From: an uncultured Dehalococcoidia bacterium
GTDB lineage: Bacteria; Chloroflexota; Dehalococcoidia; Lucifugimonadales; UBA3495
Length of the DNA stretch: 64,000 bases
Direction of reading: 5' to 3'
NCBI GenBank assembly: GCA_951813535.1
Contig: OX638345.1
Location: forward strand, 1,501,029-1,565,028
Shown here: one piece after another, positions 1 to 64,000 of the stretch
How positions within the stretch are numbered: the first letter of the stretch is position 1
Layout: every line of letters begins with the position of its first letter
Program-made: the position numbers and the translations under genes
The notes under the pieces: model-generated
Seen by the model: the letters and a program-made list of their open reading frames with translations, nothing else
What the model was told of the DNA's origin: nothing
Databases searched by the model: none

Positions 1-654
1 AGCTCGGTCGGCAAAGCCGCAGCGCGAATTATGGGATTGCGATTTCTCGACACCGGGATAATGTATCGCGCTGTAACGTGGTTGGCCCTGCGCCGGGGCA
101 TCGCCGCTACCGATGCCAGCAGGGTCTCTGAATTGGCTGCGAGTTGCCGAATGGCACTGGCGCAGGATGACAACAACGATGCGGTCATCACGGTTGATGG
201 TCAGCCACTGGGGATCGAATTGACGGCGGCAGACGTGGACAGGAACGTGTCGGCAGTCTCTGCGGTGCCCGCTGTTCGGGTCGAGTTGGTCAGGCAGCAA
301 AGAGACATCGCGAGTTCTGGCGGCATGGTCATGGCCGGTCGGGATATCGGGTCAGTAGTATTGCCCAATGCTGACGTCAAGCTCTACATCGATGCCGCGC
401 CGGAAGAGCGGGCTCGACGACGGCATGCGCAAATCCTCGTGGCGGATCCTGGTGTTCAATACGATCGAGTATTGGCCGATACGTTGCGGCGGGATCACAT
501 GGATATGGGACGCGCCGACTCGCCTCTGGTGGCCGCCGCCGATGCAGTGATAATCCGGACCGACGACATGGACTTTGAACAAACGGTGTCAGCTGTGGTT
601 TCGGCCATCCGGTCCGTCGTCTGCAACAACCGCCACGCTGGACAACACGGATAG
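1..654 (+). CDS. cmk: cytidylate kinase, 5' end outside window
   Basis: Cytidylate kinase phosphorylates CMP and dCMP in the cytosol. The reading frame is open at base 1, so the true start lies outside the window. The first visible residues, SSVGK, are the tail of the P-loop (family form GxxxSGKSSVGK). LDTGIMYRAV, AGRDIGSVV and the basic lid-type run APEERARRR follow, all typical of Cmk. About 217 residues remain of the usual 220-230, so only the first dozen or so are missing. The acyltransferase gene starts 5 bases after the stop, which suggests a shared transcript. Confidence 0.93.
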   Translation, partial: SSVGKAAARIMGLRFLDTGIMYRAVTWLALRRGIAATDASRVSELAASCRMALAQDDNNDAVITVDGQPLGIELTAADVDRNVSAVSAVPAVRVELVRQQRDIASSGGMVMAGRDIGSVVLPNADVKLYIDAAPEERARRRHAQILVADPGVQYDRVLADTLRRDHMDMGRADSPLVAAADAVIIRTDDMDFEQTVSAVVSAIRSVVCNNRHAGQHG

Positions 655-659
655 TCGCC

Positions 660-1352
660 ATGGCCTGGCTTTATCAACCGAGCAAGCGCTTCGGGAAAAT
701 CATGTGGGGGCTCACGGGCCGGCTGACCGTCACCGGCCAGGAAGCCATGCCTCCCTACGGCCCGCTATTGGTCGCCAGCAACCACCTTTCGCTGAACGAC
801 GCGGGCACGTTGGTGGTGGCGATGCCGCGTCAGATCATTTTCCTCGCCAAGAAGGAACTCTGGGAAAAACCCATCGGCCGGTTTTACTGCAATGCCGTGG
901 GTGCGGTGCCGTTGGACCGACAGCGTGGCGGCGGCGGAGCCCTGCGCTATGCGTTGGGCGCGCTGCAGGAGGACAAGGCGATCCTCATGTTTCCCGAGGG
1001 AGGCATCAGCCCCACGGGTCAATTGCAACGGGCAAAGACTGGGCTGGCGTGGTTGGCGCTGAAGACCCAAGCTCCGATTCTGCCGGTCGGTATCGCCGGC
1101 AGCGAAAAATTTTCGTCCTGGCATATGCCGGTGCCGCTGGCCACTTGGCAGGTCAATATCGGGACTCCGTTCACGCCGCCTCAAATCGAAGGCCCGATTA
1201 CCGACGCGCTGCTGACCTCGGTTACCGATATGGTAATGGAGCGGATAGCCGCCCTCTTGCCGGAATCGTATCGCGGCGTTTACGCAGACCGGCTTCGGCC
1301 TCGCGTGGGCGAGCTTGCACGTGACCGGCAGAGAACGGGCTGTGACGTATAA
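660..1352 (+). CDS. plsC: 1-acyl-sn-glycerol-3-phosphate acyltransferase (PlsC family)
   Basis: Lysophosphatidate acyltransferase of the PlsC/LPLAT family, which adds the second acyl chain during phospholipid synthesis at the inner face of the membrane. The 230-residue protein has the catalytic HX4D motif in NHLSLND (His42, Asp47), the block GAVPLDR near residue 81 and FPEGG at 111-115, where most relatives have FPEGT. It lies directly behind cmk, an arrangement also seen in other bacteria. The stop codon abuts the end of the convergent NYN gene with no spacer. The family is clear; acyl preference cannot be read from the sequence. Confidence 0.9.
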   Translation: MAWLYQPSKRFGKIMWGLTGRLTVTGQEAMPPYGPLLVASNHLSLNDAGTLVVAMPRQIIFLAKKELWEKPIGRFYCNAVGAVPLDRQRGGGGALRYALGALQEDKAILMFPEGGISPTGQLQRAKTGLAWLALKTQAPILPVGIAGSEKFSSWHMPVPLATWQVNIGTPFTPPQIEGPITDALLTSVTDMVMERIAALLPESYRGVYADRLRPRVGELARDRQRTGCDV

Positions 1353-2264
1353 CTAGCGGCGCGGTAATACTGCTGCGTCACGCTCCGGCGGGTGGTCGTA
1401 GTCCATCGACTCGTCGTCGAGGATTCGTTCCAATTCCGCGGCGCGCATATTGATGGTATCCATGATCGCGGGCGGGATACCGGCGTGCTCGTTGACGTAA
1501 TTGGTCAGGAGCTCCAACTCGTCAAACCCCTGGAAACAGTCGACTACGCCACGCAATGAAGACGAGAAATACTGTGTGTCGTGGCCCACGCCGCGACCCA
1601 CGGAGAAGTGGTACACGTACTTCAGGTTGTCTTTCAGAAACTTCACCACCGGGAAGAAATCGCTGTCGCCGGAAACCAGAATAGCCGCGTCAAAACTGTC
1701 CATCTTCGAGATCATGTCCACCGCGATGCCGATGTCTACCCCTTTTTCACCTACCTGGGTGCCCTGGAAATTTATGTTGCCGTCGTAATCGTACTCCAGC
1801 CGATACGGCCGAAACGGCTGCACAACATATTGGCCGACATACCTGAATTCCAGGAAGTTGGTGTTTTGCTGGATCTCTTCAAACACCGACTTGCGCAGTT
1901 GGTGAAACCGTCGGAATTCGTGCTCGTACCAATCCTGCGCTTTTTGGATAACCAGGTCGGTGGTGAGTTCCGGTATGCGCATGCCGTAGTCGTCGACAAT
2001 GCGTTGCGCACGCCACAGGTTGGGAGACCAGGGTGTGATGTTTTCAGCGTAGTACCAATACACCCTGGCTAATTGATGCTGCCAACCGGTGACATAATCG
2101 AATTTTGCCAGAGCATCCTGGAAGAATTCTTGCCACCGGAAGTGCTTCTCATCGAGACGGTATTCCGGGTTGTTGGGATGTGGGGGATCCGACCGAAAAT
2201 GGAAGTCTCTCAGGTTGTGGCGGAAGTTTTGTCCGTCCACAAAAATAACGGTTTTTAAAGCCAT
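1353..2264 (-). CDS. NYN-domain (LabA/DUF88-like) predicted RNase
   Basis: Predicted PIN-fold nuclease of the NYN family. The signature VIFVDGQNF at the N-terminus supplies the first acidic residue, VDIGIAVDMI the middle one and LVSGDSDFFPVV the third, giving the metal-binding acidic set expected for the fold. At about 303 residues it is longer than minimal LabA proteins. An earlier in-frame ATG exists at 2282, but the ATG at 2264 is preceded by AAGGAG (2272-2277) at 7 bases and is preferred. It stands alone on the minus strand, tail to tail with plsC. The RNA substrate is unknown. Confidence 0.8.
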   Translation of the reverse strand: MALKTVIFVDGQNFRHNLRDFHFRSDPPHPNNPEYRLDEKHFRWQEFFQDALAKFDYVTGWQHQLARVYWYYAENITPWSPNLWRAQRIVDDYGMRIPELTTDLVIQKAQDWYEHEFRRFHQLRKSVFEEIQQNTNFLEFRYVGQYVVQPFRPYRLEYDYDGNINFQGTQVGEKGVDIGIAVDMISKMDSFDAAILVSGDSDFFPVVKFLKDNLKYVYHFSVGRGVGHDTQYFSSSLRGVVDCFQGFDELELLTNYVNEHAGIPPAIMDTINMRAAELERILDDESMDYDHPPERDAAVLPRR

Positions 2265-2403
2265 TGCAGCACTCCTTGTCATTACAAGGCTATGACATAA
2301 AGGATTGGAATCGCGGCCGATGGCCGGGAGAATTTATGCGACGTCTGCGGCGAACGGGTTGAAAATGGTCTTCGCTGACACCGAATTCAGTGCGCCGGCC
2401 TGT

Positions 2404-3306
2404 TTAGTCAGCCGGCGCGGTGATGTCGATTTCGTATCTGCCCAGGAGTTCGTCCAACTGTCCCGCCGTGCGGTCGTCGGGTGGAACCAGTGGCAAGCGA
2501 GGGTCACCAACGTCAAAGCCGACTTGATTCAACCCATATTTGACCGGGATCGGATTGGAGACTATGAATAGTCCTTTGAACATGTCCAGCAGGCGCAGGT
2601 GCTCGGCTCCGGCTGTTTCGACGTCGCCTTCCAGAACCAGGCCCATCATCTGCTTGATTTGGGCGCCCACCAAGTGAGCGGCGACGCTGACCACACCGTA
2701 TCCGCCCATGGACATGATCGGGAACGTCTCGTCGTCGTTGCCGGACCACACGCGGAAATCGTCGGGCGTATCACGGATCACTTTCGCGATCTGCACTGGG
2801 TCGCTGCTGGCTTCCTTGATGCCGATTATGTTTTCGATTTGGGACAGCCGGACCGTGGTGTCGTTGGTCATGTTCAGGCTGGTCCGGCTGGGCACGTTGT
2901 ATAGCATGCCTGGAAGGGCGGTGCACTCCGCCAAAGCCCGAAAGTGCTGGAACAGACCTTCCTGGGGAGGTTTGTTGTAAGCCGGAACGGTTAGCAGGAG
3001 AGCATCCGCGCCAACCTGTTCCGCTTCCCGGCTGAGTTCGATGGAAGCGGCGGTGTTGTTGTCGCTGGTGCCGGCGATTACCGCGCCCCTGGAGCCGATC
3101 GCGTCTTTCACTTCACCGTAGAGGCGGGCCTTTTCCTCCATGGACAGCGCCGGACCTTCGCCCGTAGTTCCCGTTACTACCAGACCGTCGGAACCAGAGT
3201 CCAGCAGCGCGAGGGCGAGTCTCTTGGCTTGTTCGTAGTCAACCTGCCCGTCAGCGTCAAACGGCGTTACCATGGCGGTAATCAGCCGGCCGATTTCAGT
3301 CGGCAT
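2404..3306 (-). CDS. dapA: 4-hydroxy-tetrahydrodipicolinate synthase
   Basis: Condenses pyruvate with aspartate semialdehyde, the first committed step to diaminopimelate and lysine. Of 300 residues, the pyruvate-binding TGTTGE lies at 45-50, the catalytic Tyr in YNVPS at about 136, and the Schiff-base Lys in GIKEASSD at about 164, all where DapA needs them. The ATG at 3306 follows AGGAGG (3315-3320) at 8 bases; upstream in-frame ATGs lack this and would fall in the leader. It is the last gene of the minus-strand set dapB, asd, dapA, but a promoter of its own lies in the 139-base gap behind asd. Confidence 0.94.
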   Translation of the reverse strand: MPTEIGRLITAMVTPFDADGQVDYEQAKRLALALLDSGSDGLVVTGTTGEGPALSMEEKARLYGEVKDAIGSRGAVIAGTSDNNTAASIELSREAEQVGADALLLTVPAYNKPPQEGLFQHFRALAECTALPGMLYNVPSRTSLNMTNDTTVRLSQIENIIGIKEASSDPVQIAKVIRDTPDDFRVWSGNDDETFPIMSMGGYGVVSVAAHLVGAQIKQMMGLVLEGDVETAGAEHLRLLDMFKGLFIVSNPIPVKYGLNQVGFDVGDPRLPLVPPDDRTAGQLDELLGRYEIDITAPAD

Positions 3307-3337
3307 AATTGTTCCCTCCTCCGTTGCTATTGCTTGG

Positions 3338-3349
3338 CAGTGTACACTG
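3338..3349. promoter_or_regulatory. 12-bp perfect palindrome in dapA leader
   Basis: CAGTGTACACTG is a perfect palindrome between the predicted dapA promoter and the dapA ribosome site. With the inverted repeat inside the promoter it shares GTGT/ACAC half-sites, so it may be a second site for the same regulator. Function is inferred. Confidence 0.35.
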
Positions 3350-3391
3350 TGCCCATCATGTTTGATGGTAGGCGGATCGGATATTCCGCAC

Positions 3392-3419
3392 ATTATACAC
3401 ACCTAGTGTGCTATGGCAA
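3392..3419 (-). promoter_or_regulatory. dapA promoter with inverted repeat in the spacer
   Basis: Read on the minus strand, TTGCCA (3419-3414) and a perfect TATAAT (3397-3392) are separated by 16 bases, a good sigma-70-type promoter. The spacer contains the inverted repeat CACAC-TAG-GTGTG (3410-3398), placed where a bound protein would block RNA polymerase. This suggests that dapA is regulated apart from asd and dapB. Confidence 0.55.
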
Positions 3420-3445
3420 ATCTACTCTGTACATCTGGATATGCG

Positions 3446-4480
3446 TTAGTTTTTCTTACCGTGAATCGCTTCACGGGCCACGGCTTCTTCCGCAATTTGC
3501 AGGGCATTGAGAGCCGCTCCCTTGACCAGGTTGTCGGTAACTACCCACATGGCCAATCCGTTCGGGTGAGAGGCGTCTTGTCGTATCCGTCCCACGAAAA
3601 CGTCATCGGATCCTGCGGCGTCAACCGGCATGGGATAGATGGATGCACCCGGATCATCGAGGACCTTCACACCGGGCATCACGCTCAGCATCTCCCGAGC
3701 TTCGCCGGGTGAAACTGGCTCGTCGAACTCCAGGTGCACGGCGACGCAATGGGACACAAACACCGGCACGCGAACACAAGTCGCGGACACGGCAATTTCG
3801 GGAGCGTGCAGGATCTTGCGGCTCTCGTCAATCATCTTCTGTTCTTCGCGCGTGTATCCCGTTTCGTTGAAGCTGTCAATCTGGGGAATGACGTTGAACG
3901 CGATCTGCTGGGGCTGTGCCTCCGGTTCGGCGGGACCGCCGTGCATGACGGTACGTGTTTGGTCTCGCAGCTCGTTCATGGCGGCGCCGCCCGCGCCGGA
4001 GACGGACTGGTAGGTATCGGCTACGATGCGCCGGATGGGGCTCGCCTGGCGCAGTGGGTGCACGACCATAACCAGGGGTGTAGTGGAGCAATTGGGAATG
4101 GACACGAGGCCGTCGTGCCAGTCCAGGTCTGCTCCGTTCACTTCGGGCACTACCAAAGGCACGGCCGGGTCCATGCGGAATGCGCTGGAGTCGTCGATGA
4201 CCAGGGCGCCCGCATGTGCCGCCGACGGTCCGAATCTGCGGGAGTCTTCAGTGCGCGCGGAGATGAACGCGATGTCAACGTCGGCAAAGCTGTCATCTGT
4301 GGTTTCTTCCACGGTAAAGGTTTTGCCGTTGACGTCCAGCTTGCGACCTGCTGACCGCTTGGAAGCCAGGAGCTTCAGGTTATCGTGGTTCGGATAGCGC
4401 GCCTCGATCAGGCGCAGGGTTTCCTGCCCCACCGCGCCCGTGGCTCCTACGATTGCGAGTTTTCTGCCCTGAAGGTCCAT
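3446..4480 (-). CDS. asd: aspartate-semialdehyde dehydrogenase
   Basis: Reduces aspartyl phosphate to aspartate semialdehyde with NADPH, feeding the lysine, threonine and methionine branches. The 344-residue protein opens with the dinucleotide-binding loop GATGAVGQE and has the catalytic cysteine in SIPNCSTTP (Cys131) and a conserved His in FVSHCVAVHLE. Length and motif order are normal for the family. Its product is the DapA substrate, and it sits between dapB and dapA on the same strand. Spacing to dapB is 134 bases and the ribosome site is a weak AGGA, so it may be transcribed separately. Confidence 0.94.
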   Translation of the reverse strand: MDLQGRKLAIVGATGAVGQETLRLIEARYPNHDNLKLLASKRSAGRKLDVNGKTFTVEETTDDSFADVDIAFISARTEDSRRFGPSAAHAGALVIDDSSAFRMDPAVPLVVPEVNGADLDWHDGLVSIPNCSTTPLVMVVHPLRQASPIRRIVADTYQSVSGAGGAAMNELRDQTRTVMHGGPAEPEAQPQQIAFNVIPQIDSFNETGYTREEQKMIDESRKILHAPEIAVSATCVRVPVFVSHCVAVHLEFDEPVSPGEAREMLSVMPGVKVLDDPGASIYPMPVDAAGSDDVFVGRIRQDASHPNGLAMWVVTDNLVKGAALNALQIAEEAVAREAIHGKKN

Positions 4481-4614
4481 GTCGTTCCTATCGTGATTGG
4501 AGAGTGGAGTTGCGGATTGGCGTGGCGGTAATGTCCGCTCGAGTATTTCCGTTTAATCAGGGTACAACCAGCGGCATTTTCCGTCCATACGAACGTGAGC
4601 AACTCTTGACCAGA

Positions 4615-5424
4615 CTAAAGGCCAAGCACGGCTTCCAGGCCCACGGTCAGACCGGGTCTGTTTACGACCTCGCGGACGCAGCGCAGCACTCCCGGCATAT
4701 AGCAGTCTCTGCCCAGGGTGTCGTGCCGGATGCTGAGGGTTTGGCCAGCCGCGCCGAATATTACCTCGTGGTGGGCGCTCCGACCCGGCAGCCGCAGGCT
4801 GTGAATGCCCACGCCACCCACGTCGCCGCCACGAGTTTCCGGCAGGTGATGCACCGTGGTCTCGTTGCGCTGGAAGTCGCTGCCCCGCGAATCCCGAACG
4901 CCGCGCGCGATGGCCAGGGAGAAACCTGACGGCGCGTCAATCTTCATTTCGTGGTGGGCTTCCACCACGTCAACGTAATCGAAGAAGGCGGCCGCTTGCT
5001 CTGCGAGCTTCTTCAACACCACAGCGCCCAGGGCGAAGTTCGGGGCGACGATCACCCCGATGCCATGTTCGCGGCTCATGGTGTCCAAGATCTGCAGTTG
5101 GTCCGCGTTGAGTCCGCTGGCGCCGAGCACCATGTGGATGCCCCGGTTGGCGGCCAAAGGCGCCGCTTCCATGCACGCATCCGCGTGGGTGAATTCGACC
5201 ATCACCTGCGGCTCCGTGGCGTCCAGCAGGGAGGCCAGGTCGGTGGACAGAGGGACCTCGCCGGCGGGTGTCGTCAGAACGTCACCCCTGGGGGTATGGC
5301 AGGTAGCGCCGACCAGCGAGACATCGTCCGCAGCCGCCACAGCCCGCACGGTTTCCGCTCCCATTCTGCCCGTGGCGCCGTGCACGACCACCGAAATCAC
5401 GCCGTTGTTGGTTTGAACCGTCAT
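4615..5424 (-). CDS. dapB: 4-hydroxy-tetrahydrodipicolinate reductase
   Basis: NAD(P)H-dependent reductase acting directly after DapA in diaminopimelate synthesis. The 269 residues begin with the cofactor loop HGATGRMG; the substrate signature EAHHEMKIDAPSG at 155-167 gives the catalytic His pair (157-158) and Lys161. The residue after DAPSG is Phe168, whereas most DapB proteins have Thr there. The ATG at 5424 is preceded by GAGG at 8 bases. It is the first of the three lysine-pathway genes on this strand. Confidence 0.93.
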   Translation of the reverse strand: MTVQTNNGVISVVVHGATGRMGAETVRAVAAADDVSLVGATCHTPRGDVLTTPAGEVPLSTDLASLLDATEPQVMVEFTHADACMEAAPLAANRGIHMVLGASGLNADQLQILDTMSREHGIGVIVAPNFALGAVVLKKLAEQAAAFFDYVDVVEAHHEMKIDAPSGFSLAIARGVRDSRGSDFQRNETTVHHLPETRGGDVGGVGIHSLRLPGRSAHHEVIFGAAGQTLSIRHDTLGRDCYMPGVLRCVREVVNRPGLTVGLEAVLGL

Positions 5425-5735
5425 TTCTCTACCTCGCCGTCGATGGAGGGAATCTGGTCAGTGATCGTGTCGCAAATCGTTCGTTTGATTGAGGCTGAGG
5501 TTGAACGACCGACAATGCTTATGTATCGAAGGCTGGATGCCGCAGTGTAAGCCTAAATGTGACTGACACAATCAGCCAAGTATGGCGCTAGGGGTTCATT
5601 GCCGATTTGCCCGTTATATCCACGTACGAGGTGAACGTGTGTCACGGTTTGCGTGGCGTTCTACCGCGGCGCCAATTCCCGACAGGGTAGCGGCCAGTGG
5701 ACCCGGGTTGACACCAGTTGGTGGTTTTTCCTGCA
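5425..5735. other. non-coding gap upstream of dapB
   Basis: About 310 bases between dapB and the stop of the Abhydrolase_10 gene. No convincing gene on either strand. Minus-strand promoter-like words for dapB occur (TTGTGT and TACACT 16 bases apart, near 5571-5544) but are weak. No RNA structure was recognised. Confidence 0.4.
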
Positions 5736-7679
5736 CTACTCCTGGTCGTCCATCGCGCAGTCGTATCGTTCGAGGCACGAATTGACCACCAGGTCGATAT
5801 CTTCGGTGAGGAGGTACCCGTCGTCGGCCAATTTGGATGCGGCGCTCTTGACTTTGGCCGCGTAATCCTCCCGGTTGGCATATCTTCGCTCCAGGGACGG
5901 GCGCGGGTCGGAAGCGGCGTCGCGCTGGGCCTCGGTGGCCGGGAACCAATGAGTGGAACCCTGCATGGACATCAGCTGCTCGGGTGCGCCGGTATCAGGG
6001 TGCCGCAGGTTCCACCCGGTGTGCGTACCAACGGGAACCGTGAGGTCCGGCAACCGAATTCCGGCCAGGTCGTTGCCGTCGGCGTCCGCGGCCGGAACAA
6101 GATGCGGGTACTCGCGGCCCTCCTTGACTGGATAGGCGGCGATTCCACGTTGGGCATCGGGACCGACGTCGATTTCACGAATGCGCCATAGCCGATCCGG
6201 ATCCGGCAACTCCCGGTTCGGAACCGTCACCGAACCGGCAAGATACTCTGCGCCCATTATCGCCGTGCCGTCGTTCAGGCTCGGATGCATGCTGGGCGGC
6301 GGGTCGGTACCTTCGGAAACCCAACGGTCGAGGTTGAATAAGGCGGCGCGGAGCAACGGGATGTAGTCCACGCCGTTGTAGGGATGCATGCCCGTCGAAC
6401 CGTCGGGACCCTGTCCGACCATGAGTTCCGGTGCGCCGGGCAGATGCTGGGTTCCTGCGAACAGGTACCGACGGGTCTCTGGGGCCGGGTCCAGATCCAG
6501 CGTACCAGTGCTGTCGATATGGGTGAGCGCTGCGTCGCCGCGCCAGTATTCCGCCGCGGAGTCGGTATAGATGATCTTCGGGACGGCGTCGAGTTCCCGC
6601 AGTCGTCGGAGCAGACCGTCGGTGTGTTCGGTGATCGGGTCGGCAAGGGTGTTGTCCGCGAATGGGAACTGGTGGCCGAAACCGGGGTTGGATTGGCACG
6701 AGGGTTGGGCGAAACGGTGGTTGAACTCCCCCATTCGTCCACCTGCCACGTGCGGCAACAGGCCGTCGAACACCCGGCGGCCATTCTCGTCCAGGTTCAG
6801 ACCCAGGTAGAGCATGTGGCGGAGCAACCGTCCGCATTGTGAGACGCCGTGTCCGTAAACGCGCTCGTAACCGTTGTGCACCCCGTTGCCGTCTGAGGAG
6901 TCGCGCAACCAGGTGGCGGCCTCCCGAATGGCCAGCATCCCGCACCCGACCACCACCGGGTCAGCTGCAGTGTAGATAACGTAGTAGATCTTCCCCGGCT
7001 GGAACTCTGACTCCAGGGTAACGTGCTCAGGGTCCGGAAAGTGCCACTGGGAACGGGGTATAACCGTGTCGGGACCGTCCTCCCAGTCCCGCACCAGCAT
7101 CATCGTGTTGGGGTCGTCGAGGTCGGCGACCGGGTACGGCCGGTGTTCCCGGTTGGCCAGGAGGCGGGTGCGTTCCTTCAGGTTTGGGCGCATCTCCACG
7201 CAGGCCTGCCCAGTCACCGGGCGACCATCGATGCTGATCCCGGGAGCGGTGAGGCCGAGAAGCGCGTCGCTGCGGTAGACGTCCCATTGCCAGCCAATGG
7301 AAAGCACTGAGTAGCCGTGGCGGAGCAGGAAGCCGTCGCCTTCGGGGATGCCGTCAGAATCGATGGGAGGCGTCGGACCGCGATTGAAAAACGCGATGGT
7401 GCGGCGGCGGCCACGATTGACAACCTCAACGATCACTCGACCGTTGCCTTTTGATGCGTCGCGCGGCGCCACCAGGGTAAAGTCAGAGTCGAACCGGACG
7501 CAGCCGGATGCGTCCAGCGGAGCGTATTCCAGGTCAACGATGGGCGCATTGGAGGCGTTGTCAGGGTCCGCCGCAAATTCGAGCACGCCGTCGATGCGCT
7601 CGTAACCGCCGGTCAGGCCGAACGATGCGCCATCGGCGTACGGCTGGCGGCTTTTGATGTCAACAGAGACCACGGGCAT
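5736..7679 (-). CDS. alpha/beta-hydrolase domain protein (Abhydrolase_10 type)
   Basis: Large alpha/beta-hydrolase-fold protein of 647 residues with the features of the Abhydrolase_10 family, whose substrates are largely unknown. The nucleophile-elbow region reads GVSQCGRLLRHMLYLG and is followed by DGLLPHVAGGRMGEFNHRF, both diagnostic for the family. The N-terminal half (GGYERIDGVLEF and EVVNRGRR) is the beta-rich part normally found in it. No signal peptide is evident. The ATG at 7679 is preceded by GGAGG at 7 bases, better than the earlier in-frame ATG. It is a single gene on the minus strand, divergent from the NADH module; a catabolic esterase-like role is likely. Confidence 0.8.
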   Translation of the reverse strand: MPVVSVDIKSRQPYADGASFGLTGGYERIDGVLEFAADPDNASNAPIVDLEYAPLDASGCVRFDSDFTLVAPRDASKGNGRVIVEVVNRGRRRTIAFFNRGPTPPIDSDGIPEGDGFLLRHGYSVLSIGWQWDVYRSDALLGLTAPGISIDGRPVTGQACVEMRPNLKERTRLLANREHRPYPVADLDDPNTMMLVRDWEDGPDTVIPRSQWHFPDPEHVTLESEFQPGKIYYVIYTAADPVVVGCGMLAIREAATWLRDSSDGNGVHNGYERVYGHGVSQCGRLLRHMLYLGLNLDENGRRVFDGLLPHVAGGRMGEFNHRFAQPSCQSNPGFGHQFPFADNTLADPITEHTDGLLRRLRELDAVPKIIYTDSAAEYWRGDAALTHIDSTGTLDLDPAPETRRYLFAGTQHLPGAPELMVGQGPDGSTGMHPYNGVDYIPLLRAALFNLDRWVSEGTDPPPSMHPSLNDGTAIMGAEYLAGSVTVPNRELPDPDRLWRIREIDVGPDAQRGIAAYPVKEGREYPHLVPAADADGNDLAGIRLPDLTVPVGTHTGWNLRHPDTGAPEQLMSMQGSTHWFPATEAQRDAASDPRPSLERRYANREDYAAKVKSAASKLADDGYLLTEDIDLVVNSCLERYDCAMDDQE

Positions 7680-7916
7680 GGCAGTCCTCCGGTACACGGG
7701 TCGGGTGAAGGGATGTTAGCAACGCGCCGGCGGAGGGTCAAACCGGGCGAACCATTCGGAGCGCCGTACCTGTCGACCACGCGCCAAGTCTGATGCCGGA
7801 CCGGTCGTGTCGGCCATTGCTAGCGCAACGTATAGAAGACCTTTTGTCTAACTTCTGCATGTTCCAAATACACTGGCAAACCTACATGTTAATCAAACGT
7901 GTTGCAACGATTGTGC

Positions 7917-7925
7917 TGATATAAT
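7917..7925 (+). promoter_or_regulatory. extended -10 promoter of the fdsG-like gene
   Basis: TGA-TATAAT is a perfect -10 hexamer with the TGN extension; no good -35 lies 16-18 bases upstream, as is common for extended -10 promoters. Transcription would begin near 7932, which argues for translation from the ATG at 7950 and not from the one at 7932. Confidence 0.5.
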
Positions 7926-7949
7926 CCCGCAATGGTAGCCGGAGGAGAA

Positions 7950-8462
7950 ATGCGACGCCGACGGGGCCGCGGAGATGAGGTCGACCCGGCGAGCGACGGG
8001 ACCGCGGATGCCGAACGCCGAGAACGTCAATCCGGCTTGCGTCGGGCGCTGCGCGAACATTTCCCCGACCGCAACCGGGACAACCTTCTGCCCGTATTGC
8101 ACCACCTGCAGCACGAACACGGCTACCTGCCGGAGTGGGCATTGCAGGTGGTGGGCTGGCATCTGCGGGTGCCCGCCTCAGAGGTTTATGGCGCGGCCAC
8201 CTCCTACTCTGAACTGCTTCTCGATCCTCCAAAAAGTCGCACCATCGTCGTATGCACGGGTCTGGCCTGCTGGCAATCAGGCGGTGAGGATCTCCTGGCT
8301 GCGGCTCTGATACAGTCTGGCCCCGATGACGCGGCCAGCGTGACCACCACCGCGTGCGCGTTCATGTGCGGGTTGGCCCCGGCGGTTCGGGTCAACGGGC
8401 GTTGGCTGGGCCGTGCCGACGAGGGACGAATGACCGCCCATTTCGAGAGCGCCCCCGTATGA
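7950..8462 (+). CDS. NuoE/FdsG-like [2Fe-2S] subunit
   Basis: Thioredoxin-like [2Fe-2S] subunit of an NADH-linked oxidoreductase module, similar to NuoE of complex I and FdsG of NAD-dependent formate dehydrogenase. The four cluster cysteines are intact as CTGLAC and, about 35 residues later, CAFMC. The N-terminus is Arg-rich (MRRRRGRG) and longer than in most relatives. The ATG at 7950 follows GGAGGAG closely; the ATG at 7932 would sit almost on the transcription start. Its stop overlaps the next start as ATGA, so the two proteins are co-translated partners. Confidence 0.82.
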   Translation: MRRRRGRGDEVDPASDGTADAERRERQSGLRRALREHFPDRNRDNLLPVLHHLQHEHGYLPEWALQVVGWHLRVPASEVYGAATSYSELLLDPPKSRTIVVCTGLACWQSGGEDLLAAALIQSGPDDAASVTTTACAFMCGLAPAVRVNGRWLGRADEGRMTAHFESAPV

Positions 8463-10075
8463 CCGCATTCGATTGCCGGTCCGCCTGGCGTGCGGTGCGC
8501 GACGCGGCGATGGCGAGCCACGCGGAGCGGGCGACCGCCACCCGCGTGGTTGTGCAGTGGGGTCACTGTAGTCAGGCGGTAGGCGCCGGCGAAATCCATC
8601 GGCGGTTGGCCCAACTGTTCCAGGGCCGCGACGATGTGGTCGTCGTCGCGGCGGGCTGCGATGGAGCATGCTTCGCAGCGACGCAGGTGATTGTGGAGTT
8701 TCCTCACGGCGCGGCGCGTTTCTTCGACCGCGTTGGCGGGGACGACGATCTGTCGGAGATTGTAGCTGCGGCCGATGGCGGCGCGCCCCAGCGAGTGCGT
8801 CCCGAGGCCGAGTTGGAGGGGTTTTTCTCCTCCCAGCACATCGCGCTGATGGAAGGAATCGGCAGCGTCGACCCGACATCCCTTGACGAGTACGTGGCTG
8901 GGACCGGTTACCGTGGCTTGGCCGCCGCTCTGGCGATGAGCCCGGAAGCGGTCATCGGCCTGGTCCTGGACGCTGGGCTGCTGGGTCGCGGCGGGGCCTA
9001 TTTCCCGGCGGCCCGGAAGTGGCAGGCGGCACGGCGGGTCAACGCGACCCGACGGCACCTGGTGGTCAACGCCGAAGAGGGCGAGCCCGGCGTCTTCAAG
9101 GACCGACACCTGATGGAGGGCAATCCTCACCGCATCATCGAGGGCGCCGTTATCGCCGCTTACGCCGCCGGAGCCGAGAACGTGGTGATCTACATCAACG
9201 CGGAGGCTGATCTCTCCGCCGATCGCATGGCCGCGGCGCTCTCGGTTGCGGAGTCCGCTGGGCTGGTCGGCTCCGACGTATTGGGCAGCGGTTTTGACTG
9301 CGCAGTCACCGTCCGTCGAGGAGCCGGCGGCTACGTCTGTGGAGAGGAGACGACGCTGCTCAACACTGTTGAAGGCCGGCGACGTGAACCCCGCCTGCGT
9401 CCGCCGTTCCCTACCGACGCCGGCCTGTACGGCGAGCCTACGGTCATAAACAACGCGGAAACCCTGGCCAACCTGCCGGCGATCCTGAGGGGAGGCGCGC
9501 GCCGGTTCGCGTCGGTCGGTCTCGATGAGGCCCGGGGGACGCGGCTGGTGTCGCTGAGCGGCGCGGTGCGGCGGCCCGGTCTGGCTGAAGTGCCGATGGG
9601 TACCACGGTTCGCCAGGTTATCGACCTCGTCGGCGGAGGTGTGCCGGAGGGGCGCGCTCTCGGGTTCGCCGTGGTAGGCGGACCATCCAGTGGGCTGCTG
9701 CCGGCCAGCGAGTTGGATGTGCCTTTGCGGCCCGGCATGCTTCACACGAGTGGAGTCGTGATGGGAGCCGGTGGCATCGTCGTCTTCGACGACCGCACGT
9801 CACCGGTACAGGTGTCCGCCCGCCTGGCCCAGTACAATGCCGCCGAGTCTTGCGGCAAGTGCACGCCCTGCCGGGAGGGAACGCCCCGTATCGCCGAGGC
9901 TTTGGGTCGGATTGCCGTCAACGAACCCCGGGACTCGGACCTGAAGGACCTGCAAGACCTGGCCGAAATCGTCGGCGCGGCCTCCCTGTGCGGCCTGGGG
10001 CAGATGGCCGGGAACCCGGTGACCAGCCTCCTGCATTTTTACGGCGACACCCTGAGCGCGGCCGCCGGCGAGTAG
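8459..10075 (+). CDS. NuoF/FdsB-like NADH-binding FMN subunit
   Basis: Diaphorase subunit that takes electrons between NAD(H) and FMN and passes them to a [4Fe-4S] cluster. About 538 residues: an N-terminal thioredoxin-like domain of some 120 residues with only part of its cysteines (GHCSQ and GCDGAC), then the FMN/NADH domain (GRGGAYFPAARKW, EEGEPGVFKDR, GAGGYVCGEET) and the cluster motif SCGKCTPCREGT with the fourth Cys in SLCGLGQ. This layout matches FdsB of formate dehydrogenase better than plain NuoF. No catalytic molybdenum or hydrogenase subunit follows, so the partner must be encoded elsewhere. Confidence 0.85.
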   Translation: MTAFDCRSAWRAVRDAAMASHAERATATRVVVQWGHCSQAVGAGEIHRRLAQLFQGRDDVVVVAAGCDGACFAATQVIVEFPHGAARFFDRVGGDDDLSEIVAAADGGAPQRVRPEAELEGFFSSQHIALMEGIGSVDPTSLDEYVAGTGYRGLAAALAMSPEAVIGLVLDAGLLGRGGAYFPAARKWQAARRVNATRRHLVVNAEEGEPGVFKDRHLMEGNPHRIIEGAVIAAYAAGAENVVIYINAEADLSADRMAAALSVAESAGLVGSDVLGSGFDCAVTVRRGAGGYVCGEETTLLNTVEGRRREPRLRPPFPTDAGLYGEPTVINNAETLANLPAILRGGARRFASVGLDEARGTRLVSLSGAVRRPGLAEVPMGTTVRQVIDLVGGGVPEGRALGFAVVGGPSSGLLPASELDVPLRPGMLHTSGVVMGAGGIVVFDDRTSPVQVSARLAQYNAAESCGKCTPCREGTPRIAEALGRIAVNEPRDSDLKDLQDLAEIVGAASLCGLGQMAGNPVTSLLHFYGDTLSAAAGE

Positions 10076-10220
10076 CAGGGTAGACCTCGCCGGTCCTGGG
10101 TATTGGCGCTTGGGATCCCTCCCGCCCGGCGACCGCAGGCCTCAGGACCCGGTTTGCTTGAATCCGTGGTCCGTCTTTATCCTGTAGCAAGTCTACTCCG
10201 ATGAAGGGCCCGCGTTTGAC

Positions 10221-10907
10221 ATGGCCAGCGAAATATTGGTGATCGAGGACGATCCGGGCATCGCTCGGATTGTCAGGCTATACCTGGAGCGCGACGGCCA
10301 CGCCGTCACCACCGCCAGTGACGGCGTGGCCGGGCTCAATGCGGCCCGCGCCGACCCCCCCGACCTGATTGTCCTGGACCTCATGCTGCCCAGGCTGGAT
10401 GGCATGAGCGTCTGCCGGGCTCTCCGCGAAGAATCCGACGTGCCGATCATCATGGCGACTGCCCGCGTTCACGAGGATGATCGTCTGGCCGGCTTGGATC
10501 TCGGCGCCGACGACTACATTGTGAAGCCCTTCAGTCCTCGAGAGTTGGCGGCCCGCGTGCGCGCCGTTTTGCGGCGTACCTCGCGTAGGCCTCCGGCCGA
10601 GCCGGGCCTGGTCGAATTCGACGGTATCGCGATCGATTTCGAGACGCAGACGGTACTTCGCGGAAATGAAAAACCGTCGTTGACCCCCACCGAGTTTCGC
10701 CTGCTTTCCATGCTGGCGTCCCAGCCCGGCCGGCCTTTCTCCCGTGACCAGATCATTGACGGAGTCTTCGGCTATGACTTCGACGGGTATGACCGGACGG
10801 TGGACGTGCACATCGCGAATCTGAGGCGCAAGATCGAGCCCGACGTTCGCAAACCCCGCTACGTCCAGACCGTTCACGGCGTCGGCTACCGGTTCGGCGA
10901 TGCCTAG
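10221..10907 (+). CDS. OmpR/PhoB-type response regulator
   Basis: DNA-binding response regulator of 228 residues. The receiver domain (1-120) has the acidic pair EDD at 9-11, the phospho-acceptor Asp53 in VLDLMLP, Thr80 and Lys102 in VKPF. The C-terminal half is a winged helix of the OmpR class (LTPTEFRLLSMLA, and VDVHIANLRRKIEP followed by TVHGVGYRF). The last 8 bases overlap the histidine kinase gene, so they are a cognate pair. A TTGCTT/TATCCT pair 18 bases apart in the upstream gap may be the promoter, but it is weak. Confidence 0.93.
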   Translation: MASEILVIEDDPGIARIVRLYLERDGHAVTTASDGVAGLNAARADPPDLIVLDLMLPRLDGMSVCRALREESDVPIIMATARVHEDDRLAGLDLGADDYIVKPFSPRELAARVRAVLRRTSRRPPAEPGLVEFDGIAIDFETQTVLRGNEKPSLTPTEFRLLSMLASQPGRPFSRDQIIDGVFGYDFDGYDRTVDVHIANLRRKIEPDVRKPRYVQTVHGVGYRFGDA

Positions 10908-12348
10908 GTGGCGCTTCGGTCTCCGGTGGCGTCTGGCGCTGGGTTTCGCTGTCATCCTGGCGCTGGCCCTGGGGTCGGTGGCGCTGTTCACCGGGAGAGT
11001 CGCCGAGCGCGCAGTAACCAGCGTCCAGGCGGAGCAGGACCGGGTCCGCGCAAACCGAATCGTGGTCGCGCTGGCGGAATTCCACGAAACAAATGGCGGT
11101 TGGGAAGGTGCACAAAATTTCGTTCGTCGGACCAGTTTCCAGGCCGAACGAGACATCATTGTGCTGGACGCCGACGGCCAAGTGGTCGCCGACAGTACCC
11201 TCCGCAACGACCGTCGTGGGGGCCGTGATGGTCCTGGCCGGTCATTTTTCGACCGTCTGGACCATCGAGACCACCCCGTACCTCCCGAGTACTTTGTCCC
11301 GATATTTGCCGGCGGATCCCAAATCGGTTCGGTGGCGGTGGCCGCCCGGGGTCGCGGAGGCTTTGTCCACCCACTGCACTTGCATTCCGACGGAGACCCG
11401 CTCCCGGGCGCCGAGCCGCCGTTGACCCGGTTCGCCGAAGCCGTGACCAGGACGCTGATGATCGCCGGTCTATTGGCCGGCGGGGCGGGCATTCTGCTCG
11501 TGGTTCTCATGTCGCGAAGGATGTTGGCGTCGATCGGCAGCCTGACCGCCGCCGCCCGAGGACTCGGTGGCGGGGATCTGGCCAGCCGGGCCTCCGTCAA
11601 AGGCAACGATGAAATAGCGGAGTTGGGCCGGACGTTCAACTCCATGGCCGACGCCCTGGAAGATTCGGAGCGGCAGCGGCGCACGATGGTATCTGATGTG
11701 GCCCACGAACTGCGGACACCGCTGTCCAACATCCAGGGTCACATTGAGGCCTTGCAAGACGGTCTCCTGGAACCCGACGCGGCGACGTTGGACACCGTGC
11801 ACCGTCAGGCCCTCCACCTGAACCGCCTGGTGGATGACCTGAGGCTGCTGGCTGAAACTGAGGCGCGAGAGCTGCGTTTGGAAAGGGCATCGACCTCCGT
11901 GGCAGAGATCGTCGAGCGGGTCACGGCTTCCTTCAAACCCAGGGCTGAGGCCGAGTCGGTGGGACTGGATGCGGCAATCGAAGAAACCCTGCCGACCCTG
12001 AACCTTGACCGCGTCCGAATCGAGCAGGTGTTGGCAAATTTGATTGACAACGCCCTTCGACACACCCCAGCCGGAGGCAGAGTCGTTGTAACCGCCAGTC
12101 AGGCGGTGGATTCGGTCAGGGTAGACGTAGCGGACACCGGGCCGGGGATACCGTCCGAAGCGCTGCCCCACGTGTTTGACCGTTTGTATCGGGTGGATCC
12201 TTCCCGCGAAAGGGGCACCGGAGGTTCGGGTCTCGGCCTGACCATCTCGCGGCAGCTTGTGGAGGCCCACGGCGGCCGGATTTGGGCAGAGAGCGAAGAG
12301 GGATCAGGAAGCCGGTTCGGGTTCGATCTACCGGCACCCGAACATTAA
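10900..12348 (+). CDS. sensor histidine kinase (HAMP, HisKA, HATPase)
   Basis: Membrane sensor kinase of 482 residues. TM1 is at about 12-32, an extracytoplasmic domain at 33-184 with a run rich in Arg, Asp, Gly and His around 100-165, TM2 at 185-204, HAMP at 205-258, HisKA with the phospho-acceptor His269 in SDVAHELRTPLSN, and HATPase_c with NLIDNALRH, DTGPGIP and GGSGLGL. It overlaps the response regulator gene and precedes an exported His-rich protein. The His/Asp-rich sensor part would suit a metal signal, but that is inference. Confidence 0.93.
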   Translation: MPRWRFGLRWRLALGFAVILALALGSVALFTGRVAERAVTSVQAEQDRVRANRIVVALAEFHETNGGWEGAQNFVRRTSFQAERDIIVLDADGQVVADSTLRNDRRGGRDGPGRSFFDRLDHRDHPVPPEYFVPIFAGGSQIGSVAVAARGRGGFVHPLHLHSDGDPLPGAEPPLTRFAEAVTRTLMIAGLLAGGAGILLVVLMSRRMLASIGSLTAAARGLGGGDLASRASVKGNDEIAELGRTFNSMADALEDSERQRRTMVSDVAHELRTPLSNIQGHIEALQDGLLEPDAATLDTVHRQALHLNRLVDDLRLLAETEARELRLERASTSVAEIVERVTASFKPRAEAESVGLDAAIEETLPTLNLDRVRIEQVLANLIDNALRHTPAGGRVVVTASQAVDSVRVDVADTGPGIPSEALPHVFDRLYRVDPSRERGTGGSGLGLTISRQLVEAHGGRIWAESEEGSGSRFGFDLPAPEH

Positions 12349-12440
12349 CAATTTCTAAATATCGTCCGAATATTCTCCTGACGACAAGCCGCCAGCCCAC
12401 GGGCGCAAACGACACAACAACGGCGGCAACGGAGGTCAGA

Positions 12441-13028
12441 ATGATCAACAGGATCACAAGGGTAAGGAAGCGATGGTTCGTGCTAGCCGCGTCGGTCGCG
12501 TTGCTGGCGGTTGGCCTTACGTTCGGCAGCGTGTTCGCCTCGGGGAGTGGTCCGACCGATCTCCTCAAGCGCGGGGGTTACTCGGATGTGCGCGGCGGCG
12601 GTCACTTCGGGAACAACGACACGGTGCTCAACCGGGTGGCTGAACTCCTCGGGAAAACGCGTGCCGAACTTGACAGCGCTCTGTCCACCGCCCTCGACGA
12701 GCAGGCCAACACCAAATTCGAGGAACGCATGACGGCATTGGTGACCGACGAAACCCTGACGCAAGATCAGGCGGATGCGGCCAACACCTGGTTTGACGAA
12801 CGGCCCAGCAACTCCGGACCGTTGGCGCTCCGGTTGGCGCGCACCTCGGACTCTGACCGCGTCGACACCGCGCTGGAAAAGTTGGTGGATGCGGAGCGCA
12901 TCACCCAGGACGAGGCCGACTCGCTCAGTGATTGGCACGACGACCGCCCTGACTCCCTGCCCACCGTTTCGCACGAACATTCGGGTCGTCGCCACGGGCA
13001 TCATGGCGACGGTGACAGCGACAGCTGA
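12441..13028 (+). CDS. small exported protein with two LTQDQAD-type repeats and His-rich tail
   Basis: Secreted or cell-surface protein of 195 residues, family uncertain. The signal peptide spans about 1-33 (RVRKRWFVLAAS, then a hydrophobic core ending SVFA). Two similar helical units end in LTQDQADAANTWFDERP (106-122) and ITQDEADSLSDWHDDRP (154-170), reminiscent of DUF2680/YckD proteins. The tail HSGRRHGHHGDGDSDS could bind metal. The ATG at 12441 follows GGAGG at 6 bases. It lies behind the two-component genes and ahead of a strong terminator, so it is probably their target or sensing partner. Confidence 0.65.
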   Translation: MINRITRVRKRWFVLAASVALLAVGLTFGSVFASGSGPTDLLKRGGYSDVRGGGHFGNNDTVLNRVAELLGKTRAELDSALSTALDEQANTKFEERMTALVTDETLTQDQADAANTWFDERPSNSGPLALRLARTSDSDRVDTALEKLVDAERITQDEADSLSDWHDDRPDSLPTVSHEHSGRRHGHHGDGDSDS

Positions 13029-13068
13029 TTTCCAGCGGCATGCAGCGGTCGGTCAACTGAATGACCCC

Positions 13069-13099
13069 AGGACCGGTCCGGCGCGGATCGGTCCTTTTT
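13069..13099 (+). terminator. rho-independent terminator after the two-component operon
   Basis: AGGACCGGTCCG (13069-13080), loop GCG, CGGATCGGTCCT (13084-13095), then TTTTT. The 12-bp stem has one G-U pair. It closes the regulator, kinase and exported-protein transcript before the next gene. Confidence 0.85.
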
Positions 13100-13192
13100 G
13101 ATGGGGTCGTCCCCGGGATTTCGGATACCCCCTTTGTGGTAAATTACTGCCATCACCCACACAAACCATGTCGCCCGGGAGGTCGCCGCTCT

Positions 13193-15538
13193 ATGCTTGA
13201 CTACAAACCCAATATCGTCCTCGCTGATCCCGAGGAAAATTACCGCGTCGTCGGCACGCGCCCCGTGCGTCACGACGGCCCGGACAAGGTCATGGGCCGC
13301 GCCCGCTACGCCGCCGACATCCACCTGCCCGGCATGCTGCACGGCAAGATCCTGCGCAGTCCCCACGCCCACGCCCGCATCCGTGGCATCGACGCCAGCA
13401 AGGCGTTGGCTCTCCCTGGCGTTCACGCCGTGGTGACCTCCGCAGACTTTCCCGATGTGTCCGCTGAGATCAAGGACCAGGAGGAAGGGGCTGCGGTGAA
13501 CTACGGTTTCTATAGCCGCAACGTGATGGCCCGCGAGAAGGCTTTGTACCGGGGCCACGCCGTGGCCGCGATCGCCGCTGACTCGCCCCACCTGGCTGAG
13601 GAGGCCATGGCGCTGATCGAAGTGGACTGGGAAATCCTGCCCCCCGTCCTCACAGCCGACGAGGCCATGGCGGACGGCGCCCCCGCGGTCCACGAGCGCC
13701 TGATGACCCTGTCCAACCCGGCGCAGCGCTCGGGCGGCTGGGCCGAGGAAGGGGCTGGCGGGTCCAACGTGTCCAACCACTTCCAGTTCACCTCCGGAGA
13801 CTTGGAGGCCGGTTTCGCCGAAGCCGATGTCATCGTGGAGCGCGAGTACCACACTCGCCAGGTCCACCAGGGCTACATCGAGCCTCATTCCGCCACCGCC
13901 CGCTGGAACACCGATGACACGGTCACAATCTGGGCCAGCAGCCAGGGGCATTTTGCCCTGCGCGACCACACCAGCCGCATCATCGGCGTGTCCGTGGGGC
14001 AGGTCAATGTCGTCCCCATGGAGATCGGTGGCGGGTTCGGAGGAAAGGGCCAGGGCGGCTGTTACCTGGAACCCGTCGTCGCCGCCCTGGCTCGCAAGAC
14101 CGGTCGGCCGGTCAAGATCGCCATGACCCGAACCGAGGTCTTCACGAGCACCGGCCCAACCTCCAGCAGTCATATCAAGGTGAAGGTCGGCGGTACCCGC
14201 GACGGTCGATTCACCGCGGCGCAGGCCAGCCTCGTCTATGAGGCCGGCGCCTTCCCCGGTTCGCCGGTGCCCAGCGGTTGCCGCACGATGTTCGCCCCCT
14301 ACGACATCGCCAACGGGTTCGTCGAGGGCTACGACGTGGTAACCAACGTGCCCAAGGCCGCCGCGTACCGCGCCCCCGGTTCGCCGGCCGCGTCCTTTGC
14401 CGCCGAGCAGGCCATCGACGAGCTGTGCGAGAACCTGGGGGTGGACCCGGTGGAGTTCCGCCTCAACAACGCCTCCAGGGAGGGCAGCCGGCAGATCGGC
14501 GGCCCCGCCTTCCGGCGCATCGGCATGGTGGAAATCCTGCAGGCCACCCAGGAGCATCCGCACCTGGCGTCGCCGGTACCCGAACCGTCGGCTCCCGGCC
14601 TCGTCACGGGTCGCGGCATCGCCGCCGGCGCGTGGTTCAACGGCACCGGCCCGGCCACCGCTGTGGCCAGCGTCATGCCCGACGGCACGGTCAGCCTGAT
14701 CGAAGGTTCACCCGACATCGGCGGCTCACGCGCCGTCATGGCCATGCACGTGGCTGAAGTTCTTGGCCTGCCGGCCGAACGCATCAAGCCGTCCATCGTG
14801 GACACCGACAGCATCGGCTACAGCAGCGGCGCCGGCGGCAGCGGGGTCACCTTCAAGATGGGTACCGCCGTCTACCAGGCCGGCGAGGAAGTGCGTCGCC
14901 AGATGATCGAGCGCGCCGCCCGCATCTGGGATGTCCCGGTCGACGACGTCGATTACCAGGAGGACGGCACGCTGGCCCACAAGTCCGATGATGCCCTCCG
15001 CATGACCTTCGACCAGTTGGCCCGGCGGCTCAATGGCACCGGCGGACCCATCGTCGGACACGGCGCGGCCAATCCCGCCGGCGTCGGCAACGCCTTCGCC
15101 ATCAACGTGGCCGACGTCGAGGTCGACCCCGACACGGGCAAGGTTGAAGTGCTGCGCTTCACCGCCATCCAGGACTGCGGCAAGGCAATTCATCCCAGCT
15201 ACGTGGAGGGTCAGATTCAGGGCGGAGCCGTCCAGGGCATCGGCTGGGCGCTGAACGAAGAGTACTTCTTCGACGACGACGGTCAGATGATGAACTCATC
15301 CTTCCTGGACTACCGGATGCCCACCGCGCTGGACCTTCCCATGATCGATACGGTCATCGTCGAAGTGCCGAACCCGGGTCATCCCCTGGGTGTGCGCGGC
15401 GTCGGCGAGGTGTCGCTGGTCCCGCCCATGGCCGCCATCGGCAACGCCATCGCCAGGGCCACCGGCGCCAGGCTGGAGAGCCTGCCCATGAACCCGGGCG
15501 CGGTCCTCGAAGCCCTGTGGGAGCAGAACGGCTCGTAG
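13193..15538 (+). CDS. xanthine dehydrogenase-family molybdopterin-binding subunit
   Basis: Large subunit of a molybdenum hydroxylase, about 781 residues. N-terminal hammerhead domain (RYAADIHLPGMLHGKI), then the cofactor domain with EIGGGFGGKGQGG and YRAPGSP. The C-terminal GVGEVSLVPP carries the Glu that acts as base in xanthine-oxidase enzymes. The Cys-containing active loop of true CO dehydrogenase (VAYRCSFR) is absent, so it is a hydroxylase or aldehyde oxidase type. The FAD and [2Fe-2S] subunits usually encoded beside it are missing. The ATG at 13193 has GGGAGG 10 bases upstream; an earlier in-frame ATG would run through the terminator. Confidence 0.88.
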   Translation: MLDYKPNIVLADPEENYRVVGTRPVRHDGPDKVMGRARYAADIHLPGMLHGKILRSPHAHARIRGIDASKALALPGVHAVVTSADFPDVSAEIKDQEEGAAVNYGFYSRNVMAREKALYRGHAVAAIAADSPHLAEEAMALIEVDWEILPPVLTADEAMADGAPAVHERLMTLSNPAQRSGGWAEEGAGGSNVSNHFQFTSGDLEAGFAEADVIVEREYHTRQVHQGYIEPHSATARWNTDDTVTIWASSQGHFALRDHTSRIIGVSVGQVNVVPMEIGGGFGGKGQGGCYLEPVVAALARKTGRPVKIAMTRTEVFTSTGPTSSSHIKVKVGGTRDGRFTAAQASLVYEAGAFPGSPVPSGCRTMFAPYDIANGFVEGYDVVTNVPKAAAYRAPGSPAASFAAEQAIDELCENLGVDPVEFRLNNASREGSRQIGGPAFRRIGMVEILQATQEHPHLASPVPEPSAPGLVTGRGIAAGAWFNGTGPATAVASVMPDGTVSLIEGSPDIGGSRAVMAMHVAEVLGLPAERIKPSIVDTDSIGYSSGAGGSGVTFKMGTAVYQAGEEVRRQMIERAARIWDVPVDDVDYQEDGTLAHKSDDALRMTFDQLARRLNGTGGPIVGHGAANPAGVGNAFAINVADVEVDPDTGKVEVLRFTAIQDCGKAIHPSYVEGQIQGGAVQGIGWALNEEYFFDDDGQMMNSSFLDYRMPTALDLPMIDTVIVEVPNPGHPLGVRGVGEVSLVPPMAAIGNAIARATGARLESLPMNPGAVLEALWEQNGS

Positions 15539-15564
15539 TCTTGCCGACGATCCACGGAAACCGC

Positions 15565-15598
15565 GTAGGGGCGAATGATTATTCGCCCCTACTTTTTT
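15565..15598 (+). repeat. 28-bp palindromic repeat, copy 1, with T-run
   Basis: GTAGGGGCGAAT, GATT, ATTCGCCCCTAC: perfect 12-bp arms (15565-15592) followed by TTTTTT. It lies between the convergent molybdenum hydroxylase and DUF6941-like genes, so this copy can act as a terminator. One of six dispersed copies. Confidence 0.85.
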
Positions 15599-15620
15599 GC
15601 GATAGCGGTGCAGACGGTGG

Positions 15621-16022
15621 CTACGGCTTGAGCCGCACCAGGAAGCTGGCCTCCCCCAGCGGCATGCCGTCGAATGCGATGGCGGCCACGTGGCGGCCGA
15701 GGCGGGTCACCGGTATCCGGAATGGCTTGATCCAGCGCTGGAAGAAAATGCCTTCGTCCCAGGTCACTTCCTGGGGCGGCGGACTGGACAGGCTCGCGCC
15801 CGGCGCCCGGATGGTGACCTCCAGGGTATGTGCGCCCGCGTTGGCTCCGGCGATGCAGAACGCCAGTTGGGCGTCCACTTCGGCCAACACTCTCGGCCCG
15901 TCCCCGCTCGGAGGCTCTTCGGGCATTGGGATGTCCACCAGATCAATGACGCCCTTGAAACTCAGGTCGTCCCCGTCCCCCTCCTCGGTTTCCCGGCAGA
16001 ACAGGGCATATTTCAGGTACAC
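15621..16022 (-). CDS. DUF6941-like hypothetical protein
   Basis: Small cytosolic protein that resembles DUF6941: an N-terminal YLKYALFCRE strand, a central FKGVIDLVDIP segment, and a beta-rich C-terminus with AGAHTLEVTIRAPG. Function of that family is unknown. Relatives begin a few residues before the YALFC strand, which favours the GTG at 16022 (about 133 residues); an in-frame ATG at 16100 would add 26 residues of no recognisable domain. It converges on the molybdenum hydroxylase gene with a palindromic repeat between them. Confidence 0.5.
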   Translation of the reverse strand: MYLKYALFCRETEEGDGDDLSFKGVIDLVDIPMPEEPPSGDGPRVLAEVDAQLAFCIAGANAGAHTLEVTIRAPGASLSSPPPQEVTWDEGIFFQRWIKPFRIPVTRLGRHVAAIAFDGMPLGEASFLVRLKP

Positions 16023-16149
16023 TCCGCCTCGTTCGGTAGTCAATAGCGGCTCCGTTCGGGCCCTCTCGGGGCTGGTAATATGTGCGCACGATTTTAGCAC
16101 CGGGCACAGACCACGGCAAAAACGCCTTCAAAAAATCAGGAGGTGCAAA

Positions 16150-16779
16150 ATGACACTTTCAGCAGAGAAATTCAGCCAGGGGATGACCACCGAGCAGTAC
16201 ATCGACATCATCAAGGTGAACAAGGACCCGTTCTGCCAGATCCACGCGGGCGTCGCGATACCCGAGAACGTGCTCGACTACTTCAACGGGCTGGAACAGC
16301 CGGTGAACTTGGCCGTGTTCACCTCGGACTGGTGCGGCGACGCCATGTCCACCACGCCGGCCATCCTGCGTCTCGCCGACGCCAGCGACAATATTCGGCT
16401 CAGCGTGTTCAACCGGGACGACGAGCTGGAATTGACCAACAGCTTCCTGCCCGAGCACCGGGCTGGCACTGTGCCGGTGTTCGTGGTCTTCGACGGCGAA
16501 ATGGGCGAGATCGCGCGCTTCATCGAAACGGCCCGGTCGCTGGTGCCAACAATCGACGCGATGGACGAGATGGTCGCCCAGGCCGCCGCCTCCGTGTCCG
16601 ATGAAGGTGAGCGCCGCCAGCAGACCCGGGGACGCCGCACTGCCCATCGGGTCAGCAAGGCCGCGGAGTGGGGCTCGGTGATCCTCAGCGAATTTCAGCA
16701 GGTGGTGGCCGACGGCATGGCCCTGCCGGATACCGAACGACCCGCCGAGGGCGGCACCCAGTGGCCGCCGCAGGAGTAG
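16150..16779 (+). CDS. thioredoxin-fold protein with single-cysteine WCGD site
   Basis: Cytosolic thioredoxin-like protein of 209 residues, close to the Thioredoxin_9 group. The active-site region reads FTSDWCGDAM: the first Cys is present but the second of the CxxC pair is Ala, so it cannot form the usual disulfide. The cis-Pro region is TVPVFVVFDG. A charged C-terminal extension (about 160-209) follows the domain. The ATG at 16150 has CAGGAGG 7 bases upstream. A small acidic protein gene starts 8 bases after its stop, so they form a two-gene unit. A monothiol or non-redox role is likely. Confidence 0.75.
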   Translation: MTLSAEKFSQGMTTEQYIDIIKVNKDPFCQIHAGVAIPENVLDYFNGLEQPVNLAVFTSDWCGDAMSTTPAILRLADASDNIRLSVFNRDDELELTNSFLPEHRAGTVPVFVVFDGEMGEIARFIETARSLVPTIDAMDEMVAQAAASVSDEGERRQQTRGRRTAHRVSKAAEWGSVILSEFQQVVADGMALPDTERPAEGGTQWPPQE

Positions 16780-16787
16780 CTGAGCCC

Positions 16788-17105
16788 ATGCCCGACGAAA
16801 GCGACAGCGTTGCCATCATCACCATGGAGGACATGGCGGTGGTCTTCTCCGTGACCGACGACTTTGGCATCCACCGGGAATCGGTCAGCGTGGAGTTGGC
16901 TCGTGAGGACCCCGGCGAGATCAGCGTGACTGAACGCGGCTCGGTCGAAATAACCCTGCCCGTCAGTCAAGAACCGGCCGACTTCGCGTCCACCATCCGT
17001 GGCGAGTTGGAGATGCGCGGTTATTCACATAATCCCGGCCAGGTGGTCACCAACGATGGTGAGGATGGGAACGACGAAGAAGGCGAAGACGACTGGCTCG
17101 GGTGA
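16788..17105 (+). CDS. small acidic hypothetical protein
   Basis: Protein of 105 residues that I do not recognise. It is rich in Asp and Glu, with a predicted beta-strand core (VVFSVTDDFGIHRESVSVEL) and a very acidic tail (NDGEDGNDEEGEDDWLG). No signal peptide or membrane segment. The ATG at 16788 lies 11 bases after CAGGAG within the end of the thioredoxin-fold gene, pointing to coupled translation and perhaps a physical partnership with it. Confidence 0.55.
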   Translation: MPDESDSVAIITMEDMAVVFSVTDDFGIHRESVSVELAREDPGEISVTERGSVEITLPVSQEPADFASTIRGELEMRGYSHNPGQVVTNDGEDGNDEEGEDDWLG

Positions 17106-17122
17106 TCGTTTGCGTCAACGAA

Positions 17123-17150
17123 GCAGGGGCGAATTTTTATCCGCCCCTGC
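17123..17150. repeat. 28-bp palindromic repeat, copy 2
   Basis: GCAGGGGCGAAT, TTTT, ATCCGCCCCTGC: the same architecture as the other copies (12-4-12) with one mismatch in the stem. It lies between the convergent ends of the acidic-protein gene and the galactose-binding-like gene. Confidence 0.8.
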
Positions 17151-17178
17151 GAGTCTCACGGTCTGAGTGAGGTGAACC

Positions 17179-17703
17179 TCAGTAACCCGATTCCCGCCAC
17201 TCGAAAGCCAGGTTGGCGTAACGGACGAACACCGCTCCGCCCGGGCCGGCCAACGGCCCGTTCATTGCCAGGATTGCGACCGTGACCTCGTCGCCCGGCC
17301 TGGGCTCGGTGGACACCACCACGCGCTGCGGGACGTTGAACCCCTGCACCGTGGCGCGCTCCCGGTCGCATTCGCCGTTGATCCAGATCTCGCCGTAGTC
17401 GTCGATACACGACTCGAAGAGGCAGCGCGCCCCTTCCAGCGGTCGTCCGCCCACGGTCTCGGGCAGCGTCGCCTTGATCCGGTACCAGACGAACGACACG
17501 CCGCGCCGCCGCCAGGCGCCCAGGTCGTCGCAGCCTTCCCAACCGGAGTCGTCGTAATCCGGCAGGCGACAGGGCGACCCTTCCGCCTCGCTGACGATGC
17601 CCTCGTTGGGTTGGCCCGGGACGAATCCGTGGGCCACTTTCCACTGGCCGCCGACGGCAGCGAGGTCGCCGGCATTCTGCAAATCTAACGTAGCTCGTGG
17701 CAT
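17179..17703 (-). CDS. galactose-binding-like jelly-roll protein (GH2 sugar-binding-domain type)
   Basis: A 174-residue protein consisting of one jelly-roll domain like the N-terminal sugar-binding domain of family 2 glycosidases: DYDDSGWE, VSFVWYRIKATLPE and EIWINGEC are the typical strands and turns. There is no catalytic barrel and no signal peptide, so it is probably a binding or accessory domain and not an enzyme. Its ribosome site (AGGAGGAG) lies inside the end of the upstream membrane-protein gene, one base away, so the two are co-translated. Confidence 0.6.
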   Translation of the reverse strand: MPRATLDLQNAGDLAAVGGQWKVAHGFVPGQPNEGIVSEAEGSPCRLPDYDDSGWEGCDDLGAWRRRGVSFVWYRIKATLPETVGGRPLEGARCLFESCIDDYGEIWINGECDRERATVQGFNVPQRVVVSTEPRPGDEVTVAILAMNGPLAGPGGAVFVRYANLAFEWRESGY

Positions 17704-17704
17704 A

Positions 17705-18187
17705 TCAGTGCTCCTCCTGTGGTTTGTCCCGATTGCCGGCGCTTTCGGTTTGCGTACCAGGCAATGGCTCTACGCTGTCCTTTAGTTCGGGGTGTTGAGC
17801 CAGCAGACGGTCAAGCCATCCGGCCATCTGGGCGTGCATTTCTTTCTCAGCTTCCGCACGGCCTTCTGCAAGTCCTTGCGCGCGCCCTTCTGCCTTTAAT
17901 TTCTGGCCGACAAAATGCGAAATAACCATGATAGTGTCAATTACCTCCGCAATCGTGATCACCGTCGCGGTGGAAATCCCAAACGCTGCTATAACGTCGA
18001 GCCCTATAGCGCGGTACAGTGCGTGCGCGGATGTGTGATCCCCTGAGAGAACGTGGTGGACTATAGACCAGACTACACCGATGGTCGTCAGTGTAGCATG
18101 GGTAGCCAGCGCCGCTGCTGCCCAACGTGCCGGTATGCTGTCCAGAGCAACTCTGAGAATGCTGCTCTGTCCTTGTTGATTGGACAT
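17705..18187 (-). CDS. two-helix membrane protein with cytosolic helical tail
   Basis: Unrecognised protein of 160 residues. Two hydrophobic helices (about 22-48 and 62-95) are followed by a charged helical stretch, KLKAEGRAQGLAEGRAEAEKE, and a soluble tail. No signal peptide beyond the first helix. The stop codon lies one base before the start of the galactose-binding-like gene, so they form an operon. Function unknown; the context gives only co-expression. Confidence 0.55.
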   Translation of the reverse strand: MSNQQGQSSILRVALDSIPARWAAAALATHATLTTIGVVWSIVHHVLSGDHTSAHALYRAIGLDVIAAFGISTATVITIAEVIDTIMVISHFVGQKLKAEGRAQGLAEGRAEAEKEMHAQMAGWLDRLLAQHPELKDSVEPLPGTQTESAGNRDKPQEEH

Positions 18188-18241
18188 CCCAGCAATGAGA
18201 TCCTACGCGTCTGAGGAAGTCCAGGCTCGACGGGGATGCCG

Positions 18242-18889
18242 CTACACTCCCGTTATCCTAACTCCCGAATGCGTGCGGTAACGCCGGTTGATGTTGACCA
18301 GGAGCGGCGTGATCTGCTCCACGTATTTAGCGTTGTAGAGGGCGCCGGCATCCACGGGGCGCAGGTTGGGTATCTTCCGCGTCAGGTCGACGACCGCCTG
18401 CTTGGCGTCCGCGTCGTCGCCGCAGATAACCACGTCTTCGTCCAGTGTGACGCCCGGCTTCAGCAGTTCCTCGGCGGACACGTTCTGGAAGGCGGCGACG
18501 ACTTTTGAGGCTGGAGCCGCGGCCTGTGCCTCCTCCGCCGCAGAGCCGGCCTCGACCTCTTCGGCAATGGCGCCCACGCCGCGTTCGAACCGCATGGGGG
18601 CGATTACCGTCACCACCACCTTGCCGTCGAGGGCGTCGCCGACGCCGGCGATGGTGGGCGACATGCCGTTGTAGGGCATGGTGAGGAAAACCACTTCAGA
18701 CTGCGCCGCAGCCTCCGGATTCACCGCGCCGGAAATGGCGCTGCCGGGAGCCAGGACCAGCAACTCATCCGCCGCTTCCTGTGCCCGACCGGCGTCCCGC
18801 GAACCGATGACCACCGTTTCCCCCGCCATAGCCAGGCGCAGCGCCAGTCCCTTGCCTTCCGGACCCGTGCCTCCCAAAAACGCGAGCAT
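18242..18889 (-). CDS. npdG: F420H2:NADP oxidoreductase (NADPH-dependent F420 reductase)
   Basis: Transfers hydride between NADPH and coenzyme F420. The 215 residues start with the nucleotide loop FLGGTGPEGKGLALRLA, continue with GSRDAGRAQEAADEL and VFLTMPYNGM, and end with the region containing GDDADAKQAVVDL and DAGALYNAKYVEQITPLL typical of this family. GGGAGG lies 9 bases before the ATG. It implies that the host makes or takes up F420, which fits the luciferase-fold oxidoreductases at 41 and 60.3 kb. It is divergent from the VOC gene. Confidence 0.87.
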   Translation of the reverse strand: MLAFLGGTGPEGKGLALRLAMAGETVVIGSRDAGRAQEAADELLVLAPGSAISGAVNPEAAAQSEVVFLTMPYNGMSPTIAGVGDALDGKVVVTVIAPMRFERGVGAIAEEVEAGSAAEEAQAAAPASKVVAAFQNVSAEELLKPGVTLDEDVVICGDDADAKQAVVDLTRKIPNLRPVDAGALYNAKYVEQITPLLVNINRRYRTHSGVRITGV

Positions 18890-18951
18890 CTATTTCGCCT
18901 CCCGGTAAATTGCGGCGCAAGTATATCACCGCCGGAACGAGCCGGACCGTG

Positions 18952-18960
18952 TGATACAAT
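18952..18960 (+). promoter_or_regulatory. extended -10 promoter of VOC gene
   Basis: TGA-TACAAT, an extended -10 element very like that at 7917, lies 57 bases before the VOC start codon. No clear -35 is visible. Confidence 0.35.
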
Positions 18961-19017
18961 CGGCCAAACACTCCCATGCACTCGGTCCAACGACCATTCG
19001 TAGGAGGATTAATTGCC

Positions 19018-19380
19018 ATGGCATTCTCATTGAATCACGTTCACCTCAAGACCCCAGATCCCAAGGCCACCGCAGACTGGTACGTCCAGAATCTGGGCGC
19101 CACGGTCACCGCCGAGACCCCGAACGGTGGGTTCCGACTGGACCTCCACGGTCTGCCCCTGAACGTCACCGACCACATCGCCACGCAAACCCACCCGCAG
19201 AACTACGGCTTCGAGCACATTGCCATCGACACCAGCGACATCGAGGGCACCATCGCCGATCTGAAAAACGGCGGCGCGACCGTGCTGGAAGAGACCACGG
19301 TGGGCGGCGGCCGCCGGGTCATGTTCTTCGAAGGTCCCCAGGGCATCATCCTGGAAGTCCTCGAAGTGGTGGACGGCTAG
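19018..19380 (+). CDS. VOC (glyoxalase/dioxygenase-fold) family protein
   Basis: Small metal-dependent-fold protein of 120 residues from the vicinal oxygen chelate superfamily. It starts FSLNHVHLKTPDPKATADWY, has the second half-module FEHIAIDTSDIEGTIADL and ends with the metal-Glu strand IILEVLEV. AGGAGG (19002-19007) precedes the ATG at 19018, which is preferred over an upstream in-frame ATG at 18976. A paralogue with the same opening pattern lies at 46 kb. The substrate cannot be told from the sequence. Confidence 0.8.
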   Translation: MAFSLNHVHLKTPDPKATADWYVQNLGATVTAETPNGGFRLDLHGLPLNVTDHIATQTHPQNYGFEHIAIDTSDIEGTIADLKNGGATVLEETTVGGGRRVMFFEGPQGIILEVLEVVDG

Positions 19381-19407
19381 GCCATTTCAACTCAGCATCT
19401 TTTCAGA

Positions 19408-19435
19408 GTAGGGGCGAATAACCATTCGCCCCTAC
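19408..19435. repeat. 28-bp palindromic repeat, copy 3
   Basis: GTAGGGGCGAAT, AACC, ATTCGCCCCTAC: perfect 12-bp arms. It lies 41 bases upstream of the first PIG-L deacetylase gene. Confidence 0.85.
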
Positions 19436-19476
19436 AAGTAGCCCGCCGGCAACCGGATTGATCAGAAAAACGTACC

Positions 19477-20328
19477 ATGCCAGATCATCGTCTTCTCATT
19501 CTGTTCGCACACCCCGACGACGAGGCTTTCCCGGTCGGCGGGACCATCGCGATGCACACGGCTCGCGGCGTGACCGCGCGGCTGATCACCACCACATCGG
19601 GTGAACTCGGCGAGATCCGCCAACCCGGTTCGGCCACCCGTGAGACCATCGGCGAGGTCCGGCGCGGAGAACTGGCTGAGGCGATCAAGGAGCTGGGCAT
19701 CGAGTCCCACGAAGTGCTCCAGTATCGCGATTCGGGGATGGCCGGCTGGGACGACAACCATCATCCCAAGGCCTTCGTGCAGGCCGACGAGCACGAGGTC
19801 GTGGCCCGTTTGGTGTTCGAAATCCGCCGGTTCCGGCCCCAGGTGATCCTCACCTTCGGCATGGACGGCCTGTATGGACACCCCGACCACATCGCCATCT
19901 GCATGCACGCCACCACCGCTTTCCGGCTGGCTGCTGACCCTTCCTCTTTCCCCCACCACATGGCGATTGGTATCCAGCCCCACCAGACCGACCGTCTTTT
20001 CTACAGCGTGCGCCCGCGCGGATTCCGTGTGCACATGGCGGAATCGTTGCAGGCGGCGGGCGTGGACTTCCCTATGCCGTCGTCCGACCGCTCCAACGAC
20101 GGCGCGGATCCCGATACCATCAACCTGACCGTGGACGCTTCCGATGGGCTGGACGCCAAGATGGCCTGCATCAAGCGGCACTTCACGCAGCTGCAGCCCG
20201 ATTGGCCCTATGAGCACATCCCCCGGGAAGTGACCGCCTCCGTTATCGGAGTCGAGCACTTCATCCGAGCCGAGCCGCCGGTGGCAGAGGGTGAGGTCGT
20301 CCCCGCCGACTTCTTCGCGGGCCTGTAG
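19477..20328 (+). CDS. PIG-L/LmbE-family deacetylase
   Basis: Zn-dependent N-deacetylase or amidase of the PIG-L family, 283 residues. The N-terminal AHPDDE supplies the catalytic Asp and two metal ligands; YGHPDHI supplies the third His. The GLYGHPDH form is close to that of MshB/Mca-type thiol-conjugate enzymes, so a role in sugar-thiol turnover or detoxification is possible. The ribosome site is weak. A palindromic repeat lies just upstream, as it does for the second PIG-L gene at 57.3 kb. Confidence 0.85.
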   Translation: MPDHRLLILFAHPDDEAFPVGGTIAMHTARGVTARLITTTSGELGEIRQPGSATRETIGEVRRGELAEAIKELGIESHEVLQYRDSGMAGWDDNHHPKAFVQADEHEVVARLVFEIRRFRPQVILTFGMDGLYGHPDHIAICMHATTAFRLAADPSSFPHHMAIGIQPHQTDRLFYSVRPRGFRVHMAESLQAAGVDFPMPSSDRSNDGADPDTINLTVDASDGLDAKMACIKRHFTQLQPDWPYEHIPREVTASVIGVEHFIRAEPPVAEGEVVPADFFAGL

Positions 20329-20371
20329 CGTTATCGGGCCGTTCCGCGTTCGCCGCGGGTCGTAGGACGCG

Positions 20372-21217
20372 CTAAAGCAACCCCGCGGCTCCTTGCCAGA
20401 CCAGCAGGACGCCCACCACCAGGAGCGTCATTCCCATGGCCAGGATCAGCAGGTTCAGGTTGACCCTGCCGGTCAGGTTCGCGCCCAGGTAGCTGCCGAT
20501 CATCGCCATCGGGCCCATCAGCGCGAGGATGACCCAGTCCACTTGCCCGTGGACGACGTGGCCCACCCAGCCGGCCGCGCCCATCACGAAACCGATGAAC
20601 AGGTTGGTGCCGGCGGCGATCCGTGGATCCACCCTGAGAATGCGGACCAGGGCGGGCAGGCGTATGCTGCCCAGGATCAACCCGACCGCGCCTCCCAGCA
20701 TACCCACGGCGAAGCCTATGCCGCCCTCCGCAGCCATGCGGGTGGGCGTGAAGAGGCCGGGAGACCCCTCCAGACCCTGGCCGAACAGCGCGCCGCTGGA
20801 CTGACCCGACCGGATACGGTCGCGAGCGATGATGAGGAACTCCACGCCCTGCCAGAAAACCAGCGCGCCGGCCAGGGCGATGAGCAGGTGTTCCGGCGTG
20901 CGGTCGGCGAACCAGCCCCCGATGAACGCGCCGATGAACGCGGGCACACCCATGGTGAGCACGATGCGCAGGTTCACCCTTCCGGCGCGCAGGTGGCGTA
21001 TGGTGCCGGCCAACGACGCCAGGCTGCTGACCAGGATATTGGTGCCGCCGGCTGCGGGAGCGGGCATCCCCAGGAGCAGCATGGCCGGCAGGCGCATGGT
21101 ACCCAAGGCCAGGCCGACGAACCCGCCAAGGATGCCCACCAGGAACGAAATGACTGCCAGCAGGACGGCGTGCCAGATCAGGACTTCTGACGGCAGGCCC
21201 AGGCTGGAGAGGGGCAC
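20372..21217 (-). CDS. sulfite exporter TauE/SafE family membrane protein
   Basis: Integral membrane protein of 281 residues with about eight hydrophobic helices in two related halves, each opening with a Gly-rich helix: FLVGILGGFVGLALGTMRLP, then FAVGMLGGAVGLILGSIRLP. This is the TauE/SafE (DUF81) pattern; members export sulfite or organosulfonates or take up organic acids. Translation starts at a GTG (21217) with GAGG 11 bases upstream. It is followed by nothing on its strand; the malate/lactate dehydrogenase gene lies upstream in the same direction. Confidence 0.83.
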   Translation of the reverse strand: MPLSSLGLPSEVLIWHAVLLAVISFLVGILGGFVGLALGTMRLPAMLLLGMPAPAAGGTNILVSSLASLAGTIRHLRAGRVNLRIVLTMGVPAFIGAFIGGWFADRTPEHLLIALAGALVFWQGVEFLIIARDRIRSGQSSGALFGQGLEGSPGLFTPTRMAAEGGIGFAVGMLGGAVGLILGSIRLPALVRILRVDPRIAAGTNLFIGFVMGAAGWVGHVVHGQVDWVILALMGPMAMIGSYLGANLTGRVNLNLLILAMGMTLLVVGVLLVWQGAAGLL

Positions 21218-21267
21218 GAGATCAGTGCCTCACCCTGATCTGCATATTTGGATGGACGGGGCGGCAG

Positions 21268-22320
21268 TTACGGCTGGCCGACGGCCTCGGCGACGCCCAC
21301 CTCTTCCATCAACTCGGAGATCTGCCGCCAGGTTTCGTCCTCAATGAAGATGCCGTTTTCGCGACGTTGCAATTCGGTCCGATACTCGATCTCGCCGGGG
21401 TAGTAGACCTCGCTGAAACCAGGGGCCGGCGGGGAGGTTTTCACGAACTCGGCGAACTCGGTCATCTCCTGCTTGAAGTCTTCCAGGGGCCGGAACTTTG
21501 CAACATCGAACACGGCCAGGAAACAGCCGTCGTTGTGGCGGGCCTGCGGGTCGATGCCGAAACCGAGGCCCGTCAGCAGGCCGGAGAACATTTCCACCAT
21601 GAAGGACAGGCCGAATCCCTTGTGTCCCTGGTCGGCGCCCACGGGCAGGATGGCGCCACCGGCGGAGTAGTCGTTGGGGTCGTTGGTGGGGTTGCCGTCC
21701 TTGTCCACGATCCAACCGGTGGGGACCTGCTCGCCGCGGTTGCGGGCCAGACTGATCTTGCCGGCGGCGACGGCTGACGTCGCCATGTCGAGCAGCACCT
21801 GCCCCGGCAGGTTGCTGGGCACGGCGATGCAGATCGGATTGGTGCCCAGGCGGCGGGCACGGCCGCCGAAAGGAGCCACGGCCTTGGGGCCGGCGCCGGA
21901 GTCGGCGGTGAGCAGCGCGATCATGCCCTCCTGCGCGCAGATTGTGGGGTAGTCGCCCAGGCGCCCGATGTGGCTCTGGCGGCGGATGGTGAACGCAGCA
22001 ACGCCATTTTCCTTGGCTTTGGCGATGGCCATGCGCGTCGCCTTTTCGGTGACGACGAAACCGAAACCCCAGTGTCCGTCGACGACCGCGGTAGTGGGCG
22101 TCTCGCTGAGTACCTCGAATGGCGCGCCGGGTACGATATGCCCGCGGTCAACGCGCTCGCAGTACTCGGGAATGTGGATGACTCCGTGGGAGTCGTGACC
22201 GACCAGGTTGGCCATAACCTGGTGGGCGGCGACGATCTTGGCCTCTTCGGGCGGCGTGCCCTTGGCCACGTAGATGTGGTAGGCGGCCTTTTCCAGGTAT
22301 TCAGGAGTGAAGACGGGCAT
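21268..22320 (-). CDS. malate/L-lactate dehydrogenase family (Ldh_2) oxidoreductase
   Basis: NAD(P)-dependent 2-hydroxyacid dehydrogenase of the Ldh_2 fold, unrelated to classical LDH. Of 350 residues, GHDSHGVIHIPEY (41-53) holds the active-site His pair; GFGFVVTEKA, RQSHIGRLGDYP and GTNPICIAVP follow in family order, with GHKGFGLSFMVE near the C-terminus. GGAGG precedes the ATG. The substrate may be malate, lactate, ureidoglycolate or another 2-hydroxyacid. It stands between the TauE permease and the AAA/DUF4276 pair on the same strand. Confidence 0.87.
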   Translation of the reverse strand: MPVFTPEYLEKAAYHIYVAKGTPPEEAKIVAAHQVMANLVGHDSHGVIHIPEYCERVDRGHIVPGAPFEVLSETPTTAVVDGHWGFGFVVTEKATRMAIAKAKENGVAAFTIRRQSHIGRLGDYPTICAQEGMIALLTADSGAGPKAVAPFGGRARRLGTNPICIAVPSNLPGQVLLDMATSAVAAGKISLARNRGEQVPTGWIVDKDGNPTNDPNDYSAGGAILPVGADQGHKGFGLSFMVEMFSGLLTGLGFGIDPQARHNDGCFLAVFDVAKFRPLEDFKQEMTEFAEFVKTSPPAPGFSEVYYPGEIEYRTELQRRENGIFIEDETWRQISELMEEVGVAEAVGQP

Positions 22321-22403
22321 GGGAGTGCCTCCGTGAGGGCCATTGGCTTGGATAGTTTGGGATGGAACGGATTGTAGCAGGAAAACGCGACCCGGCAGGC
22401 CGT

Positions 22404-23012
22404 TTACGCCACCAGCAATCGCCCTACCTCCCGACAGAAACGGTCAAAAGAGCGGGATCGTTGCCGGGCAAGGTCTATGTCAATAGCACTAGTGAAGCGC
22501 GCTTGATCGGCCGTGGGGCTGTAAGTTCGACCTGAAGACATGTGGCTGGTAAGCCATTCCTTGGCGCCCCTGATACTCTCGATGTCCGGAGGAAGATGTT
22601 CCGGCATGCTGATGCGCTCAAACTCCGCGATAGTTTCCAGACTTGCTATGAACCACCCTTCAAATTCGCGATTTGCGATGTTTACGGAAGCCAGGCACTG
22701 CGGAAAATTCTGTGCGATCAGTTGAACCCTTTCCTTAAGTTGCGTGCCCAGTTCGGCAGGGCAGGCATCATCCGCGTCGACCAGAATGAACAATCGAGTC
22801 ATGGGCCCGCCACGAATGAGCGCCATCTCGACGTACCTTTCGAGTTGACCCGAACGAGCGCTAACCAATTTATCCCGACTGACACGGAACGGTCTCCGCA
22901 CTTCAGGGTAAAACTCGGACTCCAAGGCGGTTAGTATTTTTTGTATCAAAGGTCTGAAAGAACGTTCCTCTCCTTGGCCTTCGACTATTGCTTCCACTAC
23001 TGGTTGAATCAT
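22404..23012 (-). CDS. DUF4276 (TOPRIM-like) protein, partner of AAA ATPase
   Basis: Protein of 202 residues matching the DUF4276 pattern: an opening strand with VEGQGEE, a central RLFILVDADDA acidic motif and a later REFEGWFIAS segment, which together resemble a TOPRIM-type metal site (Glu, then DxD). It starts 44 bases behind the AAA ATPase gene on the same strand. ATPase plus TOPRIM-type pairs occur in OLD and PARIS-like phage defence. The DNA is less GC-rich than the surrounding genes, as for the ATPase. Nuclease activity is inferred and no ribosome site is evident. Confidence 0.7.
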   Translation of the reverse strand: MIQPVVEAIVEGQGEERSFRPLIQKILTALESEFYPEVRRPFRVSRDKLVSARSGQLERYVEMALIRGGPMTRLFILVDADDACPAELGTQLKERVQLIAQNFPQCLASVNIANREFEGWFIASLETIAEFERISMPEHLPPDIESIRGAKEWLTSHMSSGRTYSPTADQARFTSAIDIDLARQRSRSFDRFCREVGRLLVA

Positions 23013-23056
23013 CGACGTTGGTGAGGCTGTGGCCGCTCTGCGATCGATCGGAATGT

Positions 23057-24223
23057 CTACGGTGCAAGCATGCCCTGACGCAACAACTCGCCTGGTGTGC
23101 AGAGTCTTCGGCGCAATAGCTCCATGCTGCCGTCGTCGACTCGGCCGATCTTGGTATTACCAGTGCTGGCATCGGTGCTTAAAATCGCGTCGACGGGAAT
23201 GCCGCTATTGTCCAACAAATCGGAACTGTGGGTTGTTACCATAACTTGAGTACGTTCGGTCGCCTCCCGTATAGCGTCCCACAACACTTCGGCTGCAGCT
23301 GGATGAAGCGCAATTTCAGGTTCCTCTATTCCAACGAGTGTAGGTGGGCTGTCACTCCCTTGAAGCAACGCAGTGAGTACCGCTAGCGCGCGCAACGTAC
23401 CGTCAGACATGTTGATAGCCGTAAATTTTCGCGGGGTTGGACTCCCCTCGACTCGTTGGACGAATTGGATGGTTTCTCTGTTTACGATTCTGATTGGTAT
23501 TCTCGCCACGTGCTCAACATCAGGCACGACAGCTTTCAAATAATCTTGGATGCGATTGAACCGGTTCGGGTTGTTCTGCTCCAACGACCACAGAACGCCG
23601 GCCAAATTGTGACCTTCGGGTGGATGCAACGAGTCGCTGGATTCAGGCGTTTGCGGGCGGCGGATGGATTCTGGGTCGAACTTATAAAACCGCATTTTGG
23701 TTAACGCGTCGTATGCCGGTCTGAACTCGTCAAAGCTACTTGCGCTGACCAAGAACAGGCGATCGGAATTAGGCGTTGGTAAATTCACCGCCACGCTAGT
23801 TCGCGCGAGTTGCCCATTTTTCACTTCGAAGTATGTCGCTCCGCCTGCGGTGACCGGATGTTCAATCGAGCAAAATTCACGGCGGATAGCGAACGCTCCG
23901 TCACGCATCCGCTCGATAGCGAACGAATACTGTCCACAATATTCGCCACTTCCTAGACTGAACTCGAGTGCTACTTCGAAGAAGCGTGTAGATCTTCGTC
24001 CGGAGCGACGAAGCACTTCGGAAATACCGCCTCTGACGCTGAGCGCATGTGTTAGCGGGATGTGTAGGGCATCAACAGTCAGCTCCAATGCGTCCAAAAA
24101 ATTGCTTTTTCCGGAGCCATTTGGACCTACGAGAATTACCAACGGACCCAATTCCACGTCGCATTGGGCAATGCTTTTGTAGTTCCGCAATCGAACGCGG
24201 GTTATGAACGGAGGTTTGGACAT
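23057..24223 (-). CDS. AAA_21-type ABC/OLD-like ATPase
   Basis: SMC/OLD-like ATPase of 388 residues. It opens RLRNYKSIAQCDVELG, with Walker A GPNGSGKS at 33-40, the ABC signature-like NMSDGTLRALAV, Walker B LVGIEEPEIALHP and the switch His in TTHSSDLLD. Unlike OLD nucleases it has no C-terminal TOPRIM domain; the neighbouring DUF4276 gene probably supplies it. The ATG at 24223 has AGGAG at 8 bases; an earlier ATG at 24262 lacks this. TATACT on the minus strand at 24256-24251 may be its -10. Base composition is lower in GC than the flanking genes, which suggests transfer. Confidence 0.82.
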   Translation of the reverse strand: MSKPPFITRVRLRNYKSIAQCDVELGPLVILVGPNGSGKSNFLDALELTVDALHIPLTHALSVRGGISEVLRRSGRRSTRFFEVALEFSLGSGEYCGQYSFAIERMRDGAFAIRREFCSIEHPVTAGGATYFEVKNGQLARTSVAVNLPTPNSDRLFLVSASSFDEFRPAYDALTKMRFYKFDPESIRRPQTPESSDSLHPPEGHNLAGVLWSLEQNNPNRFNRIQDYLKAVVPDVEHVARIPIRIVNRETIQFVQRVEGSPTPRKFTAINMSDGTLRALAVLTALLQGSDSPPTLVGIEEPEIALHPAAAEVLWDAIREATERTQVMVTTHSSDLLDNSGIPVDAILSTDASTGNTKIGRVDDGSMELLRRRLCTPGELLRQGMLAP

Positions 24224-24327
24224 ATTCCATTCTCCTGGGTAACGACTATCAGTATAGCCCATTTGCTCCGCCGCCCCACCGCCTTTACACTGCCGTGGTT
24301 ACCATTGCCATTCGGAGGGAACCCAAC

Positions 24328-25362
24328 ATGAAAGCGGTTTACATCAATGAGACCGGGGGTACCGACGTGCTGACCCACGGCGACCGGCCGGACCCCGAAA
24401 TCAGCCCCGGCGAGATACTGATCCGCGTCGGCGGCAGCGCGCTGAACCACCTCGATTTGAACCTGAGGGCCGGCAACTGCCGCCGGTTCCCGCACATACT
24501 GGGCTGTGACCTGGCTGGCGAAGTCGTGCAGGTTAGTCCTGACTCCGGCACTGATCTCAAAATCGGCGACCGGATCCTGATCGACAACCGCGTCAAGTGT
24601 GGCGGACATAACCTGTGCGAGCACTGCGCCGCCGGTCACGACCAATGGTGCACCCGCCAGCAGCGCATCGGCGTGGACCTGGACGGCGGACACGCCGAGT
24701 ACGTGGTCGCGCCGGCCGTCAACGCGTACACCATCCCCGACGATATGTCCTTCGCCGAGGCGGCGGCGCTGCCCATCGCGCTGCACACGTCGTGGCACTG
24801 CCTCATCACCCAGGCCAAGCTGCAGCCCTGGGACGACGTCCTGGTGCAGGCCGGCGGATCCGGCGTGGGCAGCATGGGCATCCAGATCGCCAAGATGATG
24901 GGCTGCCGGGTGATTACAACCGCCGGCAGCGACTGGAAGCTGGAAGAAGCCAAGAAGTGGGGCGCCGACGAGGTCATCAACTACCGCGAGGTGGACAGTG
25001 TCAGCGAGCGCGTAAAGGAGTTGACCGACGGGCAGGGCGTGGATGTGGTGTACGACTGCGTGGGCGCCGACGTGTGGCACGAGAACATGCTGAGCCTGAA
25101 GCACGAAGGTCGGCTGGTCATCACCGGCGTCACCTCCGGCAGCCAGACGCCCATGGACCTGTCCATCCTGCACGGTCGCCCGCTGCACCTGATGGGCAGT
25201 GGTGGCCGCTCACGTCGCACCATGGCCGACGCCATGAAGATGGTGAACCAGGGGGCCCTGCGTGGCATCGTCGGTCGCACCTTCCCGTTGGACAGCGTGG
25301 GCGAGGCGCACCAGGTGATGCACGACCGGGACTTCTTCGGCAAGCTGGTCATCGAACACTGA
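24328..25362 (+). CDS. zinc-type medium-chain alcohol dehydrogenase
   Basis: Medium-chain dehydrogenase/reductase of 344 residues. GCDLAGEV replaces the GHE catalytic-zinc motif while the structural zinc loop CGGHNLCEHCAAGHDQWC is present; the NAD(P) loop GGSGVGSMGIQIAK is standard. It is nearer to quinone-oxidoreductase-like members than to classical ADH. GGAGGGA precedes the ATG at 24328, preferred over the ATG at 24295. TTGCTC (24263-24268) and TACACT (24286-24291), 17 bases apart, may be its promoter. It is divergent from the AAA/DUF4276 pair. Confidence 0.85.
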   Translation: MKAVYINETGGTDVLTHGDRPDPEISPGEILIRVGGSALNHLDLNLRAGNCRRFPHILGCDLAGEVVQVSPDSGTDLKIGDRILIDNRVKCGGHNLCEHCAAGHDQWCTRQQRIGVDLDGGHAEYVVAPAVNAYTIPDDMSFAEAAALPIALHTSWHCLITQAKLQPWDDVLVQAGGSGVGSMGIQIAKMMGCRVITTAGSDWKLEEAKKWGADEVINYREVDSVSERVKELTDGQGVDVVYDCVGADVWHENMLSLKHEGRLVITGVTSGSQTPMDLSILHGRPLHLMGSGGRSRRTMADAMKMVNQGALRGIVGRTFPLDSVGEAHQVMHDRDFFGKLVIEH

Positions 25363-25433
25363 TCGGCCGGCTGCTTTTGGTACAATATCGCACGCCAAAA
25401 AGGTCACCACATCCCAACGGAGGCACTCCCGCT

Positions 25434-26207
25434 ATGAAAATCGCACGCTACCTCGCCCACGGAGCCGAGCATTTCGGCGTCGTTGACGGCGACAACGTTA
25501 CCGCCATCGACGGCAGCATCTTCGAATCGGAGATCAAGCTGACCGACCACACCCATGCACTGTCCGACGTCAAGCTGCTGTCGCCGGTGATGCCGGGGAA
25601 AATCCTCGCCATGGGCCTCAACTACACCAGCCACATCGGCGACCGGCCGGCTCCTGAATACCCCATGATCTTCCACAAGACTCCCACCAGCGTCATCGGC
25701 CCTGAGGACGCCATCGTGCGGCCCAAGGAAGTCCAGCGCTTTGACGCCGAGGGCGAGATGGTTGTGGTCATCAAGGACAAGTGCCGCAACGTCTCCAAGG
25801 ACGACGCGCTGAACCACGTGCTCGGTTACACCTGCGGCAACGACGTCAGCGCCCGCGACTGGCAGCAGAAGGACCGCCGGGAGAACAACTCCGACTGGTG
25901 GCGCGCCAAGTCCGCGGACACCTTCTCGCCCATGGGCCCCTGGATCGAGACCGACGCTGATCCCCACGGCCAGCACCTTCGGACCCGCGTCAACGGCAAC
26001 GAGGAGCAGAACGAGACCACGGCGCACCTGATCTTCGACGTGCCCACCATGATTGAGTTCATCACCAAGTATGTGACCCTGGAAGCCGGCGACTGCATCT
26101 TCACCGGCACGCCGGGAACCACATCCGACATGGCCGACGGCGCCGTCTGCGAGATCGATATCAGCGGCATCGGCGTGCTGCGGAATCCGGTCAAGCTGGA
26201 GTCCTAG
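25434..26207 (+). CDS. fumarylacetoacetate hydrolase-family protein
   Basis: FAH-fold hydrolase or isomerase of 257 residues acting on acylpyruvate-type intermediates of aromatic or sugar-acid breakdown. MGLNYTSHIGD, the metal-binding acidic set (EGEMVVVI, and Asp in GNDVSARDWQ) and FTGTPGTTSDMADG at the C-terminus match the family. Translation starts at 25434, 7 bases after the GGAGGCAC-type site. It follows the dehydrogenase gene on the same strand after 71 bases and probably belongs to the same catabolic unit. Confidence 0.87.
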   Translation: MKIARYLAHGAEHFGVVDGDNVTAIDGSIFESEIKLTDHTHALSDVKLLSPVMPGKILAMGLNYTSHIGDRPAPEYPMIFHKTPTSVIGPEDAIVRPKEVQRFDAEGEMVVVIKDKCRNVSKDDALNHVLGYTCGNDVSARDWQQKDRRENNSDWWRAKSADTFSPMGPWIETDADPHGQHLRTRVNGNEEQNETTAHLIFDVPTMIEFITKYVTLEAGDCIFTGTPGTTSDMADGAVCEIDISGIGVLRNPVKLES

Positions 26208-26239
26208 CCTCGGACCCCTGCGGGGAAACCCAGCGTGAC

Positions 26240-26265
26240 AAGGGGCGGCCATCCGGCCGCCCCTT
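26240..26265. terminator. GC-rich hairpin between convergent genes
   Basis: AAGGGGCGGCC, ATCC, GGCCGCCCCTT: perfect 11-bp arms between the ends of the FAH-family gene and the folate cyclo-ligase gene. It shares the GGGGCG core and four-base loop with the 28-bp repeats but has a different arm sequence. Confidence 0.6.
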
Positions 26266-26296
26266 CGGTTTGCGGATCGCCGCCTTGAGTTCGGCG

Positions 26297-27031
26297 TCAA
26301 CCGTTGGTTTGGCTCTCCTCTCGCAGTTTCACCAGCAGAGGAATCGACCGTATCTTGCGCTCGTCGAGGTCTTCCCAGTAAACGCCCTTGGGACGTGGCA
26401 GCCTTTCCTGACCGCTGCTGCATCGTATAACGGTCTCGGTGGTGACCACGATGTCCAACGGCACGTCGTGTTGCGTCCAGGGCAGGTCTTCATCCAGCAG
26501 TTGCATGGGGTGAACTGTGCTGACCACCGGCGTGCCCGGCCTGACCACGCCGGCCGCGGCTGCGAGTCCGTACTCCAGGTCCGCGAAGCCACCGCCCTTG
26601 CCGATCCTGACGCCTTGACTGTTGACCGCCACCGACCCTGACACCACCAGGTCGATGGGCTGCATCTCGTGCACGAACACCGGCCGGCCAACTTTGAACG
26701 CCCCTGAGATGGTGGCGGCTTTGGCCGGCACGACCTCGGCACGGGACGGATCAAGTTCGATGAATACCCGCTCGTCCTTGAGCCTCGGCACCGCCATATA
26801 CAGCAGCTTGCCTTGCTCCAGCGCCAGTTGACGCAGCGGACGTTGTGCCTGGTCAGGGTTGCTCTTGATTGCCCGAGCGGCTTCCCATTCCGGAAGCTCT
26901 GACGCCAGGGCCGCCGCCGCTTCACTTCCGATGAAGTTGGGAATCTTGTCGTGTACCGACTTTCCACGAACTACGCGAGCCGTTTCCAGCGAAGTCCAGA
27001 CCGATTCGCGAATTGCCCACTTGTCACGCAT
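26297..27031 (-). CDS. 5-formyltetrahydrofolate cyclo-ligase family protein
   Basis: Family of 5,10-methenyltetrahydrofolate synthetase, which recycles 5-formyl-THF with ATP. The 244-residue protein resembles the MTHFSD-type branch: an N-terminal VWTSLE segment, basic ATP-contacting KSNPDQAQRPLR, and the Gly-rich GVRIGKGGGFADLEYGL near 165-181, which matches the family P-loop-like motif. Longer than classical 180-residue YgfA. No strong ribosome site before the ATG at 27031. It is a single gene on the minus strand. Confidence 0.78.
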   Translation of the reverse strand: MRDKWAIRESVWTSLETARVVRGKSVHDKIPNFIGSEAAAALASELPEWEAARAIKSNPDQAQRPLRQLALEQGKLLYMAVPRLKDERVFIELDPSRAEVVPAKAATISGAFKVGRPVFVHEMQPIDLVVSGSVAVNSQGVRIGKGGGFADLEYGLAAAAGVVRPGTPVVSTVHPMQLLDEDLPWTQHDVPLDIVVTTETVIRCSSGQERLPRPKGVYWEDLDERKIRSIPLLVKLREESQTNG

Positions 27032-27526
27032 GCGTATGCCACCACTTGTTTGGATTTACGTTTGGAGGCAAGGTTACAACAAACGGGCGCGAACTATAAG
27101 ACATTACCGAAACGCGCTCTGTGATGCCCAAGCGGCGACCACCAAAATGGCGGGTCGAGTAGTTGACCCCGAATCAAACACCTGCCGGGCCGCCTGCACC
27201 GGCACGGCTATTGCCCAGGCAGCGCCGGCCAGCAACAGGAACAGCGATGCTGTTCCCTCGGCGCGCCCGAGGGCAGCGGACCATAGTTCCCGCCGGGCCC
27301 GCGACTGCCCACGCCGTTGCAGCTATGGATGCTGCCGCGAGCACTGCCAGACCCCGGTCGATGACGCGCGGGTCGCAGAGGCTTCCCGGCAGGCTTCCCG
27401 GTTGAAGAGCGCGTGGCCCGCGGCCTGCTGCATTGGCGGCGTGAGACTTGGTCACGTCATCGGGCCGGCCACTCAGTGGCCGGCCCGACGATTCCCCTCA
27501 TGGACTCGGATCTGTCCGCAGTTATG
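27032..27526 (-). other. gap with possible remnants of a small membrane protein
   Basis: About 495 bases without a convincing gene. On the minus strand two hydrophobic stretches lie in different frames: GLAVLAAASIAATAWAVAG (about 27360-27300) and SLFLLLAGAAWAIAVPV (about 27250-27200). Joined by one frameshift they would give a small two-helix protein ending near 27110, so this may be a decayed gene; it could also be chance. Confidence 0.3.
27460..27488. terminator. strong GC hairpin after Yip1-type gene
   Basis: TCGGGCCGGCCAC, TCA, GTGGCCGGCCCGA: a perfect 13-bp stem, 38 bases beyond the stop of the minus-strand Yip1-type gene. There is no T-run, so termination would not be of the classical kind. 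Confidence 0.5.
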
Positions 27527-28069
27527 CTAAAGCAGCGCGAACTGGATGATGACGATAATGATCCACGGAATGAAACCGATAACCGCAGCGAGCAGGACTA
27601 CGGCTATTGCCCGGCCGGTCGACTCGAAGTCCAGCGCCTGCCGCACCGCCATGGTCACCGCAGCCAGGGTCCAAACCCAGGCGACCACCGGGAACAACCA
27701 ACCGATCAAAGGGACGAAGCTGAAGATCGACAGCACGCCCGGCGTGTAGGCGAATCCGACCACGCGGCCCAACTCCGCCCAGCTGGTATGCGTGCTTCCG
27801 GTACGGAGCATCATCCCGCCCACCAGGCTGAGGACGGATACCCAGATCGCCCAGCGGACGATACCGAACACCAGGCCGGCAATCACACCCAACAAAATCC
27901 TGAGTGCCGAGGCGTCGCCTAACAGACCTCCTATGACCCCACCGACCGCCCCGCAGACCGTGACCAGGAGCACTACCAGTACCGCCTGCCCTATTGCTCC
28001 CGGATCGGCTTCAATTTCCTCGTATGTTTCGGCGTTGAACAGCGCCGCTCCGATCATTCTTTGGATCAT
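27527..28069 (-). CDS. Yip1-domain membrane protein
   Basis: Integral membrane protein of about 180 residues with five hydrophobic helices: a short cytosolic start (MIQRMIGAALFNAETYEEIE), then TM segments near 27-50, 56-90, 115-135, 135-150 and 158-180. The start motif and helix pattern match the bacterial Yip1/YIP family, function unknown. The ATG at 28069 is preceded by GAGGTG. The next gene on either side is far away, so it is monocistronic. Confidence 0.7.
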   Translation of the reverse strand: MIQRMIGAALFNAETYEEIEADPGAIGQAVLVVLLVTVCGAVGGVIGGLLGDASALRILLGVIAGLVFGIVRWAIWVSVLSLVGGMMLRTGSTHTSWAELGRVVGFAYTPGVLSIFSFVPLIGWLFPVVAWVWTLAAVTMAVRQALDFESTGRAIAVVLLAAVIGFIPWIIIVIIQFALL

Positions 28070-28469
28070 CAAATCACCTCACTTGAAATCCTTCCTTGAC
28101 TGTATGGCGATCGTGGCCGACTATGGCGGCGGTGAGCCGTTTGGATTCTAAACGCCAAACTTCACCGTTGTCGTCGCGCGTGACCGCACAGTTGTCACGG
28201 TTTCGCTTTACAAGCGGAGTCACTCGACTTACAATTCAAAGCAGGGGAGCAGGCTGACGCAGCCTCTCCCCGGTTCATTGTCGGGTCATCGTGGCGCCAA
28301 TCTTGGGTCGCGCTCCGTCGGAGCCCAAGGAACTTGGCAAGGTGGGCGAGACGCGGCAAACTGAAACGAACGAGCCTTTCAACAGGTTCTCACCCTCACC
28401 ATCTGCATGCCCGGTTAACCTTGCTGAAATGATGCCTGCCTCAGCGCCATTTCCCACACCCGACTACTA
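28070..28469 (+). other. long leader region of lysS with two hairpins
   Basis: 400 bases without a gene. Two stem-loops are visible on the plus strand: GGGGAG-CA-GGCTG, ACG, CAGCC-T-CTCCCC (28244-28271) and CTTGGG with an inner CTCC/GGAG and CCCAAG (28302-28329). A T-box was considered and not supported. It may be a regulatory leader or an unrecognised small RNA. Confidence 0.3.
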
Positions 28470-30014
28470 ATGCCGGAATCACCCGAAACCATACAGGACT
28501 CGCAACCCGAAAACCCCGGTAGCCTCCAGGCCAACCTGGACAGCCGGCGCGCGAAACTGCAGCGCATCCGGCAGCGTGGCGTAGATCCCTATCCGCCGCG
28601 GTTCCAACGAAATTGTACGGCCGACGAAGCCATCAAGCTTTTCGAGGCTGCCGAGGCCGCCGAAACGCCTGACCGCGCCGCGGGAATCAGCGTCGCCGGC
28701 CGTATTGTGTCCATGCGCGTGATGGGCCGCGCCGCGTTTCTCGATCTGCGCGATGCTTCGGGTACGATACAGGCCATGCTGCGGCAGAATGTTCTGGGTG
28801 ACGACTACGCCATCTTGCCGGACCTGGACCTCGGCGATTTTCTCGGCGTCGACGGCAACATGATACGCACCCGCACCGGACAGGCCACCATCGAAGCCCA
28901 CGCGCTGACCATCCTGGCCAAGGGTATGCGCCCCTTGCCCGAAAAGTGGCATGGCCTGCGGGATGTTGAAACCCGCTACCGCCAGCGCTACTTGGATCTC
29001 ATCGCAAACCCTGAAGTCGCCGATACCTTCGTTCAGCGCAGCCGCATCATCAGTGGCATCCGCCGTTTCCTGGATGGCCGCGGTTTCGTCGAGGTGGACA
29101 CGCCGATACTGGTGCCGATCCCTGCCGGGGCCCACGCCCGTCCGTTCATCACTCACCACAACGCGCTGGACGAGCAGCTATACCTGCGCATCGCCACCGA
29201 GTTGTACCTCAAGCGCCTGATCGTAGGCGGGCTCGACAAGGTGTATGAGATCGGCCGCGTCTTCCGCAACGAGGGTATAGATCAGGACCACAACCCGGAG
29301 TTCACCCTGCTGGAATCCTACGAAGCCTACGCCGATTACAACGCCGTGATGGAGATGGTGGAATCGCTGGTTTCATCGCTGGCGCACGATGTACACGGCT
29401 CGATGCAGGTCGCGATGGGAGACGAGGTGATCGATTTCACGCCGCCGTGGCCTCGGCTGTCCCTGCGCGAAGAGCTGCAACGACACAGCGGCGTTGACAT
29501 CGAGGATTATCCTGACGCCGAGTCTCTGACGGGAAAGTGCCGCGATTTGGGCCTGGCACCCGGACCCCGCGAGGCCCGCGGCCGCCTCATCGACAAGATG
29601 CTGTCGGTGTACGTTGAGCCGCGTCTGGTCCAGCCGTCCTTCCTGATCGACTACCCCGAGGACATGTCGCCCCTGGCCAAGGGACACCCCGACAAGCCGG
29701 GTTACGTCGAACGGTTCGAAGCCTTCGCTGCGGGCATGGAGATCGCCAACTCCTACACCGAGCTGAATGACCCTGACGTTCAGCGGGCCCGGTTCGCCGC
29801 ACAGGAGCATCAGCGCGACGCTTATGACGACGAGGAAGCTGACCGAACCGACGACGACTTCCTGACGGCCTTGGAATACGGCATGCCTCCCACCGGCGGG
29901 TTGGGCATCGGCATCGACCGGCTGGTCATGCTGCTGACCGGCCAGTCCACAATCCGCGATGTGCTACTATTTCCGCAGATGCGTTCGCTCTCTGACGATG
30001 GGGGCAACACCTGA
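28470..30014 (+). CDS. lysS: lysyl-tRNA synthetase (class II)
   Basis: Charges tRNA-Lys. The 514-residue protein has the N-terminal OB-fold anticodon domain (about 70-170, GRIVSMRVMGRAAFLDL), class II motif 1 around 190-215 (FLDGRGFVEVDTPIL), motif 2 VFRNEGIDQDHNPEFTLLE and motif 3 GLGIGIDRLVMLLTG. The length and order are standard for bacterial LysS. It is followed 29 bases later by a Uma2-type gene and then serS on the same strand. Confidence 0.95.
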   Translation: MPESPETIQDSQPENPGSLQANLDSRRAKLQRIRQRGVDPYPPRFQRNCTADEAIKLFEAAEAAETPDRAAGISVAGRIVSMRVMGRAAFLDLRDASGTIQAMLRQNVLGDDYAILPDLDLGDFLGVDGNMIRTRTGQATIEAHALTILAKGMRPLPEKWHGLRDVETRYRQRYLDLIANPEVADTFVQRSRIISGIRRFLDGRGFVEVDTPILVPIPAGAHARPFITHHNALDEQLYLRIATELYLKRLIVGGLDKVYEIGRVFRNEGIDQDHNPEFTLLESYEAYADYNAVMEMVESLVSSLAHDVHGSMQVAMGDEVIDFTPPWPRLSLREELQRHSGVDIEDYPDAESLTGKCRDLGLAPGPREARGRLIDKMLSVYVEPRLVQPSFLIDYPEDMSPLAKGHPDKPGYVERFEAFAAGMEIANSYTELNDPDVQRARFAAQEHQRDAYDDEEADRTDDDFLTALEYGMPPTGGLGIGIDRLVMLLTGQSTIRDVLLFPQMRSLSDDGGNT

Positions 30015-30043
30015 ACCTCAGGCGACAGTGGCAAGCGTTTACA

Positions 30044-30736
30044 ATGACTACCACCTTACTGGGAAATGAACCGGACGCCACAATGGGACAATCGCCGCTG
30101 GGTGAGGCGACGGATATTGAGTTGTTTCCAATCAAACTGCGGCTGCCCGAAGGCGTAGTATCTGCCGGCCCCGATGCTTGTATCGACTGGTTCTGGGACG
30201 TCTGTTTCGCCAACGAAGAATATCCCTGGCAGATGGAACTCACCGCCGATGGAGTGCTTGAACTGATGCCGCCCACCGACGAACCATCGGACGTCCACGA
30301 AAACAGGACGTCGAGCAAAGTGTACCTGTGGGATGAGCAACAGGGATTTCAGGGCGTACCGACCGGTCCCACGGCAGCGTATCGGCTGCCTAGCGGCGCG
30401 TTGCGTGTGCCTGATGCGGCGTGGACGGCGAGGGAGAATGTCCGGTCCAGACAGCCAGGCGAACCCCGGGGAAGGCCATATTGTCCTGATTTCGTGGTGG
30501 AAATCAGGTCCTCTTCCCAGCGATCACTCCGACCGCTCCTTGCCAAAATGCAGGAGTACATGGACAACGGAGCGCGCCTTGGTTGGCTCATCGACCCCCT
30601 CGAACGCACCGTCCGCATCTACCGCGCCGGTGTGGCTGAACCTGAGCTTCTGCATGACCCTGAAGTGCTCGACGGCGAAGGCGTGCTGCCCGGTTTCGCA
30701 TTTGCCGTTCGGGAACTGATTTTCGACTTGGCGTAA
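30044..30736 (+). CDS. Uma2-family (DUF820) putative endonuclease
   Basis: PD-(D/E)XK-fold protein of the Uma2/DUF820 family, 230 residues. The catalytic-type core is visible as ALRVPDAAW, YCPDFVVEIRSSSQ (Asp, Glu, with Arg-Ser where many nucleases have Lys) and the family helix LAKMQEYMDNGARLGWLIDP. An N-terminal extension of about 40 residues precedes it; a second Met at residue 14 is an alternative start since no ribosome site is obvious. It lies between lysS and serS, ten bases before serS. Role unknown; such genes spread widely in accessory DNA. Confidence 0.78.
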   Translation: MTTTLLGNEPDATMGQSPLGEATDIELFPIKLRLPEGVVSAGPDACIDWFWDVCFANEEYPWQMELTADGVLELMPPTDEPSDVHENRTSSKVYLWDEQQGFQGVPTGPTAAYRLPSGALRVPDAAWTARENVRSRQPGEPRGRPYCPDFVVEIRSSSQRSLRPLLAKMQEYMDNGARLGWLIDPLERTVRIYRAGVAEPELLHDPEVLDGEGVLPGFAFAVRELIFDLA

Positions 30737-30746
30737 TTGGACCGGC

Positions 30747-32027
30747 ATGCTTTCCCTGGAACAAATCCGTAGCGACACCGACGCTGTTCGCGCCGCCCTC
30801 ATCCGGCGCGCCGAGGACGAAGACTGCCTCGACGAGATCCTCGCGATGGACGCCCAGAGGCGGACCGCGATCACTGATGGTGACGAACTTCGCGCCCGCC
30901 GCAACGCGGTTTCTCGCGAGATTGGCCAGGCGCGTTCGCAGGGAGGCCAGCCGGACGAAAATATCGTGGCGGAGATGCGCGACGTCGGTCGGCGCATCAG
31001 CGAACTTGAAGATCTCGTCCGCGACCTGGACGCTCGGATCAACGATGCCATGCTCGCACTGCCCAACCTGCCGGACGCCAGCACGCCCGAAGGCCTCGAC
31101 GAGACCCGCAACCTCGTGCTGCGTCACTGGGGCGAGCCGACCACCCTGGACTTCGAAGCCCAGCCGCACTGGGACCTGGCGGAGAATTTGGGCATCATTG
31201 ACTTCCAGCGCGGCGTCAAGCTCTCCGGCAGCCGGTTCTACACGCTGAACGGCTACGGCGCGCGGTTGGAGCGGGCCATCATCTCCTGGATGCTGGACCT
31301 GCACGGTGGCGAGCACGGTTACACTGAAGTCGCTTTGCCTATCCTGGTACGCCGCGAGATCATGGAAGGTTCCGGCAACCTGCCGCTGTTCGCCGACAAT
31401 CTCTACCACGACGACGAGGACGACCTCTGGCTCATTCCCACCGCGGAGGTGCCCGTCACCAACCTGCATCGGGATGAAATCCTCACCGCTGATGATCTTC
31501 CCCTGTATTACGTCGCGCACACCCCATGTTTCCGCCGCGAAAAGGCGGCTGCCGGCCGGGACACCCGGGGCATCAAGCGAGTCCACCAGTTCAACAAGGT
31601 GGAGATGTACAAGTTTGTCGAGCCGGACACCTCCTTCGATGAGCTTGAAGCGCTGTTGGCAAACGCCGAGGCGGTGTGCCAGCGCCTCAACCTGCCCTAC
31701 CGCATCCTGCAACTGTGCGCCGGCGACATCTCTTTCCCTTCGGCCAAGTCCTATGACATAGAGGTGTGGGCCGCCGGATCCCAGGAATGGCTGGAAGTGT
31801 CGTCCTGTTCCAATTGCACGGACTTCCAGGCCCGACGCGCCAACGTGCGGTACCGGCCCGGGGTCGGAGAACGGCCGCGATTTGTTCACACACTGAACGG
31901 CTCGGGCCTGGCCCTGCCGCGGGTTATCATCGCCATCCTGGAAAATAACCAGCAGCCTGACGGATCGGTGGTGATCCCCGAGGTCCTGCGCCCCTACACT
32001 GGTTTCGACACAATCCCGTCCAAGTAG
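30747..32027 (+). CDS. serS: seryl-tRNA synthetase
   Basis: Charges tRNA-Ser and supplies Ser-tRNA for any selenocysteine pathway. The 426-residue protein has the N-terminal antiparallel coiled-coil arm (about 30-110), the class II core with EVALPILVRREIM, motif 2 CFRREKAAAGRDTRGIKRVH and motif 3 LNGSGLALPRVIIAILEN. Length is normal. It starts ten bases after the Uma2-type gene and is followed by a 70-base gap before the deacetylase. Confidence 0.95.
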   Translation: MLSLEQIRSDTDAVRAALIRRAEDEDCLDEILAMDAQRRTAITDGDELRARRNAVSREIGQARSQGGQPDENIVAEMRDVGRRISELEDLVRDLDARINDAMLALPNLPDASTPEGLDETRNLVLRHWGEPTTLDFEAQPHWDLAENLGIIDFQRGVKLSGSRFYTLNGYGARLERAIISWMLDLHGGEHGYTEVALPILVRREIMEGSGNLPLFADNLYHDDEDDLWLIPTAEVPVTNLHRDEILTADDLPLYYVAHTPCFRREKAAAGRDTRGIKRVHQFNKVEMYKFVEPDTSFDELEALLANAEAVCQRLNLPYRILQLCAGDISFPSAKSYDIEVWAAGSQEWLEVSSCSNCTDFQARRANVRYRPGVGERPRFVHTLNGSGLALPRVIIAILENNQQPDGSVVIPEVLRPYTGFDTIPSK

Positions 32028-32097
32028 CCCAACTGTAATGCTCCACCGGTCCTGACGGACGGTCGAGAAGGCACACCAGGTTCGCAGGAGGAACGCA

Positions 32098-32916
32098 ATG
32101 GCCGGCATCTGGCCCGACGACATCCGCTGTGTCGCCCTCATCACCTTTGACGTGGACGGCATCACCTCCTGGCTCAACCGGAACCCCGATTTCATCAACT
32201 ACCCGAGCCTGCTGTCCATGGCGGAATACGGGCCCAGCGTGGCCACACCGCGCATCCTGGACATGCTGGACGCCCAGGGCATACCGGGCAGCTTCTACAT
32301 CCCCGGTTACGTGGCGGAAACGCACCCTGACCTCGTGCGCGAAATCGCCGGTCGCGGACACGAGGTGGCGCACCACGGTTACATCCACGAACCGCCGGCC
32401 ACCATGACGCCCGAAAAGGAAGAGGAAGTGCTGGTCAAGGGCATCAGCATCCTGGGAGAGCTCACCGGGGAGGCTCCGGTTGGCTATCGCTCGCCCAGCT
32501 GGGAACTCAGTCCGGTCTCGCTGGATCTGCTGGCCAAGCATAACTTCCAGTACGACAGCAGCCTGATGGGCGACGACGCGCCGTACCTGGTGCAAGGTGG
32601 CGACCCGCCGCGTAACCTGGTCGAGTTGCCCATACACTGGCTACTGGACGACGCCCCGCATTTCGCCTATGCCCCTTCGGCCAACCGGCTGGGGCCCATG
32701 CGGAACCCTGACGAGGTGTTCGAAAGCTGGGCGGCGGAGTTCCGCGGCATCTATCGCTACGGCCGCTGCTTCAACCTCACCATGCACCCCCAGTACATCG
32801 GGCGTCCCGGGCGTCTGCTCATGCTGGAACGCCTGATTGAGTACATCAAGACCTTCCCCGGCGTCAGCTTCATGCGTTCAGTCGACGTAGCGACGATGTG
32901 GGAACAAGGAGCCTAG
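32098..32916 (+). CDS. polysaccharide deacetylase-family protein (NodB fold)
   Basis: Metal-dependent deacetylase of 272 residues. TFDVDG replaces the usual TFDDG motif 1, the metal-His motif is GHEVAHHGYIHEPP, and GYRSPSWELS is motif 3; HPQYIGRPGR near the end supplies the last conserved His. This combination matches the HpPgdA-like cytosolic group that acts on small amides or imides. AGGAGG precedes the ATG. It ends 4 bases before the nitrile hydratase half-beta gene, so a role in amide breakdown with that enzyme is plausible. Confidence 0.82.
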   Translation: MAGIWPDDIRCVALITFDVDGITSWLNRNPDFINYPSLLSMAEYGPSVATPRILDMLDAQGIPGSFYIPGYVAETHPDLVREIAGRGHEVAHHGYIHEPPATMTPEKEEEVLVKGISILGELTGEAPVGYRSPSWELSPVSLDLLAKHNFQYDSSLMGDDAPYLVQGGDPPRNLVELPIHWLLDDAPHFAYAPSANRLGPMRNPDEVFESWAAEFRGIYRYGRCFNLTMHPQYIGRPGRLLMLERLIEYIKTFPGVSFMRSVDVATMWEQGA

Positions 32917-32920
32917 GATC

Positions 32921-33223
32921 ATGCCTGCAGCACACGACCGTGGCGGCTGGCCCGACGACACCCCCATCGACCGCTCCGAGCACGAGTACAGCGATTGGGA
33001 ACGGCGCGTTGATGCCGTGCACCAGGTTCTCGGACAGCAGGGCATACGAACCACCGACGAGATGAGGCGCGCCATCGAGAGCCTTCCGCCAGAGCGCTAC
33101 GAAGCGTTGTCGTACTACGAAAAGTGGACTGCCGCCCTGGAGTTGCTGCTGATCGAAAAGGGCATCCTCACCGCCGAGGAGATCGACGCCAAAACCGCCG
33201 AGTTGCGGGAGCAGGGGCTCTGA
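32921..33223 (+). CDS. nitrile hydratase beta subunit, N-terminal half (thiocyanate hydrolase ScnB-like)
   Basis: Protein of 100 residues corresponding only to the N-terminal helical domain of the nitrile hydratase beta subunit: HDRGGWPDDTPID, a Trp-Glu-Arg-Arg helix, and AIESLPPERYEALSYYEKWTAALELLLIEKGILT, as in full-length beta subunits. The stop and the next start overlap as TGATG, and the next gene encodes the C-terminal half. Such a split beta is known from thiocyanate hydrolase (ScnB, ScnA). The metal-binding alpha subunit lies 2.8 kb downstream. Confidence 0.85.
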   Translation: MPAAHDRGGWPDDTPIDRSEHEYSDWERRVDAVHQVLGQQGIRTTDEMRRAIESLPPERYEALSYYEKWTAALELLLIEKGILTAEEIDAKTAELREQGL

Positions 33224-33522
33224 TGACCACACCCGCCGAACCCGCCCTTTACACCCATGGTGCCTCCGTCCGTATCCGCGTCGGGTCGCCGGTGCACCAT
33301 TTCCGCACGCCGGCCTACATCCAGGGACATACCGGCACGGTGGATGCCCTCTGCGGCGTCTTTCCCAACCCCGAGACGCTGGCCCACGGGGGCGATGGGC
33401 TGCCCCGCCAGCCACTCTATCGCATACGGTTGCAGCAAACGGATCTGTGGCCGGACTACGCCGGCAACCCGGCGGACACCCTGTTCGTGGACGTGTACCA
33501 GCACTGGCTGGAACCCGCTTGA
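33223..33522 (+). CDS. nitrile hydratase beta subunit, C-terminal half (ScnA-like)
   Basis: Protein of 99 residues matching the C-terminal SH3-like domain of nitrile hydratase beta: VRIRVGSPVHHFRTPAYIQG, HTGTVDALCGVFPNPE, QPLYRIRLQQTDLW and the closing VDVYQHWLEPA. The ATG at 33223 overlaps the stop of the N-terminal-half gene (TGATG), so both halves should be made in equal amounts. The division point is the one used by thiocyanate hydrolase. Co-type enzymes of this family convert nitriles to amides or thiocyanate to carbonyl sulfide; which applies here is open. Confidence 0.85.
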   Translation: MTTPAEPALYTHGASVRIRVGSPVHHFRTPAYIQGHTGTVDALCGVFPNPETLAHGGDGLPRQPLYRIRLQQTDLWPDYAGNPADTLFVDVYQHWLEPA

Positions 33523-33570
33523 TTTGTGCTATCTTGCCCGCAAGCGACGCAATTGAGAGGTACGTGAACA

Positions 33571-34728
33571 GTGGAGCGACCGATATTTCAGCCCATTGGC
33601 TCCCCCGCCGAGGAGCTGGATACGCCGGCCCTGGTGGTCGATCTGGGGATAATGGAGCAGAACATCGCGGTCCTGCACGACGCGGTTCGCGGCTCTGACG
33701 GTGGATCGAATGCTGGACAGGTAGCGGTTCGTCCACATGTCTCCTGTCATGGCTGCCCTGAAATCGCCCAGTTCCAGTTGTCCGCGGTGGCCAATTCCGG
33801 CGGCGTGGCGGTCAGCTCACTGGCGGAAGCCGAGGTATTTGCTGCCGCCGACGATGGGGCCGCGTCGCCTTCCAGCGCGATCGACGACATACTGATCGCG
33901 GGGCGCGTGATCACCGCCGCCAAGATCAGCAGGCTGGTCGCTCTGGCCGGCCGGATCACTTTGAGCGTGGCCGTCGACAGCCCCCGCAACGTCCAGGACC
34001 TGTCGGAGGCTGCGCAGGCCGCCGGCGTCACTTTGGGCGTATTGGTGGACATGGACGCCGGGTACGGGTTTGGCGGTGTGGCGTCCGTGCCGGATGCGGT
34101 TGCCCTGGCGCGAACAGTTACCAATGCACCCGGATTGTTCTTCGAGGGGATAATGACCTATGAAGGTCCGTTGCACATAGCGGACCGTGCGGAGCTGGAG
34201 GCCGAAACCCGCCGTCGGTTGCAGCCGGTTCTGGACACGCGAAGCGCCCTGGAACAGGCCGGTATTGAGATTGCGACGGTAAGTGCGGGCAGCACCTATA
34301 ACTATGACATCGTCTCTCAATTGCCGGGCATCACTGAGGTCCAGGCCGGCGTGTACCCTCTGATGGATATGGAGACCTTGCGGACCCGGCCCGAATTCCA
34401 GCCGGCAGCCAGCGTTTTGGCCACGGTCATCAGCCATCCCGTGGCGGGCCGGGCAGTGGTGGATGCCGGTCACAAGACCACCGGGCCTGATTTCGGTGTC
34501 CCCGTTCTGGAGGCGTTCGAGGGCGCCGTCGCCACCAGGTTCAGCGCCGAGCACGGGATACTGGACTTGGAGGGGCCGGCCACCGAGCAGCTTATGCCCA
34601 ATGACAAAGTGCGCCTGGTTCCGTACAACCTGGCCCTTTGCGTCAATCAATACGACTACATTCGCGCCGTGCGGGATGACAATCTGGTGGGGTATTGGCG
34701 CGTTTCCGGCCGGGGACAATTGGGGTAG
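33571..34728 (+). CDS. D-threonine aldolase/DSD1-fold protein lacking the PLP lysine
   Basis: Fold-type III PLP-enzyme relative of 385 residues. The N-terminus (ELDTPALVVDLGIMEQNI) and barrel follow the D-threonine aldolase/D-serine dehydratase family, but the motif that carries the PLP-binding lysine (usual form RPHxKTHK) reads RPHVSCHGCPEIA: both lysines are replaced. The C-terminal metal site (usual PNHxC or PxHxD) reads VPYNLALC and also lacks its His. So it is either inactive or altered in chemistry. It starts with GTG; GAGAGG lies upstream. It sits between the two parts of the nitrile hydratase locus. Confidence 0.78.
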   Translation: MERPIFQPIGSPAEELDTPALVVDLGIMEQNIAVLHDAVRGSDGGSNAGQVAVRPHVSCHGCPEIAQFQLSAVANSGGVAVSSLAEAEVFAAADDGAASPSSAIDDILIAGRVITAAKISRLVALAGRITLSVAVDSPRNVQDLSEAAQAAGVTLGVLVDMDAGYGFGGVASVPDAVALARTVTNAPGLFFEGIMTYEGPLHIADRAELEAETRRRLQPVLDTRSALEQAGIEIATVSAGSTYNYDIVSQLPGITEVQAGVYPLMDMETLRTRPEFQPAASVLATVISHPVAGRAVVDAGHKTTGPDFGVPVLEAFEGAVATRFSAEHGILDLEGPATEQLMPNDKVRLVPYNLALCVNQYDYIRAVRDDNLVGYWRVSGRGQLG

Positions 34729-34805
34729 TTCCTCATTGTTGCAAATTTCCGGTCAGAGTTTGCAGCGAGTTCGACTAGACATGCAGAAGCCTCGGAGGTA
34801 CGTCC

Positions 34806-35909
34806 ATGCCGCAAGCGTTTGAACCCCAACCCGGCACGCCGATAGCGCAACTGGATACTCCATGCCTGATCCTGGACATGGATGCGCTGGACCACAACAT
34901 GGATGTGATCGCGGATTTCTACGGAGACCGGCACAGCAAGTTGCGCGGGCATAGCAAGAATCACAAAAGCCCGGCCCTGGCTCTGCGGCAGATCCAGCGC
35001 GGCGGCACGATCGGTGGCGTGTGTGCCGCCAAGGTCGCCGAAGCTGAGGTGATGGTGCAGGGCGGAGTGGCCAGCGTGTTCGTCACCAGCGAGGTGGTTG
35101 CGCCGCCCAAGATCGCCCGGCTCTGCGCCCTGGCGGATCAGGCCGAGGTCCTGGTGGCCTGCGAAAACGCAGCGAATGCTCACGACCTTTCCCAGGCTGC
35201 CGTTGCCCAGGGCGTGGACCTGGGTGTGGTCATCGAGCAGGAAACCGGACTGGTTCGTTGCGGGGTGCAGGAGGCGGACGCCGGCCTGGATCTGGCCCGA
35301 TTGATTGATTCGTTGCCCGGACTCTCCCTGAAAGGCGTGATGAGCCACCAGATGATGGCGGAACCCTCTGGGGATCTGGAGGACCGCGCTACTGAAGCTC
35401 ACCGCCTCATCCAGCCGGTTCTGGACCTCAGAGAAGTGATGCTCGCCGACGGACTGCCAGTTGAAATCGTATCGACGGGCGAAACCTGGAGCTATGACAT
35501 CGCGGGGGATATGCCCGAGGTCACGGAGATCCAGGGCGGCTCCTACCTGGTGATGGAAACCTCGTACGAATACATGGAGGATTTCCACCTGGCCGGCAAG
35601 GTGCTGTCCTCCATCATCAGCGTCCCGCGTCCGGGAACGGCGATAGGCGACGCCGGAGCCCGGGCCGTCGGAGGCATGAAGGGGCTACCGCGAGTGGAGG
35701 GTCGTCCCGGGGTCGAAGCCGTTGACATGGACACCGACCGCACCGTGTTCAAGGTGGCGGACGGAGCCGAACTGGCGGTTGGCGACCAGGTTGTGCTGCT
35801 TCCCGGTCAACAGGACGCCATGGTGAGCCGCTGGGACCGCTTCATCGGCATACGCGACGGAATGGTGGATACGGTTTGGGATATCGAGGCGCGAGGCTGT
35901 CACAATTAG
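34806..35909 (+). CDS. D-threonine aldolase/DSD1-family PLP enzyme
   Basis: PLP-dependent fold-type III enzyme of 367 residues, related to D-threonine aldolase and D-serine dehydratase. QLDTPCLILDMDALDHN opens it; GHSKNHKSP retains the PLP-binding lysine that the preceding paralogue has lost. The C-terminal metal site reads LPGQQDAM, where the family form is PxHxD or PxHxC, so one ligand is Gln. GGAGG precedes the ATG at 34806. Activity on beta-hydroxy-D-amino acids is likely but not certain. It lies directly before the nitrile hydratase alpha subunit gene. Confidence 0.82.
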   Translation: MPQAFEPQPGTPIAQLDTPCLILDMDALDHNMDVIADFYGDRHSKLRGHSKNHKSPALALRQIQRGGTIGGVCAAKVAEAEVMVQGGVASVFVTSEVVAPPKIARLCALADQAEVLVACENAANAHDLSQAAVAQGVDLGVVIEQETGLVRCGVQEADAGLDLARLIDSLPGLSLKGVMSHQMMAEPSGDLEDRATEAHRLIQPVLDLREVMLADGLPVEIVSTGETWSYDIAGDMPEVTEIQGGSYLVMETSYEYMEDFHLAGKVLSSIISVPRPGTAIGDAGARAVGGMKGLPRVEGRPGVEAVDMDTDRTVFKVADGAELAVGDQVVLLPGQQDAMVSRWDRFIGIRDGMVDTVWDIEARGCHN

Positions 35910-35992
35910 AGCATTTTGTTTCCACAGGTGGTTGCTGATCGGCATGATCGCTTGTGACTTGTAGCCGTCCGTAAAACACTGGGGAGAGAAAA

Positions 35993-36607
35993 ATGACCGC
36001 CACACATGTTGTCGACCACATCCACGATGAGCCCATGAGCGAGGTCGCCCTGCGCTCGGTGGCTATCGAAGCTCTGCTCGCGGAGAAAGGCCTGCTCACG
36101 GCCGGCGAAGTGCAGCGTCAGGTGAACCTGATGGACGGCCGCACGCCGGCCGACGGCGCGCGGGTCGTCGCCCGAGCCTGGGTTGACGAAGGTTTCAAGG
36201 CGCGCCTGCTGGCAGACTCACGCTCCGCCCTGGCCGAGATGGGCATCGAAATCCCGTCCGAGACCCCTCATTTGACGGTGGTAGAGAATACGGACGATGT
36301 TCACAACATGGTGGTCTGCACGCTGTGTTCCTGCTACCCCAGGATGCTGCTCGGCCGGCCGCCGGACTGGTACAAGAGCCTGGCCTACCGGGCCCGCGCC
36401 GTTCGCGACCCGCGCGGCGTGATGGCGGAGTTTGGCGCCGCGCCGCCAGCGGATGCCGAGGTGCGCGTTCTGGACAGCACCGCAGACCTGCGCTACCTGG
36501 TGCTGCCGCGTCGACCTGCTGGAACCGAAGGCATGACCGAGGAGGAACTGGCTGGCCTGGTAAGCCGGGACAGCATGATCGGCGTCACCGATACTTTGAC
36601 ACCGTAA
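35993..36607 (+). CDS. cobalt-type nitrile hydratase alpha subunit (thiocyanate hydrolase gamma-like)
   Basis: Catalytic subunit of 204 residues. The metal claw is VCTLCSCYP at 108-116; CTLCSC with Thr in second position is the Co(III) form, whereas Fe enzymes have CSLCSC. Helices 15-90 (LRSVAIEALLAEKGLL, VVARAWVDEGFKARLL) and WYKSLAYRARAVRDPR after the claw are typical of the family. GGGAGAG precedes the ATG. With the split beta genes at 32.9-33.5 kb this makes a complete subunit set interrupted by two PLP-enzyme genes. No cobalt-inserting activator protein was seen. Confidence 0.9.
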   Translation: MTATHVVDHIHDEPMSEVALRSVAIEALLAEKGLLTAGEVQRQVNLMDGRTPADGARVVARAWVDEGFKARLLADSRSALAEMGIEIPSETPHLTVVENTDDVHNMVVCTLCSCYPRMLLGRPPDWYKSLAYRARAVRDPRGVMAEFGAAPPADAEVRVLDSTADLRYLVLPRRPAGTEGMTEEELAGLVSRDSMIGVTDTLTP

Positions 36608-36619
36608 GGCATTTTCCAG

Positions 36620-37234
36620 TCAGTCAATCTGCAAATCTTCCTCGTCCAGGCGGCACCAATGCACCTGTCCGGACGTGATGACATCAGCGATGCGGTTGTC
36701 GATACGAAGCGCGGCAACGACGGCGTGAGCAGGTTGCCCAGTGAACTGGGTTAGATAACCGGCGTTGCGCAACGCCCGGTCGGTATCTCGCTCGTCGGCG
36801 GTGAATGAAGCCTCCATCGCAACGTAGTGGGTCTCGCCGGCATTGTTGGTGGCCTCGATGATGGCATCCGCCTCTATAAAACTGTAGCGATGATTGCGGG
36901 GAACGCCTAATGTGTCGGCTTGTCGGATCATGGCGCGCAGGGTATTGCGATCCAGAACCCTGATTTCATCCAAGCCTAGATCCTCGCAGACGCGGTAACT
37001 CACCCGCAGCGCGCTATTACGGGCATGAGCGGCTTTCAACGGGCCTATATCATTGCGAATGGCTTCGACGCTGCGCTCGATCCTAGCCACCGTTTGCCTG
37101 AGTTCCTTCTGCCCGGCACGAAGTTCTTCCTGCCCGGCCCACAGGTCTTTCTGACCGGCACGAAGTTCTCCCTGCCCGGATTCGAGACGTTCCAGCCGCT
37201 GGTTCGTTTCGTCGTTGCGGTGGTTAGTAGCCAT
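36620..37234 (-). CDS. coiled-coil repeat protein with degenerate PD-(D/E)XK-like domain, paralogue A
   Basis: Protein of 204 residues: an N-terminal coiled coil with four heptads of the form ELRAGQK (about 17-44), then a domain with DAIIEATNNAGETHYVAMEAS and RDTDRALRNAGYLTQFTG. The same C-terminal domain occurs in the 58.2-kb gene, with about half the residues identical. The Asp and Glu positions resemble a PD-(D/E)XK site, but Ser stands where Lys is expected. Its end is 13 bases from the convergent nitrile hydratase alpha gene. Function unknown. Confidence 0.6.
   Translation of the reverse strand: MATNHRNDETNQRLERLESGQGELRAGQKDLWAGQEELRAGQKELRQTVARIERSVEAIRNDIGPLKAAHARNSALRVSYRVCEDLGLDEIRVLDRNTLRAMIRQADTLGVPRNHRYSFIEADAIIEATNNAGETHYVAMEASFTADERDTDRALRNAGYLTQFTGQPAHAVVAALRIDNRIADVITSGQVHWCRLDEEDLQID
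37101..37184 (-). repeat. four imperfect 21-bp tandem repeats (heptad-coding)
   Basis: Units 37101-37121, 37122-37142, 37143-37163 and 37164-37184 share a TTCTNCCTGCCCGGCA-like core on the plus strand. Each unit encodes one coiled-coil heptad in the gene on the minus strand. Confidence 0.8.
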
Positions 37235-37288
37235 GGTCCCAGTTCGCGGCGTACCCGCGTGTCATTTATGGTACACCACCGTCCGGCA

Positions 37289-37738
37289 TCATGAAGTCAG
37301 GCGCTGCGGCTCTTCGTCGATCTTGTTGATGCGGCGCAGGTGACGGCCGCCTTCGAATTCAGTGGTCAGCCACACGTCCACGATCTCGCGAGCGGTTTCC
37401 CAGGACACCATCCTCTGTCCCATGGACAACACGTTGGAGTCATTGTGTTCCCGTCCGTATCGGGCCGATTGCGCATTCCAGCAAAGCGTGCAGCGCACGC
37501 CGGCGACCCGGTTGGCGACTATGGCCTCGCCGTTGCCGGACCCGCCCAGGACGATGCCGCGATCCACTTCTCCCCTCGCCACCGCCTCGGCTACCGGCCG
37601 GATCCATGCGGGGTAGTCGCTGGACTCCTCCGAATACGCTCCGTAGTCGATCGCTTCGTGGCCAAGGTACGCCAGCAGGGACAGTAGTTTCCCCTTGTAC
37701 TCGAACCCCGCGTGGTCGGAACCGATAGCTATCTTCAT
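37289..37738 (-). CDS. rpiB: ribose-5-phosphate isomerase B family protein
   Basis: RpiB/LacAB-family isomerase of 149 residues, interconverting ribose and ribulose 5-phosphate. KIAIGSDHAGFEYK is the N-terminal phosphate/sugar loop; GIVLGGSGNGEAIVANRV is the active-site loop in the form GGSGNGE, as in actinobacterial enzymes that use Glu in place of the Cys base of E. coli RpiB; RYGREHNDSNVLSMGQR contains the conserved His and Arg. Single gene, divergent from the alcohol dehydrogenase at 37.9 kb. Confidence 0.9.
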   Translation of the reverse strand: MKIAIGSDHAGFEYKGKLLSLLAYLGHEAIDYGAYSEESSDYPAWIRPVAEAVARGEVDRGIVLGGSGNGEAIVANRVAGVRCTLCWNAQSARYGREHNDSNVLSMGQRMVSWETAREIVDVWLTTEFEGGRHLRRINKIDEEPQRLTS

Positions 37739-37890
37739 GGCCGTTCCCGTGATTATCGGCGTGCAACTTTCTGTCCTTGCCCGCAGTTTATCACAGTGGC
37801 TGCTCCCGCTTTCCGCTCTTACCCAACCCCCCGGCGTATGCTAGGATACCGGCCATCGACAGTGCTTCACGCTCATTTGGAGGGACCACC

Positions 37891-38997
37891 ATGAAAGGAC
37901 GCATCGTAGTCGTCAAGGAGTACGGCAAGCCCTTTGAGATCCAAGAGTACGACGTGCCTGAACCGGAACCCGGGGCAGTCCTTCTCCGCATGACCCAGGC
38001 CGGCATCTGCGGCTCTGACCTGCACACCTGGCGCGGTGACCAGACCCAGGAACATAATCCGCTGCCCGAAACTGGGCGCGTCATGGGACACGAGGGCACC
38101 GGCGTCATCGAATACCTCGGTGACGGAGTGGCTACCGACTACTGGGGCGCCGATGTGAAGGAAGGCGACCGCGTGGTGTATGCCGCCGTGTTCCCCTGCT
38201 ACCACTGCCACATGTGCCTGCGCGGAAACACCAACTGGTGCGCCAATCGCCAGTATCCGGCCGCCGGCAACTGGCCCTACTTCACCGGCACCTATGGCGA
38301 TTTTCTCTACCTGCCGCCGCGTCATCCCTTCTTCCGAGTCCCGGACGAACTCCCCGACAATCTGCTCGGGCCGGTCAACTGTGCCATGGGCACGGTGACC
38401 ACCGGCCTGGAGCGCGCCGGCATGAGCCACGGCCAGTCCGTGGTCATCATTGGCGCCGGCGGCCTGGGGATCCACGCCACCGCCATGGCCAAGGAGCGCG
38501 GAGCCGACCGGGTCATCGTGTTGGACCGCCTGGAGAACCGCCTTGCTCTCGCTGAGGAGTTCGGCGCAGACGAGACCATCAACATCGAGGAGTTCAACAC
38601 CCCCGAGACCCGCGTCCGTCGGGTCCGGGAGCTGACCCGAGGCCGGGGCGCCGACGTGGTCATGGAGCTGGTGGGCCGCGCCGACCTGCTGAAGGAAGGC
38701 ATTGACATGCTGTCCAACGGCGGCACCTTCGTCGAGATTGGGGACATCGTGCGGGGGCAGGAGGTGTCAATCGACCCGTCGAAGCTGCTGCAGGGCAAGA
38801 ACATCGTGGGTAGCCTGATGTATCGTCCGTCACTGCTGCCGGAGTTGCTGGACTTCCTGGTGCGCAACCAGGACCGGCTGCCGTTCAACAAGCTGGTCTC
38901 GCACACGTTCCCGCTGGCCGACGTTAACGAAGCCTTCGCCGCCGCCGAGTGGAGCCAGCGCCAGACGGAGATCACACGGGCGATGCTGGTGCCGTAG
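37891..38997 (+). CDS. zinc-dependent alcohol dehydrogenase (MDR family)
   Basis: Classical zinc dehydrogenase of 368 residues. ICGSDLH and MGHEGTG provide the catalytic zinc ligands; CYHCHMCLRGNTNWC is the structural zinc site; IIGAGGLGIHATAMAK is the NAD(P) loop. An insertion around 120-150 (RQYPAAGNWPYFTGTYGDFL) resembles threonine/sorbitol-type dehydrogenases that act on polyols or diols. GGAGGG lies 6 bases before the ATG at 37891; an upstream in-frame ATG at 37777 is not supported. Monocistronic. Confidence 0.9.
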   Translation: MKGRIVVVKEYGKPFEIQEYDVPEPEPGAVLLRMTQAGICGSDLHTWRGDQTQEHNPLPETGRVMGHEGTGVIEYLGDGVATDYWGADVKEGDRVVYAAVFPCYHCHMCLRGNTNWCANRQYPAAGNWPYFTGTYGDFLYLPPRHPFFRVPDELPDNLLGPVNCAMGTVTTGLERAGMSHGQSVVIIGAGGLGIHATAMAKERGADRVIVLDRLENRLALAEEFGADETINIEEFNTPETRVRRVRELTRGRGADVVMELVGRADLLKEGIDMLSNGGTFVEIGDIVRGQEVSIDPSKLLQGKNIVGSLMYRPSLLPELLDFLVRNQDRLPFNKLVSHTFPLADVNEAFAAAEWSQRQTEITRAMLVP

Positions 38998-39061
38998 CCA
39001 CCGCAGCGACGCCAGGCTCAAGCAGACCAGCGCGGGCAATCGCTCTCGCCGGCGAACCCAT

Positions 39062-39922
39062 ATGACTATGCGAAACGAATGCCAGTTCTGGGACTGCGAC
39101 GAAACCATTCCCGGGAACCATTTCCTCTGCTCCGCTAGGAATCATTACGCCGGCTACGAAACAGGCACGATTAACCAGTGCCCGTCGCCGTCATGTGGGA
39201 GGTACAAGGGTGCCCAAGACGATGTATGCGGCAACTGTTACAGGCAGACGGCAAGCGCGTGGTCGCCCCGAAGCCTTGCTGTCGGGTCGAGTAACGGTCG
39301 GGAATCCAGGGCCAACAATGTTGTCCGCAACGAATGTCGGTTTTGGAGTTGTACGGGAGCAATCCGAGTTGGACATTATCTTTGCTTGGACCACTTTATC
39401 CAGGAGCGGCAAGGCAGGTTAAACAGGTGTCGAAGCTGCACGAATTACAAGGCTATGCGGTTCCCTCAATGTTACAACTGTCATCAGCCGAGCGAAATTC
39501 AGGAAGGAAACATACTAGCCGCTGAGATTGAGGATAACCACTCGACTACCGAATTTTTTGTGTACGTTTTGACCCTGGACGGCGGAGCTTACTACGTCGG
39601 CAACACCAATGACCTGCACGCTCGCTTGCAAGAGCATCGTACGAATATGTCACAAAGCACGAAGGGGAGAAACCCCAAACTGGTGTGGTTCACTACAGTA
39701 CCTACTCGTCCGGAAGCCGAAGATTTGGAAAAAGAGCTGAACAACCTGAACGCCAGCACTCAGACTCGACGTGAAATACACCGTATGGTAGTTCGATTCA
39801 AACAACTGGTCGTAGAACTCGACTTCGCCGCGCCGAGACCGGAGGTGGAAAATACCATCCAAGAACATCGTCTGCCTTACGGCGGTGTTACGCCGCCGTC
39901 ATCCCGCAGGCAAAGAAGTTGA
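39062..39922 (+). CDS. GIY-YIG nuclease-like protein with duplicated zinc-binding modules
   Basis: Protein of 286 residues. Two similar Cys/His modules at 5-61 and 90-141 each start NEC-x-FW-x-C (C7, C12, H20, C23 and C92, C97, H105, C108) and each end with four more cysteines (C40, C45, C56, C59 and C123, C126, C137, C140), enough for two zinc sites per module. A GIY-YIG-type domain follows at about 165-240: FFVYVLTLDGGAYYVG, HARLQEHR and PEAEDLEKELN. The DNA is less GC-rich than its neighbours. A HigA-like gene starts 3 bases after the stop, so it heads the HigA-HigB-HigA cluster. Confidence 0.75.
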   Translation: MTMRNECQFWDCDETIPGNHFLCSARNHYAGYETGTINQCPSPSCGRYKGAQDDVCGNCYRQTASAWSPRSLAVGSSNGRESRANNVVRNECRFWSCTGAIRVGHYLCLDHFIQERQGRLNRCRSCTNYKAMRFPQCYNCHQPSEIQEGNILAAEIEDNHSTTEFFVYVLTLDGGAYYVGNTNDLHARLQEHRTNMSQSTKGRNPKLVWFTTVPTRPEAEDLEKELNNLNASTQTRREIHRMVVRFKQLVVELDFAAPRPEVENTIQEHRLPYGGVTPPSSRRQRS

Positions 39923-39925
39923 AGC

Positions 39926-40276
39926 ATGATTAAAGAGCAAAAGCCGCGTTTCAAGAATGGGATGCCCCCTTTCCATCCCGGCGAATCTCTGGCCGACGAC
40001 CTTGAAGCGATGCAAATGTCCCCGTCGGAGTTGGACTCTGCCCTAGCTGTCGCCCCCGGCACCACGGCCCTGCTTCTGGACGGGTGCATTGACGTCACTC
40101 CTGAACTGGCCTTGCGCTTTTCTCACTACTTTGGCGGAGGAGAGGAATTGTGGCTGAGCTTGCAGGCCGGCTACGATGTCAAAGTCTATGCCCGCAAGCA
40201 CGGCCCGACCATCGTCGCGCAGGTCGCGCCGATGCCCGGAGAAGGCGGCAATTCGTACTTTGTATGGGGTGAATGA
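39926..40276 (+). CDS. HigA-family antitoxin-like HTH protein (upstream copy)
   Basis: Protein of 116 residues with the HigA layout: PPFHPGESLADDL, a helix-turn-helix (MSPSELDSALAVAPGTTALLLDG), then TPELALRFSHYFGGGEELWLSLQAGYDV. Compared with typical HigA the second half is intact, but the N-terminal 14 residues and a C-terminal tail are extra. It starts 3 bases behind the GIY-YIG gene and ends 21 bases before the HigB toxin. It is clearly similar to the second HigA-like gene after the toxin, so it is probably a duplicate. Confidence 0.8.
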   Translation: MIKEQKPRFKNGMPPFHPGESLADDLEAMQMSPSELDSALAVAPGTTALLLDGCIDVTPELALRFSHYFGGGEELWLSLQAGYDVKVYARKHGPTIVAQVAPMPGEGGNSYFVWGE

Positions 40277-40297
40277 ACCGCTCAAAGCAGTTGATTG

Positions 40298-40579
40298 ATG
40301 ATCCAGGGATTCCGAGACCAGGATACCGAGCGGGTTTTCAACGGCCAATTTGCGCCGGCCTACCAAGGATTTGCCGCGTCGGCCCAGCGCCGACTGGAGA
40401 TGCTGAACCGGGCGAACTCCCTTGCAGAATTGCGAACTTCCAACGGCAACCGTCTGGAACCTCTCGTCGGTGACCGTGCCGGCCAGTACAGTATCCGCAT
40501 CAACCGCCAGTGGCGTATCTGTTTCCGATGGGATGACGACGGCCCTCACGACGTGGAAATCGTGGATTATCATTACTGA
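40298..40579 (+). CDS. higB: HigB-family toxin (RelE/ParE fold)
   Basis: Ribosome-dependent mRNA-interferase-type toxin of the HigB (proteic killer) family, 93 residues. IQGFRDQDTERVFNGQ opens it as in other HigB proteins; NSLAELRTSNGNRLEPLVGDRAG and YSIRINRQWRICFRW carry the basic catalytic-type residues; it ends VEIVDYHY, the usual C-terminus. The ATG at 40298 is chosen over a TTG one codon earlier. Antitoxin-type genes lie on both sides, at 21 and 11 bases, all on one strand. Confidence 0.88.
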   Translation: MIQGFRDQDTERVFNGQFAPAYQGFAASAQRRLEMLNRANSLAELRTSNGNRLEPLVGDRAGQYSIRINRQWRICFRWDDDGPHDVEIVDYHY

Positions 40580-40590
40580 AAGGAGGCGCT

Positions 40591-40944
40591 ATGAGCGGCA
40601 ATGATGAAGATACTGCTCCGGTGCATCCGGGCAAAGTGCTGGCCGATGAGTTGGTGGAGTTCGCTATGTCTCCCGCCGATTTTGCCGCTGCACTGTCCAT
40701 TCCCGTAGCTACTGCAGAAGCTCTGCTGGCACAGCGTATCAGCATGACCCCGGACTTGGTGTTGCGCATTTCCCACTACTTCGGCACCACTGCCAGGTTT
40801 TGGACGGATCTGCAGAACGTTTACGACCTGCACATCGCCAAGGGCAAGTACGGCGCAGCCATCGCCGCACAAATCAAACCCCTTCCCGCCAGACCTCTCC
40901 CAACCGCCGGCGAACCCGAGGCGGCGTCAACCCCAAGCAACTAG
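40591..40944 (+). CDS. higA: HigA-family antitoxin
   Basis: XRE/HigA antitoxin of 117 residues that would bind HigB and repress the operon. APVHPGKVLADELVEF, the helix-turn-helix FAAALSIPVATAEALLAQR, and TPDLVLRISHYFGTTARFWTDLQNVYDL match the family. AAAGGAGG precedes the ATG. It lies 11 bases after the toxin in the usual toxin-first order, which makes it the likely cognate antitoxin; a second HigA-like protein is encoded before the toxin. A Pro-rich tail (105-117) follows the domain. Confidence 0.86.
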   Translation: MSGNDEDTAPVHPGKVLADELVEFAMSPADFAAALSIPVATAEALLAQRISMTPDLVLRISHYFGTTARFWTDLQNVYDLHIAKGKYGAAIAAQIKPLPARPLPTAGEPEAASTPSN

Positions 40945-40974
40945 CCAACCGCCCCAACCACAAGGAGACTTCCC

Positions 40975-42045
40975 ATGAAATTCGGATTGATGTACGAAAT
41001 CCAGGTCCCCGAACCGCACTACCCCGGCATAGAGGCCGAGCGTTACAAGCAGGTCATGGCCCAGGTTGAGCTGGCCGACGACGTCGGTTTCGACTACTTC
41101 TGGACCGTGGAGCACCATTTCCTGCGGGAGTTCTCCCACTGTTCCGCGCCCGAGGTGCTGTACGGCGCCATTTCCCAGCGCACCAAGCGCATCCGCATCG
41201 GTCACGCCGTCGCGCTGTTGCCCGGCGCCTACAACCATCCGGTTCGGGTCGCCGAGCGGGCCGCGGTGCTGGACATCGTCAGCGACGGCCGCATGGACTT
41301 GGGAACCGGCCGTTCCACCACGTTGATCGAGATGGACGGCTTCGAGGTCGACCCGGAGACCACCAAGGCCCAGTGGCGGGAGGCCATCGGGATGATCCCG
41401 CGCATGTGGACCGAGGACCCCTTCTCTCACGCGGGCGAGTTCTACAACATCCCGCCCCGATCGGTGATTCCCAAGCCAGTGCAGGACCCCCACCCTCCCA
41501 TGTGGATGGCCTGCAGCCAACCGACGTCCTTCGGTGAGGCCGGTGAGCTGGGCGTCGGGGTGCTGTGCTTCAACCTGGGCGGACACGAACAGTTGGTCGA
41601 AAGGGTAGAGATCTACCGCGACGCGGTGAAGAACGCCAACCCCATCGGCCGCATGGTCAACGACAATATCGCGGCGCTGTGCATGGTCCACGTCGCCGAA
41701 ACCGACGAGGAAGCATACGATTCCGCCGCCCGCGAGGGCGAATGGTTCGTCGGCAAGGCCGAGGAACTGTATGCGCCGTGGGCCGGCCGCGCCGTGCCCG
41801 ACAGCTACCGCTTCGCCGTGAACGCGGTGCAAGAGGAGCGGGTCGACAAGACCGCCGACGACCACATCGCGTCGGGCGCGTTCGCCATGGGCTCTCCCGA
41901 AACGGTGATCAAGACCCTGGAGAAGTACCGCGAGGCCGGCGTCGACCAGATCCTCTGTTTCATGCAGATGGGCAATCTGCCGCACAGCAAGATCATGAAC
42001 AGTATCCGCATGTTCGGCAAGTACGTCATCCCTCACTTCCTGTAG
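40975..42045 (+). CDS. LLM-class (luciferase-like) flavin-dependent oxidoreductase
   Basis: Bacterial-luciferase-fold monooxygenase or F420-dependent enzyme of 356 residues. FDYFWTVEHHF is the family start, then RIRIGHAVALLPGAYNHPVRVAERAAVLDIVSDGRMDLGTGR in pieces typical of LLM enzymes, and HPPMWMACSQPTSFGEAGELGVGVLCF near the middle. AAGGAG precedes the ATG. Flavin or F420 cannot be decided, though the npdG-like gene shows that F420 is used in this organism. It starts 30 bases after the HigA gene but is probably a separate unit. Confidence 0.87.
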   Translation: MKFGLMYEIQVPEPHYPGIEAERYKQVMAQVELADDVGFDYFWTVEHHFLREFSHCSAPEVLYGAISQRTKRIRIGHAVALLPGAYNHPVRVAERAAVLDIVSDGRMDLGTGRSTTLIEMDGFEVDPETTKAQWREAIGMIPRMWTEDPFSHAGEFYNIPPRSVIPKPVQDPHPPMWMACSQPTSFGEAGELGVGVLCFNLGGHEQLVERVEIYRDAVKNANPIGRMVNDNIAALCMVHVAETDEEAYDSAAREGEWFVGKAEELYAPWAGRAVPDSYRFAVNAVQEERVDKTADDHIASGAFAMGSPETVIKTLEKYREAGVDQILCFMQMGNLPHSKIMNSIRMFGKYVIPHFL

Positions 42046-42090
42046 GCCATGCAAGGTTGGGGCGAGGGCAGGCTAGCCCCGCCATAAGTT

Positions 42091-42118
42091 GTAGGGACGA
42101 CCCAGGGGTCGCCCCTAC
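42091..42118. repeat. 28-bp palindromic repeat, copy 4 (divergent)
   Basis: GTAGGGACGACCC, AG, GGGTCGCCCCTAC: total length 28 as in the other copies, 13-bp arms with one mismatch, but the inner part of the arms is GACCC and not GAAT. It lies 38 bases upstream of the unknown gene at 42157. Confidence 0.7.
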
Positions 42119-42156
42119 AGCCATGATATGGGATTAGCAGGCAAAGGATACACAAG

Positions 42157-42840
42157 ATGCCACAGACGTGGATAAAAGCCCTTGACGAATATCGTTACCC
42201 GGCTAATCTGGCTAAATTCGGGGACGTTGGAGCATACCCAGATTGGTTCGAGGGCAACATTAGCAAGGGCGATCGAGAGCAAACCATCGCGTTCGAGGAC
42301 CGATTTCGTGAATTGGCCCCGTACCACTTGGAAGCATGGTATCAGGTAGTGTATTGGAAAATGTACTCTCAAGGGCGACGTGATCATGTTACGCGAAATG
42401 CGATTGCCAATATCAAAGATTCGGGACTGACTGCCAAGCGCCTGTATGAGCTTTGTCTAAAGTACATAGATCACCCCGATAGAACGACGTTTCTCGCCTT
42501 CCAAAAGAATCTATTTCCAAGTGATGCAATACCAATTGCCGCCACCTTCCCGGCGTTTTTCTGTCCGGAGAATTTTCCAATGGTTGATAATCAAATAGCC
42601 AGTTGGGTAAAAACAAACGGTCACGATCACATTTACGGGAATAGCACTGGCATAGTCCAATGGCCGCCCCGTACTGGTGTGAATTCGGTTGGCGGCTTTG
42701 TTCTTCCGTGGTACAAATGGTGCCGGCACACCGCTGGTATATTGACCGAGCGCACCGGATGCCATTGGCGGGCCCGAGATGTTGAGATGGCGGTCTTCAC
42801 GGCGCAACGCAAGGAATTACCCTTAAGTCCGTTGTTCTGA
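42157..42840 (+). CDS. unknown protein encoded by lower-GC DNA
   Basis: Protein of 227 residues that I cannot place in a family. The N-terminal half is helical and charged (FEDRFRELAPYHLEAWYQVVYWKMY); the middle has a hydrophobic segment with FPAFFCPENFP; the C-terminal half is rich in Trp, Gly and His (NGHDHIYGNSTGIVQWPP, GGFVLPWYKWCRH). No signal peptide. The DNA is visibly richer in A+T than its neighbours and codon choice differs. It lies between two copies of the 28-bp palindrome (42091 and 42850), which suggests a recently gained gene. Confidence 0.6.
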   Translation: MPQTWIKALDEYRYPANLAKFGDVGAYPDWFEGNISKGDREQTIAFEDRFRELAPYHLEAWYQVVYWKMYSQGRRDHVTRNAIANIKDSGLTAKRLYELCLKYIDHPDRTTFLAFQKNLFPSDAIPIAATFPAFFCPENFPMVDNQIASWVKTNGHDHIYGNSTGIVQWPPRTGVNSVGGFVLPWYKWCRHTAGILTERTGCHWRARDVEMAVFTAQRKELPLSPLF

Positions 42841-42849
42841 CACAGCAAA

Positions 42850-42877
42850 TCAGGGGCGAATGATTATTCGCCCCTGC
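42850..42877. repeat. 28-bp palindromic repeat, copy 5
   Basis: CAGGGGCGAAT, GATT, ATTCGCCCCTG: perfect 11-bp arms at 42851-42876. It lies between the convergent ends of the unknown gene and the small minus-strand gene. The GATT loop is the same as in copy 1. Confidence 0.82.
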
Positions 42878-42906
42878 CGCCACTCATACCGAAAATAGCC
42901 GTTCTA

Positions 42907-43209
42907 TCAGTCAGACGACGGCAGTTGCTTCGCCTCCTGCAACTCCATCGACTCGCCGTTCAGTCGCAGGTCACACTTGCCCGCCTTGGTAATCAAAACG
43001 GACACGCTCCCGTCCGGGGATGTGAGCCGTTTACCCATGGTCACCTCTGGTGCGTCATCGGCCGCGGCCGCACCTCCGAAATCGACGGACGCACCCTTGA
43101 TTTGCAGAGGAATTTCGCCGTCGGTGAGATCGCCTTCCCCGCTGGCTTTGCTGACTATCATCTCAGCGCCGCCCGGGCCCACGTAACGTTGTCCAGTTTT
43201 CAGGTTCAT
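42907..43209 (-). CDS. small hypothetical protein, beta-rich
   Basis: Unrecognised cytosolic protein of 100 residues. The sequence suggests short strands with Gly turns (GQRYVGPGGAEMIVSKASGEG, and SPDGSVSVLITKAGKCDLRLNG), possibly a duplicated small barrel. The ATG at 43209 is preceded by AGAGG at 12 bases; an in-frame ATG at 43329 would add 40 residues rich in Arg and Pro that look non-coding. No partner gene on its strand nearby. Function unknown. Confidence 0.5.
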   Translation of the reverse strand: MNLKTGQRYVGPGGAEMIVSKASGEGDLTDGEIPLQIKGASVDFGGAAAADDAPEVTMGKRLTSPDGSVSVLITKAGKCDLRLNGESMELQEAKQLPSSD

Positions 43210-43369
43210 TGCTGCCGGTACCTCTTCATTCTTTGGTTGATGTCCCGGATTATAGTAAGCGCCGGGCCGGAGCGTCAACGCGCACGCGGTTGACCGTCGC
43301 GCGACCCACGGATAGACTCCTCTTACCATGATTTACTATGGTCACACGGCGAGGCGTCGAGCCAATCGG

Positions 43370-43393
43370 AAGGGCGGGAAATCCGCCCTTTTT
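43370..43393 (+). terminator. intrinsic terminator just upstream of the aquaporin gene
   Basis: AAGGGCGG, GAAAT, CCGCCCTT then TTT: an 8-bp stem whose T-run ends 2 bases before an in-frame ATG (43396). No plus-strand gene ends nearby, so it may act as an attenuator in the aquaporin leader, or stop stray transcription. Confidence 0.65.
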
Positions 43394-43431
43394 GTATGCC
43401 CGTCCATCAGCGGGTCCCGAGGGTACAGTCG

Positions 43432-44097
43432 TTGCTGCCACTAGCTCGACGGCTCATCGCCGAGGCGGTGGGAACCGCTTTTCTGCTTATGGCCGTGATC
43501 GGCAGTGGCATTGCCGCGCAGAGGCTCAGCCCCGGTGATGTTGGTCTGCAATTGTTCGAAAACGCCGTGGCGACGGCTTTCGCGCTCATGGCGCTGATCT
43601 GGGCTTTCGGGCCGGTTTCCGGCGCGCACTTCAATCCGGCGGTAACCCTGGCTGACGTCGTTCTGCACGGCCGGCCGGTTCGCGAAGGTATCGCCTATGT
43701 TGGGGCCCAAGTTGCTGGCGGTATTGTTGGCGCCGTCCTGGCCAACCTGATGTTCGCATTGCCGCCGGTCACCTGGTCGACGAAGGTGCGAAGCGGACCG
43801 GATCTGTGGCTGGCGGAGGTCATCGCCACCCTGGGATTGCTCTTTGTGATCTTTCTCATCCCGCGTAACCGTGCCGTGGTGATACCGGTGGCGGTCGGCG
43901 CTTACATCGGAGCAGCGTACTTTTTCACTTCCTCCACCAGCTTTGCCAACCCAGCCGTAACGGTTGCTCGCATGTTTTCGGACACCTTCGCCGGAATCTT
44001 TCCGGCGTCCGCACCGATCTTCATCGTGATGCAGTTGATCGGCGCGGGTCTCGCCATCGGGTTGGTGTTGCTCCTGCGCGGTCGCGAGTCAGCCTGA
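43432..44097 (+). CDS. MIP-family channel (aquaporin/glycerol facilitator type)
   Basis: Six-helix channel protein of about 221 residues. Both pore motifs are present: HFNPAVTLAD in the first half and FANPAVTVARMF in the second; the last has Arg of the selectivity filter. RRLIAEAVGTAFLLMAVIGSG is the usual first helix. I chose the TTG at 43432, with GAGGG 8 bases upstream, because relatives begin just before this helix; the ATG at 43396 lies directly after a terminator hairpin and has no ribosome site. The end overlaps the convergent DUF429 gene by 9 bases. Confidence 0.85.
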   Translation: MLPLARRLIAEAVGTAFLLMAVIGSGIAAQRLSPGDVGLQLFENAVATAFALMALIWAFGPVSGAHFNPAVTLADVVLHGRPVREGIAYVGAQVAGGIVGAVLANLMFALPPVTWSTKVRSGPDLWLAEVIATLGLLFVIFLIPRNRAVVIPVAVGAYIGAAYFFTSSTSFANPAVTVARMFSDTFAGIFPASAPIFIVMQLIGAGLAIGLVLLLRGRESA

Positions 44098-44958
44098 ACC
44101 GCCAACCGCGTCGCTATTCGGCACGTAAATCCACCCTTCCAGTTCGGCGTCCGCCAGCTCGTCTCTTTCGGGGTGGTGAAATCGGGAAGAGTCCATGGCC
44201 CAAGCCGCGGCTCCCACCGCCGCAACCACCGCGTCCAGGCAGTCGTCGTTGGCGCGGCACGCCATCCGTACACGACCCAGGTTGGGCAGGCCAACGCCGG
44301 ACGCCTCGGCCAATCCACCCAGTATCTCGTCACGCCTCTCCAGCGCGGAGCGCCCTTTCTTGTAGCCCTTGTACGGCAATCCGACCGATTTCAGCAACGC
44401 CCCTGGCATCAGTTCCAGAAGCGTCACTGTTTTCGAAGCAGAACCCGCGGGCTTCAGCGGCGGCACGTGCCATCGCCGCGCGTGCTCCTGATGCCACCGG
44501 TGCAGCATCCGTATCCCTTCGTAGGTCATGGGCAGCATATTCGGATTGACGGTGTGCAGGGGAGAGTAGCTTTCCCGGTGGTGCGCGAAGTCACCGGTGC
44601 GCTTGGGTTCGCGTTGAAAGAGCGGCAATCCAGCCCGCCCACCGACGAATGCATCCCGCGCCGCAACGAACTCAGGGGCCGTCAATCCAGACACGATTTG
44701 CCAGATGTGGGCCATGTCCTGCGGAGGTAGCTCCCGGGACAGGAACTCGGCGAACGCCCGGGGAACTCCAAACGGGAAGTCCAACGCGGCCACCGCAGGT
44801 GTCGGGACGTTCGCCAGCACGTCATATAGGTCGGCACGCCGCACCGGTTGTACGCCGTCCAGCAACAGCGCCCCGTCTCCGGTGAGATTTCCCAGGGCCG
44901 CCCACGTGTTGCGGTCGTCCCGATGGCCGCTGAAGTCAACGCCGATTATCGTGGTCAT
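44089..44958 (-). CDS. DUF429-family protein (RNase H-like fold)
   Basis: Protein of 289 residues of the DUF429 family, predicted RNase H-like fold, function unknown. IIGVDFSGHRDDRNTW gives the first Asp with the GVDFS motif, VAALDFPFGVPRAF the second, and RANDDCLDAVVAAVGAAAWAM the C-terminal acidic helix. The central region with HTVNPNMLPMTYEGIRMLHR is family-specific. The gene overlaps the 3' end of the aquaporin gene on the other strand and stands alone. Confidence 0.75.
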   Translation of the reverse strand: MTTIIGVDFSGHRDDRNTWAALGNLTGDGALLLDGVQPVRRADLYDVLANVPTPAVAALDFPFGVPRAFAEFLSRELPPQDMAHIWQIVSGLTAPEFVAARDAFVGGRAGLPLFQREPKRTGDFAHHRESYSPLHTVNPNMLPMTYEGIRMLHRWHQEHARRWHVPPLKPAGSASKTVTLLELMPGALLKSVGLPYKGYKKGRSALERRDEILGGLAEASGVGLPNLGRVRMACRANDDCLDAVVAAVGAAAWAMDSSRFHHPERDELADAELEGWIYVPNSDAVGGSG

Positions 44959-45022
44959 CGTAGCGCTGAGGCCGCGTTAGCACCGGCCGACTCCGCCGGA
45001 TTTGCCGAGCCCGGCCAGCAGG

Positions 45023-45050
45023 TTGCGCCCCCGCACGAATTGGTTAGAAT
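45023..45050 (+). promoter_or_regulatory. promoter of isocitrate-lyase-fold gene
   Basis: TTGCGC (45023-45028) and TAGAAT (45045-45050) are 16 bases apart; the start codon follows 69 bases later. A plausible sigma-70-type promoter. Confidence 0.4.
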
Positions 45051-45119
45051 ACACGGGACGGATGGTAGCACACCGTCACCGGTCACCCTCATTCGAGCAA
45101 TCAAAGGAGCCAAGAGCGT

Positions 45120-45974
45120 ATGGATTACACCAAGCGACGGGAGCGGTATCGCGCTGTTCTGGCCGGGGATGTGTGCGTGCATCCCGGCTCCGTGTTTGAC
45201 CCGATTTCGGCCCGTGTCGCCGAGGACTTGGGCTTCGAGGTCGGCATGTTCGCCGGCTCCATTGCCAGCGGCACCGTGCTCGGCGCACCCGACTATGTCG
45301 TGCTGACCCTCAGCGAGTTTGCCCAGCAGATTTACCGCATCTGCCGCGCCGGCACGCTGCCGCTGATGGTCGACGCGGACCATGGCTACGGGAATGCGTT
45401 GAGCGTAAAGCGGACGGTTGAGGAGCTGGAGGCTTCGGGCGTAGCGGCGTTGACCATCGAAGACACCGTGCTCCCGATGCAATTCGGCGACGGCCCTCGC
45501 TACATATCGCTGGAAGAAGGCGTCGGCAAGATGAAAGCGGCGCTCTCCGGCCGAACGGATCCGAACCTGGTGGTCGCCGGTCGTACCAGCAGCCTCAGCG
45601 AAGGACTAGACGAGTGTATCCGCCGCGTGAAGGCCTACGAGGCGGCCGGCGTTGATGCTCTCTTCCTGGCCGGAGCCAGCACCAGGGCGGAAGTCGAAGC
45701 GGTCAATGCCGAGCTGAGCATCCCGCTGCTCCTGGGCGGAGCCGGCGGTGAATTGTCGGACAAGGCATGGCTCGGCCAGAACGGCGTGCGCGTCGCTTTG
45801 CAGGGCCACCTCTCATTCCAGGCTTCTATCAAGGCTGTGTACGACGTTATGAAGGCCCTGCGCGACGGCGTCGCACCCGGAGACCTGCGGGACCAGTGCG
45901 CCTCGCCGGAACTGATCTCCCAGGTCACGCGGAAGGATGATTACGACCAGCAAATTGCCGAGTACCTGAGGTAG
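45120..45974 (+). CDS. isocitrate lyase/PEP mutase superfamily protein (oxaloacetate decarboxylase-like)
   Basis: TIM-barrel enzyme of 284 residues acting on 2-oxo- or 2-hydroxyacid substrates. HPGSVFDPISARVAEDLGFEVGMFAGS, LPLMVDADHGYGNA with the Mg-binding Asp, and TIEDTVLPMQFG follow the superfamily. The EDKxxPKxNS of phosphoenolpyruvate mutase and the KKCGH of isocitrate lyase are both absent, so oxaloacetate decarboxylase or 2-methylisocitrate-lyase-like activity is likelier. AGGAG precedes the ATG at 45120. A VOC-family gene follows after 51 bases. Confidence 0.82.
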   Translation: MDYTKRRERYRAVLAGDVCVHPGSVFDPISARVAEDLGFEVGMFAGSIASGTVLGAPDYVVLTLSEFAQQIYRICRAGTLPLMVDADHGYGNALSVKRTVEELEASGVAALTIEDTVLPMQFGDGPRYISLEEGVGKMKAALSGRTDPNLVVAGRTSSLSEGLDECIRRVKAYEAAGVDALFLAGASTRAEVEAVNAELSIPLLLGGAGGELSDKAWLGQNGVRVALQGHLSFQASIKAVYDVMKALRDGVAPGDLRDQCASPELISQVTRKDDYDQQIAEYLR

Positions 45975-46025
45975 TCAGTCGGCTCCCAATCTTTCAGTCA
46001 CCACAATTCAAGGAGGAAAGCAATC

Positions 46026-46415
46026 ATGGCTTTTGTTTGTAACCACCTGCACCTGCGAAGCGAAGACCCGGACAACGCCGCCAAGTTCTACGTTGATAAC
46101 TTCGGCGCTGAGATCGTCTCCACCAGGCCGCTGTCCAACACGATCTCTCACACTCTGGAGTTGGACGGGCAGCCCCTGCTCACCGTTTCGGGTGAGGCCG
46201 AGGGCGAGAACGCGGTGCCCGGGTCGACACACCCGCGTTTCGGCCTGGACCACTTCGGCTTCCAGACCGACAACATCCAGGAAGCCTTTGAGCGGTTCAA
46301 GTCCAATGGCGCCAACATCATCTGTGACCCCTGGACCATGCCCTCCGGGTCCCAGGTCATGTTCGTCGAAGCGCCCGACAAGGTCAGCCTGGAAATCATC
46401 CAGCGCCCCGACTAA
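46026..46415 (+). CDS. VOC (glyoxalase-fold) family protein, second copy
   Basis: Protein of 129 residues of the vicinal oxygen chelate superfamily. FVCNHLHLRSEDPDNAAKFYVD opens it and FGLDHFGFQTDNIQEAFERF is the second half-module; VSLEIIQRP carries the C-terminal metal Glu. The opening and closing strands resemble the VOC protein at 19 kb, so they are distant paralogues. AGGAGGAAAG precedes the ATG. It lies 51 bases behind the isocitrate-lyase-fold gene and ahead of a strong hairpin, so these two probably share a transcript. Confidence 0.8.
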   Translation: MAFVCNHLHLRSEDPDNAAKFYVDNFGAEIVSTRPLSNTISHTLELDGQPLLTVSGEAEGENAVPGSTHPRFGLDHFGFQTDNIQEAFERFKSNGANIICDPWTMPSGSQVMFVEAPDKVSLEIIQRPD

Positions 46416-46439
46416 TTGGCGCCAACCCCAGGCACAAAC

Positions 46440-46472
46440 GAAGCCGCCGGGCCAATGGCGCCCGGCGGCTTC
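46440..46472. terminator. GC-rich hairpin between convergent genes
   Basis: GAAGCCGCCGGGC, CAATGGC, GCCCGGCGGCTTC: a perfect 13-bp stem between the ends of the VOC gene and the periplasmic-binding-fold gene. Only a short T-rich stretch follows, so it is a probable bidirectional terminator. Confidence 0.7.
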
Positions 46473-46501
46473 TTCGACTCAAAACCGGTGGCTTCTGCAA
46501 C

Positions 46502-47641
46502 TCAGAATGGGTAGCGCAGTTCCCCCTCGGCCAGATCCGGAGGCCAAACCACCACCTTGCGGCCATTCTGGCGCTGCACCAGGGCAACGGATCGACCGAT
46601 TTGCCGGCCCGCCTCGTCGATCTTGAAGCGCCCGTAGAACGTGGTGAAGTCCGCGTTGACCGCCGCGCCCAGGAGCGCATCGTTGTCCAGGTCTCCCGCC
46701 AGGGCTACGCAGCGTTCGGCGACCAGGCCGGCCGCCATGGCTTGCGCCATCGGGTAGTCGATTGGTATGTCTGTAGCCTCGGCGCTATCGTTCAGGATCC
46801 GCAGCGCCTCGGTAGCACCAGGTCCCACATCCGGCGTCGGTATGCTGAAGGCCGGTTCCCATTGGCTAGGGCCCACGAAGCCGTCGGCCGCTTCGCCCAG
46901 CAGTTCCTCAAATCCGGCGATGGGGGTCGCGATTACTGCGGCCAATCCGATGTTGCTCCGATTCGGGAGCCTTGCCAGCGCCCGGGCCGTGCCGATGTCG
47001 TGGCGGATGCGTCCCACGGTTACCACCAGGTCCGGTCCCTGTTCGGCCACGTGGCGGGCGATCTCAGTAAAATTGACCTGCGTCGGCCGGTAGCGCAGAT
47101 CCAACACCGTGGTGAATCCCAGCTCGTGAGCCGCCGCTTCAGCCCCCCGGGCCACCAGCCTGGCGAATGCGCCCGTGTCGATCCGCAGTATTACCAGCTT
47201 GCTGGCCGATGGGTTCGCCTGCCGGACCAATTCCGGCGCCCCGACCAGGTACTGGTCGGCCGGCGTCAGGATGCTGACCACCTTGCCAAACCCTCGGGCG
47301 TAGTGCGCGTCACCGGCGCCGCCGTGGTTCCACATCACCTTCCCGTGGGACTCGGCGACTTCCGCTGCTGCCGTGGTCAAACCCGCGGAATACGGTCCGA
47401 ACAGCAGGTCGACGCTGTCATCGGTGATCAACCGTTCCGTTGCCCGCCGTGTCGCATCCGCCGTGCTGCCGTCGTCGTAACTGACCAGGGTAACCGGACG
47501 TTTTTCGTCCCCCACGCCGAGGCCGCCCTGGGCGTTGACGTATTCAACCCACGCTGTCAGACCAGCCAACGCCTGCCGGCCTTGCGTGGCGAACTGGCCG
47601 GTCAGCGACGCTGATATCCCGGCCGTGACGGTTGCCGCCAT
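46502..47641 (-). CDS. branched-chain-type periplasmic-binding-fold protein without signal peptide
   Basis: Type I periplasmic-binding-fold protein of 379 residues (leucine/isoleucine/valine-binding type): VTAGISASLTGQFATQGRQALAG, VDLLFGPYSAGLTTAAAEVAE and the second-lobe DLVVTVGRIRHDIGTA are typical. It starts directly with the first beta strand, with no signal peptide or lipobox, so it should stay in the cytosol, and no permease genes are near. AGGAG precedes the ATG. It starts 12 bases behind the FIST-domain gene, so it is probably a sensor or ligand-binding partner and not a transport protein. Confidence 0.75.
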   Translation of the reverse strand: MAATVTAGISASLTGQFATQGRQALAGLTAWVEYVNAQGGLGVGDEKRPVTLVSYDDGSTADATRRATERLITDDSVDLLFGPYSAGLTTAAAEVAESHGKVMWNHGGAGDAHYARGFGKVVSILTPADQYLVGAPELVRQANPSASKLVILRIDTGAFARLVARGAEAAAHELGFTTVLDLRYRPTQVNFTEIARHVAEQGPDLVVTVGRIRHDIGTARALARLPNRSNIGLAAVIATPIAGFEELLGEAADGFVGPSQWEPAFSIPTPDVGPGATEALRILNDSAEATDIPIDYPMAQAMAAGLVAERCVALAGDLDNDALLGAAVNADFTTFYGRFKIDEAGRQIGRSVALVQRQNGRKVVVWPPDLAEGELRYPF

Positions 47642-47653
47642 TCCCCTGAACTC

Positions 47654-48844
47654 CTAACTGCGCGGGCGGAAAATGCCGAAACTGCTGGTGTATCCGTGCA
47701 GGAAGGTGGTCCCGCTCACCGGCCCGATTTCTCCGTTACAGAAGAAACCTCCCAGCGGCACCGCCGCGCCGACCTTGTCATGGAACACCTCGGTGTCATG
47801 GTTCGGGCGGCCATACAGGTACTTGCCCCTCCCCAAACACGAAAACAGCAGCGCCCCGTGGGCGGGATTTTCCCGGTTGTCCACCGCGTATCGTTCCAGC
47901 ACTGCGGACAGGTCGTCGGCCGAGGTGTCCGCGTCCCGCAGGTGAAACTGCACCAGTTGACCTTCCTTCAACATCTCGCCGATTGCGAGCACGCCGCTCC
48001 TCTGGTCCATTCCCATCACGTTGCGGATCAGGAAATCGCCCTGCTGCGGTTCGTCGATCAGCGCATCCATCACCACGCCCAGGAACAGGGAGCTTTGCAT
48101 CAGGTCCCGGTCGCGCTGGTCGGCTCCCTGGAAGAGGTTGCGCAACACGTTCAGCGGCGGTTGTCCGTCCAGTTCCACCAGGAAGTTGCGGTCGCTGCGC
48201 GTGATGTGCATCGGCGAGCCGATGGGCCGGCACCCCTGGGCAACCACCGTTTCGACGACAATGTTTCCCGACAGCGCCACGCCGACGGCCCCCGAATCGT
48301 GGTAGTCGTGCCCCAGGAACAGGCCGTTTTGCCGGGCTCCCTGCGCCGCGCTGGCCAATCCTCCAATCTTTGCGGCGGCGGGGTACGCGTAGTCCATCCC
48401 GAGCAGAAGGTTCTGCGCCGGGAACGACATTGGGTCCGCCAGCAGGACGAACTGCGGCTGGTCTGCCGGATCTATGCCCAGCGCCTGGTGCCAGTCGTCC
48501 GGAGCAGCGTCCAGGCTGGGAAGGTCGTCGCCGTCCAGTCGGATCGGGTGGATGGTAACGCCGGGCAGGCTGGCGGCGGTCACGGAAACGGCGGGTTCCT
48601 GCTCAACCTCGCTCCCTCCGCCGATGATCCCTCCGCCGGAACAACCCAGCACCAGCGCCTGAGGCCCCAATAGCTCGGCCATGAGGTCGGGAAGGTTGGC
48701 GTAGTCCGATGAATACTCTGACGACGCGAAAACCACCGCAAGGTCGGCCGCCGTGTCGCCCATGCTCGCCCGGATGGACGCCGTGCACTCGGACAGCGCG
48801 GCGCGCAGGCTGTTCTGTTGAGATAGCGCAGAAGCCCACTGCAT
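47654..48844 (-). CDS. FIST-domain sensory protein
   Basis: Protein of about 396 residues with FIST_N followed by FIST_C. DLAVVFASSEYSSDYANLPDL and ALVLGCSGGGIIGGG belong to FIST_N; the C-terminus has ALLFSCLGRGKYLYGRPNHDTE, GGFFCNGEIGPV and TFLHGYTSSF, the hallmark of FIST_C. FIST is a small-ligand sensing domain, usually fused to kinases or cyclases; here it stands alone. The ATG at 48844 follows GAGG at 8 bases; frames reaching back to 49111 are not supported. It is followed 12 bases later by the binding-fold gene, with which it forms an operon. Confidence 0.82.
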   Translation of the reverse strand: MQWASALSQQNSLRAALSECTASIRASMGDTAADLAVVFASSEYSSDYANLPDLMAELLGPQALVLGCSGGGIIGGGSEVEQEPAVSVTAASLPGVTIHPIRLDGDDLPSLDAAPDDWHQALGIDPADQPQFVLLADPMSFPAQNLLLGMDYAYPAAAKIGGLASAAQGARQNGLFLGHDYHDSGAVGVALSGNIVVETVVAQGCRPIGSPMHITRSDRNFLVELDGQPPLNVLRNLFQGADQRDRDLMQSSLFLGVVMDALIDEPQQGDFLIRNVMGMDQRSGVLAIGEMLKEGQLVQFHLRDADTSADDLSAVLERYAVDNRENPAHGALLFSCLGRGKYLYGRPNHDTEVFHDKVGAAVPLGGFFCNGEIGPVSGTTFLHGYTSSFGIFRPRS

Positions 48845-49110
48845 AATTAACACCTCTACGGGGCCCGACTCGGCCCCAATCGACAGGCTTTCTGGATTGG
48901 CGCGAGTATAGCATAGGGCGTGGGGTGACACCCCCAACATGATGCCCGCGCTTGACCCGTACCAGGGTGGAACGATCTTCCGAAAGACGCCCAGGATCCG
49001 ATCCTTGCTCCGTCGGTCGACGATACCGCGGCGGCTTTTCAAATGGACGCTGCATTGCGACTTTGCTAAACTTGCGCGCAGCATTGGTTTTACCCTGAGG
49101 AGCGTCCACA

Positions 49111-50034
49111 ATGAAGAAAGTCGTCAGTGAAATCAGCGGTGTGGTTTTCAGCTTGCCCTGGCTGGTGGCCCGGGACGAAGGTCTGTTCGAAGCGGAGGGC
49201 ATCGACATGGAATTCGTCACCGCGGTCAGCAGTGGCCAGGTGACGCCCACTGAAAATCCGGAGGACGTCAACCCCATTCTCGGCCACGTGGCTTTCGAGG
49301 ATGCCCAGGTATCAATCTACCGCGCTTGAGAGGAAGGTCAGGTCCGTCGGGCCTATGAAAGCAAACAGGGCGCCCGCATCATCGCCCTCCGTTCCGCAGT
49401 CGCCACTCAGGCCATCCTGGTGCACCCGGACTCTCCGCACTTTTACCCGGGGACTCTGGGCAACAAACCGGTCGCCGTCCAGTTCCATGCCGGTTCCCAT
49501 TACGTTGCGCTTCGGCTGCTCTCGGGTTATCTCCCCGAGGACAAGCTGAAGCTGGTCCATTACGGCTCTCCCCAGTTCCGGTTTGAGGCGCTCATGAACG
49601 GCGAGGTTGCGGCCGCCGCCCTCATGGAGCCCTGGATCACCCTGGCCGAAAAGCTGGGTTGCCGGCCTGTCTGCGAGGGTCATTACCTGGGCGCCGAGAA
49701 CGCCAGCGACAACATGGACGAGGCAACTTTCGCTGCCATTAATCGCGCGGTCGCGAAGGCGGTGGACCGGATCAACGCCGACAAGCGCAGGTACCTCCGG
49801 TATCTCATCGATGAGCCGAGATTCGCCGCGGTGGCGTCGCGATTCGGCGGAATCACGCCCGAAGACTTCCATCTGCCCCGCCTGCGCTACTCCTACAACA
49901 CACCGTACACCGACGAGATAGTCGAGGACACCTACCACTGGATGGTGCGCTGGGGTTTGCTGGACGGCGCCGCCTGCAGCGCCGACCTCGTCGACAACCG
50001 TCTGGCTGAACCGGCTGTTGCAGCCGACGACTAG
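49111..50034 (+). CDS. NMT1/THI5-like substrate-binding-fold protein with in-frame TGA (selenocysteine candidate or nonsense mutation)
   Basis: One continuous frame of 308 codons interrupted only by TGA at 49327-49329 (codon 73). The N-terminal part (SEISGVVFSLPWLVARDEGLFEAEGIDMEFV) and the remainder (HPDSPHFYPGTLGNKPVAVQ, AAAALMEPWITLAEKLG, YRYLIDEPRFAAVA-like helices) make a complete type II binding fold. The residues around the stop read IYRA-TGA-EEGQVRRAY, and coding character continues unbroken through it. A 6-bp hairpin starts 10 bases after the TGA. No signal peptide and no ABC permease nearby. GAGGAG precedes the ATG. Readthrough as selenocysteine, a pseudogene and a sequence error are all possible. 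Confidence 0.6.
49340..49354 (+). promoter_or_regulatory. candidate bacterial SECIS hairpin
   Basis: AGGTCC (49340-49345), loop GTC, GGGCCT (49349-49354): six pairs including one U-G. The loop starts 16 bases after the TGA and begins with GU, which meets the known loose rules for bacterial selenocysteine insertion elements. A stem this short can also arise by chance. Confidence 0.35.
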
Positions 50035-50091
50035 TTGCCGAGTCCGGATCGATCAGGACAGCCATGATCAAACGCTGAACTTACAGACATC

Positions 50092-50110
50092 GGGCGTCGC
50101 GGGGACGCCC
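50092..50110 (+). terminator. small hairpin after substrate-binding-fold gene
   Basis: GGGCGTC, CGGG-type loop, GACGCCC, then TGTTG. A 7-bp GC stem 57 bases behind the stop; weak T-run. Confidence 0.4.
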
Positions 50111-50198
50111 TGTTGACGCCAATTAGCGCGCCGGGTATACCTTTTGGCGGCAACCCGGCGCTCCCGTTTGCCCACACATCCCGAGGCAGGTATTACCA

Positions 50199-50708
50199 AT
50201 GGCCGAATTGAGTCCCGCCCGCATTTTGGCGGAGTTGAAGAACAACGGCGCTACCCATGTGGTCTGGCTCCCCGATAGCGAGACCAACTTCCTCTACGTG
50301 TTGATGAGCGAAGAGCCCAGCATAGACCTGGTGCCCGTCAGTCGCGAGGGTCACGCTTTCTCCACGGCCGCTGGCCTCGCCGCCGGCGGAAAGAAACCCG
50401 TTATCCTCATCCAGAACACGGGCATGATGGAGTCCGGCGATTCGCTGCGCGGTTGGGGCCTGGGAATGAACGTTCCGGTGGTGATGATGGTCGGGTATCG
50501 AGGCTGGACCCGACACGGCGTTATCACCGACACCGCGGCCTTCTATACCGAGCGCTTTCTCCACGCGTTCAATATCAACTATTACCTGGTCGAATCCGAT
50601 GAGGACGCCGACCGCATCTCCATCGCCTTTGCCGAGGCGCAGCGGGAGAAGCGTCCCGTCGCGATCCTCGTTGGCGACGAGTACCACGGCTTCAACGTCA
50701 GCCGCTGA
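50199..50708 (+). CDS. TPP-dependent decarboxylase alpha subunit (sulfopyruvate decarboxylase ComD-like)
   Basis: Pyrimidine-binding half of a split thiamine-diphosphate decarboxylase, 169 residues. HVVWLPDSETNFLYVLM, PVSREGHAFSTAAGLAAGGKKPVILIQNTGM with the catalytic Glu of the PYR domain, and GLGMNVPVVMMVGYRGW match ComD of sulfopyruvate decarboxylase and the N-terminal half of phosphonopyruvate decarboxylase. The cofactor-binding half is encoded 27 bases downstream. The substrate is a 3-carbon 2-oxoacid with an acidic group, not further resolved. Confidence 0.8.
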   Translation: MAELSPARILAELKNNGATHVVWLPDSETNFLYVLMSEEPSIDLVPVSREGHAFSTAAGLAAGGKKPVILIQNTGMMESGDSLRGWGLGMNVPVVMMVGYRGWTRHGVITDTAAFYTERFLHAFNINYYLVESDEDADRISIAFAEAQREKRPVAILVGDEYHGFNVSR

Positions 50709-50735
50709 TCAACGCACATAACGGAAGTGACCATC

Positions 50736-51326
50736 ATGATGAAAACGGCGGAAATGCTGGAAATATTCAACAGGCATCGCGGCGACGCCGTGGTGATACC
50801 CGGCCGCGGCGGTCGGTTCTGGGTCGAGATGAGCGAGCAACCCAATCGAGACCTTCCCCTGGGCGACCCAGCCATGGGTGGTCACGCTTCTTTCGCCCTC
50901 GGCCTTGCCCTCGCCATCCCGGACCAGAGGGTTGTGTTGTTCGACTCGGAAGGCGACGTGCTGATGGGAATGGGCGCTCTGCCCACCGTCGCCGAGAAGG
51001 CGCCGTCCAACCTCTACCACTTCATGCTGGACAACGGCGTGTATGCCACCACCGGCGGGCAGCCCGTTCCCAACGCGGAGCAGATGGAATACGACGTGGT
51101 GGCCCAGGGTTGCGGCTATCCCGCCACCTATGCCATCGACAACCTGGAGGACTTCGCGAGCCAGATCGAGGAGATCCTCAGTCAGCCGGGACCGGTGTTC
51201 GTCGCCTTGAAAATCGACCCCGATATAATCAACGAGCCAATCAACGCCCGTCCCCAATGGCAGCGGAAGACCCGCAACCAGGCCGTCGCCGATATGCAGG
51301 CCGAACTGGGTATCTCAATCGGGTGA
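50736..51326 (+). CDS. TPP-dependent decarboxylase beta subunit (sulfopyruvate decarboxylase ComE-like)
   Basis: Diphosphate-binding half of the split decarboxylase, 196 residues. GDPAMGGHASFALGLALA leads to the TPP/Mg motif, here SEGDVLMGMGALPTVAEK followed by LDNGVYATTGGQP, which is the GDG...NN type with EGD and DN. ComE-like C-terminus. The ATG at 50736 has GGAAG 8 bases upstream; a GTG at 50727 is possible. It works with the alpha subunit encoded just before it. The substrate-binding-fold gene at 49.1 kb lies on the same strand. Confidence 0.82.
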   Translation: MMKTAEMLEIFNRHRGDAVVIPGRGGRFWVEMSEQPNRDLPLGDPAMGGHASFALGLALAIPDQRVVLFDSEGDVLMGMGALPTVAEKAPSNLYHFMLDNGVYATTGGQPVPNAEQMEYDVVAQGCGYPATYAIDNLEDFASQIEEILSQPGPVFVALKIDPDIINEPINARPQWQRKTRNQAVADMQAELGISIG

Positions 51327-51520
51327 CGCGCCCGGTGGGACGCTGACGACGAGTGATTAATTGACATAAGCTGTGGTCCGCTATTGACCGTGTTCTGGGT
51401 CCATGCTGGTATCATGGATTCGGGTACGATCCGGCCGTTCGCGGCTGGCTCGAATAACAATAAAGTCCAATACCGCGCTGACGACGCCGGTAGCCGGGTC
51501 GCGGCGCCAGGAGGTGGGTG

Positions 51521-51856
51521 ATGCCGAGCAAAGGCAAACGGGTGGCGGCCCGGCAGAACGACCTGCGCCGCCGTCGTGGTGGCGCAAACCGCGCGACTGC
51601 GGTGCGAAATCCCGCCGCGGCATCGCCGGTGGCTGCTTCCGTGGCCGAAGCCGAGCATGATCGCTCTGCGGCAACCGCCACGGCTCAGGCTTCGGCCCCG
51701 GCGACTGCCGCCACCGGACGGCCCGCTTCAGCTCCCAGGGGGCGCCGTTTCGATCGACCCGCCGCGTACAACCACGTCGGTTCCGAGCTCACGCGGATCG
51801 GCATCTTTGCCAGCGTGTTGGTGGTTGTGCTCGTCGCAGTTTCCTTCGTGCTTTAG
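51521..51856 (+). CDS. small basic protein with C-terminal membrane anchor
   Basis: Protein of 111 residues. The first 25 residues are very basic (KGKRVAARQNDLRRRRGG), followed by an Ala/Thr-rich linker and one hydrophobic helix at about 88-111 (LTRIGIFASVLVVVLVAVSF) that ends the protein. The layout is that of a tail-anchored membrane protein. AGGAGG lies 6 bases before the ATG at 51521. It precedes uvrC by 28 bases on the same strand. I do not recognise a family. Confidence 0.6.
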   Translation: MPSKGKRVAARQNDLRRRRGGANRATAVRNPAAASPVAASVAEAEHDRSAATATAQASAPATAATGRPASAPRGRRFDRPAAYNHVGSELTRIGIFASVLVVVLVAVSFVL

Positions 51857-51884
51857 ATCCCCCGCGTGAGGCAGGGATCGGATC

Positions 51885-53741
51885 GTGGTTCGGCAGGAAT
51901 TCGACCATCGCTTGTTGGTGACCCCAGAACGCCCCGGCGTCTATCTGATGAAGAACGCCGGCGGCGCAGTGATCTACGTCGGCAAGGCCGCGGTCCTTCG
52001 CAACCGCCTCCGGTCTTACTTCGGTTCCCCCGCCGGTTTGGATCGCAAAACCCGGCGCATGGTCAGCGAACTGGCCGATTTCGAGTACATTGTCACCGAC
52101 ACTGAGGCCGAGGCCCTCATCCTTGAAAACACCCTCATCAAGCGCCACCGGCCCTATTTCAACGTCCGCCTCAAGGACGACAAGACCTATCCCTATCTGA
52201 AGGTAGACCTGTCCGAGGATTTCCCCCGGGTTTACATCACGCGGGGGGTCCACAAGGATGGCGCCCGCTATTTCGGGCCCTTCGCCAGCGCGGGCAGCGT
52301 CCGCCAGTCAATGGATCTGGTCAAGAAGCTGTTCCCCTATCGTTCGTGTACCAAGAAGATCACCGGAACGGACCCCCGCCCCTGCCTCGAGTATTACATC
52401 CACCGTTGTGTCGGCCCCTGTGCCGGCCTGGCCAGCCAGGATGAGTACGCTGAGGTCGTCAAGCAGGTGATCCTGTTTCTGGAGGGCAACACCGAAACTG
52501 TCACGGGTCAACTCCGTAACAAGATGGAAGCAGCCGCCGAGGAGTTGGAATTCGAGCGCGCCGCCGCGCTCCGTGACCAGATGGGCGCCATTCAGAAGTT
52601 CGAGGAAGAGCGCACCGTCAAGGTCGATTCCGGTCGCCAGACCGACCTTGACGCCATCGCTGTCTCCGTCGCCGCCAATGAGACCTGGGTCGAGGTGTTC
52701 TTCATCCGCCGTGGCAAGTTGATCGGACGCGATCATTTCTTCATGGAGGGTCCCCAGGATGGCGAGGCTGGCGAGATCATCGCTCAGTTCGTCCAGCAGT
52801 TCTACGCCACCGCCCTTGAAGTACCCCCCGTCGTCATGGTGCAGCACGACCCGCCCACCGAGGACGCCCAGATCCTGCAGGACTTCCTGCGTGGCCGCCG
52901 TGGTGGCGCGGTACGCATGTATCGCCCGCAGCGCGGCGAAAACCGCAAACTGATGGAGGTGGTGGCCGCAAACGCCGCCGAAGGCCTCGCCCAGCATCGG
53001 GTGAAGTGGTTGAACCGCTCCGACGCCATCCAGGGCGCGTTGACCGAGTTGGAAGAGGAACTCAGCCTGCCTGCGGCACCTCGGCGGATGGAGTGCTACG
53101 ACATTTCCCACATCCAGGGCAGCAACCTGGTCGGCAGCATGGTCGTATTCGACGACGGCAAGCCTCGCACGCGCGATTACCGTCGGTTCAAGATCAAGGC
53201 CGTGGACGGCGTGGACGACTACGCCAGCATGAAGGAGATGCTGACCCGTCGTTTCAAGCGTCTGAGCCAGGCCATCGCCAACCCTGATCCTGATGGCAAG
53301 GTTGATACGTGGGGAGTTGTGCCGGACCTGGTCATCATTGATGGCGGAAAGGGCCACCTCTCTGCGGCCCAGGAGGTGATGCTGCACCTCGGCTTGGAAC
53401 AGATCCCTTTGTGCTCGCTGGCCAAGGAAAACGAAGAGATATTCGTTCCCCATACCCCCGAACCCATCGTCCTGGCCAGGGATTCCCAGGCGCTCTACCT
53501 GATGCAGCGGATCCGCGACGAAGCGCACCGGTTCGCCATCAGTTTTCACCGCAACCTCCGTTCCAAGAGCAGCCTGAAATCTCCCATCGACATGGTCACC
53601 GGCATCGGACCCAAGCGTAAGCGCATGTTGCTCCGGCGCTTCGGGTCGCTTCAGGGCATCAAGGATGCCAGCGTCGAGGACATCGCGGCCGTGCCCGGCC
53701 TGACCAGATCGCTCGCGGTGCGACTGAAACAGACCATCTGA
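51885..53741 (+). CDS. uvrC: excinuclease ABC subunit C
   Basis: Dual-incision nuclease of nucleotide excision repair, 618 residues. N-terminal GIY-YIG domain (PGVYLMKNAGGAVIYVGKA, RLRSYF), the CxC-type motif around 150-175 (PCLEYYIHRCVGPCAG), the UVR helix pair near 205-240, the RNase H-like second nuclease with CYDISHIQGSNLVGSMVVF and VIDGGKGHL, and C-terminal HhH repeats ending VPGLTRSLAVRLKQ. Starts with GTG at 51885. Complete and normal in length. Confidence 0.95.
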   Translation: MVRQEFDHRLLVTPERPGVYLMKNAGGAVIYVGKAAVLRNRLRSYFGSPAGLDRKTRRMVSELADFEYIVTDTEAEALILENTLIKRHRPYFNVRLKDDKTYPYLKVDLSEDFPRVYITRGVHKDGARYFGPFASAGSVRQSMDLVKKLFPYRSCTKKITGTDPRPCLEYYIHRCVGPCAGLASQDEYAEVVKQVILFLEGNTETVTGQLRNKMEAAAEELEFERAAALRDQMGAIQKFEEERTVKVDSGRQTDLDAIAVSVAANETWVEVFFIRRGKLIGRDHFFMEGPQDGEAGEIIAQFVQQFYATALEVPPVVMVQHDPPTEDAQILQDFLRGRRGGAVRMYRPQRGENRKLMEVVAANAAEGLAQHRVKWLNRSDAIQGALTELEEELSLPAAPRRMECYDISHIQGSNLVGSMVVFDDGKPRTRDYRRFKIKAVDGVDDYASMKEMLTRRFKRLSQAIANPDPDGKVDTWGVVPDLVIIDGGKGHLSAAQEVMLHLGLEQIPLCSLAKENEEIFVPHTPEPIVLARDSQALYLMQRIRDEAHRFAISFHRNLRSKSSLKSPIDMVTGIGPKRKRMLLRRFGSLQGIKDASVEDIAAVPGLTRSLAVRLKQTI

Positions 53742-53781
53742 CCGGACCGACGCAGCAGGTGTCGGTCGCCGAGGTACTCCC

Positions 53782-55002
53782 ATGAACCGCCAGACCGCCC
53801 CGAACCTGTTGCCCCGTTCGGTCCCGCATCGCGGCCTCCGTCGGCGGAAGTGTCGCCGATTGATCCTCGCGTCACGGGTGAGCGCATCCGCGAATTCCTG
53901 GGGCAGTACGCGCTGGCCTCGCGGTGTCGCTACTCCGCCAGTGCTGGCTGCCGACCAGGGCGTCTTTCTGGTCAGGGCGCCGCGCACCGAACGGCGCGTG
54001 CTGGTCGCCCTGTTGCCGGCCAACGATCTGTCCGACATCCCGGATGAGGCGCCCACGGAGGCGGCTGCCGTCACCGTCAGAGAGTTGCGCTCTCATCGTG
54101 CTGCGGAGCTACTGGACGACGTTGACCCTCACACGGTGGCGGACATCCTGCGGGAACTGCCCTATGCGGAAGCAGCCGGGATGGTGGCGTGTCTGCACCG
54201 ACCGGAAGATGTGGCGGCTTTGCCGCAGTATCCTCCGGATTCTGCTGGCGGGATGATGACGCTGGACTTTCCCCACATCCGGCACAACATCACGGTTGGC
54301 AACGCCCTGGACGTGCTGCGGTTGTTCCGCGAGGATGCCGAAGGTTTTGGGGTGTGCATCTTGGATGACGGGCAGCGCCTCATGGGGGCGGTAAGCATCA
54401 CCCAGTTGGCCTTGGCGAGTCCCGCCAGATCTGCCGATGATCTCGCCGAACAATATGGACATCGCCTGGTGTCGGTTTCGCCGGACACCGACCGGAGAGA
54501 GCCCCACCGCCTGATGTCCCGATATCCGATGAGTATCATCCCAGTCGTCGACGAGAACCGCAGGGTGCTGGGCGTGATCCGGGCCGAGGAGGCGATGCAG
54601 ATCGGCGAAGAAGACGAAGCCGCCGCGGCAATGCTGGCGGCTTTCCTTCCGGTGGGTGCCGGCCAGGGTGGCATCGCCGGCACCCGGACGGTGACGCTGG
54701 TGGTGCTTGGCCTGGCTCTCGGGGAAGCGCCTCACCACAGCGGGGTCCGCCTGCTCGGACGCGAATTGCTGCTCGGCTCGTTCCAGTGCCTGGTGCTGGT
54801 GGCCGCCCTGGCGGGCCTTGGTGTGCCGCTGATATTCCGGCGACCGGGTATCGACCGCACGGTATCATCGGCAGTGTTGGTGACCACCTTCACCGACCTT
54901 TTGGGTTTTGAATTTTCTCGCGGCCGGCGGTCTGCTCGTGCGCTCGGTGGGATGACGCATTTGGTCCAACCCTGCCGGTCCCAGCCTTGCTATAAGTCTT
55001 GA
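53782..55002 (+). pseudogene. mgtE: degraded MgtE-type magnesium transporter
   Basis: Remnant of an MgtE Mg2+ channel. The N-domain pattern (AAELLDDVDPHTVADILRELPYAEAAGMV), a CBS pair (ITVGNALDVLRLF, PHRLMSRYPMSIIPVVDENRRVLGVI) and parts of the membrane domain (GLALGE, GIDRTVSSAVLVTTFTDLLGF) are recognisable, but the first membrane helix between the CBS pair and FLPVGAGQGG is missing, and another helix is lost further on. Before 53930 the homologous-looking text lies in another frame (SPIDPRVTGERIREFLGQ), so a frameshift is likely too. Probably non-functional, though the frame from 53782 is open. Confidence 0.6.
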
Positions 55003-55052
55003 CGTTACTTTACTATTGAAGTCGGCGCAGGTGCGCCTGGGGGATGTGTGGC

Positions 55053-55739
55053 ATGAACAAGCTCAGCATCACTTTGCCAGCCGGCAGTCACGTCTGTATT
55101 GAGTCCGACGATGCCGGGCTCGTTCGCGAAGTCCTGTACTCATTCATGCCACAAATCATCGGCGCCAACGGCGCCTCGTCGGAGGTGTCCGTCGCCAAAT
55201 CTGTGGAACCGCCGGCATATTCCAACGGTCACTCCGCGACTAATGGCTCGGCTCAGCACGTCGCCGAGACGCCACCGGTTGTGGTCGTAGCTGCCGAAAA
55301 CCATGGGCCTCCTCCGGTCGGACCTGCCGTTGCCGTCGCCCACGTTGCGCCGCCTCCGCCCACCGTGGCCCGGAGCGCTGAACCCGCCCAGCCTCCGCCG
55401 GCGAACGCCACCGAAACGATGTCACCTTCCGAGCACGAGTACATCGCATTCTGCCAGCGGGTCAACCCATTGGGCGATATGCGCCGGGTGGTGGTTGCCG
55501 CCGAAGCGGCGCACCGATATCTCAACATAACCAGCGTCGACCCCGATAGCCTGGCTCATCTGTTCACCCTGGCCGGATGGCCCATCCCGCACAGCTTCGT
55601 TCAGACGCTGCGTAACGCCGCGCGCACCAAGTTCCGGTGGCTGGAGCGGATCCCCGGCTTGTCGGGCCACTACAAGGTGACCAATACCGGCCGCAGCATT
55701 GTCCTCGGTGAAAACGAGGTCAGGACCGAAGCGGAATAA
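55053..55739 (+). CDS. two-domain protein with Pro/Ala-rich linker and C-terminal winged-helix-like domain
   Basis: Protein of 228 residues that I do not recognise. A short N-terminal module (1-35, LSITLPAGSHVCIESDDAGLVREVL) is joined by a linker rich in Pro, Ala and Val (about 45-125) to a C-terminal domain (EYIAFCQRVNPLGDMRRVVVAA, SFVQTLRNAARTKFRWLERI, GHYKVTNTGRSIVLG). That domain has the helix-helix-helix-wing pattern of a winged helix. No membrane segment. The ATG at 55053 is preferred to a GTG three codons earlier. Single gene. Confidence 0.55.
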   Translation: MNKLSITLPAGSHVCIESDDAGLVREVLYSFMPQIIGANGASSEVSVAKSVEPPAYSNGHSATNGSAQHVAETPPVVVVAAENHGPPPVGPAVAVAHVAPPPPTVARSAEPAQPPPANATETMSPSEHEYIAFCQRVNPLGDMRRVVVAAEAAHRYLNITSVDPDSLAHLFTLAGWPIPHSFVQTLRNAARTKFRWLERIPGLSGHYKVTNTGRSIVLGENEVRTEAE

Positions 55740-55830
55740 TCGGGCCCAGGCTCGTGTAGTACAATGATCGCTGCTGCCGCGCGCCGTGCGTCGGCATCCC
55801 TATTCCGGTTCGCGTATTAGGAGTTTCGCC

Positions 55831-57249
55831 ATGCGCATGTACATCTGCGGCGAGTGGGTCGACCGCGATGAAAAGATGCCCGTCATCAATCCCTTCGACC
55901 AGTCCGCGTTCGACACCGTACCGCGAGGGTCCGCTGCCGACGTTCAGGCCGCTATCGCCAGCGCCGTTCGGGGCGCGGCGGTGATGGCCAAGTTGCCCGC
56001 CCACCGTCGCTACACGATTCTCAAGCGGGCCGCCGACCTGATGGAAGAACGCGCCGACGATCTCGCTGAGACAATAACTCGCGAGGAGGGAAAGGTCATA
56101 GCCGAAGGTCGCGGTGAGGTCCAGCGCGCCATCCAGACCATCACCCTGTCCGCCGAAGAAGCCAAGCGCCTGCACGGGGAAACGGTCCCGTTGGACTCGG
56201 CGCCAGGAGTGGTCAATCAGTTCGGTTTCACGATTCGCGTCCCAGTGGGCGTCGTAGCCGCCATCGCGCCGTTCAACTTTCCCCTGAATCTAGTGTGCCA
56301 CAAGGTGGGACCGGCCCTTGCTGGCGGGAACGCCGTCATCCTCAAGCCCGCCGGTGACACTCCGCTTTCCGCCTTGAAGCTGACCGAGATCCTCTTGGAA
56401 GCCGGCCTTCCCGAAGAAGCCATTCAGACCATCACCGGCTCCGGCGCGGAGATCGGCGATGCGATCACGGGTTCTTCCGACGTGCGCAAGATCACCTTCA
56501 CCGGCAGCATGGAAGTGGGTGACCAAATTTGTCGTAACGCCGGCATCAAGAAAGTGACCATGGAGTTGGGGTCCAACAGCCCCCTGATCATCATGTCCGA
56601 CGCCGACATCGAGAAGGTGGCGGCCGCCACGGTCTCCAGCGGTTTTGCCAATGCCGGTCAGGTCTGCATCTCCACGCAGCGCGTCTTCGCCGCCCGCACC
56701 ATCTACGCTGACCTGCTCGACGCGCTGGTCAAGCCCACCCAGGAGTTCAGCGTCGGCAATCCCTTTGACGAAGACGTCAAGATGGGCCCGATGATCCGCC
56801 AAACCGACGCCGAGCGTGTCGAGGGTTGGATTGCTGAAGCCGTGAGTCAGGGCGCCCGGGTCATTGCCGGCGGTGGTCGAGAAGGGACAATGCACACGGC
56901 GACTGTGGTGGCCGATGCCCGTCCGGAAATGCTCATATCCCGCGAGGAACTATTCGGTCCTGCCGTCGCGGTCAGCGCTTTCGATGACATCGACGATGCC
57001 ATCGCCAAGGCCAACGACACGCGCTTTGGCCTCTCGGCAGGCATCTTTACCCAGAACGTTGACTGGGCCATGAAGTTCGCCCAGGAAGTTCATTCGGGTA
57101 ACCTGCACATCAACTCCTCCCCGCAATGGCGCGCCGACGTCATGCCTTACGGCGGTCTCAAGGACAGCGGGATGGGGAAGGAAGGTCCCGCCTACGCCAT
57201 CGAGGAGATGACCGAGTTGAAGATGGTTGTGTTCCACCTCGGCGGTTAA
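55831..57249 (+). CDS. NAD(P)-dependent aldehyde dehydrogenase
   Basis: Aldehyde dehydrogenase superfamily member of 472 residues, oxidising an aldehyde to the acid in the cytosol. IAPFNFPLN with the oxyanion Asn near 149, the general base Glu245 in MELGSNSP, and the nucleophile Cys279 in NAGQVCIST are all present, as is GGLKDSGMGKEGP near the end. It is closest to the lactaldehyde/glyceraldehyde-3-phosphate (GapN-like) branch. TTAGGAG lies 9 bases before the ATG at 55831. A palindromic repeat and the second PIG-L gene follow. Confidence 0.9.
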   Translation: MRMYICGEWVDRDEKMPVINPFDQSAFDTVPRGSAADVQAAIASAVRGAAVMAKLPAHRRYTILKRAADLMEERADDLAETITREEGKVIAEGRGEVQRAIQTITLSAEEAKRLHGETVPLDSAPGVVNQFGFTIRVPVGVVAAIAPFNFPLNLVCHKVGPALAGGNAVILKPAGDTPLSALKLTEILLEAGLPEEAIQTITGSGAEIGDAITGSSDVRKITFTGSMEVGDQICRNAGIKKVTMELGSNSPLIIMSDADIEKVAAATVSSGFANAGQVCISTQRVFAARTIYADLLDALVKPTQEFSVGNPFDEDVKMGPMIRQTDAERVEGWIAEAVSQGARVIAGGGREGTMHTATVVADARPEMLISREELFGPAVAVSAFDDIDDAIAKANDTRFGLSAGIFTQNVDWAMKFAQEVHSGNLHINSSPQWRADVMPYGGLKDSGMGKEGPAYAIEEMTELKMVVFHLGG

Positions 57250-57288
57250 CCTTGGCGCATGTGCGCCAGCTAACCCTACCCAGATCAT

Positions 57289-57316
57289 CCGGGGGCGAAT
57301 GTTCATTCGCCCCTAC
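57289..57316. repeat. 28-bp palindromic repeat, copy 6
   Basis: GGGGCGAAT, GTTC, ATTCGCCCC as core (57292-57313), with the outer bases on the left arm diverged. It lies 26 bases upstream of the second PIG-L deacetylase gene. Confidence 0.78.
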
Positions 57317-57342
57317 CCATTCCAGGAAAACGGAGCGCCGAA

Positions 57343-58155
57343 ATGACCAGCAGACCCCATGGTATCGACGGCTGGGGATTTCCCAATCAGGAATATGCAC
57401 CCGAGCCTCGTGTGATGACCGAAGCGCCCCGCAGCGCGCTGGTTGTCACGCCCCATCCCGACGACGCGGAAGGCGGCTGCGGCGCAACCATGGCCAAATG
57501 GATCGCCGAGTCCGGCACCAAAGTGGTCATACTCATGTGCACCAACGGCAACAAGGGGACCGGAGACCGTACGTTCACTCCCGAGTCCCTCGCCGCCACG
57601 CGTGAGGTTGAGCAGCAAAACGCCGCCAACGTGCTCGGAGTGTCCGAGGTGGTGTTCCTCCGTTACGGGGACGGCGAGCTGGAAGACACTCACACCTACC
57701 GAGGCCAGGTGGTTCGCGAAATCAGACGCCATAAGCCTGAGGTGATTTTCGGCATCGATCCCTATCGCGTCACCTCTCACACCCACAGAGACCACCGCCA
57801 CAGCGGCCAGGCGGCGTTGGACGCTGCATTCTCCTATGCCTGGAGCTGGCAGGATTTTCCGGAGCAGATTGGGGAAGAAGGGCTTGAGCCTCATCGGGTT
57901 CGGGAGGCCCTGCTGTGGGGGTCCGAACGGCCCGACACCTTCATTTCTATCACCGAAGAACACATTCACCGCAAGGCCGAAGCCCTCAGCCAACATGCGT
58001 CGCAGATCAGCGCCCGTACCCGCTCCCAGCGCCTGGACCGAATGACCGAGGGTTCCCGGCTACAGGGTGAACGCTGCGGTGTGCCCTTCGCTGAGGGATT
58101 CCGGCGCATCGACTTCAACCTCGGCACGGAAGAGTGGTGGCTGCTGAACCGTTAG
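57343..58155 (+). CDS. PIG-L/LmbE-family deacetylase, second copy
   Basis: Zn-dependent deacetylase of 270 residues. ALVVTPHPDDAEGGCGATMAK supplies the catalytic Asp and metal ligands, and HTHRDHRHSGQA the third His in the HRDH form found in BshB-like bacillithiol or N-acetylglucosaminyl deacetylases. The N-terminal 25 residues are extra. It is only distantly similar to the PIG-L gene at 19.5 kb, but both are preceded closely by the 28-bp palindrome. Confidence 0.85.
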   Translation: MTSRPHGIDGWGFPNQEYAPEPRVMTEAPRSALVVTPHPDDAEGGCGATMAKWIAESGTKVVILMCTNGNKGTGDRTFTPESLAATREVEQQNAANVLGVSEVVFLRYGDGELEDTHTYRGQVVREIRRHKPEVIFGIDPYRVTSHTHRDHRHSGQAALDAAFSYAWSWQDFPEQIGEEGLEPHRVREALLWGSERPDTFISITEEHIHRKAEALSQHASQISARTRSQRLDRMTEGSRLQGERCGVPFAEGFRRIDFNLGTEEWWLLNR

Positions 58156-58172
58156 GCGTCGACCGAACGCCG

Positions 58173-58178
58173 TATAAT
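58173..58178 (+). promoter_or_regulatory. -10 element of repeat-protein gene
   Basis: A perfect TATAAT 20 bases before the GTG start at 58199; TTAGGC 15 bases upstream is a poor -35. Transcription would start close to the start codon, which fits the absence of a ribosome site. Confidence 0.4.
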
Positions 58179-58198
58179 GGGTTGGTCGAGAAACCGCC

Positions 58199-58948
58199 GT
58201 GGTGACAATCAATACAGCTGATGATCTGCTGCGTGCGCTGCGGGAAAACCCGGAGTGGAAAGAGGCGGTTCGGCGGGAAATTCTCACCGAGGAACTGGTG
58301 AGCCTGCCGGCCCGGTTCGACCGGTTCGCGGCGAGAACCGAGCAGTTCATAGATGAGCAGCGTCAGTTCAACGAGGGTCAGCGTCAGTTCAACGAGGGTC
58401 AGCGTCAGTTCAACGAGGGTCAGCGTCAGTTCAACGAGGGTCAGCGTCAGTTCAACACCACGGTGGAAGGCTTTATGGCCCGAACTGACCAGCGTTTTGC
58501 GAGAATGGAGGGCGATATTTCCGAGATGAAAGACAGCCATGCCATTGGCAAAACTGTCAGAGATGCTGAGGGTATCGCCCACGACATGGGTTATAAATTT
58601 GTCCGAACACTCAGTATCAGCGATTTGCTGGCGATGGTAACCAGCAACGACACTATCGATCTGGAAACCGGAGAACTGCGCAGCTTCCGCCTCGCCGACC
58701 TGGTTATCGAAGCTGCCGACGGGGACGGGGCTACCCATTACATCGCAATGGAGGTCTCTTACACCGCGGACGGGCGTGACACAGGCCGCGCCATGCGCAA
58801 CGCCGGATTCCTGACCCGGTTCACCGGGCATCCTGCCCACCCGGCCGTCGCCAGCATCCGCAACGACCGGGAGATCCAGAGCCTTATCGATAGCGGCCAG
58901 GTGTACTGGTACGAGCTCGAAGACCGTACACCAAGGCCCGGAGCCTAG
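58199..58948 (+). CDS. coiled-coil repeat protein with degenerate PD-(D/E)XK-like domain, paralogue B
   Basis: Protein of 249 residues. An N-terminal helical part (1-50) leads into four identical heptads QRQFNEG (about 54-81) plus a fifth partial one, a continuing coiled coil to about 115, then the same C-terminal domain as the 36.6-kb gene: ADLVIEAADGDGATHYIAMEVS and RDTGRAMRNAGFLTRFTG. As there, Ser replaces the Lys of a PD-(D/E)XK site. It starts with GTG and lacks a ribosome site. The different N-termini with shared C-terminal domains suggest a shuffled family. Confidence 0.62.
   Translation: MVTINTADDLLRALRENPEWKEAVRREILTEELVSLPARFDRFAARTEQFIDEQRQFNEGQRQFNEGQRQFNEGQRQFNEGQRQFNTTVEGFMARTDQRFARMEGDISEMKDSHAIGKTVRDAEGIAHDMGYKFVRTLSISDLLAMVTSNDTIDLETGELRSFRLADLVIEAADGDGATHYIAMEVSYTADGRDTGRAMRNAGFLTRFTGHPAHPAVASIRNDREIQSLIDSGQVYWYELEDRTPRPGA
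58358..58456 (+). repeat. four perfect 21-bp tandem repeats plus 15-bp partial
   Basis: The unit CAGCGTCAGTTCAACGAGGGT, given here as CAGCGTCAGTTC plus AACGAGGGT, repeats without change at 58358, 58379, 58400 and 58421, then 15 bases more. Perfect identity implies recent expansion; unit number may vary between strains. Confidence 0.92.
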
Positions 58949-58951
58949 CGA

Positions 58952-59554
58952 TTAGACGATAGCGGCGATGACCTCGTCCGCCGTCGTCACCCACGCCATG
59001 CGCGGGAAGATGATGTCCATGCACACGTCGTGCTCGGTAGCCGTGCCGGCCGCGCAGCAGTCCCGAACCACGATGCAGTCGTAGTCCTTATCACGGGCGT
59101 CTCGCAGTGACCCTTCGACCACTCCCGTGGTCGAATATCCCGTCAGGATCAGCGTGGTTATCCCGAAGCGGCGCAGGTAGACCTCGATGTCGGTGGTGTT
59201 GAACGGGCTGGTGGTGTGCTTGATAACGACCGGATCCTCCGGCCGGGGCGCGAGTTCTTCGACCACCTCAGCGTCGTGGGTTCCCGCAGTCAGGCGGGGT
59301 CCCGCATCTGCTGCGCTGGCGGGCGCGCCGAAGGGCGGGCGTGGGGCGTCCCGACGGTCGGGTCGGCGATTCACGACCACGTAGATCACCGGCATACCGA
59401 CCGCCCTCGCTTTTTCCAGCAGGCGCGCGCTGTTCGCTATTATTTCCGCGCCCGATAGAGGTTGGACGGGCATGGCCCCTCCTTTGATCAACTCGTTCTG
59501 CATGTCCTGGATCAGCAGCGCCGTGGCCCTGGGGTCAATGGTTATTTCTGGCAT
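58952..59554 (-). CDS. isochorismatase-fold hydrolase without the catalytic cysteine
   Basis: Isochorismatase/cysteine-hydrolase-fold protein of 200 residues. The catalytic Asp is in LLIQDMQNELI and the Lys in VVIKHTTSPF, but the stretch that normally carries the nucleophile (TGVATNVCVE...) reads TGYSTTGVVEGSLRDA, with Val at the Cys position. So it is either isochorismatase-like, which does not need Cys, or inactive as an amidase. The ATG at 59554 follows GGAGG; an earlier ATG at 59578 lies inside the upstream gene. It overlaps the MmcB-like gene end by 20 bases. Confidence 0.75.
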   Translation of the reverse strand: MPEITIDPRATALLIQDMQNELIKGGAMPVQPLSGAEIIANSARLLEKARAVGMPVIYVVVNRRPDRRDAPRPPFGAPASAADAGPRLTAGTHDAEVVEELAPRPEDPVVIKHTTSPFNTTDIEVYLRRFGITTLILTGYSTTGVVEGSLRDARDKDYDCIVVRDCCAAGTATEHDVCMDIIFPRMAWVTTADEVIAAIV

Positions 59555-60320
59555 GCTCTTCCTCCGTGGGACGCTCATCGGTCGTGCTTTGGTTTGAAGC
59601 TCCGGGTGCTTCAGGACTCATCGCGTTGTCGTTGGAGCGCGGAAACACGGGGCCCGGTGCACCGAAGTTCACTCCGTACGCCCGCATCATGGCTGTGGTA
59701 TTCGATCGAGCGATGGCGCGAAGCACGTTGGAAACGATGCCCGTGTTTTTTCGAATCGGCTTTGCCGGCGCCGCCGCAATTTCGTTGGGACCGGGTTCGA
59801 GGAGGCCCCAGCCGGCTGGGATCATTTCTGCCAGCACCACACCTCGCGGCGCCATGATGTAGTGGTAGTCGGCGATGCTCAGGAAACGCGGGTTGTGGAA
59901 CTTGGTGGAGACCGTGGCCAACCGTTCGCGCAATCTCTCTGCTTCTCGCTCCAGCCGGCCACCGTCGCCGTTGGACGACCGGTACCCGGGAGCGTGGGCC
60001 AACTGGATCAGGCGGCTCAGAGCATCCTGGCGTCGCCGCAGGCGCGTAACATCCGCCTCGGTATGGTTGTCTCGGGCGAAATCCGCCCGCGACGCCTTTA
60101 CCTCCACCGCGTATATTGCGTTGTCCGGCCCAACCCCCACCACGTCTACCACCGTGCCCCAAGGACCCTGCAGCCGGACTTCGAGACCGACGCACCGGCA
60201 TCCTGCCACAGAGTAAAGCCATTCCCAGGCTTCCCACTTCAGGCGGTAGGCCAGGTCCGATTCGCTGCCGAGCTTGAACCGTGTGGCATCCAGGGACGAA
60301 ACCGCGGACGCTTCTCCCAT
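59535..60320 (-). CDS. MmcB-like putative DNA-repair endonuclease
   Basis: Protein of 261 residues with an N-terminal PD-(D/E)XK domain of the MmcB type: a YSVAGCRCVGLEVRLQG strand, VVDVVGVGPDNAIYAVEVKASRADFARDN with the Asp and Glu-x-Lys metal site, then FHNPRFLSIADYHYIMAPRG. MmcB is linked to mitomycin-damage repair in other bacteria. The C-terminal 90 residues (Ala/Pro/Asn-rich, ending in a charged tail) are unique. It sits between the luciferase-fold and isochorismatase-fold genes on the minus strand, close enough to share a transcript. Confidence 0.72.
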   Translation of the reverse strand: MGEASAVSSLDATRFKLGSESDLAYRLKWEAWEWLYSVAGCRCVGLEVRLQGPWGTVVDVVGVGPDNAIYAVEVKASRADFARDNHTEADVTRLRRRQDALSRLIQLAHAPGYRSSNGDGGRLEREAERLRERLATVSTKFHNPRFLSIADYHYIMAPRGVVLAEMIPAGWGLLEPGPNEIAAAPAKPIRKNTGIVSNVLRAIARSNTTAMMRAYGVNFGAPGPVFPRSNDNAMSPEAPGASNQSTTDERPTEEEHARNNH

Positions 60321-60329
60321 CGACTTAGC

Positions 60330-61352
60330 CTATTGCTCCTGCAACTCTCGGACGATGCGACGTAACTGCCCCTGCTCGGCGTCGTTGGAGGTCTGGATAG
60401 AGAAATGCATCTCGTCGACCAGCCCCCCGTACCGCTCTTTGAACATGCCGGGGATCTCGTCATACTCGCCAATGATGGCGAAGGCGTCCAGCATCTCGTC
60501 GGTGACCAGATCGCCCATTTCGGCCCATTTGCCCTCGCGCGACATGACGTGCAACTGCTTGCCGATGTCCTCGAACCCGTGGCATTCCAGCACCGGGAAG
60601 TAGGTCCGCGTGGACGAATAGAAGGCGATGCGGCGCTTGGTCTCCTCGGCGGCCTCGGCGATTGCGGCCCGGTTGGGCCCGGTGACGATGAATCCCCCGC
60701 CGACCACGGACACCTCCTCGGCGTTTCGACCGGCGCGGCGAGCGCCCTCCGCGACATTGGGCTGGACAACCTGCCGCACGTACTCCGGAGACACCAGGCT
60801 GTGCAGCATCAATCCGTCGCTGGACTCTCCGGCCACCAGGCAGTTGTATCCGTTGACTGCCGCAGTGTACACCTCGGGATGCGGGTACTCGCTTGGTCCG
60901 GGACTGAAAAATGGCGTCATCAGGGAGAACTGATAGAAATCCCCCGCGTATTCCAGATTGCTGCCGGTGTCCCAGCAGTTCCAGATGGCGTGCAGCGATT
61001 GGACGTACTCCCGCAGTCGGGGCCCGGCGGACCCGGTCCACCGGGTGGAGAACCTGCGCTCGATGTGGCCTTTCACCTGCGTCCCCAAACCGAGGCGGAA
61101 CCGGCCGCCGCTGTTGTCCTGCAGGTCGCGTGCCGTGTAGGCCACCACCATGGGAGACCGGGGAAACGCGATCGCGACGTGCGTTTCCAGGGTCACGCGA
61201 CTGGTCGACGTCGCCGCCACGGCCAGGGGCAGGAAGGGATCGTGGGCAGTCTCGTTGGTGGAGACGCCGTCGTATCCCATGGACTCCGCCCACGCCGCCT
61301 CGGCGGCCACGGCGTTCAGGTCACGCGATCTCAGGGAATAAACAACTCGCAT
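60330..61352 (-). CDS. F420-dependent LLM-class oxidoreductase (TIGR03617-like)
   Basis: Luciferase-fold oxidoreductase of 340 residues. RVVYSLRSRDLNAVAAEAAWAES, SMGYDGVSTNETAHDPFLPL, and SRVTLETHVAIAFPRSPMVVAYTA followed by RFRLGLGTQVKGHIERRF match a subgroup described as probable F420-dependent. GAGGAG precedes the ATG. With the NpdG-like reductase at 18.2 kb it supports F420 metabolism in the host. It ends 10 bases before the MmcB-like gene start. Confidence 0.85.
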   Translation of the reverse strand: MRVVYSLRSRDLNAVAAEAAWAESMGYDGVSTNETAHDPFLPLAVAATSTSRVTLETHVAIAFPRSPMVVAYTARDLQDNSGGRFRLGLGTQVKGHIERRFSTRWTGSAGPRLREYVQSLHAIWNCWDTGSNLEYAGDFYQFSLMTPFFSPGPSEYPHPEVYTAAVNGYNCLVAGESSDGLMLHSLVSPEYVRQVVQPNVAEGARRAGRNAEEVSVVGGGFIVTGPNRAAIAEAAEETKRRIAFYSSTRTYFPVLECHGFEDIGKQLHVMSREGKWAEMGDLVTDEMLDAFAIIGEYDEIPGMFKERYGGLVDEMHFSIQTSNDAEQGQLRRIVRELQEQ

Positions 61353-61379
61353 ACGGGAAACTCCTCGAGGGTGGTGAAA

Positions 61380-61691
61380 TCAGTGTGGGCGCCGGTAGAT
61401 GGTGATCCCGACGGCGTCGATATGGCGCTGCAAAGGCACATACTTGATGCCTTCGTAAGCCTGTACATCGCACGTTTGCGGTATGTTCAGGTCTTCCAGA
61501 TCCAGCGCCAGCCGGCCCAGTCGGTAATGGTCGGTGATCCCGTGGGTCGTCAGGTCGAAATCGGAGCGGGACGTCGCCTTGCCGGTGGCCCTGGAGCCGT
61601 ACAAAGTTACTGCCGCCAACTCCGGATAGGCTGCGAAAACCCGGTTCATTTTTTCCCACGTTGTTGAAGGTATATCGGGAACGCGCGTCAT
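61380..61691 (-). CDS. mntA: MNT-type nucleotidyltransferase antitoxin
   Basis: Minimal nucleotidyltransferase of 103 residues: AVTLYGSRATGKATSRSDFDL is the GSx10DxD-type active site with both Asp residues at its end; CDVQAYEGIKYVPLQRHI closes the domain. In HepT/MntA modules this protein AMPylates and silences the HepT toxin. It overlaps the hepT-like gene by 4 bases (ATGA), toxin first. Function as antitoxin is from family knowledge. Confidence 0.85.
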   Translation of the reverse strand: MTRVPDIPSTTWEKMNRVFAAYPELAAVTLYGSRATGKATSRSDFDLTTHGITDHYRLGRLALDLEDLNIPQTCDVQAYEGIKYVPLQRHIDAVGITIYRRPH

Positions 61692-62101
61692 TCCAGCGTC
61701 TCCAGGCCCAACCGTTCGTAAAGGTTGCCTAAGATTGCCAAATAACGGTTGCGGACGTTTTCCAATGTCGCCTCAAATCTGGCGAAGTCATAGGTATGTG
61801 ACATCAGGTTGCGGTCAACGAGCATATCAATCCAGACTTCCGCATCGTCAATTAGCTTGGCAGTATAAGCTCCCCGAATCACGTTGCGCGGTGTTACATC
61901 GGCCACAATGATGCCACCGTGCTCGAGCCTGTCTTTTAGCGTTAGCCAGGCCAACTGAAAAGTGTATTCAAACCGCTGGATGGCGCCCTCTCGCTCCAGT
62001 TCGTTCAGTTCCTCCACTTCCCGCTCCAGCGCTTCGCTGAGCAACGCATAGGCGCGTGAGAAACTGCGGAAGCGGTAGCGCCAGCACACTTCCTGATTCA
62101 T
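61688..62101 (-). CDS. hepT: HepT-like toxin (HI0074-type substrate-binding protein)
   Basis: All-helical protein of 137 residues related to HI0074/HepT. RYRFRSFSRAYALLSEALE, GAIQRFEYTFQLAWLTLKDRLE and the RX4HXY motif in RNLMSHTY (the RNase-type active site of HEPN proteins) are present. In characterised pairs the toxin cleaves or binds RNA and is inactivated by AMPylation from MntA. It overlaps the nucleotidyltransferase gene by four bases and lies 27 bases behind the pterin dehydratase. Confidence 0.85.
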   Translation of the reverse strand: MNQEVCWRYRFRSFSRAYALLSEALEREVEELNELEREGAIQRFEYTFQLAWLTLKDRLEHGGIIVADVTPRNVIRGAYTAKLIDDAEVWIDMLVDRNLMSHTYDFARFEATLENVRNRYLAILGNLYERLGLETLE

Positions 62102-62128
62102 CGTCTGCTCTGGTCCTCGCGCGTTCGG

Positions 62129-62488
62129 TCATCCTTGCGCCGGCGCGTGTTCGACGTACAGCAGGTCCGTCTTGGCGGCCATGATGAAATCGTTGCGATG
62201 GAGGTTGCGGATCTTGTGCGTCCACCAGGTCACGCTGACCCGCCCCCATTCGGTGGTCAGTCTCGGGTGGTGGCCTTCAGATTCCGCCAATTCGCCCAGC
62301 GCGTTGGTGAATTCCAGAGCCTCCACGAAATTCTGGAACCTGAACTGCCGGTCCAACTTTGGAATTCCCGCTTCGTCAATTAATGACCAATCGTTCACAG
62401 CCGGGTGCAACGCGGCGATTTCCGCTTCGGTGACGTGCGGAGAGTCGCGGCGGCACGCGGTGCATCGTTCACTGTACAACTCGGCCAT
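62129..62488 (-). CDS. phhB: 4a-hydroxytetrahydrobiopterin dehydratase
   Basis: Pterin-4a-carbinolamine dehydratase of 119 residues, regenerating pterin cofactor or acting in molybdopterin metabolism. The signature ESEGHHPRL with the two catalytic His and VTWWTHKIRNLHRNDFIMA with the third are present. An N-terminal CTACRRDSP with two cysteines, common in this branch, precedes the domain. No aromatic amino acid hydroxylase is seen in the window; a role linked to the molybdenum enzyme is possible but unproven. Confidence 0.9.
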   Translation of the reverse strand: MAELYSERCTACRRDSPHVTEAEIAALHPAVNDWSLIDEAGIPKLDRQFRFQNFVEALEFTNALGELAESEGHHPRLTTEWGRVSVTWWTHKIRNLHRNDFIMAAKTDLLYVEHAPAQG

Positions 62489-62701
62489 CGGACCGCCTCC
62501 TGCTGGTTTCGGTGGGCATTTGTTCGTTGCGTAATTTTAGCATAGGGGTACTTCCGTACTACGGCGGGGAAGTCATCAGACCTGCTGTTGAGCGCAACCG
62601 TTCGCTGCGGTATAGTTTCTGCTGGCGACACACCGGTCGCCGAGACTCTCCGATTTTCAAGCAATCGCGAACCAAGGCCCGAGTTTGAGGGGTAAAGCAC
62701 C

Positions 62702-63517
62702 ATGATCTACGGCGCAATTACCAATTCCTGGCGAAACCAACTCGACGACGCTGACCTTGCCGATCTAATCTCAAGCGCCCAGGACCGTGGCGCGCGCCAT
62801 ATCGAACTGCGCCAGACCTGTCTTGGGCTCGCGGAGTCGGGCGAAGGCCAGGATTGGCGGCCGAACCTGACTGCCCTCGCCGATGTCGTGGTTCGGTTCC
62901 CGGAGCTGACCTTCGACTTGGCCGTCGCGTTGCCGTGTATCACCACTGACATCGACCCCCAGGGTGGTCTGTATCAGTCCCAACTGGAAGCGGCGCGCCT
63001 CGTTGGCGGCGGTTCGCCCCACCTGCGCACCGTGGACCCCGGCACGTCCGATACCCCGTGGGAGACGGCCGATGACGTCGCCGAGGCAGCCGGCCGGATT
63101 GTTCCACTGGTGCGCGAGGCTGCCCGCCAGGGTGTCATCTTCTCCATGGAAAACTCGGGACAGCCGCTGCGCTCGATGGCGCTGTTGGTCAGCGAGGCGC
63201 GAGCCCAATTGACCGTCGGAGAAGGACACTACCTCGGCCTGTGTCCCGATCCCACCAACCAACTGCGCCGCCACCCGGACAGCCAGCCGCTGGACGAATT
63301 AGCCAGCCTCCCTGCCGACTACATCAAGATCGTCCACTTCAAGCAGGCTCGCGACGGGGTCGCCATTGGCAGCGTGGACGACGGTGATCTCGATTGCCGC
63401 GCCATGCGCCGCATCCTGCAGGGCAAGGCATACGACGGACCGGCGGTCATGGAAATCCCGCCGCACGACGACGTTTTTGAGAACCTTGCCGCCAGCTTCG
63501 CCTACCTGGACGCCTGA
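62702..63517 (+). CDS. sugar phosphate isomerase/epimerase-like TIM-barrel protein
   Basis: Xylose-isomerase-like TIM barrel of 271 residues. ARHIELRQTCLG, GVIFSMENSGQP with a metal-type Glu, YLGLCPDPTNQLRR, YIKIVHFKQARDG with the His and GPAVMEIPPHDD with the C-terminal Glu follow the AP_endonuc_2 order of strands and ligands. The substrate is unknown. It reads in the same frame as, and ends 45 bases before, argH. Confidence 0.75.
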   Translation: MIYGAITNSWRNQLDDADLADLISSAQDRGARHIELRQTCLGLAESGEGQDWRPNLTALADVVVRFPELTFDLAVALPCITTDIDPQGGLYQSQLEAARLVGGGSPHLRTVDPGTSDTPWETADDVAEAAGRIVPLVREAARQGVIFSMENSGQPLRSMALLVSEARAQLTVGEGHYLGLCPDPTNQLRRHPDSQPLDELASLPADYIKIVHFKQARDGVAIGSVDDGDLDCRAMRRILQGKAYDGPAVMEIPPHDDVFENLAASFAYLDA

Positions 63518-63562
63518 CCCCTCTGGCGCGCTCGATACGATCTATCGACCGTCGGCCTGGCG

Positions 63563-64000
63563 ATGGTCTCGAAGCAAATGCAGGATCACAGCGACTACAC
63601 CGTCTCCATACACTACGACCGCAGGCTTTACCGGCAGGATATCGCTGGCTCCAAGGCCCACGCCGCCATGCTGGCCAAGCAGGGCATCATCGCCAGGGGT
63701 GACGCCGACGCGATAATCGATGGCCTTTCGTCGGTGCAGGAGGAGATCGAACGGGGCGATTTCCCGTGGGACCCCGCGCTGGAAGACCTGCACATGAATA
63801 TCGAGCGCCGGCTGACCGACCTGATCGGGCCCGCCGGGGCGCGGCTTCACACCGGGCGCTCGCGCAACGACCAGATCGCCCTGGACATGCGCCTGTACAC
63901 CCGGGCCGCCATAGACGACACGGTGGCAGGTTTGCGGTCAGTACAACGCGGCCTCGTCGCCTTGGCGGAGCGGTACGTCGACGTCGTGATGCCGGGCTAC
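63563..64000 (+). CDS. argH: argininosuccinate lyase, N-terminal part; 3' end outside window
   Basis: Last enzyme of arginine synthesis, cut by the window end after about 146 residues. SIHYDRRLYRQDIAGSKAHAAML, EDLHMNIERRLTDLIG and LHTGRSRNDQIALDMRLY are diagnostic for ArgH. The ATG at 63563 lacks a good ribosome site and gives a short N-terminus without the usual LWGGRF; a weakly similar LWRARY is encoded just upstream in frame but has no start codon before it. Either the start is unusual or this lineage has a shortened N-terminus. Confidence 0.88.
   Translation, partial: MVSKQMQDHSDYTVSIHYDRRLYRQDIAGSKAHAAMLAKQGIIARGDADAIIDGLSSVQEEIERGDFPWDPALEDLHMNIERRLTDLIGPAGARLHTGRSRNDQIALDMRLYTRAAIDDTVAGLRSVQRGLVALAERYVDVVMPGY

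Follow-up and report, generated by a model that had tools for sequence, protein, structure and literature searches.

The reading frame

The window, the whole stretch of 64,000 nucleotides analyzed here, contains a gene with an in-frame TGA, which raises the question of whether this codon breaks the gene or encodes selenocysteine (Sec). The original prediction described a frame open from 49111 to 50034 except for a TGA at 49327-49329. Two explanations were proposed: a single-base nonsense mutation, or a selenoprotein, new and with the NMT1/THI5-like fold. Translation of the frame confirms this layout, and the sole internal stop is the TGA at codon 73, located between IYRA and EEGQVRRAY. The gene call is backed by GAGGAG at 49097-49102. 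The stop-to-stop frame is 311 amino acids long, compared to 307 from the ATG, and there is upstream room for only 4 codons. The features of the locus are as follows.

49097..49102, + strand: Shine-Dalgarno-like GAGGAG, 8 nt upstream of the ATG (from sequence)
49111..50034, + strand: predicted selenoprotein gene, 307 residues, Sec at codon 73, TAG stop (homologue alignment; purifying selection before and after the TGA)
49324..49326, + strand: Ala codon GCT adjoining the TGA on its 5' side (synonymous site fixed in 37 distinct sequences)
49327..49329, + strand: TGA, codon 73, putatively decoded as selenocysteine (frame translation and alignment with relatives)
49340..49354, + strand: candidate SECIS hairpin AGGTCC-GTC-GGGCCT, 6-bp stem, 3-nt loop starting with G, codons 77-81 (synonymous sites invariant)

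Conservation of the TGA and exchange with cysteine

Conservation among relatives puts the in-frame TGA beyond chance. Sixty relatives include 25 full-length homologues (67-100% identity, the window's own among them) that each carry one internal TGA, and the more distant homologues are mostly stop-free. In one alignment column, TGA is present in 25/25 of these sequences and Cys in the remaining 19/19, with no third residue; the motif of the 19 Cys-type sequences is C-E-W-G. The original prediction stated that the residue before Glu-x-Gly is often Cys, and the alignment at codon 73 bears this out, with Cys in every Cys-type relative. A scan of named contigs yielded 37 loci, nearly all titled as SAR202 cluster, Dehalococcoidia, or Chloroflexi. 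TGA is found at codon 73 in 35 of these; the other two are a contig-end fragment with TGA and a copy with TAA. The window's family has the gene or a fragment of it in 32 of 50 genomes, and its full-length copies have exactly one TGA (35/35), at codon 73 wherever the position was read out.

The TGA sequences form a single clade (support 98/100), corresponding to one change on the tree. All 22 relatives that fall outside this clade on the tree have Cys. Farther relatives within the phylum (L111-L113) have Cys at position 73 too, as do four homologues carried on plasmids, which come from Alphaproteobacteria and a haloarchaeon. This distribution indicates that Cys is the ancestral residue at position 73 and that the TGA clade arose once, in SAR202-cluster Chloroflexota. 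An ancestral Cys is also what a sequencing error or a nonsense mutation of recent date would start from, as TGC or TGT becomes TGA by a single change, leaving a pseudogene or an artefact. The probability of this explanation is negligible: the same TGA occurs in 35 independently assembled full-length copies of the family, and dN/dS stays low past the TGA. The retention of the codon across dozens of independent genomes refutes the mutation that the original prediction had offered as its second explanation. The gene is almost certainly intact rather than broken by a stop.

The exceptional copy is L108 (UBA2158), which has TAA at codon 73 (L108:6217-6219) and lacks ~41 residues further on. Sec is not encoded by TAA, and the L108 copy is decaying. 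A TAA copy at G461:C62:31807-32316 probably belongs to the same genome as L108.

Several other copies vary in number or placement. A second Sec copy, with 67-69% identity to the window protein, is encoded in L031, L041, and L042 (G019, G032, and G015, respectively) and also in G457 and G459; both copies have the TGA. The contig-end fragment L043 / L109 (G031:C126) has an extra in-frame TGA at codon 65 besides that at codon 73, which may be an error, decay, or something else. L093 (PBRM01000293.1) is labelled Gemmatimonadetes, and its gene nests among the SAR202 copies on the tree; either wrong binning or transfer would account for this placement.

Selection on the protein

Protein-level constraint is found both ahead of and past the TGA. 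The dN/dS of the codons ahead of it is 0.055; past it, the values are 0.083 (codons 74-103) and 0.069 (codons 104-300). The next start downstream of the TGA is an in-frame GTG at 49420. This GTG would permit a regulatory device in which a conserved peptide of 72 residues ends at the UGA, whether or not translation restarts downstream, and the hairpin and the fixed codon 5' of the UGA could influence termination too. However, the codons between the TGA and the GTG are constrained as protein and are among the most conserved, which argues that they are translated and against a stop and restart. Moreover, the Cys homologues are uninterrupted, and the TAA copy, which would still terminate, is decaying. 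Termination at codon 73 is therefore very unlikely.

C/U73, H130, R157, and R257 are among the residues that stay invariant across the Sec and Cys relatives, and they plausibly form an active site. Within 17 Sec-clade sequences, C184 and C289 are invariant as well; C73 is the sole invariant Cys once the Cys relatives are included.

The downstream hairpin

The hairpin had been placed 10 nt past the TGA, with its loop G after 16 nt, and this geometry is correct. AGGTCC-GTC-GGGCCT is the minimum-energy fold, at -7.6 kcal/mol. SECIS rules call for a loop of 3-9 nt whose first or second base is G, a stem of 4-16 bp, a distance of 16-37 nt from the UGA, and an MFE <= -7.5 (PMC13188914). The hairpin satisfies them with its loop GUC, 6 bp, 16 nt, and -7.6 kcal/mol. 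The claim that it resembles a bacterial SECIS element thus holds as far as the rules go; the hairpin alone is weak evidence, since 421 of the 1753 TGAs in the window (24%) pass the same loose rule (the PMC13188914 constraints as coded here). Shuffled sequences fold equally well (z -0.25), and the hairpin is not unusually stable. Folding energy and the SECIS rule were consequently set aside as uninformative in favor of conservation at synonymous sites. A test for compensatory pairs was impossible: the stem never varies across the Sec sequences, so it offers no compensatory changes.

The synonymous-site test covered 37 distinct Sec-clade sequences and 191 codons that have a conserved residue and synonymous alternatives. 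Among these 191 codons, only 72, 77-81, and 199 are fixed at the nucleotide level; at other conserved-residue codons the commonest codon averages 0.68. An invariant run of five codons arose in 1 of 20000 permutations. This result provides the decisive RNA evidence and indicates that hairpin codons 77-81 are under RNA-level selection. The invariant GCT at codon 72, immediately 5' of the TGA, perhaps reflects a context effect on UGA decoding. The hairpin is missing from the Cys relatives.

Selenocysteine machinery

The original prediction depended on sel genes in the genome. A tRNA-Sec (anticodon TCA), SelA, SelB, and SelD are all present, each above curated cut-offs. The SelD gene (G000:C1:1105770-1106690; L069) carries an in-frame TGA of its own. 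Like the window gene, selD has a TGA preceded by T and a downstream hairpin with similar stem ends (AGGACC..GGTCCT); it differs in its longer stem, its longer spacing, and its unrelated protein. A pattern built from the window gene and selD matches just these two sites in the 4.38-Mb genome. Because the pattern was drawn from both genes, only the absence of further matches is informative. Formate dehydrogenase, sought as a further Sec client, had no match above cut-off in the genome.

With the rest of the frame open, the in-frame UGA could also be read through as Trp or another amino acid without the Sec machinery. This is extremely unlikely: the relatives have Cys at the position and never Trp or any other residue, the genome encodes tRNA-Sec, SelA, SelB, and SelD, and the downstream hairpin is under selection. 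Together, the conserved UGA, the Sec/Cys exchange, the selection on the hairpin, and the machinery point to a Sec codon rather than a mutation, and the window gene is very probably a genuine selenoprotein gene. The UGA at codon 73 would be decoded as selenocysteine via tRNA-Sec and SelB, with SelB recognizing the hairpin that begins 10 nt downstream. Sec would thereby take the place of a Cys that all other relatives examined have. From these genomic data, Sec insertion in the cell is highly probable.

Two genomes of the same genus, G003 and G007, yielded no copy of the gene when searched. Both retain tRNA-Sec and SelB, which suggests that the Sec machinery serves other clients there.

Predicted fold and location

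An AlphaFold2 model was built from 38 sequences with Cys placed at 73 (mean pLDDT 90.3). It predicts the two-lobed type II solute-binding-protein fold of SsuA and Thi5, with a Z of 24.4 over 269 residues to SsuA. Residue 73 closes strand 69-73 and is followed by helix 74-83. Fold matches of the model are SsuA, nitrate- and bicarbonate-binding proteins, PqqT, Thi5, MqnD, and DszB. The best of these are solute-binding proteins; Thi5, MqnD, and DszB are enzymes. Sequence searches reached no cut-off for this fold, with Pfam NMT1 at 14.2 bits (cut-off 20.5) and NMT1_2 at 15.4 bits (cut-off 24.7), and the best solved relative had an E of only 0.06.

Strand 1 begins at residue 2, and only 4 more codons are open upstream of the ATG, leaving no room for an export signal. 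The criteria for an ABC substrate-binding protein are an export signal and a linked permease or ATPase; neither was found at the locus or in conserved neighborhoods. The original description of a binding protein therefore stands for the fold and fails for a role in transport. Since a signal peptide has no space and transporter genes are not conserved next to the gene, a cytosolic enzyme is more likely, and the most likely location of the protein is the cytosol.

Gene neighborhood

Across the loci compared, no conserved permease or ATPase neighbor was found. Downstream of the gene, 50199-51326 encodes a split TPP-dependent decarboxylase that resembles sulfopyruvate or phosphonopyruvate decarboxylase, with scores under the curated cut-offs. 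Of the named loci, just the 4 closest have these split genes next to the Sec gene. Neighbors elsewhere are a luciferase-like monooxygenase, a GMC oxidoreductase, a TPP enzyme, an S49 peptidase, and a CoA-transferase. In loci L076-L095, luciferase-like (FMN) monooxygenase genes recur on either strand in the roughly 3 kb that precede the Sec gene; this neighbor is recurrent but not uniform. The neighbors of the plasmid-borne Cys relatives are equally mixed. Assigning a function from the neighbors was rejected, as they are too mixed among lineages to rely on.

Proposed role of the selenocysteine

Most likely, the two-lobed SsuA/Thi5/DszB fold serves here as the scaffold of a cytosolic enzyme. The selenolate would sit at the start of the helix that follows strand 3, where residue 73 probably faces the cleft. 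There it would act as a nucleophile or a redox center toward a bound small molecule, and such a catalytic role, nucleophilic or redox, is somewhat favored. The substrate may be an organosulfur compound or another small organic anion, which is a guess and a doubtful one.

The protein could instead be a binder or sensor of a soft metal or an organic anion, with Sec as a ligand or redox switch. Solute-binding proteins are its best fold matches, and the Sec-containing solute-binding subunits SaoX and SaoB are tied to heavy metals or metalloids (PMC13188914). The invariant C184 and C289 of the Sec clade are possible partners. On the other hand, a signal peptide would not fit, no permease or ATPase neighbor is conserved, and among the Cys only C73 stays invariant across the Cys relatives. 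A binder or sensor is thus rather unlikely, and the enzyme reading is preferred.

Relation to known families

SaoX (NF040735) and SaoB (NF040727) are selenoproteins too and are named ABC transporter substrate-binding proteins (PMC13188914 Table 1). Their listed Sec motifs are UxP and CUxxT, in contrast to A-U-E-E-G in the window protein, and the NF040735 and NF040727 models do not match the window protein at E up to 1. By name they are transporter subunits, unlike the window gene, which has no conserved transporter genes nearby. SsuA/TauA (TIGR01728 family; 3ksj) is the best fold match, with a Z of 24.4 over 269 aligned residues, and gives a weak profile match of 20.9 bits. The window protein differs from it in being only 16% identical, far under the 163.5-bit cut-off, without a signal peptide, and with Sec/Cys73.

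Thi5 HMP-P synthase (4h67, 4esx) shares the fold with a Z of about 20.8 and about 12% identity. Lys62 and His66 of Thi5 probably lie at the same strand-helix junction as residue 73. The PLP lysine of Thi5 presumably stands against the conserved Cys/Sec of the window protein. Thi5 is an enzyme of this fold with Lys62 and His66 as catalytic residues (PMC10848271). The desulfinase DszB (2de2) also shares the fold (Z 16.1, 16% identity) and is an enzyme whose catalytic Cys is Cys27 (PMC12168087). The catalytic arrangement of DszB is Cys27/His60/Arg70; the comparison with the window protein was made at the level of the fold. Judging by residue ranges, Cys27, near the N-terminus, is probably not equivalent in place to Sec73.

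A 2026 inventory lists 119 prokaryotic selenoprotein families and subfamilies (PMC13188914). No such family is on that list, where the nearest by annotation are SaoX, SaoB, and BtuF, and the window protein reaches no model cut-off in NCBIfam 20.0. A search of the open-access literature found no paper that pairs a selenoprotein with SAR202 or THI5, and a search for selenoprotein with NMT1 returned matches with unrelated titles only. The selenoproteins are a well-known kind and this family is new among them, though an earlier report could exist outside the open-access literature. The first explanation of the original prediction, a new selenoprotein of the NMT1/THI5-like fold, is supported by the conserved TGA, the Sec/Cys exchange, the sel genes, and the predicted fold.

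Characterized prokaryotic selenoproteins are mostly thioredoxin-like (PMC13188914). The window protein adds a strongly supported family to them and indicates selenium use in SAR202-cluster bacteria. Tentatively, it would be a Sec enzyme on a solute-binding-protein rather than a thioredoxin-like fold, with Sec as a cleft nucleophile acting on small organics, and it may be a main Sec client beside SelD in these SAR202 bacteria. Standard gene calling would truncate these genes at codon 72. The family also draws attention to one Cys that is universally conserved, in groups ranging from Alphaproteobacteria to haloarchaea, among proteins annotated merely as "ABC transporter substrate-binding protein," and the Cys-type relatives so annotated may be enzymes. 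The Sec-for-Cys exchange offers a direct handle on residue 73. The window's genome also encodes a distant paralogue (G000:C1:145305-146099; L002) that is 33% identical and retains the Cys in a C-H-W motif.
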